DNA of 64,000 nucleotides from Siderastrea radians (lineage: Eukaryota; Cnidaria; Anthozoa; Scleractinia; Rhizangiidae). This document shows positions 1-64,000 of this stretch, piece after piece. Made by a program: the position numbers and the translations under genes. How positions within the stretch are numbered: position 1 is the stretch's first letter; every line of letters begins with the position of its first letter. A model generated the notes under the pieces. That model had not been told where the DNA came from. It was given only the letters and a program-made list of their open reading frames with translations, and did no database searches. Location: assembly GCA_964017195.1 (NCBI GenBank), contig OZ024896.1:32083807-32147806 (forward strand), given 5' to 3'.

Positions 1-1800
1 AAAATCACTTCAAAGTTTCGCATTAGGTAATTGCATTAAGTTTGATGATGGCGACGAAAGGTAGATCAATACGAAAGCATTGGGACAAACCGTCTCCTAT
101 AGCCTGTTGCTGCATCTGAGTGAAAACGAGATGGCTGAAATTTTTTTCCCAAATTGTTTTCCACCCATTATTAAATATTTCTCCGAGATAAAACACTTTC
201 CCACAAGCATAGTAATTGTTAGGAATGTCATTAAACTCAGAAATAGCACAAAAATTCGGAGAACGATTAGTGGTATTAACTACTGTCGATGGAAAACTTG
301 ATATTTAACTAATAAAGATAAAACAGGCGTTTATTTGTATGTACCATCAAAGAGGTTGAGAGCCGTGGTTGAACTTTGTAGAGTGAAAATAATAATAAAA
401 AAATAAATCCAATGTAAAAAAAACCTTTGTTCCAACGAAGTGCTTGTTGGTCTTACTAATTTCTTCATCCGGAGCGACCGTCTATGAAATCCAATGCATA
501 TTTCTAGCTTTCAACTTGAATGCTCGTGAACTGAAAAAGAGACCTACTAATTCCTAGTCATATCTCATCACCGCAAACCCTATACCATTTATAAAGCCAT
601 TAGAGCTTTGTGAATTAATGACTGCGAGATATAGATTTCGGATTAGCAAAACGTTGTTTGCGTCTAGATAAATGTATAGATAAGGTGTCAACGCCTAATT
701 AAACCCGCAAATGATATGATAGGTATAAATTGAAATGTGGGTGGATTCAACGACTGGTCGCATCTGTTTATTCGCTTCAAGGCTCTTTAGTGGCACAAAC
801 AACACGTTTTACACCATAACAGTTCGTTTCCTTTTACAGTTATTGCTTTTCTTTATCTCCTCTGCAAGCAAGCAGGAAATTTCGTAAACGGGAGGTGAGT
901 GCACGAGGTCAAGTAAGTGAATATGTGATCACAAAGAAGCAGCAACCCAAAAAGTGTTTCATGAATTCATTCGATAACATTGGCATAATTCGTATACAAC
1001 ATTTAACTTAAGATGAAAAGAAAGTATCTTGCAAAGACAATCGAGGAAGTATTTCAACTCTTTGCACCTCAAATTTCTTCAACATTCTAACGCAAGTTTT
1101 CGCTCAAAGTTCTGGAACTGGCTAAACTGAAAAGAGACCTGACCTTGGTTATAAAGTGATTGTTTACCACAACTTTCTACCGAACAAAGGAAGTAGAACT
1201 ATTAAAAAAACCCCAAAGGGTAAAACAAAACGCTCTTTAAACAGCGTGTGAAACTGAAGCAACTAGAACCAATTTAGACCTCGAACGCTCGGTTATCCAA
1301 ATATATTTGTGTTAATATCTGCTGGTCTCCAAGTCTTTTAAAAATTGACGGAACGAAGTGAAATAGGTTTGTGCTATGTGCGGTGAATTTTACTCCGGAG
1401 CTATTTCGTATCTCATAAATAGAAGGAACTTTGTATTTTTTAGCCCACTTTCACTGATTTCAACTTCTAGGTTTCCGGAAACCGCAACAGATCCCATCAC
1501 ATAAAAGATATTTCTAGTAAAGTCGCACCTGAAAGCGGTACAGTGGTGATTGGTTTTTCTTTTTGACCGCATTTAATTTTATACACTCTAAGAAGTCGTT
1601 GATGGCAAGGATAAATCTATTTTCGAAATGTCTGATCTGATCAGATTAACCCTTCATTAGATCCGATCTTTAAGTCGAAGCCAGCCAAATTTTCCAATTA
1701 ATGTGTTCTATTTAAATTTTATTTGAGGTTCATGGTCCATGTGAACCGATCCATGGATGAAAGCCCAAACTAGTGAATGAAATGTCACATTGGTCAAATG
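1..1800. other. Gene-poor AT-rich sequence
   Basis: I see no convincing coding exon, RNA gene or inverted-repeat element here. The short open frames lack domain signatures and look like chance. Confidence 0.5.
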
Positions 1801-1829
1801 AAAACTCAATTAAATAAAGGTAATTTCTT

Positions 1830-1945
1830 GTGCTACCACATAATTATTGTGCTGTACAAGGTGCCTCTAACGTTAAAGGTTTAAGGTGATATCATTCAAA
1901 TGAAAGGTTTTCGAACAGCATTTTCCCGTAGTATTGTTTAAATGT
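1830..1945 (+). repeat. Degenerate copy of the 106-bp repeat
   Basis: The blocks 'gtgctgtacaaggtg' and 'attcaaatgaaaggt' lie in the order seen in the 106-bp monomer of the array at 19.7-21.9 kb. The copy is old and diverged. Confidence 0.6.
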
Positions 1946-2066
1946 CACCGATCTATAGGTGAAATCCTAGCGAACGTGTAATCATTCAGACGTGGTGATC
2001 GAGTCTGCGGTAGAAATCCAAAAGCTTTATCATTAGTTCTAATGAAAGCTGCTTAACCGAGTAATT

Positions 2067-2938
2067 AGCCTGCGTGCAGACGTCTCCTATTTCCTTCCAC
2101 CCGCGGAAAAGGGACGTCTGCGAAACGGCGTCGCTAATCGTGTTCCAGTATCCTGCTGTTCGGGTTTTAAATTTCGCATAAATTATGATAACACAGTTTT
2201 GTTTTCTGTGCCAGAATCGTTTCCCTCCGATCGCTACATGATCGGAGGTCGAACAGGACTAAGAGGAGGAATCTGAATTTTTCTCACAGAAGCATTGTGA
2301 ACGGCTTTCACAGGAGTTGACGTAGCCAGCGAACTGGGATCGTTCGACGAAGGATCTACCGACTCCTCCAAAAGAATTTGCTTCTCGGGAGAAGCCGAAG
2401 TTCCTACGCTGTCCTTTCCTAGTGTCTCGATCTTTTTTTTTTTTTTTACTGTAAGTCCTGCCTTGAAAGCTTTGGAACTATAATCGCTAAAAAGTTCGTC
2501 CTCGATCTTTCTCACATTGGCGTAAAGACCTCTCCGCTTTCGCAACTTTCCCACGCACGATCTACAAATATATGGCGATGTTTCGTGTACGATGAACTGA
2601 AGAGAAAGGATTTCTTCCTGAACTTTAAATTCACTGCGACTTTTCACAAGGTTTCTGTCGTTGTTTTTCAGAATAGTCGAGAAACACAACACACAATCGG
2701 ACATGTTTTGATCAATGGAAAACCCGCTAAATGTAGATCGCATACATTACCTCGAGCATTTCCCGACGATAGCCAATCAGAGTTGTTTCTAACAGTGGCT
2801 ATTGTCAAGCAACCAATAAAAGCACTTTCCACGAATTCCTGAAAAACAGCAGGATACTGGAACACGATTAGCGACGCCGTTTCGCAGACGTCCCTTTTCC
2901 GCGGGTGGATGGAAATAGGAGACGTCTGCACGCAGGCT
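2067..2938. mobile_element. Mutator-like DNA transposon, non-autonomous, with internal ORF
   Basis: An 872-bp element has near-perfect terminal inverted repeats of about 94 bp (2067-2160 and about 2845-2938, both beginning agcctgcgtgcagacg read inward). It is flanked by an 11-bp direct repeat, accgagtaatt, at 2056-2066 and 2939-2949. Long TIRs plus a 9-11 bp target duplication are typical of Mutator-like elements (MULEs). No transposase is present. The interior carries one reading frame on the minus strand, so it resembles a gene-carrying (Pack-MULE-like) element. The near identity of the two TIRs suggests fairly recent mobility. Confidence 0.85.
2234..2743 (-). CDS. Putative ZAD-like zinc-finger protein carried by a transposon
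   Basis: This intact 169-codon frame lies wholly between the TIRs of the surrounding Mutator-like element. It has two CxxC pairs (C17/C20 and C60/C63, 39 residues apart), followed by a basic helix-like stretch near residues 65-85. This spacing recalls the four-cysteine zinc-binding ZAD fold used for protein dimerisation in some zinc-finger factors; that link is pattern-based only. A run of lysines near residues 100-105 is encoded by a homopolymer. The C-terminal half is Ser/Pro-rich and low complexity. No DNA-binding C2H2 fingers follow, so it is either a truncated captured gene or an accessory transposon protein. An internal methionine at residue 14 is an alternative start. Confidence 0.5.
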   Translation of the reverse strand: MRSTFSGFSIDQNMSDCVLCFSTILKNNDRNLVKSRSEFKVQEEILSLQFIVHETSPYICRSCVGKLRKRRGLYANVRKIEDELFSDYSSKAFKAGLTVKKKKKIETLGKDSVGTSASPEKQILLEESVDPSSNDPSSLATSTPVKAVHNASVRKIQIPPLSPVRPPIM

Positions 2939-3559
2939 ACCGAGTAATTTCATGTGGTGCTGTTTTCTAACTTCAGTGAGTGTGGATTAATTAGTCCACT
3001 GAAGTCAGTGTGATTATTCTCAAAGAAGCTTTTGAGCCATAACATCCAACAGTGCTTAGTGTTTTTCAATATGTTACAAAGCCAAATTTGGTAATGGAAT
3101 GATCGCCTCGTAAAATTTCAAGCAAGGATCAACCGCATGGTTGCTCGACGAGAGCTCGCTGTTTCAATGCTGAGAATTTTCCGGGATTCTGAGATACCAC
3201 CCGGATGGCTTAGCGGATATTTTATTTATACACGGAACTAGGTCACAGGCAGTCAGTGAAACGCTACTGTTGCGTTGTTTTTTTTTTCACTGCGAGCGAG
3301 CGGATAATGACTTTGTTTTTTTGCGAGATAAACCATGGAAGAACAGCGCCCTGGAGTCATCGTGTTGTAACACAAACCCCCAAAAAGCTGGATAAAGCCC
3401 CTATTCATAGCGAGAACTAACTGAAGCAACCTCTTTCTTCTAGATCTAGTGGATTCTTTTTTTCTATTAAATCGGTCTCTAAAAGACCGCTAAAATGTAG
3501 TACTAACGTTCGATTTTCAGACTACATTGAAATTAAAACCGACTATTGAGCTGGACTTT

Positions 3560-3930
3560 CCTGTGGTGCTGTTTTTTAGTGCTGTACAATGTGGTTCAAG
3601 GTTTGAGTTTGTGGATGAAATCTTTATGAGTGGCACTCCATATGAAAGCTGCTCAACAAAACTCTAATGTGTTTACTATGCTTTTTAAAACAAGATTATG
3701 ACTGAGAGACCATGGTGGCATGAAATATCCTCAAATGCTACCATTCAAATGAAAACTAGCTATTGAGCAGTACATTCCTCTGGCACAATTTATTATACTA
3801 TATATATAAGGTGGTTCTAACTTTGGAGTCTCGGTGAACACGGTGAATAAAATCCTGAAGTGACATTGTCCATTTAGATGAAAAGGAACCACTGAGTAGT
3901 ACATTCCTGTGGTTCTTTTGGCCTTTTTCA
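3560..3930 (+). repeat. 106-bp repeat family, about three degenerate copies
   Basis: The monomer's blocks (gtggtgctgtt, gtggatgaaat, caaatgaaa, gagcagtacattcct) recur in order on the plus strand. The spacing is irregular because of small indels. Confidence 0.75.
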
Positions 3931-3959
3931 ATATTAGCTCACAAGTGGAAATTTTGGTA

Positions 3960-4970
3960 AGAATATGTATTTTGGCATTTACGAAGTGATATTAAAGGAA
4001 GCACCTAAGAAAGGCGCCACCGCCTTCGCAAGCTGGGCTTTTGTGGGAACGCTGTTAAGTCGTGGATCGTTATCTATAACCTTTGTGTTCTAAGATGAGT
4101 CGGATACTAAGCGGAAATCTTTTTTGTTTCAGGGTATTGTGCGATGACTGAACAATTGACTCTCTATATAAAAAACACCTACAAACTCTGATATTTCGCC
4201 TCGTTTATAAAGCTGTTATATATGCGACCTACCGCCAAAGCTTTGATCAGTGATATGGTCCTTTTTAACAACTTGAATCACGAGATGTCAGTAGCATGTA
4301 ACACGTTTAAACTTCGTTTGCCAGCTGAGAAGTTCCGATACTGGCTCAGTGGAGAACGATTGAGACAACCTTCGCCCTTGAATCAAGGCCCGTAAGGTAA
4401 AAGTCCAGGATGACCGGTTGAAATCAATTCTATTCATCACTCGAATAAAAGCTATCGAACAGTAGTACTAGTTTGTCTGCTTGTTTGGTTTTTCAATATA
4501 TTCTTAGTATAAGACTTATATAAGTGTTAAAGAGAAAGTACTCGCTCCCTCTTCTAAACCGACACTTCGGCTTAACAGATGTCAACTATCTCAACACAGA
4601 TTTCCTAAAGCCATTTCTGTTGCATTAATTGTTAAGAAAGTGGGAATTCAGTGGTAACGACACTAGCTTTGTTTGTCAGGGAAGTGTTCCCGATCTTTCA
4701 GTTGAAGGGAGTGTCGTGACAAAAACTCTTCTTTGGTGACTCCAGAGTGAAATGAAAATTCTCCCTTTTATCTTCTCTTCCTTCTAGCTGACGTTTTTCT
4801 CAGTTTTCTCCTCGTCTTGAACTTGTAGAAGTATTGATAATGCAGGATAAGTTCAAGTTCAAGTTTATCTTTACAAAATGTTAATTGCACTAGTGTAACT
4901 TAAGTTTTACGATCCCGGCGTGAGTCAAAATCCTATAAGCATGCATTCTGTGGCCCTTTGGCTGATTATA
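3960..4970. other. No gene recognised
   Basis: AT-rich sequence without a supported exon or a clear terminal-repeat element. Confidence 0.45.
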
Positions 4971-4977
4971 AATATAA

Positions 4978-5191
4978 CCCTTTAAGCCCTCACAGTGACG
5001 AAAAAACTTCTCTTTTTATATTATCAGTACTTGTTCAAACATTCAAGTGACGAGAACAAAGAAAGTGGTCACCAAGGATCAGATGTCTTGATATTCAGAC
5101 GAATTCTCCTTATTTTAATTACTAGTTCCATAAGAAATGTATGGCGAACAGTAACGGGAATATGCATTTTTATATCAGGCTTAAAGAGTTA
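4978..5191. mobile_element. TTAA-type MITE (piggyBac-like ends), decayed copy
   Basis: It starts ccctttaagccct and ends ggcttaaagagttaa. The interior blocks (antisense of tctccatacatttctta and gtgatcattt-like segments) match the better preserved copies at 15,283, 46,106 and 48,755. The left flank is degraded from TTAA. Confidence 0.65.
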
Positions 5192-5199
5192 AGGGAGGC

Positions 5200-6300
5200 C
5201 ATTCAAATGAAGACTATACGGTGACAATACTTTCATATGAAACTAGCTTTTTGTGTCCCGATATTTTGCTTAATTTGGTATTTTTTCTCAATATCGCATC
5301 AACATTCGGCATTGATACGATATTGACATGCACCGGCTTAGCCGGGTAAACCGTCAAGAAAATCAAACAACAAACAGAGAAAAGACAATGGCAAAAGGTT
5401 ACAATGTGCCTAGTTTTAATCGCAATTGGAAAGCGCGTTTTTGCGTCCGCTTGTAACTGAAAAAAGTGTAATTGCTGTACTTGTGGGCCGGAGTAATTCC
5501 TTTCCTCTGACATCATCCGCTCATTTCTTAGCATTTCAATTCGCGAGCTTTGAATTTGTGATAGCGTGAACACAATACCTTAGGGCAGAACTTATTTAAC
5601 AAATATTCCAAGAAACTGAGCCGTATATGAATCATGACTACGATTTCATGTGGGACGATATTGAATACTGTAATTGTTTGACAATATAGATGCTCTCTGG
5701 ATTTTGAGGAATGTTTTACACTCAACTGAAAAACTTTCCCGTTAAAAGAAGTGTTTTTCACTATCTATTTCGGGCAACTTCTGTACTCGTGTATGATAGG
5801 TATTATGTTGGAACCAATCACATCAATTGCTTGTTGCTTATATCCAGAGTTTGTCAATATAGTAATGGAGAATATAGCTGACAGGTTTCTGATAACGGCT
5901 TTAATACTGTGTATTCAGCAACTTCACATCAAATTGTTGGATCGGCATCTCAAGGCTATATCAGTCTTTCCTGTAAACAAAGGAGACGTTGAGAAGGAAG
6001 TTGTTCCTTGGTCTGTTGGTGAACTAACTATTTCCTCTATTTTTTTATCTCTCTGTTTAGTGTAAATGGTAAGAAGTCAATTCACTTGTGGCATTAATTC
6101 TTTCTGACCTTTGGTAATGATCGATTCAACTTCGAAGTGTATAAATGTCACCGAAGTCAACTTACAAAATGTTTAATTACTTCATGTTGGCAAACAGCAC
6201 TACAAAAAGTAGAGGCCATTAGTCATTTTTATTTAAATGGCCACACTTTAAGATTTCGTCCACAGCTTTAAAAGTTCGAACCATTTCTTAAACCATAATA
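5200..6300. other. No gene recognised
   Basis: Short open frames occur on both strands but none shows a domain, conserved motif or convincing splice context. Confidence 0.45.
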
Positions 6301-6309
6301 TTGATCAAC

Positions 6310-6500
6310 AGCACCACAGAAAAGTACTCCTCAGTAGCTTTCAGATGATCGCAAATGAAATTTTTTTACACTGATTGAATGTTAGAACCACCATGTACAG
6401 TATAAGAAACAGTACCACAAGAAAACATTGTTCACGAACTTTCATTTGATTGCCACACCTGAAGTTTTCGTCTACAGGATCAAAAGTTAGAGCCACGTGA
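6310..6500 (-). repeat. 106-bp repeat family, degenerate copies (antisense)
   Basis: The reverse-complement blocks ctcagtagctttca, tttcatttgattgccacacc and accacatgtacagtataa-like segments occur in the array's antisense order. Confidence 0.7.
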
Positions 6501-7109
6501 ACAGTGCATGCGTCAATGGCTCGCTTTGGCAACGAGGGGGCTAAAGTCCTATTTTTTCATCACCGCTTATCACTATCGAGGCAATTAGCATAAGAAAAAT
6601 AATCGCCGGAGTACAAAATGATTCCAACTAGCAAAACTGGGAACATAAGCAGTTAAAAGTCAAAGATCTGATCATCTAAAGACCCTCCAATGCTCATCTG
6701 TGACAACAGGTTTCATGAAAGGTTAGTTACGTTATGAAGAATTTCATTCATTTTTACTGATATCAAGCATTTCTAGACACAAATTCGGCCAACTCGAAGT
6801 AAATCGTGTTTCAGTGGTATACAATTTGCGGTTAACGACTTTTATAGCTGAATTCCAAACTGGAGTAATACTTCACGAAAACATTGTAAAAATCGCAAAA
6901 ATTAAACCACTAAATTTTTAATTTCATACCATGCTGAACTAAATAGGCGGCTTGTTTTAAGCTAAGGCTAAATATAAAGTTTGCAGGTCAGTTATCGAAT
7001 CAACTTCATCCAAAAATAATTAATTGACAGTAGGGGGTACGAAAAAATGCCAAGTCACCGAAAGGCACTGAAAATGGAACAAAAGCTTGGGCGGGACTCC
7101 GAAATATTA

Positions 7110-8005
7110 AGAAGCCTTGAAGTGTTTACAACTTGCAACGTTTTGTTATGAACTTCTTTGTAGCATAACCACAGTGAAAACCACAAATAGCAAACGACCT
7201 ATTCGACGTATTATTATCTTAAGTATCCTTAGGAAAACGACTTTTGAATTTTAAAATATTACGGAGTCTTTAAGGGCCGGACCACATGGTCCGTTTTATT
7301 ATTGTTTATTTGTAGCAGAACCACAGAGTAAAACCGCAAGTGCAAAGTTAATGACCAATTATCGTATCATCCGGGTGATCTTAACGTGTCCCTGGGAAAC
7401 TGAGACCTGGAATCCATTTCTTTAAAGAAGCCGTTTACCGCTTGTTCCGTGTTGCCAATGTCTATTTATAACCTGATCACAAAGCAAACCACGAATTGTA
7501 AAGGACTTATTCAACGCATTGTTCTTTTATAAGTATCCTTATGAAAATGACTTTGCTTAGAGTATACTTCACTATAGAGGTCCTTGTGCCGTTTTGATAT
7601 TGTTATTTCTAACACAACCACAGAAAAAAACCACAAAATGAAAACGACCTATTTGTCGTACAATCATCTTATAAGGTATACTTAAGAAGACCACTTTGCC
7701 AAGAGTATGCTTCAGTGTGGAAGTCCTGGCGTCTTTTTGCTATTGTTATATCTAACATCACTACAAAGAGAACCACAAGATGAAACGACCTATTTGTCGT
7801 ATTATCAGCTTAAAAGTATACTAAAGAAGAGAAATTTCTAAGAGTATACTTTATTGTGGAGGTCCTTCTTCCTTTGTGCTAATGTTATATCTAACATTAC
7901 CACAAAGAAAACCTCGAGATGAAAACGACCTATTATAGGCGTGTTTTATGGTATACTTATGAAAACGGCTTTGCTTAAGAGTACACTTTAGCATATAGAG
8001 GTACT
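7110..8005. repeat. Degenerate tandem repeat, unit about 135-150 bp
   Basis: The module 'gaggtcctt...attgttatatctaacat...accacaaagaaaacc...gaaaacgacctatt...agagtatact' recurs about five times (for example near 7573, 7720 and 7857). Units differ by many substitutions and indels, so this is an old array. Confidence 0.75.
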
Positions 8006-8393
8006 CAGGATGAAAAATAAATCTGTTCTCGATCACACTACCACGTGTACGTGCATGTTTGCGTGTGTTTCGCGAATTTCTCATTTTACTACGATAGACC
8101 TCGAGACCAGGATTTCTATGAGCAAAAACTCGACAATTCGCAAACAAGTTGTCTGTCTCTCATAGAAAGCTTGGACGAGTAGTCTTGTTGTTTCAGAAGA
8201 GAGCTAAGTCAACGGATTGCAAAGGGTGAAAACAATATTTAGGTAGTTTTTACGACAAAATCGAAAGGTGAATTCAGTTCACTTTCCAGATCTTTCCAGT
8301 GACCTATCGCTCAACTCGTTGTCCAGTCGTCAGAATAGACAACCATGATAGGCCAATGAACTTCGAGTATTCAATGTGGCCACGGCGCACTCT

Positions 8394-8657
8394 AAGGCCG
8401 CGGCTACACGAGCGATTTTTTGCTTGCGATGGTGATGCGATTTTGTTTTGAAAATTGTCGCATCGCCAGCGCGCGGTGGTGGCTACACTTAGCGACAAAT
8501 TTCGAAAAAGTCCGTGATTCTGTGAATTTTTAGCTGTCGCATCAAATGTGCGAGGGTGGGTTCAGGTGCTATTTTCGCCGCGCGCTGGCGACGCGACAAT
8601 TAAAAAAAAAATCACATGACCATAGCAAGCAAAAAATCGCTCTTGTAGCTGCGGCTT
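8394..8657. mobile_element. Inverted-repeat MITE
   Basis: The terminal inverted repeats of about 33 bp (left aaggccgcggctacacgagc, right its near reverse complement ending gctgcggctt) enclose about 200 bp rich in cgcgctggcg-type motifs. I could not settle the target duplication. A partial relative may lie near 47,490-47,560. Confidence 0.75.
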
Positions 8658-9129
8658 AATGCCATTGATTTTTCAGCCCGTTTGGAACGAGTGAGTTACC
8701 GACTCATAAACCGTCGGCTAGTTTCGAGATCAGTTTGTTCCCATGCGTTTATAGACAGCAGGAAAGGATCACGTGTGCATTCTTTTAACGTAAAAGAATG
8801 CATACTTGATTTCGTCGACGACATATCAAAAGCGTATTATCGATTTTTGCGATTTTGGCACGACACTTGGTCTTTCTGATCAGCGAGATCTACTGCCTCT
8901 TTGTCAATCGGAGGTAAACTAAAAAGAGAAATATTGCAAACAAAGCTCAATAACTGAAGTTCAATCTGCACTCATCGGTTAAATAGTATGGGACGTTTGA
9001 GCTATTCAACGCTTTAAAAATTTTAATGGTTGCTAACTTTCAGCCTGACACATCATTAATCATTCTTATATAAAAGCTATTGATGGAAAAACACGGCCTT
9101 GAAAGCGTTAACTCTTCATTTCTGTAATG

Positions 9130-9330
9130 AGGTTATGACAACTTCTTTTAGTCTGTGGATGAAATCTTTAAGTATAGCTAATTCGAGTGAAAGCTGCTGA
9201 ACAGTACTTTACTGTCGTGGTGCTTAAATATTATAATGTGCAAAGTGGTTGGTTTCAAATGTAAGCTACAGAGCAGCACTTTCCTGCGGTGCTATGTTGC
9301 TATGTTGTTCAAAGTGATTCAGACCTGTTT
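9130..9330 (+). repeat. 106-bp repeat family, degenerate copies
   Basis: Blocks such as gtctgtggatgaaatcttta and agctgctgaacagtacttta match the monomer in sense orientation. Confidence 0.65.
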
Positions 9331-9699
9331 TGGCTGTGTATTGTTTCCTAGTAGCCGGATGATTCTCTGTTACCTTCTACAGATTCGACAAATTTTTCAA
9401 AATGTTTTAACTTTGAGACTCAGAAAGAAAAAATAACTTACTGCATGGACAACAACACAGAGCAATGTTCTGCCCAATGCCTTTCACTTCATCCACAAAG
9501 CAGCCATGGATTCAATGTTCGATGTTCGTTACGTGAGATTCTCACGAGAAGCCTGCAAAAAATTGTAATTATTGTCAGATAAAGTACAAGCAACTAGCAG
9601 TTTTACAGTTCCCTTTATTTCCCTCCGCTTTCTCCGGCTTCGTTTGTCCCTCTCCCCCTCCCCCTCGAAAAGCCTAATGAGGTTAAATTTCTTCAAATG

Positions 9700-9822
9700 A
9701 CAAACAAAGCAGCAAGGCTTGTCTGACTACGTAGAAAGATTTGAATTTGCAAGACATCAACACGACACTGATAGAACTTCAACAGAGCAGGGCTGCAGCC
9801 GTAGACAGCTTCATCTGATTGT
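9700..9822 (+). repeat. Coding-like duplicated segment, copy 1
   Basis: About 100 bp here (from acaaagcagcaaggct to cttcaacagagcaggg) matches 62,920-63,011 with only a few substitutions. In one frame both copies encode LQDINTTLIELQQSR. In this copy an in-frame TAG lies just upstream and the frame runs a little further downstream to a TGA. It may be a processed or duplicated gene fragment; I do not recognise the protein. Confidence 0.6.
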
Positions 9823-9849
9823 CTCGTGTTCTAAACCAGCATCGGAAAA

Positions 9850-12800
9850 TAGACGCGTTTCATCCTGCCTTTTCATCTGTATTTAATTCAACACATCAGG
9901 TGGAACCTCGTACTGCTAGTTGATGCATGTAGGCGGACTTTGGTTTTGAAGGTACTTAAGAATGCTTCAAGCTTGGACCTTACAGTTGTGTTGTCAAGAC
10001 AGAAGTTTACTCCAACTGTCTCTCTCTGCCCACGTGTATTCAAATAGGTATTGGTGAACCATTAGGGGGACTTATGGAAATCTTAGGGAGCAACTGCAGT
10101 GGACAATTATCCCAGGCAAGGGTGGTGGGGGGGGGGGTAGCAATACTCTTATTTACATCATACTACAGAAACAGGCCTATTAAAGTTCCGGCCGAGTGGG
10201 GCCGTCTGTTGAGTCTGTGGCTTGTGTGGCTCTTATTTGATCTATTTCTTTGTTTCTGAACTTTAAACATTTACCTTTGTTATAGAGCTCAAATCTTCAA
10301 GTTGGCTCTAATAATCCAACGTCTATCCGAACTCGTCTGTCTTTTCCAATGCAAGCTATAAGTCCCCTATGAGTGCGCCGTGCGTTTAGTTGGCCGAATG
10401 CCTATTTTTCAATTTTTCCCGTCACGGAATTTTAAGAAAATGTTTCCGTCAAATTTCTCCTGTAGGAAGGGAAATACTTTACCGTACAACATCACATGGT
10501 TCAAGTTATTACTTTAATAAATCTATCAGTGCGAGGCACAGCGCGTTATAGATTGATTCTCAATCTATTAAAATGATAACCGCCTCTGGCATTCATCCCA
10601 GTTTGTCTGGCAGATGCGGGGCAAATTGATTTCGGTTGTGAAATACTTAAGCATGGAATCAGCCATGTATCTTTCGTCGGTTTAATCGCAAGCCATTTCG
10701 GGTTGATAAAACGAACATTCCAAAGGATAAAAATGCCGAGTGAGAAAAAGGAAACGCAGAGAAAGCGGTAAACTACACGAGCATTTGAAAAGGTGACCTT
10801 TAATAGTTCAAAAGGCGAAGATTTCATTGTTCAAACCAAGTTTTGCCAAAGGGCTTGTTTTCGCGTGGGGTTAATGCTATCAAGCTGTGTACTGTTGTGT
10901 ATTTTTTGCTGGCCATTATTAGATTAAGTACGCCATTTATCAACCTAAGGAAATGCAATGTTGTCTATGGCAGGGTTTGCAGTGATGTCCCCTGACTATT
11001 AAAGAAAGGCATAGCCTTTGTTTTTCCCAAAGTAAGCTTTACTTTCTCCCTATGAGCTGAAAACGCTGCTCAAAATCTTGATTCTGGGGATGAAATTCCA
11101 TGGTATGCACTTCTGGAACGAAGGTCGGCATAGAAGCACTTTTCTGTGCTGCATGCTGCTGCTTATTTTTATCCAGCATTTTCTAAATTTTGCATTTTTT
11201 TCGGTTATGAATTGAGGATGGCACATTTATGTTTGAAAGAGCTAAACCAGCGCAGTGGATCGAAACCGTAAACAAGATATTTATGTCCCAATTCGGTTCA
11301 GTAAAGCAACCATGCACATCCGGCCATGCGTAGCTCGAAAAGTGAAGGCGCACTGGACGATATTACTGAGAAGCGTCACTCGTTTTTCACCATCTGATTG
11401 GTGTAGCGAGATTTGATTGACATGTCGCTCGCGACTGGTACTTAAGATGGCTTTTTGTTGCATATACTGTAACTAGGCCATTAAAAAGTTGACTAGGATA
11501 CGTCTAACCAAGGTAAGCTAAATCCAGAAGATAATTATTAAAACGTCTGCAAATTGACAGAATTCAAGAACTTACCACTGACTCGGCAACTGACAGATTG
11601 GCACCAAACTGTTTGAATTGATTGTTCTTTTGGTAATAAGTATAGTATTCGGTTTCCTTAATCCAGACAGACCCAGTTGGCCTTTACCACAGGATCTCAA
11701 GCAGACGATTCTTGCCTCTTCAGTTAACCCTGCGCTTTAGCTTCTAGGCCGAGATTTTCGCTACAGCAGTAAAAGATTTTAAAAACTTAGAGGTAAGTGT
11801 TAGGGGTAAAAGCTTTCAGAATCTATCAATTGTGTTAACTAGATTAGCTATTTTTTCGAGATGAATCGCGAAATTTGGACTTAAAAAGCGTTGCGTGCAG
11901 CGTATCGGAGAAATACTTACCCCCAGATGCTTGTAAAAAAACAGTGTTAAGAGCGCGATCTGTTTGCGAAAATTTGAATTAAAGCCGTAAAGGTTATTGG
12001 GTGAAATTGCGTGAGTGGAAAGAAAGGACCACAACTCGCTGAATAAGTTTGTTTACGCGCATTATTGGTTAATGATTTTCGCTATGACGGCAATGCTACC
12101 GTTCGAGAGATCTTCTTGTTTAAATCTCAACATTTATTATCGATAGATCATGTTTTACAAACACTACACCGCGACGGACGGGTTCACAAATTTGAGTGTT
12201 GGTTTTCTGATAAACAAATTGAGCTCGTGCTTAATTCGAGTTTAAAGGATAGAACACACTTAAATGTAGATAGCATCTTAAAATTGGATAATCAAGATAA
12301 CAGATAGGCAAACAAATAAACAAATCCCGTGACTTTTAGATAGATAATACGGCGCTGGTGTAGAATAATGACAAATATTTGGCCTGCTTCAGCGGCAATA
12401 TCGCCGTTTATGCTATGGCTATGTTTATTCGTTTCGGGTCTTTTGACTGAAAAATATTGCCTATTTTCCACTCACATTCAAAAGGTTAAGCCCTGTATTA
12501 AACATCACATCTTGCTGTGTGAGAAAAATTCCTTGTCGACGATTAGCCGCGAGGTCTTTCACAAAGCGTGCGGTGTTGCGAAGATACTCGTGAATTCTGT
12601 GAATTTTCTTTCAGTTGAGTGACCTCATTATAGTGCTCGGCTTCTCAGTTTAGTTAAACAAAAGAGGGTTCAATTATCAACACTTTTGAGCCTTTTCTGC
12701 ATTCTGTGCCCTCCGGGCTGTTCGCGACGAAAATAACTAAAGCTGCAACTTAAGTCTTTAATACAGTGCAATAAGTATTTTTTGGAATTCTGTAATCTTG

Positions 12801-12870
12801 TTTAGCTTAAACTGAAGACGTTAACGCTGTGTCATACTTTTGTTTCAAATTTACTCTGAGAAAAATTTAT
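9850..12870. other. No gene recognised
   Basis: The stretch contains a poly-G tract near 10,123 and scattered short frames, none with a recognisable domain. No clear TIR element was seen. Confidence 0.4.
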
Positions 12871-12884
12871 AAAAAACTGAATTA

Positions 12885-13190
12885 AAGAAAAAGTACCACA
12901 AGAATACACTTCTCAACAGCTTTTTAAAAGTCTGAAGAACTACACTTTAAGATTTCATTCTCAAATGTAAAATCCAAGGAACAGCACAATAAACAGTACC
13001 ACAGGAAAGTACTGCTCAATAGCTTTCATTTGAATGGTCACACTTAAGGATTTCATCTACAGAATCAAAAGCTAGAACGACCTTGTACAGCATAATAAAC
13101 ATTACCACAGGAAAGTACTGCTCAGTAGCTTTCATTTGAATGATCCGCACACTTCAGAATTTCATCCATGGAATTAAATGTTAAAAGGAA
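12885..13190 (-). repeat. 106-bp repeat family, about three copies (antisense)
   Basis: The segment taccacaggaaagtactgct followed by cagtagctttcatttgaatg repeats with about 106-bp spacing on the minus strand. Confidence 0.85.
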
Positions 13191-13724
13191 CGCATAACTG
13201 AATGACGCAAAGTCTTCCGACACTAGGGGACCAAAAGAAAAAAATCACAAAGCCGCAAGTGTTTCAGTCAAATGTCTTAAGCGTTTTTGGCAACTTCTGC
13301 TCCAACTCGTCCAAATATTGATAATTAGCAGTCCAAAGTTCTTTGGAATTTGAGATTTGTTTCTGTTATGCCTAGTGTTGAGACATTCGTATTTCTTAGT
13401 CATCACCTACGTTTTCACGATGGCTTGTCGTCCCTCTCCAGAAGGCTATTTTTAATGTTTTTCTTGATTATCTGCTTTTTTACAACTGTGACTTAAATTG
13501 CTCGCCCAAACGAGGCTTTATGCACTCCTTTCTAATTTGCTTAAGCCTTGCGTTCGTGATTTCTTTGGCACATTCGTGTGTTCTTGTGCTACTTATTTCC
13601 TATACTTAAGACAGTGTAAAGTAGGTCTAATCATTGCGTCTGTCAAATCCTAACATGTGTGCCATACTATTCAAGAGTTCAGCTATTGAGCAAACTTACC
13701 TGTTAGTCTAACTTTTTAGCGTGA

Positions 13725-14099
13725 AGCTCTGGCCAAACGGAGTCGCGAGTTATAGCAAGTTTAAGGCTTGTGGTAACTTGCGACTCCGTTTGGCCACGGC
13801 TTGCATTAACTTGCAATGTCTTGCGATGACTCGCGTTTACTTGATCGAGCTCAAATTTCTACGCAAGAGAACGCGTTTTTCATAGTTTGGCCACCCAACG
13901 CAAGTCGACGCAAGTGGACTTCAGTATTCTTTTCCTTTGTACGGGTGCGCGTGCAAGGCTGCACTGAAATGGCTTTTTCTGCTACTTGCGTCGAAATTGC
14001 GTCTACTTCCGATTCCGTTCGGGCACCCATCGCAAGTTTGTGAATGCAAGTTCACATTTCCTACCTTGCGTTGACTTGCGATTCCGTTTGGCCAGGGCT
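13725..14099. mobile_element. Inverted-repeat MITE
   Basis: The ends are agctctggccaaacggagtc on the left and, inverted, gattccgtttggccagggct on the right. The interior is built of repeated 'cttgcg..ttgac' motifs on both strands and can fold back on itself. The element is about 375 bp. Confidence 0.8.
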
Positions 14100-15200
14100 G
14101 AAATCAGTACTTTTCAGTTTGCTAGAATTTTTATTTCTCCAAAATCAAACTTTGGACACTTGTAGAGGTCCAGTGACCAAGAAAAATTAAAATGTTTATC
14201 GGTAAATGTCAGTCACCGCATAAGCGACCCGGTTCGTCGAGGTAGCATGTTGTTTTTCTTAGTTTATTTTACCGCGTCTTACTACTGTAGTTCAATTGCA
14301 GGCGAGAAAAAATAACGTGCTTCCTGGAGCTGGCAAAGAACAGCGGCCACAAACTATGCACATCCTGCCTTGCAAAATCGGATCAGGAGAAAATTATTAT
14401 TTCTTGTCTCTATTCTTGAAACACGATTGGCTAGCGTTTATCGTATCAAAAGTTATAGACTACTTATCCATTACATAAATAGCTTATCAACCCAGGATTC
14501 GTGACATTTATTGCTGTATCTCCCGCTGCAGAAGGGGAAACTAGTTCATTGTGTGTACATATATGTTTTTAAGCTTCTTAATTCGGACAGTTGTTGTTAA
14601 GCTTATTTTTCGCGGCGTTTTGCCAAGAACACCAATCCAATTTATAAACGTTGAAACCAATAAATTCAACGTCATGAATTCGTAAGTTGGCCACACTAAA
14701 AAGAGCGACTTCCTTTTTGTGTTTCTTTCACTGAGTTTATCTCCAATTTCTGCAGCTATAGTATTACTATAGGGAGGTGCAAATTTATTTCCGCTTGCGG
14801 GGAGAACGTTTGTAAGGTGTGTAGCTCACGTCGAAAACGCCACATTCCTTCCGACTTAGATAATATTTTCCTTATATATAGCTGATTTATCCGGAAGTTT
14901 GCTTAAATTACTGATAATTCAGTTAACGTTTTTCCGTTTCAATAGATAAATCAATCCTGGTTAGAGCTGTCAAATTTAGTGGTAATGAGCAGCTAAATTT
15001 ATCATAGAGGCATTTGGAAGATAATTTCACCGAGATGTTTTTCTCTCTCACTTCCGGGCCACTAAACGAGAAAAAGAATCGACAAGGATTGCTGAGAGTT
15101 TAAACTCGTTTGAGACGGCTTGAAAGTCAATGAGAACGCATCAGAGTTAGAGGCCAAGGCAAAGAGTATAAACTCTAGCCGATTCTAATGAAAATCAATT
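14100..15200. other. No gene recognised
   Basis: No supported exon or terminal-repeat element was seen in this stretch. Confidence 0.4.
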
Positions 15201-15208
15201 CCAGCAGA

Positions 15209-15868
15209 TTTAAAGGGACTATGTTACGGGGATTTTGCGCTTGTTTTATCTAAACTGTGCTGAACTTATTGCACATAATTAACCCTTTAAATCCCCAATA
15301 GTGATCACCATCAAATTTCTCCTCATCATATAAATAAATGAACAAATAAATAAATTGGAATTTGCAGTGGCACCTCCACAGAGTGGCTCTTCGTCCACAG
15401 ATTCCAGATCAGTGTATTATAACACGTATAGGTCTTGAGAATTCAGCAAGTGACCACCAAAGATAAATTGTCTTGATGTTTAAACAGGTTCTCCCAATTA
15501 GTAATCAATGAAATCCATGGAGACCAGTAAGGAGAATTTGTATAATGATCTTGGGGTTTAAAGGGTTAACACCAAGAGAAAGATATCAAGTGAGGTTTTG
15601 AAAGGAGAGCAAACCATAATAAATTTTTAATGATTCTCCCAAGACACAACTACTGAACTTGAAAAAATGACCCAACGTTTTCGAGTTGTAATTCATTTTC
15701 ATCCCGGCTAACCGTGGCCAAGGCCACTTATTTGAAATAGTTTTATTACACCAGTATAGTCTTTGAACAAAACTGGAACATTATTTTTTGGTTTTTAAAA
15801 ATTGGACTTCTGACTTTTCAAATTGTTACTACTGTATGTTCAAAAATGGCTAACATGGTCTCTTTAAA
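15209..15868. mobile_element. MITE family B, carrying a nested TTAA MITE
   Basis: The termini are tttaaagggactatgtta on the left and, inverted, taacatggtctctttaaa on the right. Internal sequence near 15,690-15,800 (cattttcatcccggctaacc, tggccaaggccactta) is shared with the copies at 56,031 and 58,730. A 283-bp TTAA-type MITE sits inside the left half, so this copy is older than that insertion. Confidence 0.8.
15283..15565. mobile_element. TTAA-type MITE (piggyBac-like ends), intact ends
   Basis: The element runs from ccctttaaatcccc to ggggtttaaaggg, flanked on both sides by TTAA (15,279-15,282 and 15,566-15,569). TTAA duplication with CCC/GGG termini is the piggyBac superfamily pattern. It has no coding capacity. 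Confidence 0.85.
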
Positions 15869-15869
15869 C

Positions 15870-16150
15870 TCTTCTAGAGCCGAGGTCTCATGGAAACGTT
15901 TTAGGCCAAGCAAGAGCATGAAACTGAGCTGCAATCGATTCTATTAAATCAGGGACAATTTAAGCAGTTTAAAGCTCTTGTAGAGCACACGAGAATCGCC
16001 GAGAGCTCATGAAAGTTTCAGGCCAAACAATTACAGCTTCAATTTGAACTTCAGTCGAGCTCAAGGTAGGAGCAGATTTGAGCTCTTCGAAAGCACAAGA
16101 GACTCGCTAATAACTCATGAGAGTTTTTGGCCAAACGACAGCGGGAGTGT
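15870..16150. repeat. Degenerate direct repeats, about 115 bp
   Basis: The module 'agctcttgtagagcacacgag..ctcatgaaagttt..ggccaaac' recurs about three times with substitutions. Confidence 0.55.
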
Positions 16151-16600
16151 GGACGCTCGGAGGTTCTCCCGCTCGTCGTTGCCTCTCCGGAATTGACAAC
16201 CAATTTACACCGCCTTAACCAGGTCATAATAAAATGCAAAGGAAACAAACGCTTAACGGACTTATTAGACGAAGTTGAAAGAATTAATTAAAGATCGAAG
16301 AAAGAAAACTAAAATCCTGAATTCTACACAAAAGAGAATTCAAGTGAAATAAACTACCTCTTTTAATTGTGTCGAAAAATCCGTGAATTCAAGTTTGATG
16401 TGTCTTGGATTTAAGATCGATTTGAGTTGGAGTTAAGCTCCAGAATGATGGTCGCCCTAATGCTTAAACCAGGCATTATCTTTTCGAAACTCGAATCCCA
16501 GCTCAAATGAAAAAGAACTCGATAAATATTTTATAAATTGTCTCAGGTCCCCATTTGGTCACATTTGGACAAATTGATAGAAGAAAAACTTGAAAATACC

Positions 16601-16680
16601 GTTTGCATGACCGAGTGGTTAGAGGCGCTAAGATGGACCTGAGCCGGGGTGAATTCGTAAAACGGTACGTCCTGAGCCAA
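16601..16680 (+). other. tRNA-like fragment, possible SINE head
   Basis: The block tgaccgagtggttagaggcg closely resembles the D-arm/A-box of tRNA-Leu or tRNA-Ser. About 45 bases further, ggtacgtcc may be a shortened B box, and a T-run begins at 16,681. The anticodon arm and acceptor pairing are not convincing, so this is more likely a decayed tRNA pseudogene or tRNA-derived SINE than a functional tRNA. Confidence 0.4.
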
Positions 16681-16699
16681 TTTTTTTTTTTTGACAAAA

Positions 16700-19640
16700 T
16701 CGGCTAATCCAGACCGTGGTTTAAGGCAGCGAGAATTAGTGAACCCCCATATCTGTTTATATTATTGGGTTATTATAAGGAGATAAATGTTATTATAGTC
16801 CATATGATACATACTTTCTTGACATTGATGACAGTAAACCACGCTCAGGATTTGTTGAACCCCGTCTTAACTTTGTTTAAACAACCTGCCCCTAAGTTTA
16901 ACTCGAAGCCAGACCACCCTGTTTAAATAGCCTCCCACATATTCAGGGATTTAAAGAATTACATTTATCTCTTGTTTAAGATGTTACTAGTAATTTCTTA
17001 AAATCAAGTTGTCGAAAGTTGTTTAGGATGGATGGATGATGTGATGTTATTTTATTCTATTTATGGCCACATTACAAACTACGACGATTTCACCAGTAAT
17101 TGGATCACCCGATGAATTAACTTTTTAAAAATATTTTCTAAGTAGATAAAAACCCTGTAAACAACATTTACTGATAAACAAAACAAAGTTAAATTAAACC
17201 TCTGTTCATTTTTCAACCCTTTACCGTCCAAGGTAAATGCCAAGTTTTTTCTAAATTGGCAACGATGAACTAGTAGACCACATGTGATATACCGTTTGAA
17301 AGGTAATTTCTGGGGTATGCTGTAAATCACACTAACGGGGATGGAGGAGGTCTCAGATTAGACTGAGAAGTGTCCAAAATGAAAAAAGAAAACGTTCAAA
17401 ATTTTCCTATTCCTCATACATTTTGGGTATAGCCCTAAATTTGCAGCTCTCAGTGCACTGCTTGTTGTCAGATATAAACTTGAACCTAAAAGTACAAAGG
17501 GAAAATGTTCCAAAAGTTGGAGGGGTGGTAAATCAAGTCTCATATGAAAGGAGGGTTCAATTTTATGCCTTCAATGTGCAGATCTTTCCAAGACCTTTCG
17601 GCTGTGCAAATTTCGCTCAAATTGACCAAATATTGAGCATGTAATGGCATGTTGTGCCATATGGCACTCTTGAGCATTAAAAGGTTTAAAACTATTGTTT
17701 GAAAAGAGAAGAGGACGAAGAACGACGAAGTCCGCCCGTTGTTGTGGTCTGGCTTACCGGCTGTTGGCTTTGGGCGCGTTTGTTTGGGAACCACACTTCA
17801 ATACTTGAATACCAACACTTGGAATGGTTTTTTTTTTGCGCGTTTTTTGTTACCTGGTTTCATTCCAGAATCGTTAGAGTGGTAGTTTATGCCATTCCAT
17901 GTATTCCGCTATTTGGGGCAGAATGAACAGAATGAAGCATTATGAAAAATTTGTCAATCACATGGCAATAACAAAATGGCTGACTAAAACAACAGGGCAT
18001 CCGCAGCAAATTTAAATTCTCCGAACGACCCTGGGGGAAAAAATCCGCGGTCAGTTTTCAGTTCATTTTTGGAACGATCGGTTTTTTTTTTCTTGTTTCA
18101 TATTCCAATAATTCTGATCATCCCCTTTCCGCCTATTCTCATCCCAGGAGAGCAAGAAAACGCTCCCTTTATTTTTGTTATCTGAACGCGCACTCGTTCT
18201 ATTTGTGGTTAAGAGTAGCTAATATTGTCACGAAAGAATTCGGTCAAAATACCATTCCTTTCAGCCAGACAGGGGCAGTTTTTTTTTTACCAGTAGTGCC
18301 TCACTAAAATCCCGCTTTCCCACCACTCAAACTGAAACCCGAAACGCAGTTCCCTTTTGGCTCCTTCATGGCCCGCTGGAAATACAATGTTAGAAATTAT
18401 CACATGCTCTAACTAAAATTAGATGACCTCACTAGATTTTAACCACCCGAGGTATTAGCGTTTATCAAGGGCCTTTCTAGAGCTTATAGGGGACTGATTT
18501 AACCTGCGGCTCATAACAAAGCGATTGTACGGCCTCAGCCTTTTGGTCTAATCTTCAGCGTGCTTGGGTAAGCGTGCTAAAAATCATACAAAGTACTTTA
18601 TAGAAAGGAAGTCGAAAAGAGGCATTACAAATAATATTCTCACTTTAAAAATAATCCGGGATCAAACGATAGCGATAGTGAATTCGACAACAATTTAATC
18701 TCGCTTTTACTTGACTCGATTCACGTGCTTTCTCGTCTTGTGCAGTCGTGAAAAAGTTGGAAACTGCTCAAATTTTCGTTAGAACCAACTAGTGTTGAAC
18801 TATCCTCTCATTTAACTTCTGTTTACTCGCTATCCTCGACACTCATGCGCCCTCAAAAGGTCTTATCTGGTCACAATTGAATTAGAATCAAGTTATCTCA
18901 GTGCGCTTTCTTCTTGATTCTCTTGCGCCCGAGTTCATAGTTTAATCATCCACTTTTGTGTGATCTCAACACAGTAAAGAGATCGACTGAACTCCTGTCA
19001 AATTTCGTCATGTCTACAAACATGACATGCGGTCGCACGGTTGGTGTAAAAGCTAGGGAAAAAAAATTCCAGAAAGGATAATCAGTAAAGCTACTCTTTT
19101 TGTTTTATCCCAAAAGAGTTATTAACTTCTGAAACAGGCAATTCGTCTCAAATTTTAATTGTAAAGCAGTAGAGATGATCGGAATAAAGAAAATCACTTA
19201 CGAGAGAAAATTGTCTTGTTACGCTATTCTCAGTACCTGATGAAGAAGAGAATTCTCAATACTAACGAAAACGAAAATACGGGAATTGGTCATGATGAGG
19301 AGAATTTTGCTTTCCAGAATGAGAGACAGGCAGGCTGCATTTTAACTCTGTCTAGCGCTATCTTGACTTCTTTAACGCAAACTTTTGGTGATGAACTTTA
19401 CTTTTCTTTAAAGCTATCTAATTATCAATTACCATGCATCTAATTATCCATTCAGTAGTTCCGCCGGCAATAAGGTAATCTTGTTTTTAAGGTAAAACGC
19501 CAGTCCGGCGGCACGTCCCTTATCTTTATGTTTTCGAACGCAGATTAAGGTTAAGAACGAGTTCATTTTTCGGATAATTTGGTCCGTTTCGTGTATTAAG
19601 GGGGCGTATCTCTTTTGACAACTGATGTCGACCATTCAAG
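16700..19640. other. No gene recognised
   Basis: Several short open frames are present but none carries a motif or splice context that I trust. Confidence 0.4.
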
Positions 19641-19659
19641 TTTTCGAAAAGTTTTTGTG

Positions 19660-21900
19660 TGTGCAGTACTTTTCTGTGATGCTGTTTATGATACTTTACA
19701 AGGTGGCTCTAGCTCCTGAGTTTGTGAAAGAGACCCAGAAGTGTGACCATTCAGATGAAAGCTACTGAGCAGTACTTTCCTTTGGTACTGTTTATTAAGC
19801 TGTACAAGGTGGTTCTAACTTTTGAGAATGTGGATGAAATCCTAAAGTGCGACCATTCAAATGAAAGCTACTGAGCAGTACTTTCCTGTGGTGCTGTTTA
19901 TTATGCTGTACAAGGTGGTTCTAACATTTGAGTCTGTGGATAAAATCCTTAAGTGTGACCATTCAAATGAAAGCTACTGAGCAGTACTTTCCTGTGGTGC
20001 TGCTTATTATACTGTACAAGGTGGTTCTAACTTTTGAGTCTGTGGATGAAATCCTAAAGTGTGACCATTCAAATGGAAGCTATTGAGCAGTACTTTCCTG
20101 TGGTGCTGTTTATTATGCTGTACAAGGTGGTTCTAACATTTGAGTCTGTGGATGAAATCCTAAAGTGTGACCATTCAAATGAAAGCTACTGAGCAGTACT
20201 TTCCTGTGGTGCTGTTTATTATGCTGTACAAGGTGGTTCTAACTTTTGAGTCTGTGGATGAAATCCTAAAGTGTGACCATTCAAATGAAAGCTTCTGAGC
20301 AGTACTTTCCTGTGGTGCTGTTTATTATGCTGTACAAGGTGGTTCTAACTTTTGAGTCTGTGGATAAAATCCTTAAGTGTGACCATTCAAATGAAAGCTA
20401 CTGAGCAGTACTTTCCTGTGGTGCTGCTTATTATACTGTACAAGGTGGTTCTAACTTTTGAGTCTGTGGATGAAATCCTCAAGTGTGACCATTCAAATGG
20501 AAGCTATTGAGCAGTACTTTCCTGTGGTGCTGTTTATTATGCTGTACAAGGTGGTTCTAACATTTGAGTCTGTGGATGAAATCCTAAAGTGTGACCATTC
20601 AAATGAAAGCTACTGAGCAGTACTTTCCTGTGGTGCTGTTTATTATGCTGTACAAGGTGGTTCTAACTTTTGAGTCTGTGGATGAAATCCTAAAGTGTGA
20701 CCATTCAAATGAAAGCTACTGAGCAGTACTTTCCTGTGGTGCTGTTTATTATGCTGTACAAGGTGGTTCTAACTTTTGAGTCTGTGGATGAAATCCTAAA
20801 GTGTGACCATTCAAATGGAAGCTATTGAGCAGTACTTTCCTGTGGTGCTGTTTATTATGCTGTACAAGGTGGTTCTAACATTTGAGTCTGTGGATGAAAT
20901 CCTAAAGTGTGACCATTCAAATGAAAGCTACTGAGCAGTACTTTCCTGTGGTGCTGTTTATTATGCTGTACAAGGTGGTTCTAACTTTTGAGTCTGTGGA
21001 TGAAATCCTAAAGTGTGACCATTCAAATGAAAGCTACTGAGCAGTACTTTCCTGTGGTGCTGTTTATTATGCTGTACAAGGTGGTTCTAACTTTTGAGTC
21101 TGTGGATGAAATCCTAAAGTGTGACCATTCAAATGGAAGCTATTGAGCAGTACTTTCCTGTGGTGCTGTTTATTATGCTGTACAAGGTGGTTCTAACATT
21201 TGAGTCTGTGGATGAAATCCTAAAGTGTGACCATTCAAATGAAAGCTACTGAGCAGTACTTTCCTGTGGTGCTGTTTATTATGCTGTACAAGGTGGTTCT
21301 AACTTTTGAGTCTGTGGATGAAATCCTAAAGTGTGACCATTCAAATGAAAGCTTCTGAGCAGTACTTTCCTGTGGTGCTGTTTATTATGCTGTACAAGGT
21401 GGTTCTAACTTTTGAGTCTGTGGATAAAATCCTTAAGTGTGACCATTCAAATGAAAGCTACTGAGCAGTACTTTCCTGTGGTGCTGCTTATTATACTGTA
21501 CAAGGTGGTTCTAACTTTTGAGTCTGTGGATGAAATCCTAAAGTGTGACCATTCAAATGGAAGCTATTGAGCAGTACTTTCCTGTGGTGCTGTTTATTAT
21601 GCTGTACAAGGTGGTTCTAACATTTGAGTCTGTGGATGAAATCCTAAAGTGTGACCATTCAAATGAAAGCTACTGAGCAGTACTTCCCTGTGGTGCTGTT
21701 CATTATGCTGTACAAGGTGGTTCTAACTTTTGAGTCTGTGGATGAAATCCTAAAGTGTGACCATTCAAATGAAAGCTACTGAGCAGTACTTCCCTGTGGT
21801 GCTGTTCATTATGCTGTACAAGGTGGTTCTAACTTTTGAGTCTGTGGATGAAATCCTAAAGTGTGACCATTCAAATGGAAGCTACTGAGTAGTACCTTTC
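19660..21900 (+). repeat. Tandem array of a 106-bp monomer (minisatellite/satellite), about 21 copies
   Basis: The period is exactly 106 bp across the array (for example atgaaagcta starts at 19,755, 19,861 and 19,967, with atggaagcta at 20,073). Units are nearly identical. Variant monomers recur at multiples of 106: the 'atggaagctattgag' type starts at 20,073, 20,497, 20,815, 21,133 and 21,557, i.e. every 4, 3, 3 and 4 units, showing higher-order repeats. The first unit and the last, at 21,875, are more diverged. Other copies are scattered through the window on both strands. Confidence 0.97.
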
Positions 21901-22238
21901 GCAGCAAGTTTCGCAATTTTTTGAATTTGCAAAGGTACAATTTTTGTTTTTATGTTTTTGATTTTTGTGTTTAAACTTTGACTTTTTCGAGGGGAGTATT
22001 TTCGTGGTGGACCGAGCATGGAATGCCTAATCAGCTAAACCTAAGTAAACGTACGCCTTGAGTTACGTACCATAGAAATTGTCTGAAGAGATGAAAATAA
22101 TGAGATTTGAGTTTTAAATTTGGCTTTTGTAGACTACGTAACCATCTCACAAAATAAAGGAGCGACGGTGTAGTTAGAGCGGCTACGTGGAGAAATTTTT
22201 TTTATATTTGGGTAGAAATTGTGTCGAAATTAGGTTAA

Positions 22239-22450
22239 CCCATTCACTCCCAGAGTCAGTTATGGAGACATGTAATGTAGTTTTAACTTTTGAGTCCAGG
22301 CTGTGGACGAAATCCCATGGTGTGACCATTCAAATGAAATGTCTTTCACAGTACTATCGCATAGTACTATTTGTTTGGCAGGATTTGAAGACTGAAAATT
22401 GTGATTTTTTTCTTGAAGTCTTACTTTGGCCACAACTAGGAGTGAAAGGG
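22239..22450. mobile_element. TTAA MITE containing a 106-bp monomer
   Basis: The termini are cccattcactcccagagtca and, inverted, ctaggagtgaaaggg. TTAA flanks the element at 22,235-22,238 and 22,451-22,454. The interior includes gtggacgaaatcccatggtg and tgaccattcaaatgaaatg, which are diagnostic blocks of the 106-bp monomer. Read in reverse, the element at 50,075-50,279 is homologous over its whole length. Confidence 0.88.
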
Positions 22451-22579
22451 TTAAGTACTTTTGTGGAGCACGAAATGCAAATAGAACACCGAAGGGAAGA
22501 TATGAAACAAAGGAAGAAAAAAATGATACCGGTTAACAGTTTTCTGTGTATTTTGTAGCTTCAGAAAACTGTATGGGTA

Positions 22580-23062
22580 TTTTTGCCGGGGGGGAGGGCA
22601 CTTGGCCCATGTTAGGGTGTAGGGGTGCCCCCGAGGGTTAAAACCCTGAGTTGTGTAAAACAACATTGTGTGCATTGTCATTTGTCCTAAACAGGGACCT
22701 AAAATGAAAGGTGTTATACGGGTTGGTTCGTTTAGGGCAAAAAAAGGCGCTAAAGAACCAACCCTGTTTAGGACAACACCTTCCATTTAAGGACCCTGTT
22801 TAGGACAAATGACAATACACACAATGTTGTTTTAGAGACCGGCAAACGTTTCCGAACTAGGATTGCTAAATACTGTATAAGCCATATTTAGCGACGACAA
22901 TCGTGAAAACATACCCTGTTTAGGACAAGTTCAGACCCTGGTTAGGACAAACTATCACAAAACAATGTACCCCGGCTGTTCAGAACAGAGAGGCCAAAGA
23001 CCATACACTGACCAGCGCCCGTCCCCGTATGCGCCACATAAAGGAATACCCCCCGGGGGTAG
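22580..23062. repeat. Dispersed repeat with 'accctgtttaggacaa' motifs
   Basis: The core accctgtttaggacaa and its inverse recur about six times between G-rich (22,588) and C-rich (23,050) ends that are roughly inverted. A related copy with the core accctgtttaagaca lies at about 60,210-60,870. Confidence 0.7.
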
Positions 23063-23739
23063 TTTAAATAAACCTAAACCACTGTGTTTGGGAATTCATT
23101 GATTCCAATGTCCTTTTTCACAATAAATAGGTAACATAGCCTCTATAGCGGGTCGAGCTTTAATCAGGAGATAAGAGAGTCGTTGTTTCAAGGCTGGTAT
23201 CTGCACCGTGTCGAGTTGTCACCCTTGACAAAAATTTTTACTCCACATTTTCTCTTCCACCCTAGTGTGTAAATGGTTACTGGTGACATAATGTTTACGT
23301 AACCATGCGATGGACTAGCATCCTATCTCAGGGTGACACTGAGTAATTCTCCAATTCGCTTCATGTACTACAGAAACACAAGGCTTTACTTACACAAAAT
23401 TTCGTGAGCTGACTTTGAAGGTGACATGACTGTTTTGGACTCCCCCTTTCACCTTGTCGTAAAAGAATTAATTAAGAAAACTCTAAGCACTCTTTTATAG
23501 TTTTAATTATAGAGTAGTCTAGAACAGTATTATAGCTTGATCTCCTACCACTTTTTAAGTGTTTAATTGGACTAAATGTTAGCACGCGCCTTTCGATATT
23601 TTTTTAGCTTTTATCTAATAGCATGGGGTGCCAGGTTAAAACTTTCTCCAAAAAAATCCATCAGGAGAAAATTAAAAATTAAAAAAAACACACACACAGA
23701 AAATAATTTTTCGGTAGCTGTTTTCAGCTGTAGAGAGGT

Positions 23740-23945
23740 TACATTTGAATGGTCATGATCAGAATTTACGACTTCATTCATGCCTAGCGGGCATAGCTTT
23801 AGTAAAACTAGGTAACCAAAAAAGTACTGCTCAGCAGCTTTCCGTTTAGCATTTTCGCGCGTCAAGCTTTCAGACACAGATTCGAAAGTTAGAACCGCTG
23901 GTGTACAACATAAAAGAGAATAACACAGCAGTTACTCCTCCATAG
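23740..23945 (-). repeat. 106-bp repeat family, degenerate copies (antisense)
   Basis: The blocks tacatttgaatggtcatgat, agtactgctcagcagctttc and gttagaaccgctggtgtaca match the monomer on the minus strand. Confidence 0.7.
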
Positions 23946-23949
23946 CTTT

Positions 23950-26900
23950 CTTTTAGTTTATAATTGGCCAAAAACTTAGCAAAACACCGTTTTGTCAACA
24001 CAAGCGTTCTCGTATCATTTTCAAATGTCCACACCTGTGCGTTCTTACCGCGTTTCAACCACTAAAACGAACGAAAACTTCATCAACGTTTTTATTTGTC
24101 CGTTTTCATCAGTCGACAGACTGATCAATGCGTTTTCAAAAGTCCCCTTTTTTAAAACCGTTTTTGAAGGCCACCATTTTCGTCAGCATTTTCGATCGTC
24201 GTTTCTGTCGTTTTAGTGACGACCTGACTATGACGGTCAGGAACCGTCTGAGAGTTAATCTGCACTTCACCGGAGTTCTTTATTTAGGATGTCACTAAAA
24301 GAGACATCATGATCAATCTTTTTAACACGTATGGCAGATCCACTATAATAGACTTCTTCTAGCCAGTTTGGTTCATTTGCTGGTGTGGGGGAAGGTTCGA
24401 AGGTTGGTAGAAAGGTTCATACCAATGTTGCACTAAGGTAGTAACAACAAGAAGAGATAATAGAAACTTTGAGAGTTCGCCTTAACAGACAGAACCAAAA
24501 CACTAGAGAACAGTCTAAAAAGACGTCATAAACTTTTTGCTTCCTTTAGGCATAGTTCATTGTAATAAACCGCTCAACGCATATTTCCGCGTCAATCTCT
24601 TATCAACGCCAAATGTTTGTTTGTGTTTATACACTTGGTTTCATCCCGGGTCATCGCTAAAAACATTGTCATCCCTAGACGACATTATCCCCTGGAAAAG
24701 TCTTGTACTCAACACAACGAGTTTGTATGGAATTTCTGAAATTTTTCCCTTTCCTTAAGGCAGCGAAAAAGTCAGAAATGGTGTCATCCCAAAGTGAATT
24801 CATATCATGCAAAATGCGAGAGAAAAATGACCAGGCAGTGGGATGTACTGCTTGCCGCGAAGAAACGCATTCGCACTGTTCCGGGATGAAGTGGTTGTTT
24901 AAACCTTCTTAACAAGCTACATTGTTATAAATTCCACGGGTAAGGCATGTTTTAGGCTCAAACAAACTAATAATTAAGACAATAGGCGATAAAATGAAAA
25001 CCACATCTCCTGGAGGGCTATAACATTGATAAATTAGGAAAGGAAGGTTCCAGACATACAGAGGAAGTCTATACGGGCGCGGACTACTTATCCGTCTGAC
25101 GAAGGGGTTAATAAGTGTAGGTATTTCACGTTTACGTTTCTCAGTTATTTTAAGCCAAAAGCGTGTTAGTTTAGACAAAGTTCGCTGACAGCTGGGACTA
25201 GAAGAAAAATAACTAAAGCACTTGCAAGTTGTAGTCTCGAAATTGCAATTAAAATGAAATCATAATTGCACGCACACATAATGTAGGAAAGAACTTTCAA
25301 AATTAAATTAAATTGGACATTTCACAGCTCTTTAATTAGTTTCACACCAGGTTATCACACATTCAAGCTTTCTTTTGTCCTTTGAAAGGCATCGATGTCC
25401 GTAGGTTTCGAGCTATTTTAAGACGTACGTCTACCATGGGAGGGGAGGGGAGGGGGTACGCCTTGATAAAAGGATTGTGTTTCTCATAGCCTCTACCCCC
25501 TCCTGAATGTACAAGCACCGTCCTATAGAAGCGAGCTATAAAGATATCTACCAGCTTTCAGCATATGATTTTTGAGCTGTTTTCGTCTGAAAGATTTCGC
25601 CATTTTGGTGTGTTGTTGAATTGGGCATGGTTTTTAAGCGGAGAGAGTATAGATGTATTCACTTCTTTTTACGTTCAACAGAAAAAGAAAGAAAGAAAGA
25701 GAGGTAATCAAACATCTTTCCACATGCACCATCAGATAGCACGTGAACTTGTGAATAGGTTCTCAACCCGAGTACAGCTTTTATAGGCCAGATCTGAAAA
25801 CGGGTAAGGAAAAGGATTTTGTTTTGTCTGAAACTGAGTCAGAATTTGGAAAACTGGGCACTCCATCAAACATTTTCAGGAGTACACCCCCGGGCTATGA
25901 CCTTATTCAAAAGATTTGATATTTCGAATACGACTCGGAGAGAACCCCTAAAATCTTTATCCATTTCCAGGTCAAACGTTTCGCTGACAACGTTAGTCTT
26001 TGTAGCAGCCATACCACATAGCAAGAAGCTTGTGTAGGAGACATCTGTATAGGAGAGTACCTCTCGATTTATGCCGGCTGTATGCTTCATGTATTCTGAC
26101 AAGTTTGTTTCCTGTTTGTCAAGAAAGAAGTGTGGTATAAGCTTTATGTCATGTGTGCCAATATTGACAGCTGGTTAAGTACTTTATTGTTTGTTTATAA
26201 ACTTGGTCATTAAGATAGGACACCAGCCGAAAAAGCTCCTCAGGCTAAAAAAAAAATCCTTCGAGTCCTACGATGTATTTTCTTCCTAAAAATTCCACTA
26301 AAACATCTGGGGACTAAGTCATGTCTAACATGTTAACCGGCTGGTGCAAAAGGCGCTAGCGAAAAACTTTAAATCTATTTTGCTACGGACAGGGCAGGTT
26401 TTAAACACAGACTTGACATTAGAAAAAATATCGAACAGTGTAAATGTTTTCTTTTTGGGAGCTGATCTTTCGATTAAAAAAAAATTGCCAGGCTTGTGGT
26501 GAAGTAAGAGAAAACTAGGATGAAATTTCAGTCGAGTGAATTCCTCGCAGACTTCCCCTAGGCTATGACCTGTCGTTTGTGGTATTTGCGACATTTTAAT
26601 GTTTCCTAAATTGGCCCAAAAGGTAGAAAGCTGACTGTTATTTTTCACAAAACAGCAAGGGTGTTTCCTTGAGAAAATTCTCTTCATATAAATCAGGCCT
26701 TGTAGTGTGATTTATCATTTGATAATGTTTAATGTGACATTTGTTTAGCAAGGGTACGGCCTTTGAAATGATTAATGATATTTTGGAGACGGTTCCCAGC
26801 TAAACTGATTTTCCTAGTACGTGTAGGTTTGTGAATTGAAAACAATAAAAACTATTAAGTACTGAGGCGTTGATTGACAAGCGATGAACTGTCACTTTGA

Positions 26901-27400
26901 CATACTAATCCATGAGAAGATATCACTTTATTGCTGGCTTTTACTCGAGCGCTGGCAGGAAAACAGACTCGTAATTGACTCGTGAAAGGAGCTCTAAAGG
27001 ATTTTCAACTCTTCCAAGAACTTTTAAAGTGAGGTTTGTTTTTCCTAGTTGAGAATACTCTAATCAACTTTCGGTTCCTGTTATCTCAATGACTCCAACG
27101 CATTAATAAGATAGTCGCTTAGGTACGGTCCTTCAATTTCACGAATGTTTGCATAACGCAAGACTTCACTCAACCCCGACTACAAGAAAACCCTCATGTC
27201 ACAATTGTTTGATTTTCTATGCAGTTCTCACAGAAGCCAGGGATTTTTAACCCTCAATGCGATGTTTTAGAGACAGGGCGTTGAATTCAAGCCGTATGGC
27301 TTCGCGTAGTCCGAATTCCAGCTCTATAATCCATGAAATACGATCTAATTTAATTATTTGTTGACCAATGTAATCAAACAATTAAATTTCGAGTAGAAAT
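23950..27400. other. Intergenic sequence upstream of the receptor gene
   Basis: No supported exon was seen. There are fragments with catcccgggt/ccgggatgaa motifs (24,630-24,900) resembling the element at 51,310-51,632, and a G-rich tract at 25,438-25,458. A 120-codon minus frame at 26,325-26,687 is open but carries no recognisable domain. Confidence 0.4.
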
Positions 27401-27409
27401 TAGAGAGGT

Positions 27410-27583
27410 GCCCCCGTTGAGCCGGGGGCAGTTCGTGACGTCACGGTATGCCGCTAAATGCTCTTTTCTGCGAACAATCAGGCCGACAAGCAGTTTTGGC
27501 AGAAATGGGAATCGATTGTTCACGTTCGCGGACGATGAAATAACAGTGGATCTGTTCTCTCCCAGGTTCGACCAGGAGATTCA
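27410..27583 (+). promoter_or_regulatory. Putative promoter-proximal/5' UTR region with CRE and uORF
   Basis: A 7-bp GC stem (gcccccg/cgggggc) with a 6-base loop spans 27,410-27,429. A perfect palindromic CRE, tgacgtca, lies at 27,436-27,443, 140 bp before the receptor ATG; CREB/ATF factors bind this site. An upstream ATG at 27,448 opens a 31-codon frame ending TAA at 27,541-27,543, and a pyrimidine-rich cag at 27,565 could be a splice acceptor. The transcription start is not determinable, so it is uncertain whether the CRE and uORF are promoter or leader. Confidence 0.5.
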
Positions 27584-27644
27584 ATGAAGTTAGCGGCGAT
27601 CTTTCTGTGTGTAATTCTGGTTGCAGAATTGAACATTGCTCTAG
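27584..27644 (+). CDS. ROR: ROR-like exon 1: signal peptide
   Basis: The exon encodes MKLAAIFLCVILVAELNIAL plus a split glycine/alanine codon. This is a classic secretory signal: one lysine, a hydrophobic core and a small residue at the end. The donor is g|gtaagt, phase 1. The ATG is chosen because it starts the signal directly and the phase joins the next exon. Confidence 0.85.
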
Positions 27645-30600
27645 GTAAGTTAAATATAAGCGACGTGTGTTGTGGTGTTATGGCCTTTACAATTTGATGT
27701 GGTCATGTTGTCTGTTGACCGTGTTTACTTATAACAAGCAAGACGGTTTTAAGTGACAAAACATGAACGAGTAGGTGAATCACTAAAAATGCCCAAAGGA
27801 ATTGTCTTGTGTTTATGACAGCGAATTTTCGTTGGCTGCAGTTGTAGTTTTGAACGCGTTAAACCCATGGTAAACAGCAGTTATTTGCCTGCTCGCCTGT
27901 GAACCTATTTTACACTGTATGCGGGAATTACTTCAGTTTGCGAGATTAATTTAATCTTCGATGATGCTTGCTTATTTCTGTGATAAATGTTTGTTTCTAG
28001 GGCCTGCTTTTGCACAAATCCGCAATTTTTGCGTCTTCGATTTGTAAGACGTGCAATGTGTTCTTCATCTGTCTGCCATTAGCAATGGAATATCGCGATG
28101 TTTATAAGTGATTTACTAACATGTTCCTTTCAATTTTGACAGCCGCAGCGAGAAAATATTCAAGGAAGGGATCCCGATCAAGGAATAGAGGAAGATATTC
28201 TAAAGAGTGAGTGATCGATGCTTGTAGAATAAGGCTTTCTCAAGAGCATTGTTTTTCATGCAGAACTTATCCGGTTAATAACTCAATTCTCGGCTTGCTT
28301 TTATGAGGGAATTTGGCGTTGTAATTTAAAACCTTCACAGACAGCGTGGCCTTGGTAGATGACTTATATCTCACGGAGGGGCACTGATTAATTTCTGGTG
28401 ATCAAAGTGGAACAGGGTTTATTTGAAAGAAACATGTTTAGATGTCATTGTTCGTTCAACTTCTAAGCAATCTGCGCCTTGCTGTTTCGTTGTCAATGAA
28501 CTTACTTTCGTGTCAAACACGGCTGGATTTCATTCACGTTTCTTCATTTGTCAGATGTTTGACACAGTAGTCCTTTGTTTGTGAAATCGCCGCTTTTACA
28601 TGGGCGAAATCGCCTTCTTTGTTTCATTAACTGCTTTCTTATAACGCGGCTGAACACTTTTTTTCATTCAAATCGCATGCAAATGAGGTCAATATTCTCA
28701 TGCCGTCGTCTCGAATTTTGCAGAGGAGCTTCTGTTTGACGAGAGATGTCAAAAGACACGGTTCATGTTTATCTGTTTTTCGCGATATGGCTATATATAG
28801 CCGGACCACCATCAGTTTCAATTGTGCAAGGGAAACGCATATCGCTTCTTTCATCATTGCTTTGAGCGCCCTGTTCATTTCAAAGCTCGCAATTGACTCG
28901 AGTGCTAGTGTAGGTTTAATATTCGACACAATAGATAATTGTTGCTTTTTTGTTCTCCCTATTGTGTCTTACCGCCTTTCAAAAGCATTTAATAAACGGG
29001 AAAATTCTTGAAGCAATTTAACCTGGTCGCTGTCAAGGGCGATATGAGATTGGAATACACTTTTCTGTCAGGTTTTTAAAACCCAGTGTTCGTTGTTTTC
29101 AACCATTAGTGTCAAACTTGATCTGAAATCGACATGATGGTTGGCGCACTCCAGCTGACCAAACTTCAACCAATGTCTCGCAAATTTTCGACTTTCTCTG
29201 CACCGTTGCTGGGTCAATTCGCGGTAATTAACTGTTCCTTAGGAAAAATCTGTGAGGTACTTTGCAAAGGTGCCGCTTATAATGAAAAGTTCGTGTTTTG
29301 CGGCTTTGCGAAAGTTCAATATAAGCTTAATTGATTCACAAGCGAAGGTTTCCAATGTGTGGTTTTCATTTCCTTATTTATTCCTTTGCCGCCTTCGCGA
29401 AATAGTCACTCATTCTTACATTGGAAATACAATTCAGACATCTTACAAATACGAAAACACATGTTCACCGTGACACATTTGATCTTTAAAATGACACTTG
29501 AGCAAAGAAAATTTAATAGTGCCAAAATGCTAGTTCTTATTTTTAAAACAAGGATATCTTTTTTTGAATCAAATTTCGGCATCAAGAACTGCTGCTAGTA
29601 AAGTGAAATAAAATCGTGGTGAAAAGCTGTAAATAAAATTAAAATACTATTTACGTCTGTTAGGATAACAGGGGCTTGTTTGTTTTGACTCGAGGCTCTT
29701 TGAAATAGTTTTCAAGTTTTTGCGTTGCGTCTTAAAATTTTCAAAACTTTTTTGATGGGCGCTCATTATCCTTGACAATACTGAGATCCCCTACATAAAA
29801 GCCGAGTCGATTCATAGAGAGAGCATTGACTTATGTAAGCAAACAACTTGTGACCTCCTTGTATTTTACAAACCCAATGTAGTGTGCATGTTTTGGGACT
29901 GAAAGTTACAAATTCAGTATTCTCGAATGCAAGCAAATTTGGCGCGTTTTTGGTTGTTACTTTAATTTACCTCATATTTTTTCGTTCCAATACTGAAGGT
30001 TATATGATATCCTGCATTATGAATGCGCCACACAAAAAGTCCCAGCTATCTTCATCAGTTAAGATTAAATACTATGACATTTTTCGATCTTGAAAGATAT
30101 CGAAGATATATCTTGACATGAAATTTTGAATCAGTTCTACGGCAGTTTTTCATTTAATATTTATTCCTGAGGTATGCTAAGCGAATACCTTGTTTGGTTA
30201 ATTAAAAATATGCATTTACATGTTAAAGCTTAATGAGGTACTCCGATAAGCCAAACGCAGATGTCATTAGAAAAATATTGATGTCCAAACTTCCTGGTTT
30301 TAATGGTTTTTGTACATTTCGATGTTTTCATTCTCTTAAAAGTGTCACAGTTTCAGTGATAACTTGTTCTATCAGTTTTTGCATTGTACAAAAATCTTCA
30401 AAAACCTTCGTAAGTCTAATTAGCGAAGTAATTGCTATCTTATGTACACATCAGATACATTTTTGGTACGGTGGTTTTTATTCTTCTCCCTGCAATGCAA
30501 TTATAGTTTGTCTCGTGAGAAAATAGAAATTGGGAAACCAATGTCTTTTCCTGTTTCCGCTGTGGTCTGCTTCGTCAGTGTCGATGGTGAATAGAATTCA

Positions 30601-33600
30601 CCAGAATCTTGATCTTTACGTTTAATCAACTCTGAAGGTTGACTCTGGTTACATCATTAGACAAAATATGGTTCAAGAAATCATGCTTCCTCTAAAATAT
30701 TAATCAGTGAATATTATATCTTGTGATTCTATTTCTTGTTTCGTGTCTTAAAAGAAATTCGTTTGCAGCTTTGCTTTAATTGTTTTTCGTTTTTCAAACT
30801 CGTTATTGCCATGCTAGTGGTATTTTATCGCATATGTTATCGTCTTCAAGAGGCGCCTCACTATTCATATCAACTTTCCTGTAACTTTTGTAATAAAGCC
30901 TAAGGAGCTAATAAGAATAGTATTTGGTATTATCTCTAGGAGAATTTGATAAAGCTTGTGAAAAGAATGCTTTACGTTCATGCTTCTAGAAATCAAGCTT
31001 TGAGATGATGCCAAAAATAATTTGGTATTTACCGCAAACGGAGTGAAATAAGACTAAATAAGGCTTGTGAAAAGACTTCAAGGGTCATAAGATTGACTTT
31101 CCAGTAACTAAATAACAGTAAAGCTTAAAGAAGTAATGCCATAAGTACTTTTTAGAATAACAACCAGAACGAAGTAAATAATTAAATACCAAAAGTACTT
31201 TGTATTATAAAGAGGACTAGAGAAGACTTGATTCTAAGATACGATTACCTTCTGTATTAACACTCCAGTATTTTTAGAATAACAATAAAGCCAGTCGTAA
31301 TGAATTAAATGCCAAAAGTACATGGTATTAAGTAGAACTGAGTAGGGTTTGTGAAAAGACTTAAACCAGTTGTAAGACGCGCTTAAATTTCGATATCGAG
31401 TCTCCCGTGTTTTTACCAAGATTTTTAGAATAACAATAAAACCAGAAGTAAAGACGTAAATAGCGCCAAAAGTACTTTGAGATTATCGCTAACGGAATTG
31501 TACTTAGTGAGAAATAAGAATCCGGGTCAAAACTTATGTCAAAAAGAATCTTATCTTTCAGTAAGGGCTCTCGGATGTGTTGGATTTGATAAATTATTCG
31601 AAGTAGACCGCAAAGGGAAAGCCGAATATGCGGCGCTCTCTCTCGAAGTGACCCGCCAGAAATCCCGCAAATCGCCGATAAGGGAACCGCGAACCATACG
31701 CTAGCAGCTAAGTCACGTAGGGAAATTTGTTTTTGTAGGTAATATGCGCGAGGTTCTTGTACCGCTGGCGAAATCAGGCGCAAATAGTGGACAGGCGTGG
31801 AGAGGAATAAAAGAAACGTTTCGCGCGTGGTTGGTTGGCACCCAAACTCTTGCGCAATGATGTGTTCTGTGCCTGCAACCCCCTTTCACTTTGAAGTTAG
31901 TCAATTTTCACAATTTAGGATTTCATCCACAGAAGCGAAAGTTAGAACCATCTTATACAGCATACTTCGGTACCACTGGAAAGCACTGCTTTGTAACGAT
32001 TATTTGAATGGACGATTTCATCCACAGACTCAAAAGTTAGAACGAGATTGATGTGAATGGTAACAGGAAAGTACTGCTCCACAGCTTTTGTCTGAATTCA
32101 TCTACAGTCTCATAGTCACGAAACCACCCTGTACAGTGATAAACAATGCCAAAGTGAAGTAATGCTTAGTAGCTGTCATTTGAATGATCACATCATTGTT
32201 AAGATTTTGATTGACCAAAGACAAAACAAAGTTTATTAAAAGTTACAACCACAATAGCCTAAACAGGAAAACAACGGTCAATAGCCTTTATTTGAACGGT
32301 AGCAGTTTAGTTTAATCGATGGAAAACAACTCCAGACGATTGAAGGACTGCGCAAGTTTTAAAATACCCGGATGTCTGGTTTGATTGGTAAACTGAACTG
32401 GGCACGCAATAAAAGGAAAATGTCTCTGACCAAAATCCCGCAAACGTCCGATAAGGCATAAACCACGAATGACCTGCAAGTTGCATTTTGCAAAGTCACG
32501 TAGAAATTTGTTCTTCTAAATTAACTGAGAAGAGAACAGCTATACATTTAGGAACGGACCATTAGAAAAGTGGAAGGGTGGAATTGATTAGCAAACTGAA
32601 CTGGGCACGCAAAAAGGAAATGTTCGTGACCAAAATCTCGCAAACGGCCGATGAATGACCTGCAAGTTGCAAAGTCATGTAGAAATTTGTTCTTGTAAAT
32701 AACTGAAATAACTGTCCGTTTAGGCACAGACCATTAGAGGAGGGGGGGGGGGTATAGAAAACTTTCATGCCCGCGCTTATGACCGTAAAAAAATCGAAGA
32801 GGAAGTGAGAGAAAAATGTCGTGTAGAAAGAAAGATGTGCCTTCCAACTGAAAAGTAAGCCAAATGATGGCGAATGCCAAAGCCGCTTTGGCATAGGGCC
32901 TACGAAGCAAGCAGTTTTGTTTGTGCAAACTCAAAGTTTGAGTGAAGTGAAGTGAATGGAAAGGAGGCAGGTTGAATGGCTGACGTCCGCTGCTCAAGCT
33001 GCCTTCGCGCGAAGAAACCTGTCACTTCGCACCTAAAATGCTCCCGGTTGTAATCCTGTGGCTGTTCAAGAGGGAAGGCTTTTAGTAGTGCCGCTGTGGC
33101 TGTTTAAGAGTAACTTTCAAAACAACGAGGGATGATTAATTCATAACCAGTGTCTCAATTTACTTTTAAGAATAAACTAATCTTCACTAGTAAATCTTTA
33201 AAGTAACGACCTCAAACTTAACTTAATACAAACGTTTCAGGGACTTATCTTTCAAAATCATGTGTCAGGGGTGAAAGGTTACACCTTCACACAAGATGTT
33301 TGATGTATTCCTGAGAACAAACAGTTGCAATATATATTTTTTGACCATACTGGCGATCAAAGCTTAAAATCCAACTTTTGTGTTTGCGTTTAGAATTTAC
33401 AGTAAGAAAACAAAGTAATGCTATTACTGGCGATTTATTCAACTAAAACATTGGTGATCCGGATTAAGGGCAGTAAAGGCAATGCTACAATTAATTAGCG
33501 TTTTGTGAACTGGGAGCAAAATAATCGATTTCCTGCTAAATGTCATTTTGAGCAGTTTAATCAGTCGTTTTTGCTGTAAATTGGCTGCAATGTTGTCGTG

Positions 33601-36600
33601 TTGTATGTTTGGGCTTACTGTGAAAGATTTGTTTGGACTGAATCGGTTGGTTGGTATGACTATCGTATTGAACAGAATACCTTCCTTTCTAAAACGGTGG
33701 CAGTAAATTGCAAAACGAACAGCATCATACTGAGAAAAGAACTGCTAAGTGTAGCTTCTAAAAAATATGTTTGGTCACACTTATTAAGGGTATAGCGCAG
33801 CGACTTAAGTTAGAACCACCTTATGCATCACAACAAACTTTACCATAGAGAAGTACTGCTCAGTAGCCTTCATTTGAATAGCCACACTTTAGGATTTCAT
33901 CCACAGACTCAAACGTTAGAGCCACCTTGTACAGCATAATAAACAGCACCACTGGAAAGTACTGCTCAGTAGCTTTCATTTGAATAGCCACACTTTAGGA
34001 TTTCATCCACAGACTCAAAAGTTAGAGCCACCTTGTACAGCATAATAAACAGCACCACTGGAAAGTACTGCTTAGTAGCTGTACACATTGGGATTTCATC
34101 CACAGACTCAAAAGTTAGAACTTCCTTGTACAGCATAATAATCAGCACCACGGGAATTGAAAGTGCTGCTCAGTAGCTTTCACTTAAATGGCACACTTAA
34201 GGATTTCATCCACAGACTCAAAACATAGAACTACCTTGTAGAGCATACTAATCAGTTCCATAGAGAAAAGTATTGTTCTACGGCTTTTGTTTTACTTAGC
34301 ATCAACCTGAATATCGTATTATATGTTTTGTCAAAATTATGAAAATGAGATTCTTTTGAGATAACGTAGTACATCCACTACAGCTGTGTCGTGCCGGGAA
34401 TAACTCGTTGTAACAAGGGGAAACACAAAATTGTTCATGTTAACAAAACGTTCGAGTTTCTCGAGTTAAATTATACTTCAATAGTGTGAAAGAAGAGTAG
34501 ACGTCTTTCGGTTCAAGTTTAACATCGACTTTGAGGTGTATTGGTTCGAGTTATCGATAATTCTACTGAAATAATGTACTGAAATGCAGTTGAATTCTGA
34601 TACCTTGATACGGAGGAAACATAACTCCGAACATTTTGAAGCAAGCAAATCTGCTTTGATTTGAGTAAGCGACAAGATGTCGAGAATTACCCTGGTTATC
34701 GAGAGTTTGATGTAAATTCGAACATGGATTTTTCTGACGTCTCAAATTGTTATTTTGTGGAGCTTTAAAATCTGCACTCGCGCAAAATTTTTATTTGTTG
34801 GTACGATGTGAGAGAAGTGAACTTGCAAGCTTGCGGAACGAATTTGTCCTGGAAGAATGTAAATTGTTATCTGTGTAAAGAAAGTTGACGTTGTCAGTTG
34901 ATGCGTAGTTTAATATACCTTCAAGGCTTTATGACCTCCATATGTGAAGAAAAAAAGACAGCTCTCTTTCCTGTCGAGTCGAGGAAAAAATGTCGCCAAA
35001 GTGGAAGAGGAAGTCATCACCACAATTTATAGCGTCTTCATTGTTGTGCGAAGCGAAGTGCACACAAGTGGTTTTGATTAAACACAACTCTGTCGCACAT
35101 GCTTGTTTCTTATCTGTAAATAGATTTAATTAGAAAGATCCCAGAAACGTTTTTTTTATAAGGCTTAGCATTTTTGTCGTGATAAAGCGAAGAACGATAT
35201 GGTCGTATGTTTTTGTTTTGATGGACTGGAAAATGGATGTATTTCGTTTGTCGTTGTATCGACTCAACAGTTTCATTGTTAAAAGTACCAAGCTGAAAAT
35301 GGCCAAAGGCATTTCTCATGTAATTTTACAACTCATCCAAAATAAACAGAAAGAACGTACTGCTCAGTAGCTTTGTATGATAAACAGTTCAGCGTTCTGC
35401 TCTTTCAGTTTCCTGGCCACAGGTAAGGCGCTTTTGTCTAGAGCATTAAAATTTAGAACCACCTTGTACAGCATAACGAGGCAACTACTAGGTTCTGCTG
35501 TTTGAATCCCACTACAGTATCAAAAATTGCCCGAAAGTTACAATCATCTTGTACATCATAACAAACACTACCACAGGAAAGTTCTGCTCATTAGCTTTTA
35601 TTTGAATGGTCACACTTTAGGATTTCATCCACAGACTCAAAAGTTAGAACCACCTTGTACAGCATAATAAACAGCACCACGGGAAAGTACTGCTCAGTAG
35701 CTTTCAATTGAATGGTCACACTTTAGGGTTTCATCCACAGACTCAAAAGTTAGAACCACCTTGTACAGCATAATAAGCAGCACCACAGGAAAGTACTGCT
35801 CAGTAGCTTTCATTGGAATGGTCACAATTTACGCTTTCGTACACAAAATCAAATTTTAGTACCACCTTCGGTTGAAGAGCATAGTGCCGCAATTGTTACC
35901 CCTATACACTGTTATTGGAAACCTTAACGCCTATTTTTAAGATTACTTTAGAAAGCTGAAAGATACATTGCAATCAGAGGACACTTCAAAGATACTGGTT
36001 CAGTTTCGTTTTGAATTTCTCTACCTTGTTACTCTCTACTCTACCAGTTCTCTGAAACTTTAATTACGTGTGCTTGGCTCCAGATCGCTAGGACAGAAAG
36101 GAGTCCAAGTTGAAAACATCAGGCTAATCTTTTCAAGTTTCTCCTTTGTTTCTTGGAAAAATCGCCAGAAACTGACTATGGTTTGTTCTTACTTTGAGAA
36201 AATCATTCGACTTTTTTCTCTAGATGCTATAAGAGCATTTCGTGTAAGAGAAAAGGTTTTAATTTCACTTTCAACATATTTTTCACACAAAAACGTGACA
36301 GAGGTCCTTTAAAGTGATGCTACGATCAAAAATTCACTTCTATTTTTTCTTCGGATTTCGAAACTTTGCTTCTGAAAGCGCTAAACTCCCGTGTTGCATA
36401 CTGAATAAGCCACAGACTCTCAAACTCGTGTTTTGCATAATTAACAAGCTGTGTTTACACACTGCATTCTAAAGCTCGTGAGTAAATAATGTCATTGTAT
36501 CCTTTCTGGTGTAATATAAATGGCGGACCATTAAATCGGAAAATTGCAGTTCAAACAAATAGTCTTCTTCTCAAAATTAAGGCTTCAAATTTCGCTCAGG

Positions 36601-39194
36601 GAGTGTTTAGTAAACATAGTTTCGAAATCCGAAGAAAGAATTAAGATGATTTTTTTGATCGGAGTACCACTTTATATATAGGCTAAGCATGGTACATCAC
36701 GTAGCAGTGTTTGGTTTTAACATTTCTGTCTGGGACTTAGAACGACATAAATATTTTCTTAGTGTTTTAAAATTCCGACTTTCGAATTCTGACCTGCCGA
36801 TTAAAAAGTTTATTTGTTGTTTGTCCTTAAATTTCTGCCGTATTTTTCTGAGACATTCACATAACTATTATCATAGTGTTTTACAACTAAGAAATTTTGT
36901 TGATTGAAACGCTTTGTTTGTTTGTTTGTTCGAAGTACAAAAATACTACCGTTGTGTTTTAAATCAATCTAAGCGGAAAATCATTTTTGGTTCTTTGTCC
37001 AAGGAAAAAATGTTTGCATCGTGCTTTGAAATAAGACTTCTTTGCAAACGAAATTTGTTTGTTTGGTTGCTACAAGAAAGAATCTCTCCATATTTTACAA
37101 TCAAGTTTTTTTATCAAATGAAACTTTGTGTTTTGTTTGTTCTAAGAACTGGAGAATGTTGTAACAATGTTTAAAAGTCAAACAATCCTGTCAAATAAAC
37201 ATTATTTTTGTTTGTTTAAGTGTCAAACTTGATTTGTTGCATCTGATAAACAACATCTATAAAACGATTTAAGTCTATTAAATGCTCCAGAACTTTCCCA
37301 ACCCTTAAATGCTTATCTTGGTATTAATCTGCTGCAGACTTAAGCATCTTACACTTTGTGAAACCGCAGCCTCATAAGAGAAGAATATATTCGCGGCATG
37401 TTTGAAATTCCAGCTTATTTGGGCGGTTTGCAAACGTCAAACTATCGGCAATTTCTTTCAGAACATGAAATTAATTTCCGTTAGGGTCAGAACATTGAAC
37501 GAGTTGTCTTTGAGTTGTTATCTTGGGTGGACCACACTGTAAATTTTAATGAACGCGGACAATTGTTCCGGGGATAAGAGGTCATATAAGTTTACAAGTT
37601 TTAAAGTGTTTACGTTTGTGGGTGATTCCTGAACGTGCCAGCCCATTTCTAAAAGTGAGCTAGAAAGTTAGGGAAAAAGTTCAAAATTCCTTTTGCCTGT
37701 GAAATGACGGGGCTCGTACTTTTAAATTTGAATCCACCTGCAAAAAGTTTGCTCTTAAGTTTTCTTAACATAAGCAAAAACAGGTAAACCCACGATCACT
37801 TTAGTTGCAACACTGAAATACGTACGTAGAAGAAATAAGAAAATTTTAAAATACACTTATATGTCTGGAAACCTAAAAATACACGAAATAAAGTCAAAAC
37901 TTATCGTCACCTTCAACATCACAAGTAACAGCGCCACGAGAATGTACTTAGCTTTTAATTGATAGCACGGTTTATGCGCTTTTGGTCTTCGTCCACAGAC
38001 TCAAAATCTATAAACATCATTTCACCGCTGACGGCGGAAGTGAATAAAAGGGACTCTTCGAAGACTTTGTTTGTACACCTCTTTGGTAATCTGTTTTTCA
38101 CCGAAAAAGTTTCTTTTGTTGCTAGATATTGTTTTGATGTTAAAGCCACAATTAGCCTCATAAACTGCTTAAATGATGTGCATATTTGTTGCGTCGCAAA
38201 CATCATCTTGTTAACGTTGGGTTATCTTCTTAACATCTAAGACATTTTCGGAAATTTTCATCCAGCTGTTAGAGCTGCAAAAGGGATGGACATCCTATTG
38301 TTGTTCTTGAACCAATCCCTAATGAGACGTACAGATTACAAGAACTTAGGGCATGATCCGGCAATAGAAAGGGAACAATTTCATCTCTGGCGAGTCAAAA
38401 TACAGCACAACTCGTAAAATTAAACAGCGATACCACACACCGAAACATCTGATAATCCAACTTAACCCATTAAGCCCCAATAACAACAGGCACATTCTCC
38501 TCATTGTTCTCCATATATTTCTTATGTTACTACAGTCTCGCACAATAATTCTTGGGACATTTGACACCTCTGAGGACGGTACCGCTTCCCCCGTTCAATG
38601 TTGTACAAACCGCTGGCTTTTCGGACAGAAAATAGCACATGTTCTAGTCTTTTCAACATTGCAAAGGGGGCAAGGGGGAGAAGTCGGCAAGGTGTCCCAA
38701 GATTATTGACCGACCCTGCATTAGTAATCAAAGATTAAGAGAGTGCGTTCGACTGGTTGCATTCTATCAGACAGCCAACACTTCCGGTTCCCAAGTTGTC
38801 ACCAAGGAGGGTTTACATGTTGTTTTGACTGAGAATATCTGTGAAATGATTTGACCAGGATGTTTCAGTCAGGGGAACAGCGAGTGTCCAACCCTATTAT
38901 CACTTGGTTAGCCAGCACAAACGCTCCAAGACATGTACTAACAAAGGGCCTGAAACTAAATTTCCAGAAATTTTTGATGAACTGTTTGCAAGAGCTAATT
39001 CACGCGACAAAGTTTCTATGACAAATGAAACTGGCATGCCAATTAAATTAGCAAAGACATTTGTAACCAAAAAAAAAAACCAATTGACAAAATTTTCTTA
39101 TCTACACGAGCAAATGAGGTTTGCCATAGAAAATTTGCTCGTGTCCATTGGGCTTAGGGCTCTACAACGTCACAGGCAGGCATCTTCAATATAC

Positions 39195-39249
<55 letters not shown>

Positions 39250-42200
39250 CTTTAATACAGGATCCACAAAGTGGCTCTTTGCCTTTACACTAAAAACTAT
39301 CTAACTAATATTCGAATAATTTATATATCTACTTCCATAAAGGTTGCTTTGGCAATTGGTCATTGGCAATTGGACATTGGGCATTTGGGCATACGGAACA
39401 CATTGCAATGCTTTGCTTGAGTGACTGCAAACAGTAGCTTCCCAATGCCCAATTGCTCAATGCCCAAAGTAACCTTTATTGAATTATATATTCAAAATAA
39501 CTGGAATCAATTCAACTATAACCCCTTTGTTGGTTTGTGCACGACTTAACGGCAACGAATTTGCCGGTGATATGTTTTAAAAATGACCATCAAGATAAGC
39601 AGAGTAACAAGAAAATTTCAAGCACTACATAACAACGATTAATTAGTGTCAAGCAGCATTTGATCTCTCTGCTGACAAATTCACTCGCTTATATTAAAAT
39701 TTCTAGCGTGTCAAAAATAACAGAGGCTAGGCTGTTGGGTGTCTCGACAAATGTCCTAGCAGAAGTGTCCACTTTCATCCTGCACTTACAGTAATATTTA
39801 GCCTTCCTATCAGTCTTTATCGTGATGACTTACAGCAACATGACCAGTTTCTGGCTCTGAAAGTCAGCAGAAATCACTCTTTCGGCAACAAGGAATAGCA
39901 AAACGTCCATACGAATAATTCATGTTTTCTCGAAAGTTGTATATCCTACCTCAACCGCTTGTGTTTGCAAGTGGGCTTCAAACTGTGTCTTGCCGAAAGA
40001 CTTGAAAATTTTCCCGGAAGAGACTTGTGAAAAGTCTTGTGAAAGCCTTTGTGGTCTTCGGCAGAAATCACTATCCAAATTCTTCAAGAGTCCGTACGAA
40101 TAATCGACGTGTTCTCGACCGCTTTACATCCTAGGTGCGCCGGTTTTGTTAACAAGTGGGGCCTGGGCGTCATGAAAGCGAGGTCAAAGTCCATACCAGT
40201 TCCCGGCTGAGCGAAGGCCCCTGCAAAAATCTTCTGGGGGGCTAACCTGCGATCAGGCTCTATTTTCGTTTCGCTCGGTGAAACATTCAGGCGGGACGGG
40301 CGAAACGAAAAATAGAGCCTGATACAATTCTTCTACGGAACGTCTGCCGCCCACTTTTTTTGATTGATTGACGTTCAACAAAACAGCCAATCAAAATTTT
40401 CTTCTGCTTGCACGATCCTCGGTATGCAAATTTCCCATAACAGCAATTCGCAGAAAGTCACGTAAATGTCGGCAAAATAAGAAAATCATAGGCTACGATA
40501 TATCTTCCAGGCACAAGTACTCAAATTTACACGATTGCTAACTTGAAGGTTCCGGTACTGTACATGGTTGCTCCGTCTGAGCTGAAGCTGAATGAAATGA
40601 ATGAAAATTCAAAACACGACGACGTTGTCATGTACCAAAATATGCTGCATGCTTGAATCATTTCCCATTTCAGGTGGTATCCGGAAATATTCTCTTCCCA
40701 TTTGTCACCGATTTTCTGCGTAAAAAACCTTGGGCAATTAAGAGAAATACCTTCAGTTTCATTCTTTAGAATAAAAATATAAATAAAACCGTTTATAAAC
40801 AAAGGAATATTTTGTAATTTAATTCGAGAAGTGATAAATATTTGAAATTAGCAGCGAATTTTATCTCCAAGCAGCAGCGAATTTTAAAACGAAGAACATT
40901 TATTATAAAACTAGTCAGATCCTTTGATGTCAATGCCAGAGATCAATAAAACGACATAAGTATTAAACAATGAATGAATAAACTGAAAATCGTTATTGCG
41001 ACTTGATTGCGGTTCTCGCCAAACATCAGTTTACCGTTAAATTTACCGAATTATCGGTTGACTTGTTGATCATTCTTGGCGAAAGATACTTGCTCGTCTG
41101 CTGTTTGTTTTGTTTCGTAAAACGCGGAAACAGCCACTACTCTGTTCATGTTATCAATACTAGTTGAAAGCCGTCAAATGAAAATTCCGCGACACGATGC
41201 GATAAAACGGAATACACTGTTGCTGTACTTCTCTGCTCCAGGTGAGAGACAGCTTGCGTCAAACCGAACGCCATTCTCAGGAGAGAAAGAAATGGTGACA
41301 ATTCTCCTAGAACGACCAGAATTTATTAGAGCAACACATTTTACTTCGGCAGACTTGTTCCTTGGTTGTTCCTTGGCGATAGCGGTGGGATCGAAATTAC
41401 TTCCGTTGTCAGCTCTATTGTTAAAGGGCCAATCAGATTGCGAGATTCCCGCGGCCAAAATTTGGCCGCCGACACGAACTCTTGTGAGAGATTGTATCAG
41501 GCCCTATTTTAGCGAGCGACTAACATAAGAGAATATGAGAGCGATGCTAAAATTCGGCCTGATCGCAGGTTACTGGGGGGCTAATTTGGCGTCGCCGACG
41601 ACGATTACAGAAAATCTCGAATTTTTCTGCCTTGTAAGACACAGGACACCCAACACACGATTAGGAATGCGTTCTCCTTCGTCGAACGCAACTAGTTGGG
41701 AGAATTTGATCAAACTTCAAGACATTTCATGTCCGGTGATCATTTCCTATATTCTTGTGACCTGTATATTTGATCAACTAGTGATACTGTAAGGAGAAAA
41801 TAGATGCTTGTTACTCTTGGGGCTTCAAGGGGTAACCTTTTGCAACCTCTTTCAGTAACTTGAAAGAAGACTACGAGAAACAAGTGTAACAGAATAAGCG
41901 CGCGCACGGCACTGCACAAATAACAACTGTATGAATATCGCGACATATTTGTATTCGTTTGGCGCGATTTTCGAACAGCACTAAGTATTATTTTTTATTT
42001 TCCACCAAATGGCATTTATGGCATTTTTATTTAGCGGGCAATTTCCCCTACCTCGAAGATGTCAAGCAGATTGAGGTTGAACAAAAATTCCATATTTCGT
42101 GCTGAGAAACATTGTGAAAACCAAACACCAACGTAAGTTCTGCGGGGGAGCTTTCATTTGAATACTTCATCTACCTTGACTGTATTTTACAGGGGGTTTT

Positions 42201-45200
42201 TCCTTATAGAGTTACGAGTAATTTGTGTTTGCTTTAGTTCTCGTTCGCTAGCAAAGCGCTGGTTTAAAAATCTCTTGCTACGAGATGAGCAATCAAACCA
42301 AAACCAAATGTCACATGTTACATGTTTTCTCGCGATTGGCATTGGTGAAATGTTTTCCCGCGCTTTACCCCAGTTGCATTCTTCTTCGCGCTGAGCACCG
42401 GTTACAGTTCTCGTGCGCATGGCGTCGGTTGCATTTTTTCCCGCGCTTGGCATCGGTTGCATTCCCGCGCTTGGCACCGGTTACGTGTTTTCGTGCGCTT
42501 GGCACTGGTTACATGTATTCCCGCGCTTGGCATCGGTTGCACGTGTTTCCGCGCTTGGCCCAAGTGACGTGTTTTCATGCGCTTGGCACTGATTACATGT
42601 CTTCCCGCGCTTGGCATCGGTTGCACGCTTTCCCGCGCTTGGCACCGGTAACGTGTTTTCCCGCGCTTGGCACTGGTTCCATGTCTTCCCGCGCTTGAAA
42701 TCGGTTTTGTGTTTTCCTGGCACTGGTTGCAAGTTTACCCGGTCTTGGCGCTCTTTGATTGTTTTCCTGCGCTTGACACCAGTGACATGAACTCCCCCTC
42801 CGCTTACCCCTTGACTTTGGTTAAGTGTAGCATCTGACACGTGACTCTTTTTTCGTTTCCAGTAAGCCGGTGTGTGAACCATACTCTGGTGGCCAGCTAT
42901 GTGAGCCTTACCTTAAAGGTCAGCGGGTTTATGTCAACCCGTCACGAGGGTCCCAGGCCCAGATCGGCAACCGTGTGGACATTCACTTCAGTACGCTGAA
43001 AAACTATGTATCTGGAGGATGCAAGGACTACGTTCTGCCAACTTTGTGTAATTACGCATTTCCACCTTGCGATCCGGCTTACACCACGCCCACCCCGCGG
43101 AAGTTCTGCCGTGATGATTGTCTGGTTTTGAAAAATGACGTCTGCAAAACGGAATTTTATTACGCCAGTAGGAATAAATTCGTTTCGCATCTTTTGCCAA
43201 ATTGCTCCAGTATGCCGACTTTGGGGGATCCTGGATATAAGAGATGCATCCGAGTTGTAACTCAAGGTGGGTTTTCCTGCAGCTAACAAGACATCAAAAA
43301 TTTAAGAAAATTTTATCTTGGGAAAAATTGAAAAAACGAAACGCACCCCAAAAAAGTAGTTTTCGGTTGCTTTTGTTTGAATGGTCGCACTCAACCACAG
43401 ACTCAAAGTAAGAAGCACCTTGAACATCATAATAAACAGTACCACAGGAAAGTACTGCTCAATAGTTTTCATTTCAATGGCCACACTCTAGGATTTCATC
43501 CACAGACTCAAAAGTTAAAACCACCATGAAATTATAACCAACAGTACCAGAGGAAAAAAACCGCTGAATAATATTCATTTAAAATTTCGAGGATTTCATC
43601 CACAAACGCAAAAGTTAGAACCATTGTGTACAGGAAATACAGCAAATAGACAGCGCCAGAGGCAAGTTCTGCACTACGGCTTTAGTTTGAATGTTTGCAC
43701 TTTAGGATTTCATCCACAGGCCCGTAAGTTATTGTCGCCTTGAAGAGCATAATAAACAGCACCACAGGAAAGTACAATTCGAAAGCCTTCATTTGTTACG
43801 TTAGAGCCATCGTGTATAGCCTAACAAACAGTACCAATGAAAAGTGCTGCTTAGTACTTTCATTCGAATGGTCACACTTTAGGACTTCATACACAGATTT
43901 AAAAGTTGTAGCTACATTGTACAATGTTGTAAAAAAAGTATCCCAGGAAAGAAGCTTGGTAGCTTTCAATGAATGGTCACTTTTCAGGGACTCCTCCTCA
44001 AAGTCTGAACACATTACACTCAATTCTATTGTTATTTCCCGTCCACAGGAAGCAAACCAGGATTCAAAGTCTTCTTGGAGGACATCACCATGTTTGAAAA
44101 AAAGCCTGTTATCTTCAAGTGTAGGCTGAGCGCGAAAAATTTAGCATTCAACGTCACGTGGTACAAAGACGGCGAGCCCATCACCGATGCTTATCGATCT
44201 TACAAGATAACCCCTTACCGCTGGGGTTCGCGGCTCAGGATTCGACGAGCGAAAGTGAAAGATGCTGGGATTTTTCAGTGTGTGGTAAAAGGTCCCGGAG
44301 GAACAGTAACTGCGCAGGCGCGGTTGAAGATTAATCGACTTGTCAACGCTCCACCCAGCACAAGTATGTTTCAACTTTTTAACCATTTAATCCCCAATGG
44401 TGACAGACAACTATTTCCTCCTTACAGTATCACTACACCATCAAACATACAGGTCACGAGAATGAAGAATGTCTCGATGTTTAAGCAAATTCTTCCAGCT
44501 AGAGCCACAAGAAATGTATGGAGAATAGTGGGGAGAACTCGCACGTTGATACTTGGACTTCGGTAGAGTCACGCTATCTCAAACCCGTCTATTTTGAACT
44601 GTAACTCTGGGCGCGTTCTTTTGGGACTATTCCGGAATTGGAATACTCGGAATAGACGGTATTTGTGTTCATTTGGGAGCTATTCCGTTTTCAGAATGAA
44701 CGGATATTCCGTTCATTCTGCTCCCGATAGCAGAATGAACAGAGTGAAAGGAATACGGTTTACTCGGAATAGCCAGAATACGCGTTCTTTTGGAAAATTT
44801 TTGGCGGGAAATCCTACGCGGCCCCAGACATAGTAGTAGTTCTCAGGTCACCTCCGCCGTGGGTATTCCGTTTTCAGAAGGAGCGTTCTTTTCGAAATCG
44901 GGAATTCCGTGTATTCTGTTATTCCTAAACCGAAATAAGAATAGCCATCATAGTCCCAAAACAATGCACCTTCTGTTTCTGTTTATTTAGTATAGACTAG
45001 ATCCTATTCTGTATAGTATTCAGTCTTCCTCCTTATCGAGAAAAATTTTGCAAGTTTTATTTTCTACCTTGTACACGAATTACTTTGGGTGCATTCTTTT
45101 GGGACTATTCTGGTTATTCTTATTCCGGTTTAGGAATAACAGAATACACGGAATTTCAATTTCGAAAAGAACGCCAATTCTGGAAACGGAATACCCTTGG

Positions 45201-48200
45201 CGGAGGTGACCTGAGCACCACTATTTCTGCACACGCGCGGGCGGCCGCGTAGGATTTCCCGCCAAAAATTTCCCAAAAGAACACGTATTCTGTCTATTCC
45301 GAGTAAACCGTATTCCTTTCATTCCTTTCATTCTGCTATCGGGAGCAGAATGAACGGAATGATATTCCGTTCATTCCGAAAACGGAATAGCTCCCAAAAG
45401 AACACAAATACCCTCTATTCCGAGTATTCCTATTCCGGAATAGTCCCAAAAGAACGCACCCTTTATCTCTTCTAAGTATTTGTTTTATTTTTTTTTCTAC
45501 GGTTAAATCAGGAGTACCCTCCCAAGGTAAGACGTTTTACACTATATTTACCTATAAAGAAGGGGGGGGAGGGGGCAGGGGAGGTTAAACTTCCCGCTTT
45601 CCGTACCCTTTAATCCCGGTTCCCGCCCTATTTAGTTGCGCTTTCTCGATTGCGAAATATTCCGCAGTGTTGCGTAAATTGCCCCTGTTTCTCCCGCTTC
45701 CCGGCATCTTGGGAATCCCGTTCCCGCCCCCTCTACTCCCATCCCCCCCCCGTACACCTTCTGCTCCCTTTTTTCCCGGGCTCCCGCCCCCCCCCGTTTC
45801 CCTTCACTATTATAAACATACACTAAGCATGATGCATTGCTTATCACTGTTTCGCCATTTTAGCCTGTGTGCAGCCACGGTGTCGTTACACAGGATATCA
45901 CTATGTTGGTTCGTTGACGGCATTAGCCCTGGCTCGTCAATGCTGTTTGATGTTAGTAATGACAGCGGTTTAACGTATTTTTAGCACTACTTTAAAAAAG
46001 ACACATTCCAATAAAATGAAACCCAAAATGATGGTTCGGTTTTGTTCAAAATTACTTTATTAATTTGCTACTTATGGCTAGGATGGAAATGAATTGTAGA
46101 GTAACCCTTTAAGACTTGATATAAAAATGCATATTCTCTTTACCGTTCTCCATACATTTCTTATGGAACTAGTAATGAGAACTTATCTAAATATCAAGAC
46201 ATCTTGGTGGTCTCGTTCTTTATTCTCATCACTTGAATGTTTGAAAAGGTAGTGATAATGTAAAGAAAACTTCATTTCGTCACTGTTAGGGCTTAAAGGG
46301 TTAAAAATAATTTGGCCATTTCTTACAAGTTCTTCCCTCGAGTCTTGAAAAAAAATCGCTAAAAAGCTGTCATGGTTTGTTCTCTCTTACACTGCTAGCA
46401 GTCCCTTTCTGGATAGTCGAGAGGGCGCGCGAAATAGCCGAGAGCGCGAGCTATCAACAGCGCGGCGAGATTCGGCTTTTTCGCTAGGCTATTTCGCGCG
46501 CCCTCTCGACTATCCAGAAAGGGACTACTAGCAGTCTATTCCTCCCTTTGAGAAAATCACTTGAAATCTGTAGAATTCCATTTGCCTTTCTTGTACACTA
46601 GAGGAGCTTAGTTTAAAGTTCAGTACAATTTTGACTCTCATCACTGAGAAAAACCAGATTCTGAAGTGATCTAAACTTAAGCTTACAACTGCTTGTTTCG
46701 CGAACGCTTGCTAGATCTATGAATCTGTTTCATCAACTGCATCGGTTCTAACCACCAGGCGTCACTTCTAAGCGTAGGGCTGCAACGATACACCGATGCA
46801 TCGGTGAACCACGATATTTTTTCCAACGATACGAATATCGATATTTAAATAAGATATCGTGATATGACGGTACAATAAAATATGCCACATCAACAAATTT
46901 AGGAAATCACTGCCTGGAATATTCCTTACCCAAGCTTTACATTTTAGCCCTTGCAAGGCGATTTGATGTTGTGTTTTTACTGTGTTAAATTTATTATTAT
47001 GAAAAGAAATAAATTAGTGTAAGTTGTTGGTAACTAGTTTTGTCGCGCACAGTAATGTATCGTATCGTGGGAAAATGTATCGTTGCAGCCCTATCTAAGC
47101 ATTTGTTTTATTTTTTCCACAGTTAAATCTGAGGAACTAACGGAAGGTAATTAATTTCATTCATTGTCAAAATAAATTAAAAATAAATTTGATATTGTTT
47201 ATGCAACGCTTATCGCTGATAATTTAGTTCTCGGAAGTCGCCATTTTCCTCTGATTTCCTCACTCAAGAGAGATACATAATTGTTCCACATGAAATCTTG
47301 TGGTGTAAGAACATGTGACCTTCAAGGCGTGCAAAATACAGAGGGTACTCGCTTGTTTTTAACATTTTCTTTTGTCTCTCGTTGCAGATCCCCCTTTAAC
47401 CTTTGGAACTGAAGGGTAAGTCTTGGTTTTCTTTCTATGAATTTAGACGTTCCTTTTTGCTCAGACGACTACAAACAACGTTTCTTAGGGGCGATTTAGA
47501 CGGTACGATTTTTGCTTACGGCTGTCGTATGCGATTTTTTCAGCGCGCGCTGCTCGCGTCAGGATCGTAAACAACTCGACTGCCGTAGGGTTTTAAAACA
47601 TGTTTCAAAATCCTACGACATTTTTCGTGTTGTGTGCAACTCTCGTAAAAATGTTGTACGCCACAGTGTTTTGAGTTTTGTATTTTTAATTGTTTGTTCT
47701 TGTTTTCAGGACCCTCTCTCCGCTTGGCTTATGTGAACTTTACCGCGGCCAAGCATGCGCAGAGTTTCTTCGTAATAAAAGCATTTGGGTTCATTATAGA
47801 GGACATCAGCAAGTTATTGAAGATGAACTGGGGAATGCACTCAATGTTATAACGCGAGCCTTTCAAATGTCTGAAAGGTATATTACTTTACGAATGCTGT
47901 GTATTTAGAGTTGCATCAGAAGTAATTCGCGTTTATCATGGTTTTGCCTTACCACTCTCTCTGATTGGTTAAAAAACCTCGCGTCACTTTCTCGACCAAT
48001 CAGAAGTAAAACCAATTCCAATTGTGTCTTGCTCGCGCGCGTTTTCCCGCGCTGAGCGTTGGTTGCACTTGTTTGCTTCGAGTTCTGATTGGTTCATTTA
48101 ATTGACTGCGGCTGCTGTGATTGGCCAGAGTAAATACTTTGGTTTTGGTTTTACGACACTCATTTGAAAACGGCTCTTACCGTAGTCAAAATGTTTTTTT

Positions 48201-51200
48201 TTTCTCTGGAGAATCCCTTCTTTTTTTGAAGTGAACACACACATTTAACTGCATCACGCAGTCACGCAGTCTCAGAGTAAATAAATGAAAATAGAATGGT
48301 GTGTGGAGAGAGGAAACTCAGAAAAAAAATTCAGAGTTAACACCCTCTTTTTCCCTATCCTCTCATTTAACTTTCTATTTTGATTTTCAGTTGCACCAAA
48401 TATGGTATACGTGCAATGTGTTTTCACATTTTTCCCACGTGTGACGACCAAGGCCGTGATTCCAAGCCTCGCCTGTGTCGCGAGGATTGCTTCGCTCTCT
48501 ACGAAGACGTCTGTTTAACTGAGCTACAGATCGCAGGCATGAACCCAATGTTTAGACATATACTGCCAAACTGCTCTTCCCTTCCTACACGCGATGACAA
48601 AGATCATTCCTATTGTACCTCGCTTGGTATTCCAGGTAAGTTCCGTGCAGTTTTCAATAACTCAGCTTTTAGTCTTGAAATTAGAGCTCGTTCTATGTTC
48701 TACAAAGTCTCTATTGTTTAGAGAATGGGGCTTAATAGAGGGGATCATTTTTAACCCTTTAAGCCCCAATATCAGCATGCATTTTCTCCTAACTGTTCTT
48801 CATGTATTTCTTATGGTACTAGTTGGGAGACTTTGCATAAAAATCAAGACATTTCCCCTTTGGTGATCATTTCCTGTATTCTCGAGGGTTGTCCAATACT
48901 CCGACAAATTTATGCATGGCATTGTATTGTATTCACTTCACATAACAATACTGTAAAAAAGCATAACAAAAAAGAATGAAGCAAAACAATAAGAAATTTA
49001 ACAATGCTTTGCATAAATTTGTCGGAGTATTGGACAAGTATGGTATTCTCATGACCTGTATGTTTGATCAAGTAGTGGTATTTTAGGGAAAAATTAGATG
49101 CTTGTCGCTATTCGGGCTTTAAGGGTTAAAGTGTGTGTGAGAGTGTTGTGAAGAGAGCAAACGCCGTGTTGAATTTTTCCTGTCCATCCATACGGCCTTG
49201 AAAAGGAAATCAGAGAATTATAGAGGGGGGCTTAATCCGAGTAATAAATTTTGGCTAAATCTCGAGCTAACTTTTACAATGTAAATTTTGATGGTCGCCT
49301 CAAGCTGAGACCAGACTCGGAACAAAATAAAGAAAAGCGTTTTTTGTTGTCGTCGTAGTGTACTTTTGATGCAAAACGAAACTAAATTGTATTAATTTCG
49401 AAGAAAGCACTTTTTTCACGTATAATTAATCTTGCAGAATTTCTTGGGTAAAATATATTGAAAGTCTATACCAGTGGTTTTGATCAAGAAAGTCGCAGTG
49501 GAACCCCGATAACGAATCCCTATATAACGAAGACCCCGGTATAGCGAACCATATTCTTCAGGCCATTGTTGGAAAAGGACCCCCGATATAACGAACCCCC
49601 GAAGTAACAAACACATTTTACCAGTCGCTTGGCGCTTCTTTATGCCGGGTTCCGCTGTAAAAGACTTTTCATTCTAGATAGCGTTTCAGTTTAAATTAAG
49701 AAGGCAAAACTTGCGGCTCGTCTTATCTACATGTCTCTTGCATGTGTTCCCTCATGCCTAGCGTGTTTTATGATTGTACAGTAAGTTGCTGTACCTTAAT
49801 CATTTGTCAAGAAAACACATAACCATATAGTACTGTTGAAAATTTTGCTAGTACTCAGGAACTGCACATATTTTCTGCCGAACATTTCATAAAGATCTCA
49901 GATTAATGTTGCCTCTCTTTATCCTTTAGGGTTGAATACACCTATGCCTACAGGAAGCTTAGTTTTTCCTCGAGCTGAAGTTCAAGGTTAGTGTTGATTT
50001 ACTTCCACTGCATACTGTAAAGCTTTGTCAGACCTTCACGAACTCCTGCCTTTACCTACCCTCATCCATGTTAATCCTTTTACTCCCAAGAGTGCCCAAG
50101 TCAAAATTCAAGACAAATCCCAAATTTCATTTTGTAAAATACTTAAATACAAATAGTACCACGTGAAAGTACTGCTGACGAGGTTTCATTTGAATGGTCA
50201 CACCATAGGATTTCATCCACAGGCTGAAAAGATAGAACCATCTGAAATGTCTCCGGAACTGACTCTGGGATTGAAAGGGTTAATCCTACACATCAGATGA
50301 GGTCCCTTCTCCTCCTTTGGTTCTACCTGGGATCTTTAATCCTATGTGCCTGCACATTTCTATTTCGTGTTTATCGACAAATTCAAGACATCTTGGACTC
50401 CAGGCGTGCGTTTCTCGAAAGCCCCGATACGGGTCGATTTCGAGCACAATAAATCACATTATCTTGAAAGCAAAGATGTTTTCAAGCATGAAACTTTGGT
50501 ACAAGTTCGACGTTTCTTCATTGTTAAGACACGTTTAAACAACAGCTTTTTTGTAGAGTGAGTGGTTCATATTTTTGCAAATGACTCATCGGGCCCGAAA
50601 AGTCTTCGGGACTTACGTAGCCTGCGTAGCAAGCGTTTCCGTAGGTCGAGGAATTTTTCGCTTTTTGGCGGCGCGAAAATTGGGACGAGCGCAACACTGA
50701 TGGAAGGAGCGGGGAGGGGAGGGGAGGCGTTTCCTTTCCTCCCTCCCCCTCCCCTTTCTCGCACTCTTTTGCACTCGCCCCAATTTTCGCCCGTTTAAAA
50801 GGCGAAAAATGCTCCAAACCTGCGAAAAGCCCTATACTACGGAAACGCTTGCTACGCAGGCTAGGACTTACAAGAAATACGTTTTTGAATTTCCTTTTAA
50901 CAGCTTTCTTACTTTTCATTTAACTGCAGATCACACTTGTTACAACAATACTGGCGAAACATACGCTGGTCGAGTAAACGTCAGCAAATCTGGCCGCCCC
51001 TGCCGTCCGTGGCCCACCATGGACCCCCCGGGTCACAACTTCTGCAGAAACCTGGGTGGCCTGGGTAAGATGCCGTGGTGTCATGCTGGGTCGGAGAATG
51101 AGAAGGAGGACTGTGACATAAAGAAGTGCACGGCGATTGGTATGTCAACATCATGTTACTATTAACGGAATGTTAATCTGTTTGAAATAGTACGTAACTT

Positions 51201-53349
51201 TGCTTTGCACTGAAAGTTTCATTTTGCGGTTCAGCCAGACTGACTTGATGTTGGACAAACCTTTGGAATACTGTTGATCATTGTGCATAAAGGATGAAAG
51301 TCGTCCAGTGATGACGACTTTCATCTCGGTGACTGGTCATTTACCTGTAAGTGTCTACATGATTCGGAGCTGAAATGTGTTCGCCCCAGGATGATTTAAA
51401 CCCGGTCTTCAGCACCGGGATGAAAAATTCATGTAAACACGATGCCTTTTCTCGTCCCGAGGTGAGACGACCTTTCTCTGAGCCTCACTACACTTTGCCG
51501 TCGCGATTTCATTTTCGCCCCGGGATGAAACTGTTTACCTTTCATCCCGGGGTGAACGAATAGGAATTCCATCCCGGGATGAACTCACTCCGGGATGAAA
51601 CTCATCCCAGCTCTCATGTAAACGCGGCGTTAGTTGGCCTTGATTAATTGTGTTCACGCTCTGTTTCAGGCCCCTTGGATAACACAGTCAACAAACAGCC
51701 GCAAAAAAGTGTCCGCCCTGTCGGTCGAACAATCTACGTCATTTCCGTTATCATGGCTGTCCTTATTGTGGCCTTCCTGTCAATCATTGTGTACCTCAAA
51801 GTACAGCACAGTAAGAGCGCACTTCCGCAAAGTGACCAAGCCTCGTCTGGTTCCATCTCTAAAAGCACCCAGAGTACACTGCAGCAGCCTAGCTTTGATT
51901 TGAAACAAAGCATCAGTGAAATCAAGTCTTGCGTGTTTAATCAGGTCAGTGTGTTTTTTACTGTACCTTGCTGTTATATCTTGTCCTGTGCGTTGTCTTT
52001 TTCCCAAACTGTGAAAACAATTGTTAATGCTTAACCCCCGAAGACTAGCTTTACCACAAGACACTAGCGTTTATTTGTATGGTCACACCATTTAAAGGAT
52101 TTCTTTCACAGCCTCAAAAAGTTTGTACAGCAAAATATATAGCACCACAAGAAGGTCCTGCTCAGTAGCTTTCATTTAAATGGCCGCAGTTTAGGATTCC
52201 ATTCACAGGCGTTGCGGCGTAACAAACAGCACAACAGAAACGTTCCCGCCCAGTATCTTCCATTTGAATGGCACACGTAATATTTCATCCACAGACGCAA
52301 AAGTTAGAACCATCTTGTATGGCTTAACAAACACAAACTGCAAAACAGAACGTAATGCTTAGTTGCTTTCATTTGGGTAATTGAATAGCCCCACCGTAAT
52401 GACGCACTTACCTCATTCATAAGATGACTTTGCTTTTACAAAATTTTGATGTTATGTGTGTTATTTGTTTCTTTAACAGAACCACGCGGACGTGAGCCAG
52501 GGCAAAGTGAAGTTTCTTGAGGCGCTGGGTGAAGGTATTTTCACGAAAGTATGCAGAGGGGCGCTGATTAAACTCGACTCCGAGATGTCAGACGTGGAAA
52601 TTGCCATCAAACGGCTCAAAAACGACGTCCCTCCTGCTGCGATAGAAAACTTTAGAAGGGAGACTTCGATCCTCGCCAGTTTGCAGGACATCAATATCTT
52701 AAGTCTTATTGGCGTGTCAGCCGGGGAGGAGCCTCGTTTCATGGTGTTTGAGTACTACACTGATGTTGACCTGTATCGATTCTTAGTGGATAACGCGTCC
52801 AAGTTGTCCGGGTTGATCCCGTGTGATATCTCTGAATATGACATTTTATTGGACTTCTCGTTGCAAATCGCCTCTGGAATGGACTTCCTTGTGGAACACA
52901 ACTTCGTGCATCGCGATCTAGCAGCCCGAAACTGTTACGTTACCGAGGGCAACATCGTGAAAATCTCAAATCTTGGGATCGGGAGCTATAAGTACCCTGG
53001 GGACTACTCATGGGTGCATGGCAGCGCTCTACTTCCGGTGCGATGGATGGCACCGGAAGCGCTCAACACATTGCAGTTTTTCCACCGGACCGATGTCTGG
53101 TCGTACGGGGTATTACTGTGGGAACTTTATACCCACGGGTCCCAGCCATACGCCGGATTCACCAACCAAGAAGCGATTGAACAGATACGGAATCTGGAGG
53201 TACTGTCTTGCCCCGATAATTGTCCCGCCCGGATGTATGGATTAATGCGGGAATGTTGGGAAGAAATCCCCTCGGATAGACCCCCGTTCTCCGAGATTTG
53301 CTCCCGGTTGCGTGAATGGGCTGGTGACTCTATCGCGGAGAGCCATTAG
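27584..53349 (+). CDS. ROR: ROR-family receptor tyrosine (pseudo)kinase with two Frizzled CRDs, whole gene
   Basis: Twelve exons join in phase: 27584-27644, 28143-28206, 42863-43266, 44049-44363, 47123-47146, 47388-47415, 47710-47877, 48391-48635, 49930-49986, 50930-51139, 51670-51944 and 52480-53349 (2,721 nt, 906 residues). All introns are GT-AG. Approximate residues: signal peptide 1-21, basic linker 22-41, CRD1 42-176, Ig 177-281, linker 282-298, CRD2 299-436, linker 437-455, kringle 456-525, TM 546-570, kinase 618-906. ROR receptors bind Wnts through the CRD and act in non-canonical Wnt signalling at the plasma membrane. Kringle plus CRD plus Ig plus this kinase type is diagnostic of ROR. 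The oddities are an extra CRD before the Ig domain, Asn in place of the DLG Asp, and no C-terminal tail. Micro-exon choice is the least certain part. Confidence 0.9.
28143..28206 (+). CDS. ROR: ROR-like exon 2: basic linker
   Basis: The acceptor is ttttgacag and the donor is gtgagt. It encodes a short Arg/Lys/Ser-rich segment (AARKYSRKGSRSRNRGRYSK) right after the signal peptide. Entry phase 1 and exit phase 2 fit the neighbours exactly. The basic stretch could bind heparan sulfate or be a proprotein convertase target; that is inference. Confidence 0.75.
30940..31500. repeat. Degenerate tandem repeat, about 120-150 bp
   Basis: The motif 'tttttagaataacaa..aagtaa..ccaaaagtact' recurs near 31,150, 31,275 and 31,428, with 'gtgaaaagactt' blocks between. 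Unit length is variable. Confidence 0.65.
31920..32310 (-). repeat. 106-bp repeat family, antisense block
   Basis: About three to four degenerate copies with ggatttcatccacag and caaaagttagaac cores lie on the minus strand relative to the array monomer. Confidence 0.8.
32380..32745. repeat. Direct repeat, two copies of about 205 bp
   Basis: The copies begin near 32,380 and 32,586. Both contain aactgaactgggcacgcaa, gaccaaaatc(c/t)cgcaaacg and gtagaaatttgttct. A third diverged relative lies at 31,650-31,755. Confidence 0.75.
33800..34275 (-). repeat. 106-bp repeat family, antisense tandem block
   Basis: About four copies; actgctcagtag recurs at 33,855 and 33,961, exactly 106 bp apart. Confidence 0.9.
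35340..35870 (-). repeat. 106-bp repeat family, antisense tandem block
   Basis: About five copies, the central ones well preserved (catccacagactcaaaagtt, taccaccttgtacagcat-like cores). Confidence 0.9.
36313..36667. mobile_element. Inverted-repeat MITE
   Basis: Ends of about 50 bp (left aaagtgatgctacgatcaaa; right, inverted, ttttgatcggagtaccactt) include the shared block cttcggatttcgaaact. The interior has no coding content. Confidence 0.8.
39195..39246. repeat. (TAA)n microsatellite
   Basis: About 17 uninterrupted trinucleotides. It causes an artificial polyisoleucine in the open frame that spans it. Confidence 0.98.
39337..39480. mobile_element. Short inverted-repeat MITE
   Basis: The left end is ataaaggttgctttgg and the right end ccaaagtaacctttat. 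The arms are packed with 'gcattggg/gcaattgg' variants. Confidence 0.7.
40244..41572. mobile_element. Mutator-like element, non-autonomous (about 1.3 kb)
   Basis: The termini aacctgcgatcaggctc and, inverted, ggcctgatcgcaggtta are flanked by the 10-bp direct repeat ctggggggct at 40,234-40,243 and 41,573-41,582. A second inverted pair (aggctctattttcgtttcgc and its complement) lies inside the left end at 40,254-40,321. No transposase motif is visible; the 126-codon plus frame at 41,148-41,528 is unconvincing. TIRs are short for a MULE, so the superfamily is provisional. Confidence 0.75.
41690..41840. mobile_element. TTAA-type MITE fragment
   Basis: The blocks actagttgggagaatttgat, ggtgatcatttcctatattc and cttggggcttcaaggggtaa match the right two-thirds of the element at 48,755-49,125. 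Confidence 0.7.
42355..42790. repeat. 28-bp GC-rich minisatellite
   Basis: The unit is roughly 'cgcgcttggcaccggttacgtgttttcc'-like; starts at 42,466, 42,494, 42,522 and 42,550 are exactly 28 bp apart, and there are about 15 copies with substitutions. It ends about 70 bp before the CRD1 acceptor. A related short stretch occurs at 48,025-48,070. Confidence 0.92.
42863..43266 (+). CDS. ROR: ROR-like exon 3: Frizzled cysteine-rich domain 1
   Basis: A single 404-nt exon encodes a whole CRD with ten cysteines in Frizzled order, including the motifs LCNYAFPPC, FCRDDC and LLPNCSSMP, which resemble those of the single CRD in vertebrate RORs. Acceptor ttttcgtttccag, donor gtgggt, phases 2 in and 1 out. 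In known RORs the CRD lies after the Ig domain, so this N-terminal CRD is extra. It lacks the internal intron that splits CRD2. Confidence 0.9.
43370..43995 (-). repeat. 106-bp repeat family, antisense block in intron 3
   Basis: Five to six degenerate copies fill most of the 782-bp intron between CRD1 and the Ig exon (ggatttcatccacag recurs near 43,490, 43,590 and 43,705). Confidence 0.85.
44049..44363 (+). CDS. ROR: ROR-like exon 4: immunoglobulin domain
   Basis: The exon encodes an I-set type Ig: first cysteine in IFKCRLS, tryptophan in VTWYKDG, the ROR-like GSRLRIRRAKVKDAG block, and second cysteine in FQCVVKG. It has a possible N-glycosylation site (NVT). Acceptor tcccgtccacag, donor a|gtatgt, phase 1 on both sides. 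In known RORs this is the most N-terminal domain; here it lies between two CRDs. Confidence 0.9.
44383..44570. mobile_element. TTAA-type MITE remnant next to the exon 4 donor
   Basis: It begins 19 bp after the splice donor with ttaaccatttaatccccaat and contains caaacatacaggtcacgaga and aagaaatgtatggagaatag, matching the family copy at 4,978. The right end is decayed. Confidence 0.65.
44607..44972 (+). mobile_element. MITE family C, copy in + orientation
   Basis: It starts gggcgcgttcttttgggact and ends with the inverse agtcccaaaacaatgcac. The body is rich in 'attccg' motifs. It is paired head-to-head with the copy at 45,088-45,461. Confidence 0.85.
45088..45461 (-). mobile_element. MITE family C, copy in - orientation
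   Basis: This is the reverse complement of the neighbouring element at 44,607-44,972 along its length (for example tcattctgctatcgggagca and aaaatttcccaaaagaacac), ending atagtcccaaaagaacgcac. Confidence 0.85.
45512..45526 (+). CDS. ROR: Possible 15-nt alternative micro-exon
   Basis: Between ttaaatcag and gtaaga lie 15 bases (gagtaccctcccaag) that would add five residues without changing phase 1. The surrounding 60 bp is a diverged duplicate of the micro-exon region at 47,095-47,150, in which the original acceptor AG has become CG. Whether it is still spliced is unknown. Confidence 0.3.
45540..45810. repeat. Pyrimidine (C)-rich low-complexity tract
   Basis: A G-run (ggggggg at about 45,562) is followed by tcccgcttcccg-type C-rich repeats with runs of 9-10 cytosines. 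The long frame across it is compositional. Confidence 0.85.
46106..46300. mobile_element. TTAA-type MITE (piggyBac-like ends)
   Basis: The element runs from ccctttaagacttg to ggcttaaaggg, with TTAA on the right and the related TAAC on the left. It shares tctccatacatttcttatgg with family members. Confidence 0.75.
46401..46527. repeat. Perfect 40-bp inverted repeat (fold-back element)
   Basis: The arms 46,401-46,440 and 46,488-46,527 are exact reverse complements (agtccctttctggatagtcg at the outer end) around a 47-bp GC-rich loop. Flanking ctagcag-like sequence on both sides may be a target duplication. Confidence 0.93.
46775..47093. mobile_element. hAT-type MITE upstream of a micro-exon acceptor
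   Basis: The termini tagggctgcaacgatac and, inverted, gtatcgttgcagcccta are the common hAT (Charlie-like) ends. They are flanked by an 8-bp target duplication, tctaagcg/tctaagca, at 46,767-46,774 and 47,094-47,101. The element is 319 bp and non-coding. Its right end is 29 bp from the exon at 47,123. Confidence 0.9.
47123..47146 (+). CDS. ROR: ROR-like micro-exon 5 (24 nt)
   Basis: Between ttttttccacag and gtaatt lie 24 bases encoding (I/V)KSEELTE, phase 1 in and out. It is supported by strong splice sites, a preserved frame and a duplicated relative at about 45,500. Because its length is a multiple of three, it could be skipped or alternative. Confidence 0.6.
47388..47415 (+). CDS. ROR: ROR-like micro-exon 6 (28 nt)
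   Basis: Acceptor ctctcgttgcag, donor g|gtaagt. It encodes DPPLTFGTEG and changes phase from 1 to 2, which the CRD2 exon requires. That makes it obligatory in this model. Confidence 0.7.
47710..47877 (+). CDS. ROR: ROR-like exon 7: Frizzled CRD 2, first half
   Basis: Acceptor tcttgttttcag, donor gtatat, phase 2 to 2. It encodes GLCELYRGQACAEFL, the equivalent of the vertebrate ROR CRD start with its first two cysteines, then an amphipathic helix region ending RAFQMSE. An NKS sequon is present. Confidence 0.88.
48391..48635 (+). CDS. ROR: ROR-like exon 8: Frizzled CRD 2, second half
   Basis: Acceptor tttgattttcag, donor gtaagt, phase 2 to 1. It carries the remaining eight cysteines, with MCFHIFPTC, LCREDC and ILPNCSSLP, and ends SLGIPG. 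By its place before the kringle this is the orthologous ROR CRD; it is about as close to CRD1 as expected of an ancient duplicate. Confidence 0.9.
48755..49125. mobile_element. TTAA-type MITE (piggyBac-like ends) in intron 8
   Basis: The element runs from ccctttaagccccaat to gggctttaaggg, with perfect TTAA on both sides (48,751-48,754 and 49,126-49,129). It is interrupted by a smaller nested MITE. Confidence 0.9.
48884..49042. mobile_element. Nested 159-bp MITE with 8-bp target duplication
   Basis: A 27-bp near-perfect TIR (ttgtccaatactccgacaaa, inverted at the right end) is flanked by gtattctc at 48,876-48,883 and 49,043-49,050. An 8-bp duplication suits the hAT superfamily. It splits the older TTAA MITE around it. 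Confidence 0.9.
49930..49986 (+). CDS. ROR: ROR-like exon 9: linker
   Basis: Acceptor ttatcctttag, donor gttagt, phase 1 to 1. It encodes a short Pro/Gly-containing linker (LNTPMPTGSLVFPRAEVQ) joining CRD2 to the kringle. A 57-nt cassette with symmetrical phase could be alternative. Confidence 0.7.
50075..50279. mobile_element. TTAA MITE containing a 106-bp monomer, copy 2
   Basis: TTAA flanks (50,071-50,074 and 50,280-50,283) enclose ends ccttttactcccaagagtgc and gactctgggattgaaaggg. The interior tttcatttgaatggtcacac and aggatttcatccacaggctg are the antisense 106-bp monomer. In reverse it aligns end to end with 22,239-22,450. Confidence 0.9.
50617..50863. mobile_element. Palindromic MITE with 8-bp target duplication
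   Basis: The termini gtagcctgcgtagcaagcgt and, inverted, acgcttgctacgcaggcta are flanked by ggacttac at 50,609-50,616 and 50,864-50,871. The ends resemble those of the Mutator-like element at 2,067 (agcctgcg). It lies 66 bp upstream of the kringle exon. Confidence 0.9.
50930..51139 (+). CDS. ROR: ROR-like exon 10: kringle domain
   Basis: Acceptor tttaactgcag, donor g|gtatgt, phase 1 to 1. It encodes HTCYNNTGETYAGRVNVSKS, then GRPCRPW, HNFCRN, MPWCHAG, EDCDIKKC: six cysteines in kringle order. The middle of the domain, between CRPW and NFCRN, is about 15-20 residues shorter than in vertebrate ROR kringles. An N-glycosylation sequon (NNT) is present. Confidence 0.9.
51310..51632. repeat. Dispersed element with 'catcccgggatgaa' palindromes
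   Basis: Self-complementary ccgggatgaa/ttcatcccgg blocks recur about seven times, ending tctcatgtaaacgcggcg. Related fragments occur at 24,630-24,900. Confidence 0.65.
51670..51944 (+). CDS. ROR: ROR-like exon 11: juxtamembrane and transmembrane segment
   Basis: Acceptor ctctgtttcag, donor gtcagt, phase 1 to 0. It encodes an extracellular stem, a 24-residue hydrophobic helix (VISVIMAVLIVAFLSIIVYL) preceded by Arg and followed by a Lys-containing stop-transfer, then a Ser/Gln-rich cytoplasmic juxtamembrane stretch of about 45 residues. Confidence 0.9.
52050..52380 (-). repeat. 106-bp repeat family, antisense block in intron 11
   Basis: About three degenerate copies (tcagtagctttcatttaaat, atttcatccacagacgcaaa) directly precede the kinase exon. 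Confidence 0.8.
52480..53349 (+). CDS. ROR: ROR-like exon 12: tyrosine kinase domain, DLG changed to NLG
   Basis: A single exon from a phase-0 acceptor (tttctttaacag) to TAG encodes 289 residues. Motifs: LGEGIFTKV glycine loop with the third Gly replaced by Thr; IAIKRL lysine (residue 661); helix C Glu in RRETSIL (678); HRDLAARNC (761-769); SNLG where RORs have SDLG (Asn 781, codon AAT at 52,969-52,971); YPGDYSWV where vertebrate RORs have YxxDYY; LLPVRWMAPEA and PYAGFTNQEAIE, both ROR-like. The protein stops 12 residues after the kinase fold, lacking the Ser/Thr/Pro-rich tail. Loss of the DLG aspartate predicts weak or no phosphotransfer. Confidence 0.95.
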   Translation, partial: NHADVSQGKVKFLEALGEGIFTKVCRGALIKLDSEMSDVEIAIKRLKNDVPPAAIENFRRETSILASLQDINILSLIGVSAGEEPRFMVFEYYTDVDLYRFLVDNASKLSGLIPCDISEYDILLDFSLQIASGMDFLVEHNFVHRDLAARNCYVTEGNIVKISNLGIGSYKYPGDYSWVHGSALLPVRWMAPEALNTLQFFHRTDVWSYGVLLWELYTHGSQPYAGFTNQEAIEQIRNLEVLSCPDNCPARMYGLMRECWEEIPSDRPPFSEICSRLREWAGDSIAESH

Positions 53350-55250
53350 TGATCGAAAAACTCTCAGTCCATAAAGTAGTGGAGAAAGGTAATCCAACAC
53401 AACCTCCATGATTAGCGAGGCAGGCGTCGCTGGCGATTGTATAAAGAGGATTGCTTAGGGATTGTTACCGAAGAAATCATTTAAGCTCTCGTTACACTGT
53501 AAGCAACATAGAGAGCCTTGTATTTAAAGATCTCCTCCCATGCAAAGAGAGAAAAATGGGAAAAGGTAAACACATAAACCCACACGAATACAATACACCG
53601 GAAAAATCCCAAGAAAATGCTTGATCGTGTTTCTGAAGAAGGTAACTTTGAAAGAGCTGCATCGTAGAAATCGTGATAGAGAATTCAGTATTTACCAAAG
53701 AGAAAATATTCAAGTTTGCACGGAATTTATTAGTCTTATTTTAAACCCTTCCGCTTCTGTAAGTCAAATTTTAGTCTTCTGTGTGATAGCTTTTCAATCT
53801 GTGAATGACGTGACGTCATTCCGATTACAGCTATCAATCAATACTTTCCCGTGGTGCTGTTTGTCACTCTGTATAAAGCAGTTCCAACTTTTAAGTCTGT
53901 GGATGAAATCCGCCCTAAAGTGTGACCATTCAAATGAAATCTCTTCAGCACTACTGACTTTCTTTTTTGCGCAGTCTCTTCGTTAACATTTTACAAAACG
54001 AAAATTTGAGAATTTTTGTTTTGACTTTTTCACTTGAATATTCTTAGGAGTGAAGTGGTTCAAGATAAAGGATCGACAAAAACTAGTGTGCAAACAGTCA
54101 CTGTGAATAACCATTTATCAGGGAAAATAGCAAATGCTTCAGCTTATTTTCCAAGAAATATTTATTTAAACTCTTGTAAACACAAGGTCAACCTTGGTCG
54201 AGGTGCATTTTATTTTAACTTAAATACAAAAATTCTTGTATATGCCAATTTTGTAGGTGGAGCTCGAAAAGACTGCGAGGGTCGATCTTTTCTCTTTTGT
54301 GTCGTCCACCGAGAAGAGAGGAACTCGTGGAAAGAAACGCGTGCGAGAAAAATGACCTCGCGTTGAAATATCACGAATTTATTTCCTCGCGCGCGTTTTT
54401 GTTTCTTTCTTGATGATGCGAAACAGAAAAGATGGACCGCATACAATCTAGAGTTTTAGCAGTGTATATATTTGTTTCAAGACATTGCCACTCGAGAAGA
54501 AGTAGTCTTGAATAAAGTTAGGTCATTATAAGTGGTATCAATATACCCTAACGCATCAAATCCAGCATGAAAACGTGATAAAATATTAACAATAACAATG
54601 CATGGTTTTTTAGATTTGTCCGTTTTTGGTTTGTGTGGAAGGTATGAACGGAGGATAATTCGCCCAAATGCAAACTGGCCAAAAAGAGTCTTGTGGTGAG
54701 CAAGTTTGCAATTGGGCGATTTGACCGTTTGTCGATGGTATGAACTATTGTAGTTATCGTGTAACAACGTATCATTGTTGTATTATATTGCTGTATTTAA
54801 TTTCAAGTAAAGTTCACTTGTTCAAAGCTTTCATTTAACGATGTTCTGTCCCTTAATTGTAAGGTGTAGAAAACAAACCAATAGTCTGCTCTCGGCTAGC
54901 CCCGCCTTCAGATTTTTCTTGCCCCTATACCCCACTGAAGATCCCTCTCACGGGCTAACATACCAGCCGTTTTCGGATTCACACACTGGTTACGCGGATC
55001 CTTAGAGAGCTTTGATTTTCAGGAATTGAGGCAAATCTAGTTGGTATGGCCTTTTCTCCACTGAAAATGGTAGCTTTTGCGGGGAGCGAAGTTTCCGTGG
55101 ACCACTTCCTGAAAAAGTAACCGAACCTTCTTACTTGATGCCCAATAGACGTACTGGGACCACATTTGAGTGTTAACTAAGTAAAAGGGTTCGCTCCTGG
55201 GAGGTTAAAAACCGTAGCGCTGTTTGTATGTGCGTAGTTGGGACCACTGC
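53350..55250. other. 3' flank of the receptor gene
   Basis: A degenerate sense copy of the 106-bp repeat lies at about 53,830-53,950. Candidate poly(A) signal aataaa occurs at 54,511, about 1.16 kb after the stop; I saw none closer that is convincing. The 110-codon frame at 54,034-54,366 has no recognisable domain. Confidence 0.5.
53830..53950 (+). repeat. 106-bp repeat family, degenerate sense copy
   Basis: It contains cccgtggtgctgtttgt, ttaagtctgtggatgaaatc and gtgaccattcaaatgaaatc. Confidence 0.8.
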
Positions 55251-56030
55251 TGAGTAATAGTAATAACTTTATTTATGTGTCAAGAAACGTTAGCATGTGT
55301 GCTAATTGATGACACAAAGTAATTAAAGTAACTAAGTAATTAAATACAAAACATAAGTGTGCATCCAATAATATAATAACATCAGAAAATTGCTAATAAT
55401 AATATTCTAATAATATTCTATTGAAATGCTATGTCTATGATCTACAGAGAGAACAGTCAGATCCACATTCGTTACTTACTAAGGTTGAGAGATCCTTCTG
55501 CCGTATTAGCTTCTTAAAATGATTCAAGTTTGTTACATTTCTTATATCTCTAGGTAGGCGGCGCCATACGTTACCGTATTGAAGCGGGGTGTAACAAAAT
55601 CAGAATTCCTCAGGCTGTACTGGTTCCTTTGTTGGTGAAAAAGATCTGATATGTATGTAGGCCAAATGCCGTGCTTGACTTTGAACATAAGAGTAGCTAC
55701 GTCCTGAAGCCTACGATTATATAAAACTGGTAACTTGGCTTTGCTTAGGAGCTCATCGTGAGAACTACAGTTGTCTTTAAAAACTGCCCTTTGCCCCCTT
55801 TCCTGTAATCTCTCAAGTTTACGTTTGTCCGAAGACCTAATAAAATGCCAAACTAGAGAGCAATATGTTAAGAGTGGTAGAATACTAGTCTTAAATATAT
55901 GTTACTTAGCCTTTTCAGGAATTAAATTCTTCAATCTAAGGAGAACACCATTTTTTTGGCTGGATTTTACACTAATAAATTTTACGTGTTCACTGAAAGA
56001 AAGTTGGTGATCTATATTAACTCGTAAAAG

Positions 56031-56428
56031 TTTAAAGGAGCACAGTCATGAAGATTTCGCAGATTTCTGGTCAAAACTGTACTAAAATTATCGGTAGCTA
56101 ACTTTATCCATGCCCAACATTGTGTTTGAACATTTAGAGGAACATATTGACTTTTAAAATTTCATTGAGAGAAAACAAACCATGACCATTTAATATCGAT
56201 TTAATGTCAACACGCTGAAAGAATTTGAAAAGTTTAGCCTAATTTTTTCAAATTGCAATCCATTTCCATCCGTGCCATCCGTAGCAACAGACGACAGAAA
56301 ATAGTTTCAGTGAAGTAATATAGTCTTTGGTAACAAAACTAGACCATTATTTGTGGGCGTTCATTGATGTGAGGACATATTTTTGATTATTAAAGTGAAC
56401 TAAAATAGCGTGACTATGCCCCTTTAAG
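56031..56428. mobile_element. MITE family B inserted in the LINE
   Basis: The ends ttaaaggagcacagtcatg and, inverted, cgtgactatgcccctttaa match the copies at 15,209 and 58,730. The shared interior block is attgcaatccatttccatcc. Confidence 0.85.
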
Positions 56429-56690
56429 CAATGTTGTTTGATCAATTTCTTCGTTGTCAACCTTGAGACAGATCTTTGAGATGACTTTCCCTCTGTTCCT
56501 GATGACCATGGCTTGGAACGTTTCCTTGTTGGCTAATGGGAAATTGTCAGAATACCAGTTAGCTGCAACCTGCGTCTTGATCGTTTAATGTTGTTTCCAC
56601 CTCGCTAGTCTGGGCTCCTGATGAATACAACTGATGATCATCAGCGTACACGGATAACTGGCAATTGTTGATAGAGAAGAACAAGTCGTT

Positions 56691-57041
56691 CTAGAAAATA
56701 TTCCAAAGAAGTGGTCCAAAACAGAACCCTTGGGGCCATCCCTTTCTAATATTTTGCCATCTGCTTGTGATGGTGCCGAGTTTCACTCTTCCTTGGCGCT
56801 CTTCAAAGTAAGATCTTAATAGAGTTAGTGAGTCTTCAGAGAAGTAATAAGCTTTTAGTTTTCGGATCATTAGCGCTGGAAGGAGCGAATCAAATGCCTT
56901 GCTGGTGTCAGTCGAGATAATTCCCACTATTTGTCCATGATCCAAAGCTGATTTCCAGTCTTGAATTAGCTTCAGCAACTCCGTTTCACAACTGTGACTT
57001 TTTCTGTAGGCTGACATGTTGGTAGAAAGATGAGGATCCAT
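56691..57041 (-). pseudogene. Reverse transcriptase fragment
   Basis: A 116-codon open piece of the LINE holds RT motif A (DTSKAFDSL) and motif B-like PQGFCFGPLLWNIF. The usual GVPQGS has become GWPQGF. The YADD catalytic motif follows in another frame about 50 bp on. Confidence 0.85.
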
Positions 57042-57110
57042 CTTCTCTGCTATTTGGTGACTGAGTCTCTGTTAAAGACTTTATTAACTGTATTGAGAAC
57101 TGCTATTAGT

Positions 57111-57707
57111 CTATAGTTCTTTTTCTCTGTTTCTTTCATCTCTTTTCTGAACAGGAATCCATTCTCCTCTTTTCCGACTGTTTAGGTATTCCCCCGAGTT
57201 TATAGCCAAGTTGAAGATGTTGGTTAGCGAGGGGGCTACGTCTTCTGCAGCCAGTTTTAATATTTTCGGTGGTATCATGTCCCAACCCATCGATTTAGTG
57301 GGATTCAGACTTTCCAGTGCCTTCGTATTTTCTGTCTTGGTGATGTTGGAAAAGGAGAATTGCTCAGTGTTTGTGTAGTTATTGGTGATGTTAATGACAC
57401 TAGAGTGGTTGCTGAAATCGTTTTCTGTGAGTAAAATGGTGTTACTCCCTCCGATGTCGTCAGCCGAGGCAGAAAAATATTTTGATAGCTCCTCCGCAAC
57501 GACGTTCTGATCTTTTTCTATTTCACCGTTGATTTCTATTTTGATGATGTCTCTTTCAGCCGATCCTTTCTTACTTCCCAAGAAAGGTTTGAACGACTTA
57601 AAAAAGTCGCTCGTCTTAGAGTTCAGTTCCTGGGTTCTTTTTTCCCAGAACGCCTTTATTGCTATGCGTCGTTCCTTGGTCGCTTCATTTCTGGTTTTTC
57701 TCTTCAA
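57111..57707 (-). pseudogene. LINE pre-RT region fragment
   Basis: A 198-codon open piece lies immediately upstream of the RT fragment in the same element. The conserved stretch around residues 140-160 (GWDMIPPKILKLAAEDVAPS) is the RT lead-in of coral-type LINEs. Confidence 0.8.
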
Positions 57708-57779
57708 TTCCCAGTTTTCGGGGTTCTCTCCTTTGCAAACTTTTTAACAGCTTTTCTTTTTAGCAATGTTTACTTAAGA

Positions 57780-58400
57780 GAGCTGCCTGACTACAGCCGA
57801 GAAGTGTCTGCTTGCGGAGGCTCGACTGCAACTCCGAGCAAGTGCAACACAGTGTCGTCTTGCCCGACTTTTTTTGCTCTCACATGAACGGAAAAGCAAT
57901 GAAGAATGTATTGTGATAGCCAGGTTTGAAAGTTATAATGTATGAGCTGGTCCCATATAAACATCAAACCTTCACCGAAAAGAGAAACAATGTGAGTGAA
58001 AATTTTAAAGGAGAAAAGCACCTGCTATTGTTATGCTTGCAGTAAAAATGAAAGGACTTGTGAAAATTGTCTAGTTTCGTACTCCTTATAAATAAAGACC
58101 CTTCAACACAACCAGTAATACTGTCATGTAAGTACCGAATCTCCAGCTCAATCGGCCGAGTTGTGGGACGGATGTTTCGCCTTGTTCCTATGCACCGACC
58201 ACTCTCCCGAATATGCTGTGACGAAATGCAATGTCGCATGGGACAAGGCAGGTACGTTTGACGATTCGATAACTTGGCTGGTTGCAAGTGATTTTCCAGG
58301 CATCCCAAATCGAACTTCTTTTATGTCGAGGTTGTATCGTCAGAACAAGGGTAGATAATACGTCAGCATTGATCTGTGACCACTTGCTTATTTTTCTTTT
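57780..58400. other. Coding-like sequence, unresolved
   Basis: A 114-codon minus frame (57,964-58,308) and plus frames of 64-65 codons overlap here. Composition is less AT-rich than the flanks, but I recognise no domain and cannot choose a strand. It could be an exon of an unseen gene or part of a transposon. Confidence 0.25.
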
Positions 58401-58729
58401 CTATTTTCAAATTCAGCGGTAACAAGGGACTTGATCATGCGTTCTACAATTCCGCTCCAGTTTTCCGCGCATAGAGCGAGTGCCAAAATTGCCAGTGTAC
58501 GAAAGAAAATCCCAGTTAAAAGAGTCCCAATAGATTTATTTTAATTGTGGCCTCATTTTTTTTTCTGCCGGAAGCTGATCAGTTTTGCGAAAGCAAACTA
58601 ATTGTTACTTTTTTTCACCCACAAAACAAATTGCTATCGTGAACAGTAGCGACGCAAAGTTAACACTTGTTATAAAAAGTATAGTATCCATACAAGAAGA
58701 ATTCTAGTGATTCTGAGAACACCTGTTTG

Positions 58730-59110
58730 TTAAAGGGAATATTTCACAGGTATTTTTGTCACTTTGGTGTCAAATTCCGCTAAAATCAAAACTAAGGGCA
58801 TTTTCTTATCTACAAAATGGTTTTCTGAGAACTCCAAGAAGAAATGAAGTGAATCAGTTCTTGAAATAAAATTTAATCGGTTTCTGCACAGCAGGGAAAA
58901 CTTGAAAAACTGCGGCCCGATTTTTTTCAAGTTGCAATCCATTTCCATCTTGACCATCCGTGGCCAAAGGCACCTATTTACAGTTTAAATGCACTAGTAG
59001 AGTTGTTTTCAACAAAAATAGACCATTATTTTGGGTATTCGTCATAACAAACATGACTTTTGGCTCAGTTCTCTAATTACATCTAAAAATTGGTGACATA
59101 GTCCTTTTAA
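58730..59110. mobile_element. MITE family B, third copy
   Basis: The left end ttaaagggaatatttcacag and the right, inverted, gacatagtccttttaa share cgttgcaatccatttcc-type interior and gaccattattttgggtattc with 56,031-56,428. Confidence 0.8.
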
Positions 59111-60200
59111 TGTGGATCAGCATTTGCAAAAAAACACTCGCACAATTTAGTTTTTATCTCGTGGTTGCAATAGCAACTAAGAGATTTTGTAGTGGAGTTG
59201 AGAGAATTCCTGAGCACATTACTATGGTTATTTTCGTGAGCTCTCGTGTAGATTCGGTGATGTTCGCGAGATCTTCGGTATTTCCAAGAGAAGAACTTCG
59301 CTGTATCATCGGGCTATGTCGGAGACACTTTCGTTATTTTAGGCCCTGAGGTATCAGATAACTAGGGTCTGGGGTTTCCTGCCGTTTAGAAGGATAACTT
59401 GTGTCGTTTATCAATTATTTCACGGTCAGAAATATTCATTATGTTGCGGTAAAATTTCAGAGAAATAGCGTTAGATCACAGCGAACAGCGATGTGTTCTT
59501 AGAATAGATTTTTATCAGGAGCATTGTGAAGCATATACAGTCGATGAGAACAGCTAGTCGATTTCGGGTCTTGATGACGTAATAATCTTGATATTCTATT
59601 TTGATGTAATACGAGGACGCTTGTTGAGTTGCTAATCGAAGGTTAACGGTTTCGGAAACCTAGCTAAAAACTGGCTGAAATGCGGTTGAAAGGCTTTGAG
59701 ACGGTGAAGAAACGACACAGGGACAATATTTGAGCTGGTATGTCATTTTTAGTTTCCGGACTAAGACTGATCAAGTTCCATGCAAATCCTTATATTTTGC
59801 CACTAAAAGTACTAAAGTGGTCCGCTTGTGACCCTGATTTTCCCAAGCAACGACCACGAGATCTCGTCCGTGGGACAGTTATTTCTTGACGACACGATTT
59901 TTATGCTAAATAGTGATTTAGGTCTCGCGAAATCACATTAGGCTCTCCGATTTTTTGGGAAATTAAATTCCTGCAAAAAATTACCAACCATAAGATAGCC
60001 TTGGTATTGAACAAATTTTGGACTGTATTTCCGCTGAGTAGCTAGCCAAGCAAATTTGAGCAATTTGTTGATGGCATAGTGCGAATCAGAAACTCCAGGA
60101 GAAGCTCCTTGAAGGTTGTTAAGTTACCAGGAACCTGTGCTCATGTAAAAACAAAGGCTATTATTGAGGGTCTATTGAGTGTTACTTTTATTGTTTGTGA
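59111..60200. other. No gene recognised
   Basis: No supported exon or terminal-repeat element was seen. Confidence 0.4.
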
Positions 60201-60209
60201 TCAGATTCA

Positions 60210-60870
60210 TACTCCGAGGTTTTTAGAGCTCCCCTGGGTAGTGGGGGAGGGGGGTGATTCCCATATAAAAGAGACAGGGGGATCGTCGTCCTTTTTAGGG
60301 CTTAAAATTCGAGGTTTGGTACCCTGGCCACCGTTAACGATACCAAGGTACCTTAAACAGGAAAAGATACCCGGACGACAACTGGTACCTCTTTGGTGTA
60401 GAAGGGAATTTAAACCACGCCAGGAGCCTATCACGTGATATGCTCCTGACCACGCCCATAAAACGAGATTCTGGAGCCTTTTAAGGGCTACATCCATCTT
60501 CTTTTATATGGAAGCCCCCCGGGGATCACTCAAGGGAAGTTTGGGTGGCGGTGTGCAGCCGAGGCCTTCAAACTCTGACCCTGTTTAAGACAAAATCCGT
60601 TCATTTCGCTACCCTGTTTGAGAAAAGAGACCTTTATATTTTGCTCGTGTTCTGCAAGCAAAATGACATCATAGAATGAAATTTTAAAAAAATGCTGGTA
60701 GCCACATGTAGGGTTCAAGGCTTCCAGTCCAGAAAGACGCCCTGTCCAAGACGCTAAATAGTGAAGTTGTATACCCTGTTTAAGACGCAATACCCTGAAA
60801 ACCATACCCTGTTGAGCAGCACGTACCCTTTAAGGCCAAATAAGGGAGTGCCTCCAGGGGAAGCCCCCGC
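60210..60870. repeat. Dispersed repeat with 'accctgtttaagac' motifs
   Basis: The core accctgttt(a/g)aga recurs about five times between agctcccctgggtagtgggg on the left and tgcctccaggggaagccccc on the right, which are roughly inverted. It is related to 22,580-23,062 and abuts the end of the GPCR pseudogene. Confidence 0.7.
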
Positions 60871-60901
60871 CCGCCGTGTTTTATGAAAGTCATAATCAGT
60901 T

Positions 60902-61758
60902 CTATGCAGGCGTCACAGCTGGAGTCGAAAGCCGAAAAACAAACTGCCTCATCTTTTTCTGTCGCCAACAATAAATTAGTGGATTGGCAAGAGAATTTAA
61001 CATGACAAACGTGCGGACCCATGGACGAGTCACGTGACTGTTCAAGTTATCCTTAAGTACAAACACGAACAAAAAGATAACAGCCATGGGAAGATAACAA
61101 AACATAACAGCACCGACTACAAGTACAGTTGTTTTGAGCGCTTTGTTCTCTTTAGCGAATCTTTGGACTTCTTCTTGGGGAAGCTGTTGCGTTTTGATCA
61201 TCTCTCGGTGCTGAAGTGTTTCACGTTATAAAATCGCATAAGCAGGCGCGATGAACAGGACACACGAGAAAAGGACAAGAGCTACCAACAGGTTTAACAT
61301 TGGTCTTATAGCGCTCTTCCCAACGATCAGTCCTACTATAACTTGAGAAATAGAAAAGACCCAAAACGAGATCACTGCAACCTTGATGTTTCGTGTTATG
61401 ACGATGTCAGGATAGTGCACTGTAAATCTGATCGCTATGAGCCTCTCGCAAGTAACTAACATCAGGTGAAGGGATGAACACACAGATACGACGCGTAAAG
61501 AAGACCTGTAAAAATCGTCAACTGTTTCGTCGTGGGTTGGGCCAAGTAACTGGAATGTTTTTAACAGAATAAACGTTGGCTGTAGTACAAGACCCGTTAA
61601 AGCGTCGGAAACCGTGCCAAACAGGCCAACAAGATGTTGGTTTTGCTCTGGAGAGCTGGTTTGCGTTTTACGGCCATTATCACCAGCACGTTAAGAAGAA
61701 CTGTAAAAGGACAAGTGATATTGTTTATGACAATAGTTACGAATAACTTACCGTCCAT
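60902..61758 (-). pseudogene. Rhodopsin-family GPCR pseudogene
   Basis: From a minus-strand ATG at 61,758 the order is TM1 (NNITCPFTVLLNVLVIMAVK), TM2 lead-in NILLAC, then in another frame SDALTGLVLQPTF, TM3 ending in the DRY-equivalent CERLIAIRF, TM4, TM5, a third loop with basic residues, TM6 with VMFCYLPMA, and TM7 with NSLANPLIYCWR (NPxxY). Two lesions break it: a one-base frameshift near 61,620 between TM1 and TM2, and an in-frame TAA at about 61,223 after TM5 (PAYAIL*). The rest is well preserved, so the loss looks recent. Cnidarian genomes have large intronless GPCR families of this kind. The ligand cannot be predicted. Confidence 0.88.
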
Positions 61759-61759
61759 G

Positions 61760-62860
61760 GTAAGTGCAAGAAAACTCGCTTGTTATGTTTGTTTGAACCA
61801 GAAACCTAGCTTACGGGGTCAGTAGGCTAGCGGAGTTAAGTGAAGTTGAATTTTTGACGAATATATATTTCTTTTCTTCGTGAGAGCCCCATTCGCCATT
61901 TCACCGAACAAATGTTTGCCACTTTGGATTTTCCCATCCTTCGATCCGCCGAATTGTTCAATATCTGCATATGCCTTAGTTAATTAGTACTATAGACAAA
62001 CAATTTCGTCTTGGTATAATTTTGTCTCGGATCTTTAAGTACCGGTATTTCTTGTTGTTGTTTAAATTTGTCCAGCGGACATGAATAATGTATACTTTAA
62101 TTGACCAACTTGTAAATCAATTAAAAACTTGTCAGCATGTAGTATATGAAGCACTATGAAAAGAGATGCAAATAGACTTGAATTCGAGAAGTGATTACAT
62201 TGTAAATGGAGCAGAAAACAAAACTAAAAGCAGTGAGTAGCGCAGCTGAGAGGTTTTTCTCTTAGCTAGCAACTTAAAGGTGTAATTTCCTATAACTCTC
62301 TGCAAGCGGGGTACTTAAAGAGATTCCTCTTAGCTTACATCTGTTTCAGTGTGCTACAGTCGCATGGTACAATTTTTTGCGAGTCAGTAAGCTTAATATT
62401 ATTTGAGGTTCTTCTGTGACTTTATTTACGAGCAGAAAAAATGAGAAATTTAGGAAAACAAATAAAAAGACTACTTTGAATGTATATGGGAATATTTTTT
62501 CTATACTAGACCAACACTGCACTTATTTTGTATCCTTTTGAAACTTGACGACATGGTTTTAGATCTGAATTGATTCTTGTACATTTAATGTTGCTTTTAT
62601 TTTATAGTTTATCCAGTCGGATCAGGACAACACTTCAGTCGATCTATGTTGGACCATGATAGGAAAATAAAATTTTGAAGCTTTAGATATACTGGAGTAA
62701 TAGTCACTAAGAGTGGGATGTGGAGGAAGATTGCACCGAGTGTCGATCAGTATTGAACAGTTAGACTGCGGAGCTTGATGAGAAAAACGCGGACGAGAAA
62801 TCTTATTTCGCAAGTTGACAACCAAATGGTTCCAGCCAGATCATATTTGAATCGTAGATA
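61760..62860. other. No gene recognised
   Basis: AT-rich flank of the GPCR pseudogene. No supported exon was found. Confidence 0.4.
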
Positions 62861-62861
62861 C

Positions 62862-62881
62862 AAAAAAAAAAAAAAAAAAAA
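62862..62881. repeat. Poly(A) tract
   Basis: About 20 adenines, just upstream of the coding-like duplicated segment. It could be the tail of a retroposed sequence or chance. Confidence 0.7.
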
Positions 62882-62919
62882 ATCAAAACAAGTTTACTTT
62901 CTACAGACAAGCATAGCAG

Positions 62920-63020
62920 CAAAGCATAGCAGCAAGGCTGATCTGACTACGTACAAAGATTTGACTTTGCAAGACATCAACACGACACTGATAGAACTTC
63001 AACAGAGCAGGGTTGATTAG
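62920..63020 (+). repeat. Coding-like duplicated segment, copy 2
   Basis: The match to 9,706-9,800 is close, and here the frame is open: it encodes KADLTTYKDLTLQDINTTLI, then ELQQSRVD and TAG. The frame opens from 62,775 across the poly(A). The protein is not recognised. Confidence 0.6.
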
Positions 63021-63139
63021 GTCTGTTTTACTAGATCCTACGTACACGTGCAGCATTTTCGTTTGCGGTCCTTTACTGATATTGTATTACTTTCTGATGA
63101 TGTGACATGCAAAGTTATAATAAAGACAAGTCCTAGATA

Positions 63140-63310
63140 CCAGCAAGCTCCGGGGCCCTCTGACTGGATATCCGGCTGACAGCGCTAAATAGCATAATGC
63201 GCATGTCCCCACATCACCGTAGAAACCATTCTCGAGCCCAGAGCCCTTTTCTTTTGCGCATGACTGCTCGAGCAAAATTAGGCCCGAAGGCTCCGGGGGT
63301 CGAGAATGCG
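63140..63310. repeat. Imperfect palindromic GC-rich segment
   Basis: The block cattctcgagcccagagccc and its partial inverse ggctccgggggtcgagaatg lie about 50 bp apart, suggesting a fold-back repeat. Boundaries are unclear. Confidence 0.45.
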
Positions 63311-63820
63311 TAAACTCGTTACCGGGGTCTCAGCACTTGAAGTTTGAAGTACTTTCTTCCCATGGTACCGCCCAAATGAAAATTGTTTTCAATTAAAATT
63401 TGGAAAGAAAATAAAATAAACTAAGCCCCTTGAAAACGCAAATAAAATTTTAATCATCAGATTAAGTTATTAAAACTATGAGATGATAAATTGCGAATGA
63501 GGCACACAGCATCAAGTTGATTATATTAAATCTTTTCATATCCTTTCTTTCCTCCAGCGTTATTGCTGTTATTGCTACTATTATTATTTTCTATGTTATT
63601 TTACGTCTAGTATAATTGCATAAATTAGGATTTTCCTCAACCCAATCATTAATTAAATTGTTTCATTTAAAATATCTTGGACCCTCTATCTAGTTAAGGT
63701 TACTGTAAACCTTCGCGAGTGTCTTCCGGCAAATCTTCTCTACGTGCGTTGTTTTTCAATAAATCCTAGCAAACTGTATATCGCTGTAAAGCTTATAAAA
63801 TACAGAATTCGAAATAGTAG

Positions 63821-64000
63821 GGGTGTTCCGGGGCTGATCCGGGGTGTTCTGGGGTGTTCCGGGGGGTGTTCCGGGGGTGTTCCGGGGATGTTCCGGGGTG
63901 TTCCGGGGTGTTTCGGGTTTTACAGACACCCAAAACAAAACAGGGTGTCTGTAAAACCCGGAACACCCCGGAACACCCCGGAACACCCCCGGAACACCTC
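63821..64000. repeat. Decamer minisatellite in inverted arms around a perfect hairpin
   Basis: About nine copies of a 'ccggggtgtt'-like unit on one strand run into gggttttacagacaccc (63,915-63,931). An 11-base loop follows, then the exact inverse at 63,943-63,959, then inverted decamers to the window end. The right arm is cut by the window boundary. Confidence 0.95.

Follow-up and report, generated by a model that had tools for sequence, protein, structure and literature searches.

A hexacoral ROR-type receptor with two CRDs flanking the Ig domain in the coral Siderastrea radians

Results

Gene structure and encoded domain order

The window, a stretch of 64,000 nucleotides from Siderastrea radians (GCA_964017195.1, contig OZ024896.1, positions 32,083,807 to 32,147,806), contains a complete receptor gene on the forward strand (27,584-53,349) comprising 13 exons, one of them doubtful. 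The exons join in phase all the way between the signal peptide and the stop codon with no stop inside the translation, every intron is bordered by GT-AG, and the encoded order is signal peptide, basic N-terminus, CRD1, Ig, CRD2, kringle, transmembrane (TM) helix and kinase. Exon 1 (27,584-27,644, phase 0-1), whose encoded N-terminus aligns with those of orthologs, carries the start codon and the signal peptide MKLAAIFLCVILVAELNIAL, while exon 2 (28,143-28,206, phase 1-2) encodes the basic N-terminal stretch of the mature protein, ARKYSRKGSRSRNRGRYSK. These are followed by exon 3 (42,863-43,266, phase 2-1) for CRD1, a Fz-type domain with ten cysteines, and exon 4 (44,049-44,363, phase 1-1) for an I-set immunoglobulin (Ig) domain, assigned by Pfam (I-set, 1.2e-11) and an Ig tree. 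The linker between Ig and CRD2 is encoded by the micro-exons 5 (47,123-47,146, phase 1-1) and 6 (47,388-47,415, phase 1-2), and CRD2 is divided between exon 7 (47,710-47,877, phase 2-2) for its first and exon 8 (48,391-48,635, phase 2-1) for its second part. Exon 8a (57 nt, 49,930-49,986, phase 1-1) supplies the CRD2-kringle linker GLNTPMPTGSLVFPRAEVQ, and exons 9 (50,930-51,139, phase 1-1), 10 (51,670-51,944, phase 1-0) and 11 (52,480-53,349) encode the kringle, the TM helix with the juxtamembrane segment, and the kinase with a short C-tail and the stop codon, respectively.

The core exons of the initial annotation were borne out, but that model lacked exon 8a and the doubtful exon 4a. Exon 8a was the best candidate when compared with the linkers of seven coral-like orthologs (score 42, next 16). 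Exon 4a (15 nt, 45,512-45,526) looks like a decayed duplicate of the exon at 47,123, with GG where the AG acceptor stands in the 47,123-47,146 copy, and is frame-neutral whether used or skipped. A six-frame scan of the window turned up no additional exons for CRD, Ig or kringle domains; outside the known exons, the top-scoring among 2,166 ORFs reached E=0.14. The in-house CRD, Ig and kringle HMMs were seeded with domains from the window and from some relatives and served for counts and extra copies, not as independent proof.

Extracellular domains and membrane part

The proposal that two ten-cysteine CRDs, in exon 3 and exons 7-8, surround the Ig exon was confirmed by Pfam and by the translation, as was their in-phase joining to kringle, TM helix and kinase, with all intron phases in agreement. 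Each CRD alone matched Pfam Fz, CRD1 with E=1.6e-12 and CRD2 (exons 7-8 joined) with E=4.5e-12. All ten cysteines of each domain were invariant in the 10 aligned hexacoral rows which, together with ten full-length orthologous matches, excludes a chance origin of the CRDs. Conservation among corals was about equal for the two domains (59% identity for CRD1, 62% for CRD2), while CRD1 and CRD2 inside one hexacoral protein shared only 26-36% identity. The predicted fold of CRD1 was nearest to the ROR2 CRD; the five AF2 models reached pLDDT values of 86.7, 80.2, 78.7, 64.5 and 63.5 from an input of 11 rows, of which the P0023 row failed to align to CRD1. By sequence and predicted fold, CRD1 is thus a ROR-type CRD. 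Borrowing of CRD1 from a Frizzled was considered and rejected, since the sequence search returned no Frizzled match up to E=10 and the structural Z of Frizzled was lower. The sixth row of the CRD1 search was an unrelated phosphofructokinase (E=1.1).

The kringle exceeded the Pfam cut-off when the whole protein was searched (37.2 bits vs 34.3, 3.8e-9), with no single stretch alone below 0.001, and its six cysteines were all invariant in 10 rows. Assuming that the mature protein starts after residue 21, the N-terminus carried a net charge of +3 to +10 in 11/11 hexacoral rows. Mean identity across nine coral-like rows was 90% for the TM and 87% for the juxtamembrane segment, and the TM helix was placed at 547-575 in the model of the Orbicella ortholog. 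The full-length Orbicella AF2 model had a pLDDT of 72.8 and a pTM of 0.38, a level at which the relative placement of domains is not readable from it.

Kinase domain

The kinase domain was recognized by Pfam PK_Tyr (1.2e-75) and, among solved kinases, scored 234 bits against ROR1, 233 against ROR2, 194 against MuSK and 184 against TrkB; the nominal top row, 9p9u (EGFR, 236), adds up two copies that score 116.5 bits apiece. Foldseek with the Orbicella ortholog placed ROR1 or ROR2 at all of ranks 1-6. At least one catalytic residue of VAIK/HRD/DFG is lost, as in receptor tyrosine pseudokinases: DFG reads NLG, with the metal-binding aspartate replaced by Asn, in 16/16 hexacoral rows, because of which the hexacoral kinase is probably inactive, a pseudokinase. 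On the other hand, hexacorals retain the VAIK lysine (16/16 rows), the alpha-C Glu (14/16, with Asp in the remaining two) and the HRD aspartate, so residual kinase activity may remain. The HRD arginine was present in 14/16 rows, two corals having HCD, and the activation loop reads YPxDYSW in hexacorals vs YxxDYY in bilaterians.

Orthologs and transcript support

Ten coral-like proteins, three of them named as corals, aligned with the full length (100%) of the gene at 57-72% identity. Seven of these ten end-to-end orthologs come only from contigs of 2.6-5.0 kb, which are too short for the unspliced gene, and their sequences therefore most likely represent spliced RNA, a support that comes from orthologs and rests on contig size. 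The presence of CRD1 and Ig in one chain in all ten upheld the view that exon 3 is spliced to the Ig exon and does not belong to another gene. The CRD-Ig-CRD layout is common to corals and sea anemones, including Actinia and Nematostella. The domain order, for which the initial annotation knew of no described ROR, is accordingly not unique to this genome, although no paper describing it was found in the open-licence PMC literature. A third protein search returned four already known cnidarian rows followed by proteins whose similarity was confined to Ig, kinase or kringle domains. In a different protein search, no octocoral or medusozoan name stood among the 120 of 2,742 matches listed, which does not prove that these groups lack the gene, as some rows carry no species name. 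A kringle-less coral form of the receptor also exists.

Comparison with known receptors

The receptor combines a ROR-type kinase with a Fz-type CRD followed by kringle and TM helix (CRD2-linker-kringle-TM), and its I-set domain precedes CRD2 as the Ig precedes CRD-kringle in RORs, although some members lack it. It departs from the family in having two CRDs instead of one. We do not treat a single CRD as defining, because the extracellular part of RORs is described as quite variable across species (PMC2772990) and three two-CRD RORs in our set come from outside hexacorals. ROR1 and ROR2 are built from modules of the same types, both extracellular and in the membrane, and share the Ig-CRD2-kringle-TM-kinase order, while the hexacoral receptor bears a second CRD before the Ig. 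It has almost no C-tail after the kinase, in contrast to the long tail of bilaterian RORs such as P0042, and carries NLG and HRD (HCD in two corals) where human RORs have DLG and HKD. MuSK has three Ig domains followed by one CRD; the hexacoral receptor has one Ig, no further Ig was found in the window by the six-frame scan, and its kinase scored lower against MuSK than against ROR1 (194 vs 234).

Nematostella vectensis ROR2 (P0021) is the same gene by sequence, with 61% identity to the coral-like P0001 over kringle-TM-kinase, and shares the CRD1-Ig-CRD2 order and the NLG kinase with corals, but has three CRDs at the CRD2 position and thus four in total. RORs with more than one CRD were also found in the acorn worm Ptychodera (P0025), the sea urchin Diadema (P0054) and the wasp Fopius (P0037). 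These differ in the arrangement of their domains (with an Ig at the N-terminus, an additional kringle, or both) and in having DFG kinases, and module trees hint at separate duplications.

Origin of the second CRD

CRD1 and CRD2 each formed a clade with corals and anemones, with support of 98/99 and 99/97 in one tree and 100/99 each in the other. The separate clades place the duplication before the coral/anemone split, and the domain sequences indicate that CRD1 was already distinct from CRD2 by then. The initial interpretation, a CRD duplication or exon shuffle creating a receptor that may bind two Wnt-type ligands or dimerise through one CRD, was partly substantiated. A hexacoral CRD1+CRD2 clade was unsupported (26/0). 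AU tests on the deep origin of CRD1 gave p values of 0.42-0.51, and a grouping of coral and acorn-worm CRD1 was not rejected (p=0.51). The first tree comprised 44 rows, with Ciona and lgn119 as long-branched neighbours of the hexacoral CRDs; the second omitted the long-branched Diadema CRD1 as well as the tunicate, lgn119 and Fopius rows, and neither included the near-duplicate or partial rows P0006, P0007, P0010, P0011, P0022 and P0023. Among 113 scanned proteins having a CRD or kringle, 90 were counted as one-CRD proteins. Insect CRDs split by an insertion mimic two in the raw HMM count and most were merged, while P0107 and P0108, really N- and C-parts of one CRD, are still counted as two-CRD proteins.

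Discussion

The receptor is a hexacoral ROR variant that is filed in databases under plain ROR names, and a search of the open-licence PMC literature found no description of a two-CRD cnidarian ROR. The CRD duplication proposed in the initial annotation stands as a shared event older than the coral/anemone split and is not peculiar to this genome.

By analogy with human ROR2, the hexacoral ROR most likely acts as a kinase-independent Wnt/Frizzled co-receptor; human RORs are described as pseudokinase Wnt co-receptors (PMC13259870). We consider it reasonably probable that the whole is explained by a ROR with an early-split CRD1 that would work as a kinase-independent Wnt5/planar-polarity co-receptor, with CRD1 adding a second contact. 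CRD2 would pack against the kringle, like its counterpart in human ROR2, and do the canonical job of boosting Frizzled, while CRD1, held out on the Ig, would supply the second contact. With two CRDs, a single receptor could engage a pair of Wnt or Frizzled partners or draw one Frizzled close to another, and we infer that the tandem CRDs raise receptor valency. The basic N-terminus may anchor the receptor to heparan sulphate, and signalling would run through Frizzled and the strongly conserved surfaces of the TM, juxtamembrane and pseudokinase regions instead of phosphotransfer. In human ROR2, the ectodomain is a monomer whose CRD has no lipid groove (PMC11219042), and a second CRD therefore does not necessarily imply a second Wnt; by contrast, a 2026 review states that ROR1 binds Wnt5a via a hydrophobic pocket (PMC13259870). 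Given the low identity between CRD1 and CRD2, CRD1 may also have changed partner. In mouse cells, the CRD of ROR2 suffices by itself and bivalent Frizzled engagement activates the pathway (PMC11219042), and Nematostella ROR2 and Wnt5a share gastrodermal expression according to PMC12549020, which cites a supplement.

Several other readings were weighed against this co-receptor model. CRD2-kringle might constitute the whole Wnt/Frizzled module, leaving CRD1 with a structural, adhesive or, with the basic N-terminus, heparan-sulphate-binding role and no Wnt contact. This would fit the divergence of the two CRDs, the basic stretch that precedes CRD1 in all 11 rows and the lack of an adjoining kringle, which packs on the CRD in human ROR2 (PMC11219042), but the retention of all ten cysteines, a conservation similar to that of CRD2 and a predicted fold nearest to the ROR2 CRD make it rather unlikely. 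It is more doubtful still that the kinase is active despite NLG and the protein a conventional signalling RTK whose ectodomain is merely extended, since the uniform Asn in place of the DFG aspartate, HCD in two corals and the altered activation loop weigh against the conserved VAIK lysine, alpha-C Glu and HRD arginine.

With regard to history, the extra CRD could be a relic of a duplication before the cnidarian/bilaterian split that was lost in most bilaterians, and not a hexacoral invention. Two CRDs around an Ig are also seen in the acorn worm (CRD-Kr-Ig-CRD-Kr) and the sea urchin (Ig-CRD-Ig-CRD-Kr), and both the pairing of coral with acorn-worm CRD1, which AU tests do not reject, and the unsupported hexacoral CRD1+CRD2 clade point the same way. 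We nevertheless hold such a relic to be improbable by a fair measure, as both Ig domains of the sea urchin cluster with each other (94/90) and the two acorn-worm kringles fall in one five-row group (80/81), each hinting at a separate later duplication, and as one-CRD proteins predominate in the scan. The suspicion of a gene-model artefact, with exon 3 part of another gene, could draw on the 14.7 kb intron between exons 2 and 3 and on the old partial Nematostella model P0023, which joins CRD1 directly to the kringle. In ten orthologs and two anemone models, CRD1 and the Ig lie on a single chain in unchanged order, the exon phases (2-1 and 1-1) match precisely, and fusion or artefact was rejected on the ortholog proteins from short contigs, so that hardly any likelihood attaches to it.

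Taking the co-receptor model further, we tentatively envisage the hexacoral ROR as a multivalent, kinase-dead Frizzled/Wnt clusterer, in which the tandem CRDs would stand in for a pairing driven by ligand, on which bilaterian RORs may depend, and exon modules with phase 1 at both ends could allow the number and type of contacts to be adjusted by splicing (compare the kringle-less form). The ectodomains of RORs have been remodelled on more than one occasion through duplication of CRDs and other modules, which is hidden by database names such as ROR1-like and ROR2. The finding bears on the way in which RORs influence Frizzled when their kinase does not function: in corals and anemones, nature has provided receptors that carry two CRDs or four and whose kinase is disabled in a different manner, so that the roles of valency and kinase independence can be tested in them.

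Gene model and splicing

The ROR-type receptor gene comprises exons at 27584-27644, 28143-28206, 42863-43266 (exon 3, encoding the ten-cysteine Fz-type domain CRD1), 44049-44363 (exon 4, Ig), 47123-47146 (exon 5), 47388-47415, 47710-47877 and 48391-48635 (exons 6-8, the latter two encoding CRD2), 49930-49986 (linker exon 8a), 50930-51139 (exon 9, kringle), 51670-51944 and 52480-53349, as well as a doubtful 15-nt exon at 45512-45526. All introns were GT-AG with phases consistent throughout, and the exon coordinates of the initial annotation proved correct. The 57-nt linker exon was added to that model; when phase-1 AG..GT candidates of 24-90 nt were scored with the linkers of seven coral-like orthologs as reference, it reached 42 versus 16 for the next-best candidate. 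The joined exons translated into 911 residues (906 without the doubtful exon), in which Pfam identified the Fz domain twice and the I-set Ig, kringle and tyrosine kinase domains once each, bearing out the earlier claim that two CRDs, Ig, kringle and kinase are joined in phase. The kringle exceeded its Pfam cut-off only by the whole-protein score (37.2 versus 34.3 bits); in the proteins from Orbicella, Acropora and Nematostella it matched as a single stretch.

A search with this protein returned eleven coral-like proteins, ten of which covered 100% of the query, with identities of 57-72%. Three of these ten, from Oculina patagonica, Orbicella faveolata and an Acropora, carried the database names ROR or inactive ROR1-like. 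P0001, P0002, P0003, P0006, P0007, P0009 and P0010 came solely from a source with longest contigs of 2,576-4,961 bases (label 'lgn', presumably Logan assemblies) and, because these are far shorter than the 25.8-kb gene, most likely represent spliced transcripts. By sequence, all seven were taken as corals, since they are so close and the four of them included in CRD trees grouped among named corals.

Phase 1 was found at both ends of the exons encoding the Ig and the kringle, of linker exons 5 and 8a, of the CRD2 block (exons 6-8) and of exons 2+3, with CRD1 encoded by one exon and CRD2 by two. A symmetrical module of this kind keeps the frame intact whether it is duplicated or skipped, which fits both the CRD number in Nematostella and a kringle-less form. 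The latter, Acropora-like P0010, lacked exactly the kringle and kept both CRDs and the Ig, as skipping of the phase 1-1 exon allows. A micro-exon and its polypyrimidine tract were duplicated (45470-45530 and 47093-47150); the AG acceptor of the downstream copy is GG in the upstream one, which is caught in decay or re-use.

A MITE-like foldback element (44609-45461; four arm pairs of 65-118 nt, 88-95% complementary) within the intron 3' of the Ig exon was accompanied by a second MITE-like hairpin (46388-46538; 55-nt arms, 95%). A GC-rich 28/84-nt tandem repeat (42317-42706; 13.8 copies of 28 nt) stopped 156 bases upstream of the CRD1 exon. On the minus strand, a reverse-transcriptase fragment in two stretches, 56694-57071 (RVT_1, E=7.8e-10) and 57114-57743 (without match in the Pfam search), is perhaps a broken LINE-like element. 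Also on the minus strand, a rhodopsin-type GPCR coding region (60902-61690) consisted of two open stretches in the same frame with one intervening stop codon, the second matching 7tm_1 (E=7.9e-9) and the first falling under its cut-off; it is either broken or intron-containing.

Distribution of multi-CRD receptors

A wider search yielded two further proteins from Nematostella (P0021, P0023) and one each from Actinostola (P0022) and Actinia tenebrosa (P0024). Nematostella ROR2 (P0021) had four Fz stretches by Pfam in the order CRD1-Ig-CRD-CRD-CRD-kringle-TM-kinase, Actinia showed the CRD-Ig-CRD layout with the kringle missing from its gene model, and the older partial P0023 joined its sole CRD, CRD1, to the kringle. 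Among 129 scanned proteins (128 search matches plus the Siderastrea protein), 113 had a CRD or kringle. At least two CRDs were present in 13 hexacoral rows and, outside hexacorals, in three: Fopius arisanus P0037 (CRD-Kr-CRD-Kr), Ptychodera flava P0025 (CRD-Kr-Ig-CRD-Kr) and Diadema setosum P0054 (Ig-CRD-Ig-CRD-Kr). Three more hexacoral rows, P0011, P0022 and P0023, were partial, with one CRD or part of one. Many insect CRDs in the scan were one CRD split by an insert.

A 2009 paper describes the extracellular part of ROR as quite variable and Drosophila ROR as having an additional Cys-rich region (PMC2772990). The hexacoral proteins are filed under plain ROR names, and the open-licence literature searched yielded no account of this CRD-Ig-CRD layout for cnidarians.

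Kinase domain and proposed function

Against solved kinases, the Siderastrea domain scored highest with ROR1 (234 bits) and ROR2 (233), followed by MuSK (194) and TrkB (184); an EGFR construct held the nominal top rank with a score that adds up two copies at 116.5 bits each. Foldseek with the predicted Orbicella model placed ROR1/ROR2 at ranks 1-6. DFG was changed to NLG in 16/16 hexacoral rows, with HRD changed to HCD as well in two corals, Oculina and Orbicella. The motif was readable in 120 of 129 rows, 97 of them with DFG (paired with HRD in 96 and with HKD in one) and 23 with NLG, namely the 16 hexacoral rows and seven tunicate RORs (P0012, P0059, P0061, P0086, P0115, P0121 and P0125), in which loss of the aspartate was apparently a separate change. 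None of the 16 hexacoral rows had lost the VAIK lysine, and 14 of them retained the alpha-C Glu, which is replaced by Asp in P0009 and P0011. In the activation loop, DYS took the place of the bilaterian DYY. Across nine coral-like rows, the nine-residue C-tail was most conserved (98%), followed by TM (90%), juxtamembrane segment (87%), kinase (83%), Ig (66%), kringle (63%), CRD2 (62%) and CRD1 (59%).

The architecture of the coral receptor, its conservation and the absence of the DFG aspartate were shown by sequence. In the Nematostella primary polyp, ROR2 and Wnt5a are both reported to be gastrodermal (PMC12549020). In this protein, CRD1 may have acquired another partner, together with the basic N-terminus. 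Alternatively, and most likely, we infer that it serves in corals as a Wnt/Frizzled co-receptor acting independently of its kinase, and the two CRDs would lend this receptor higher valency.
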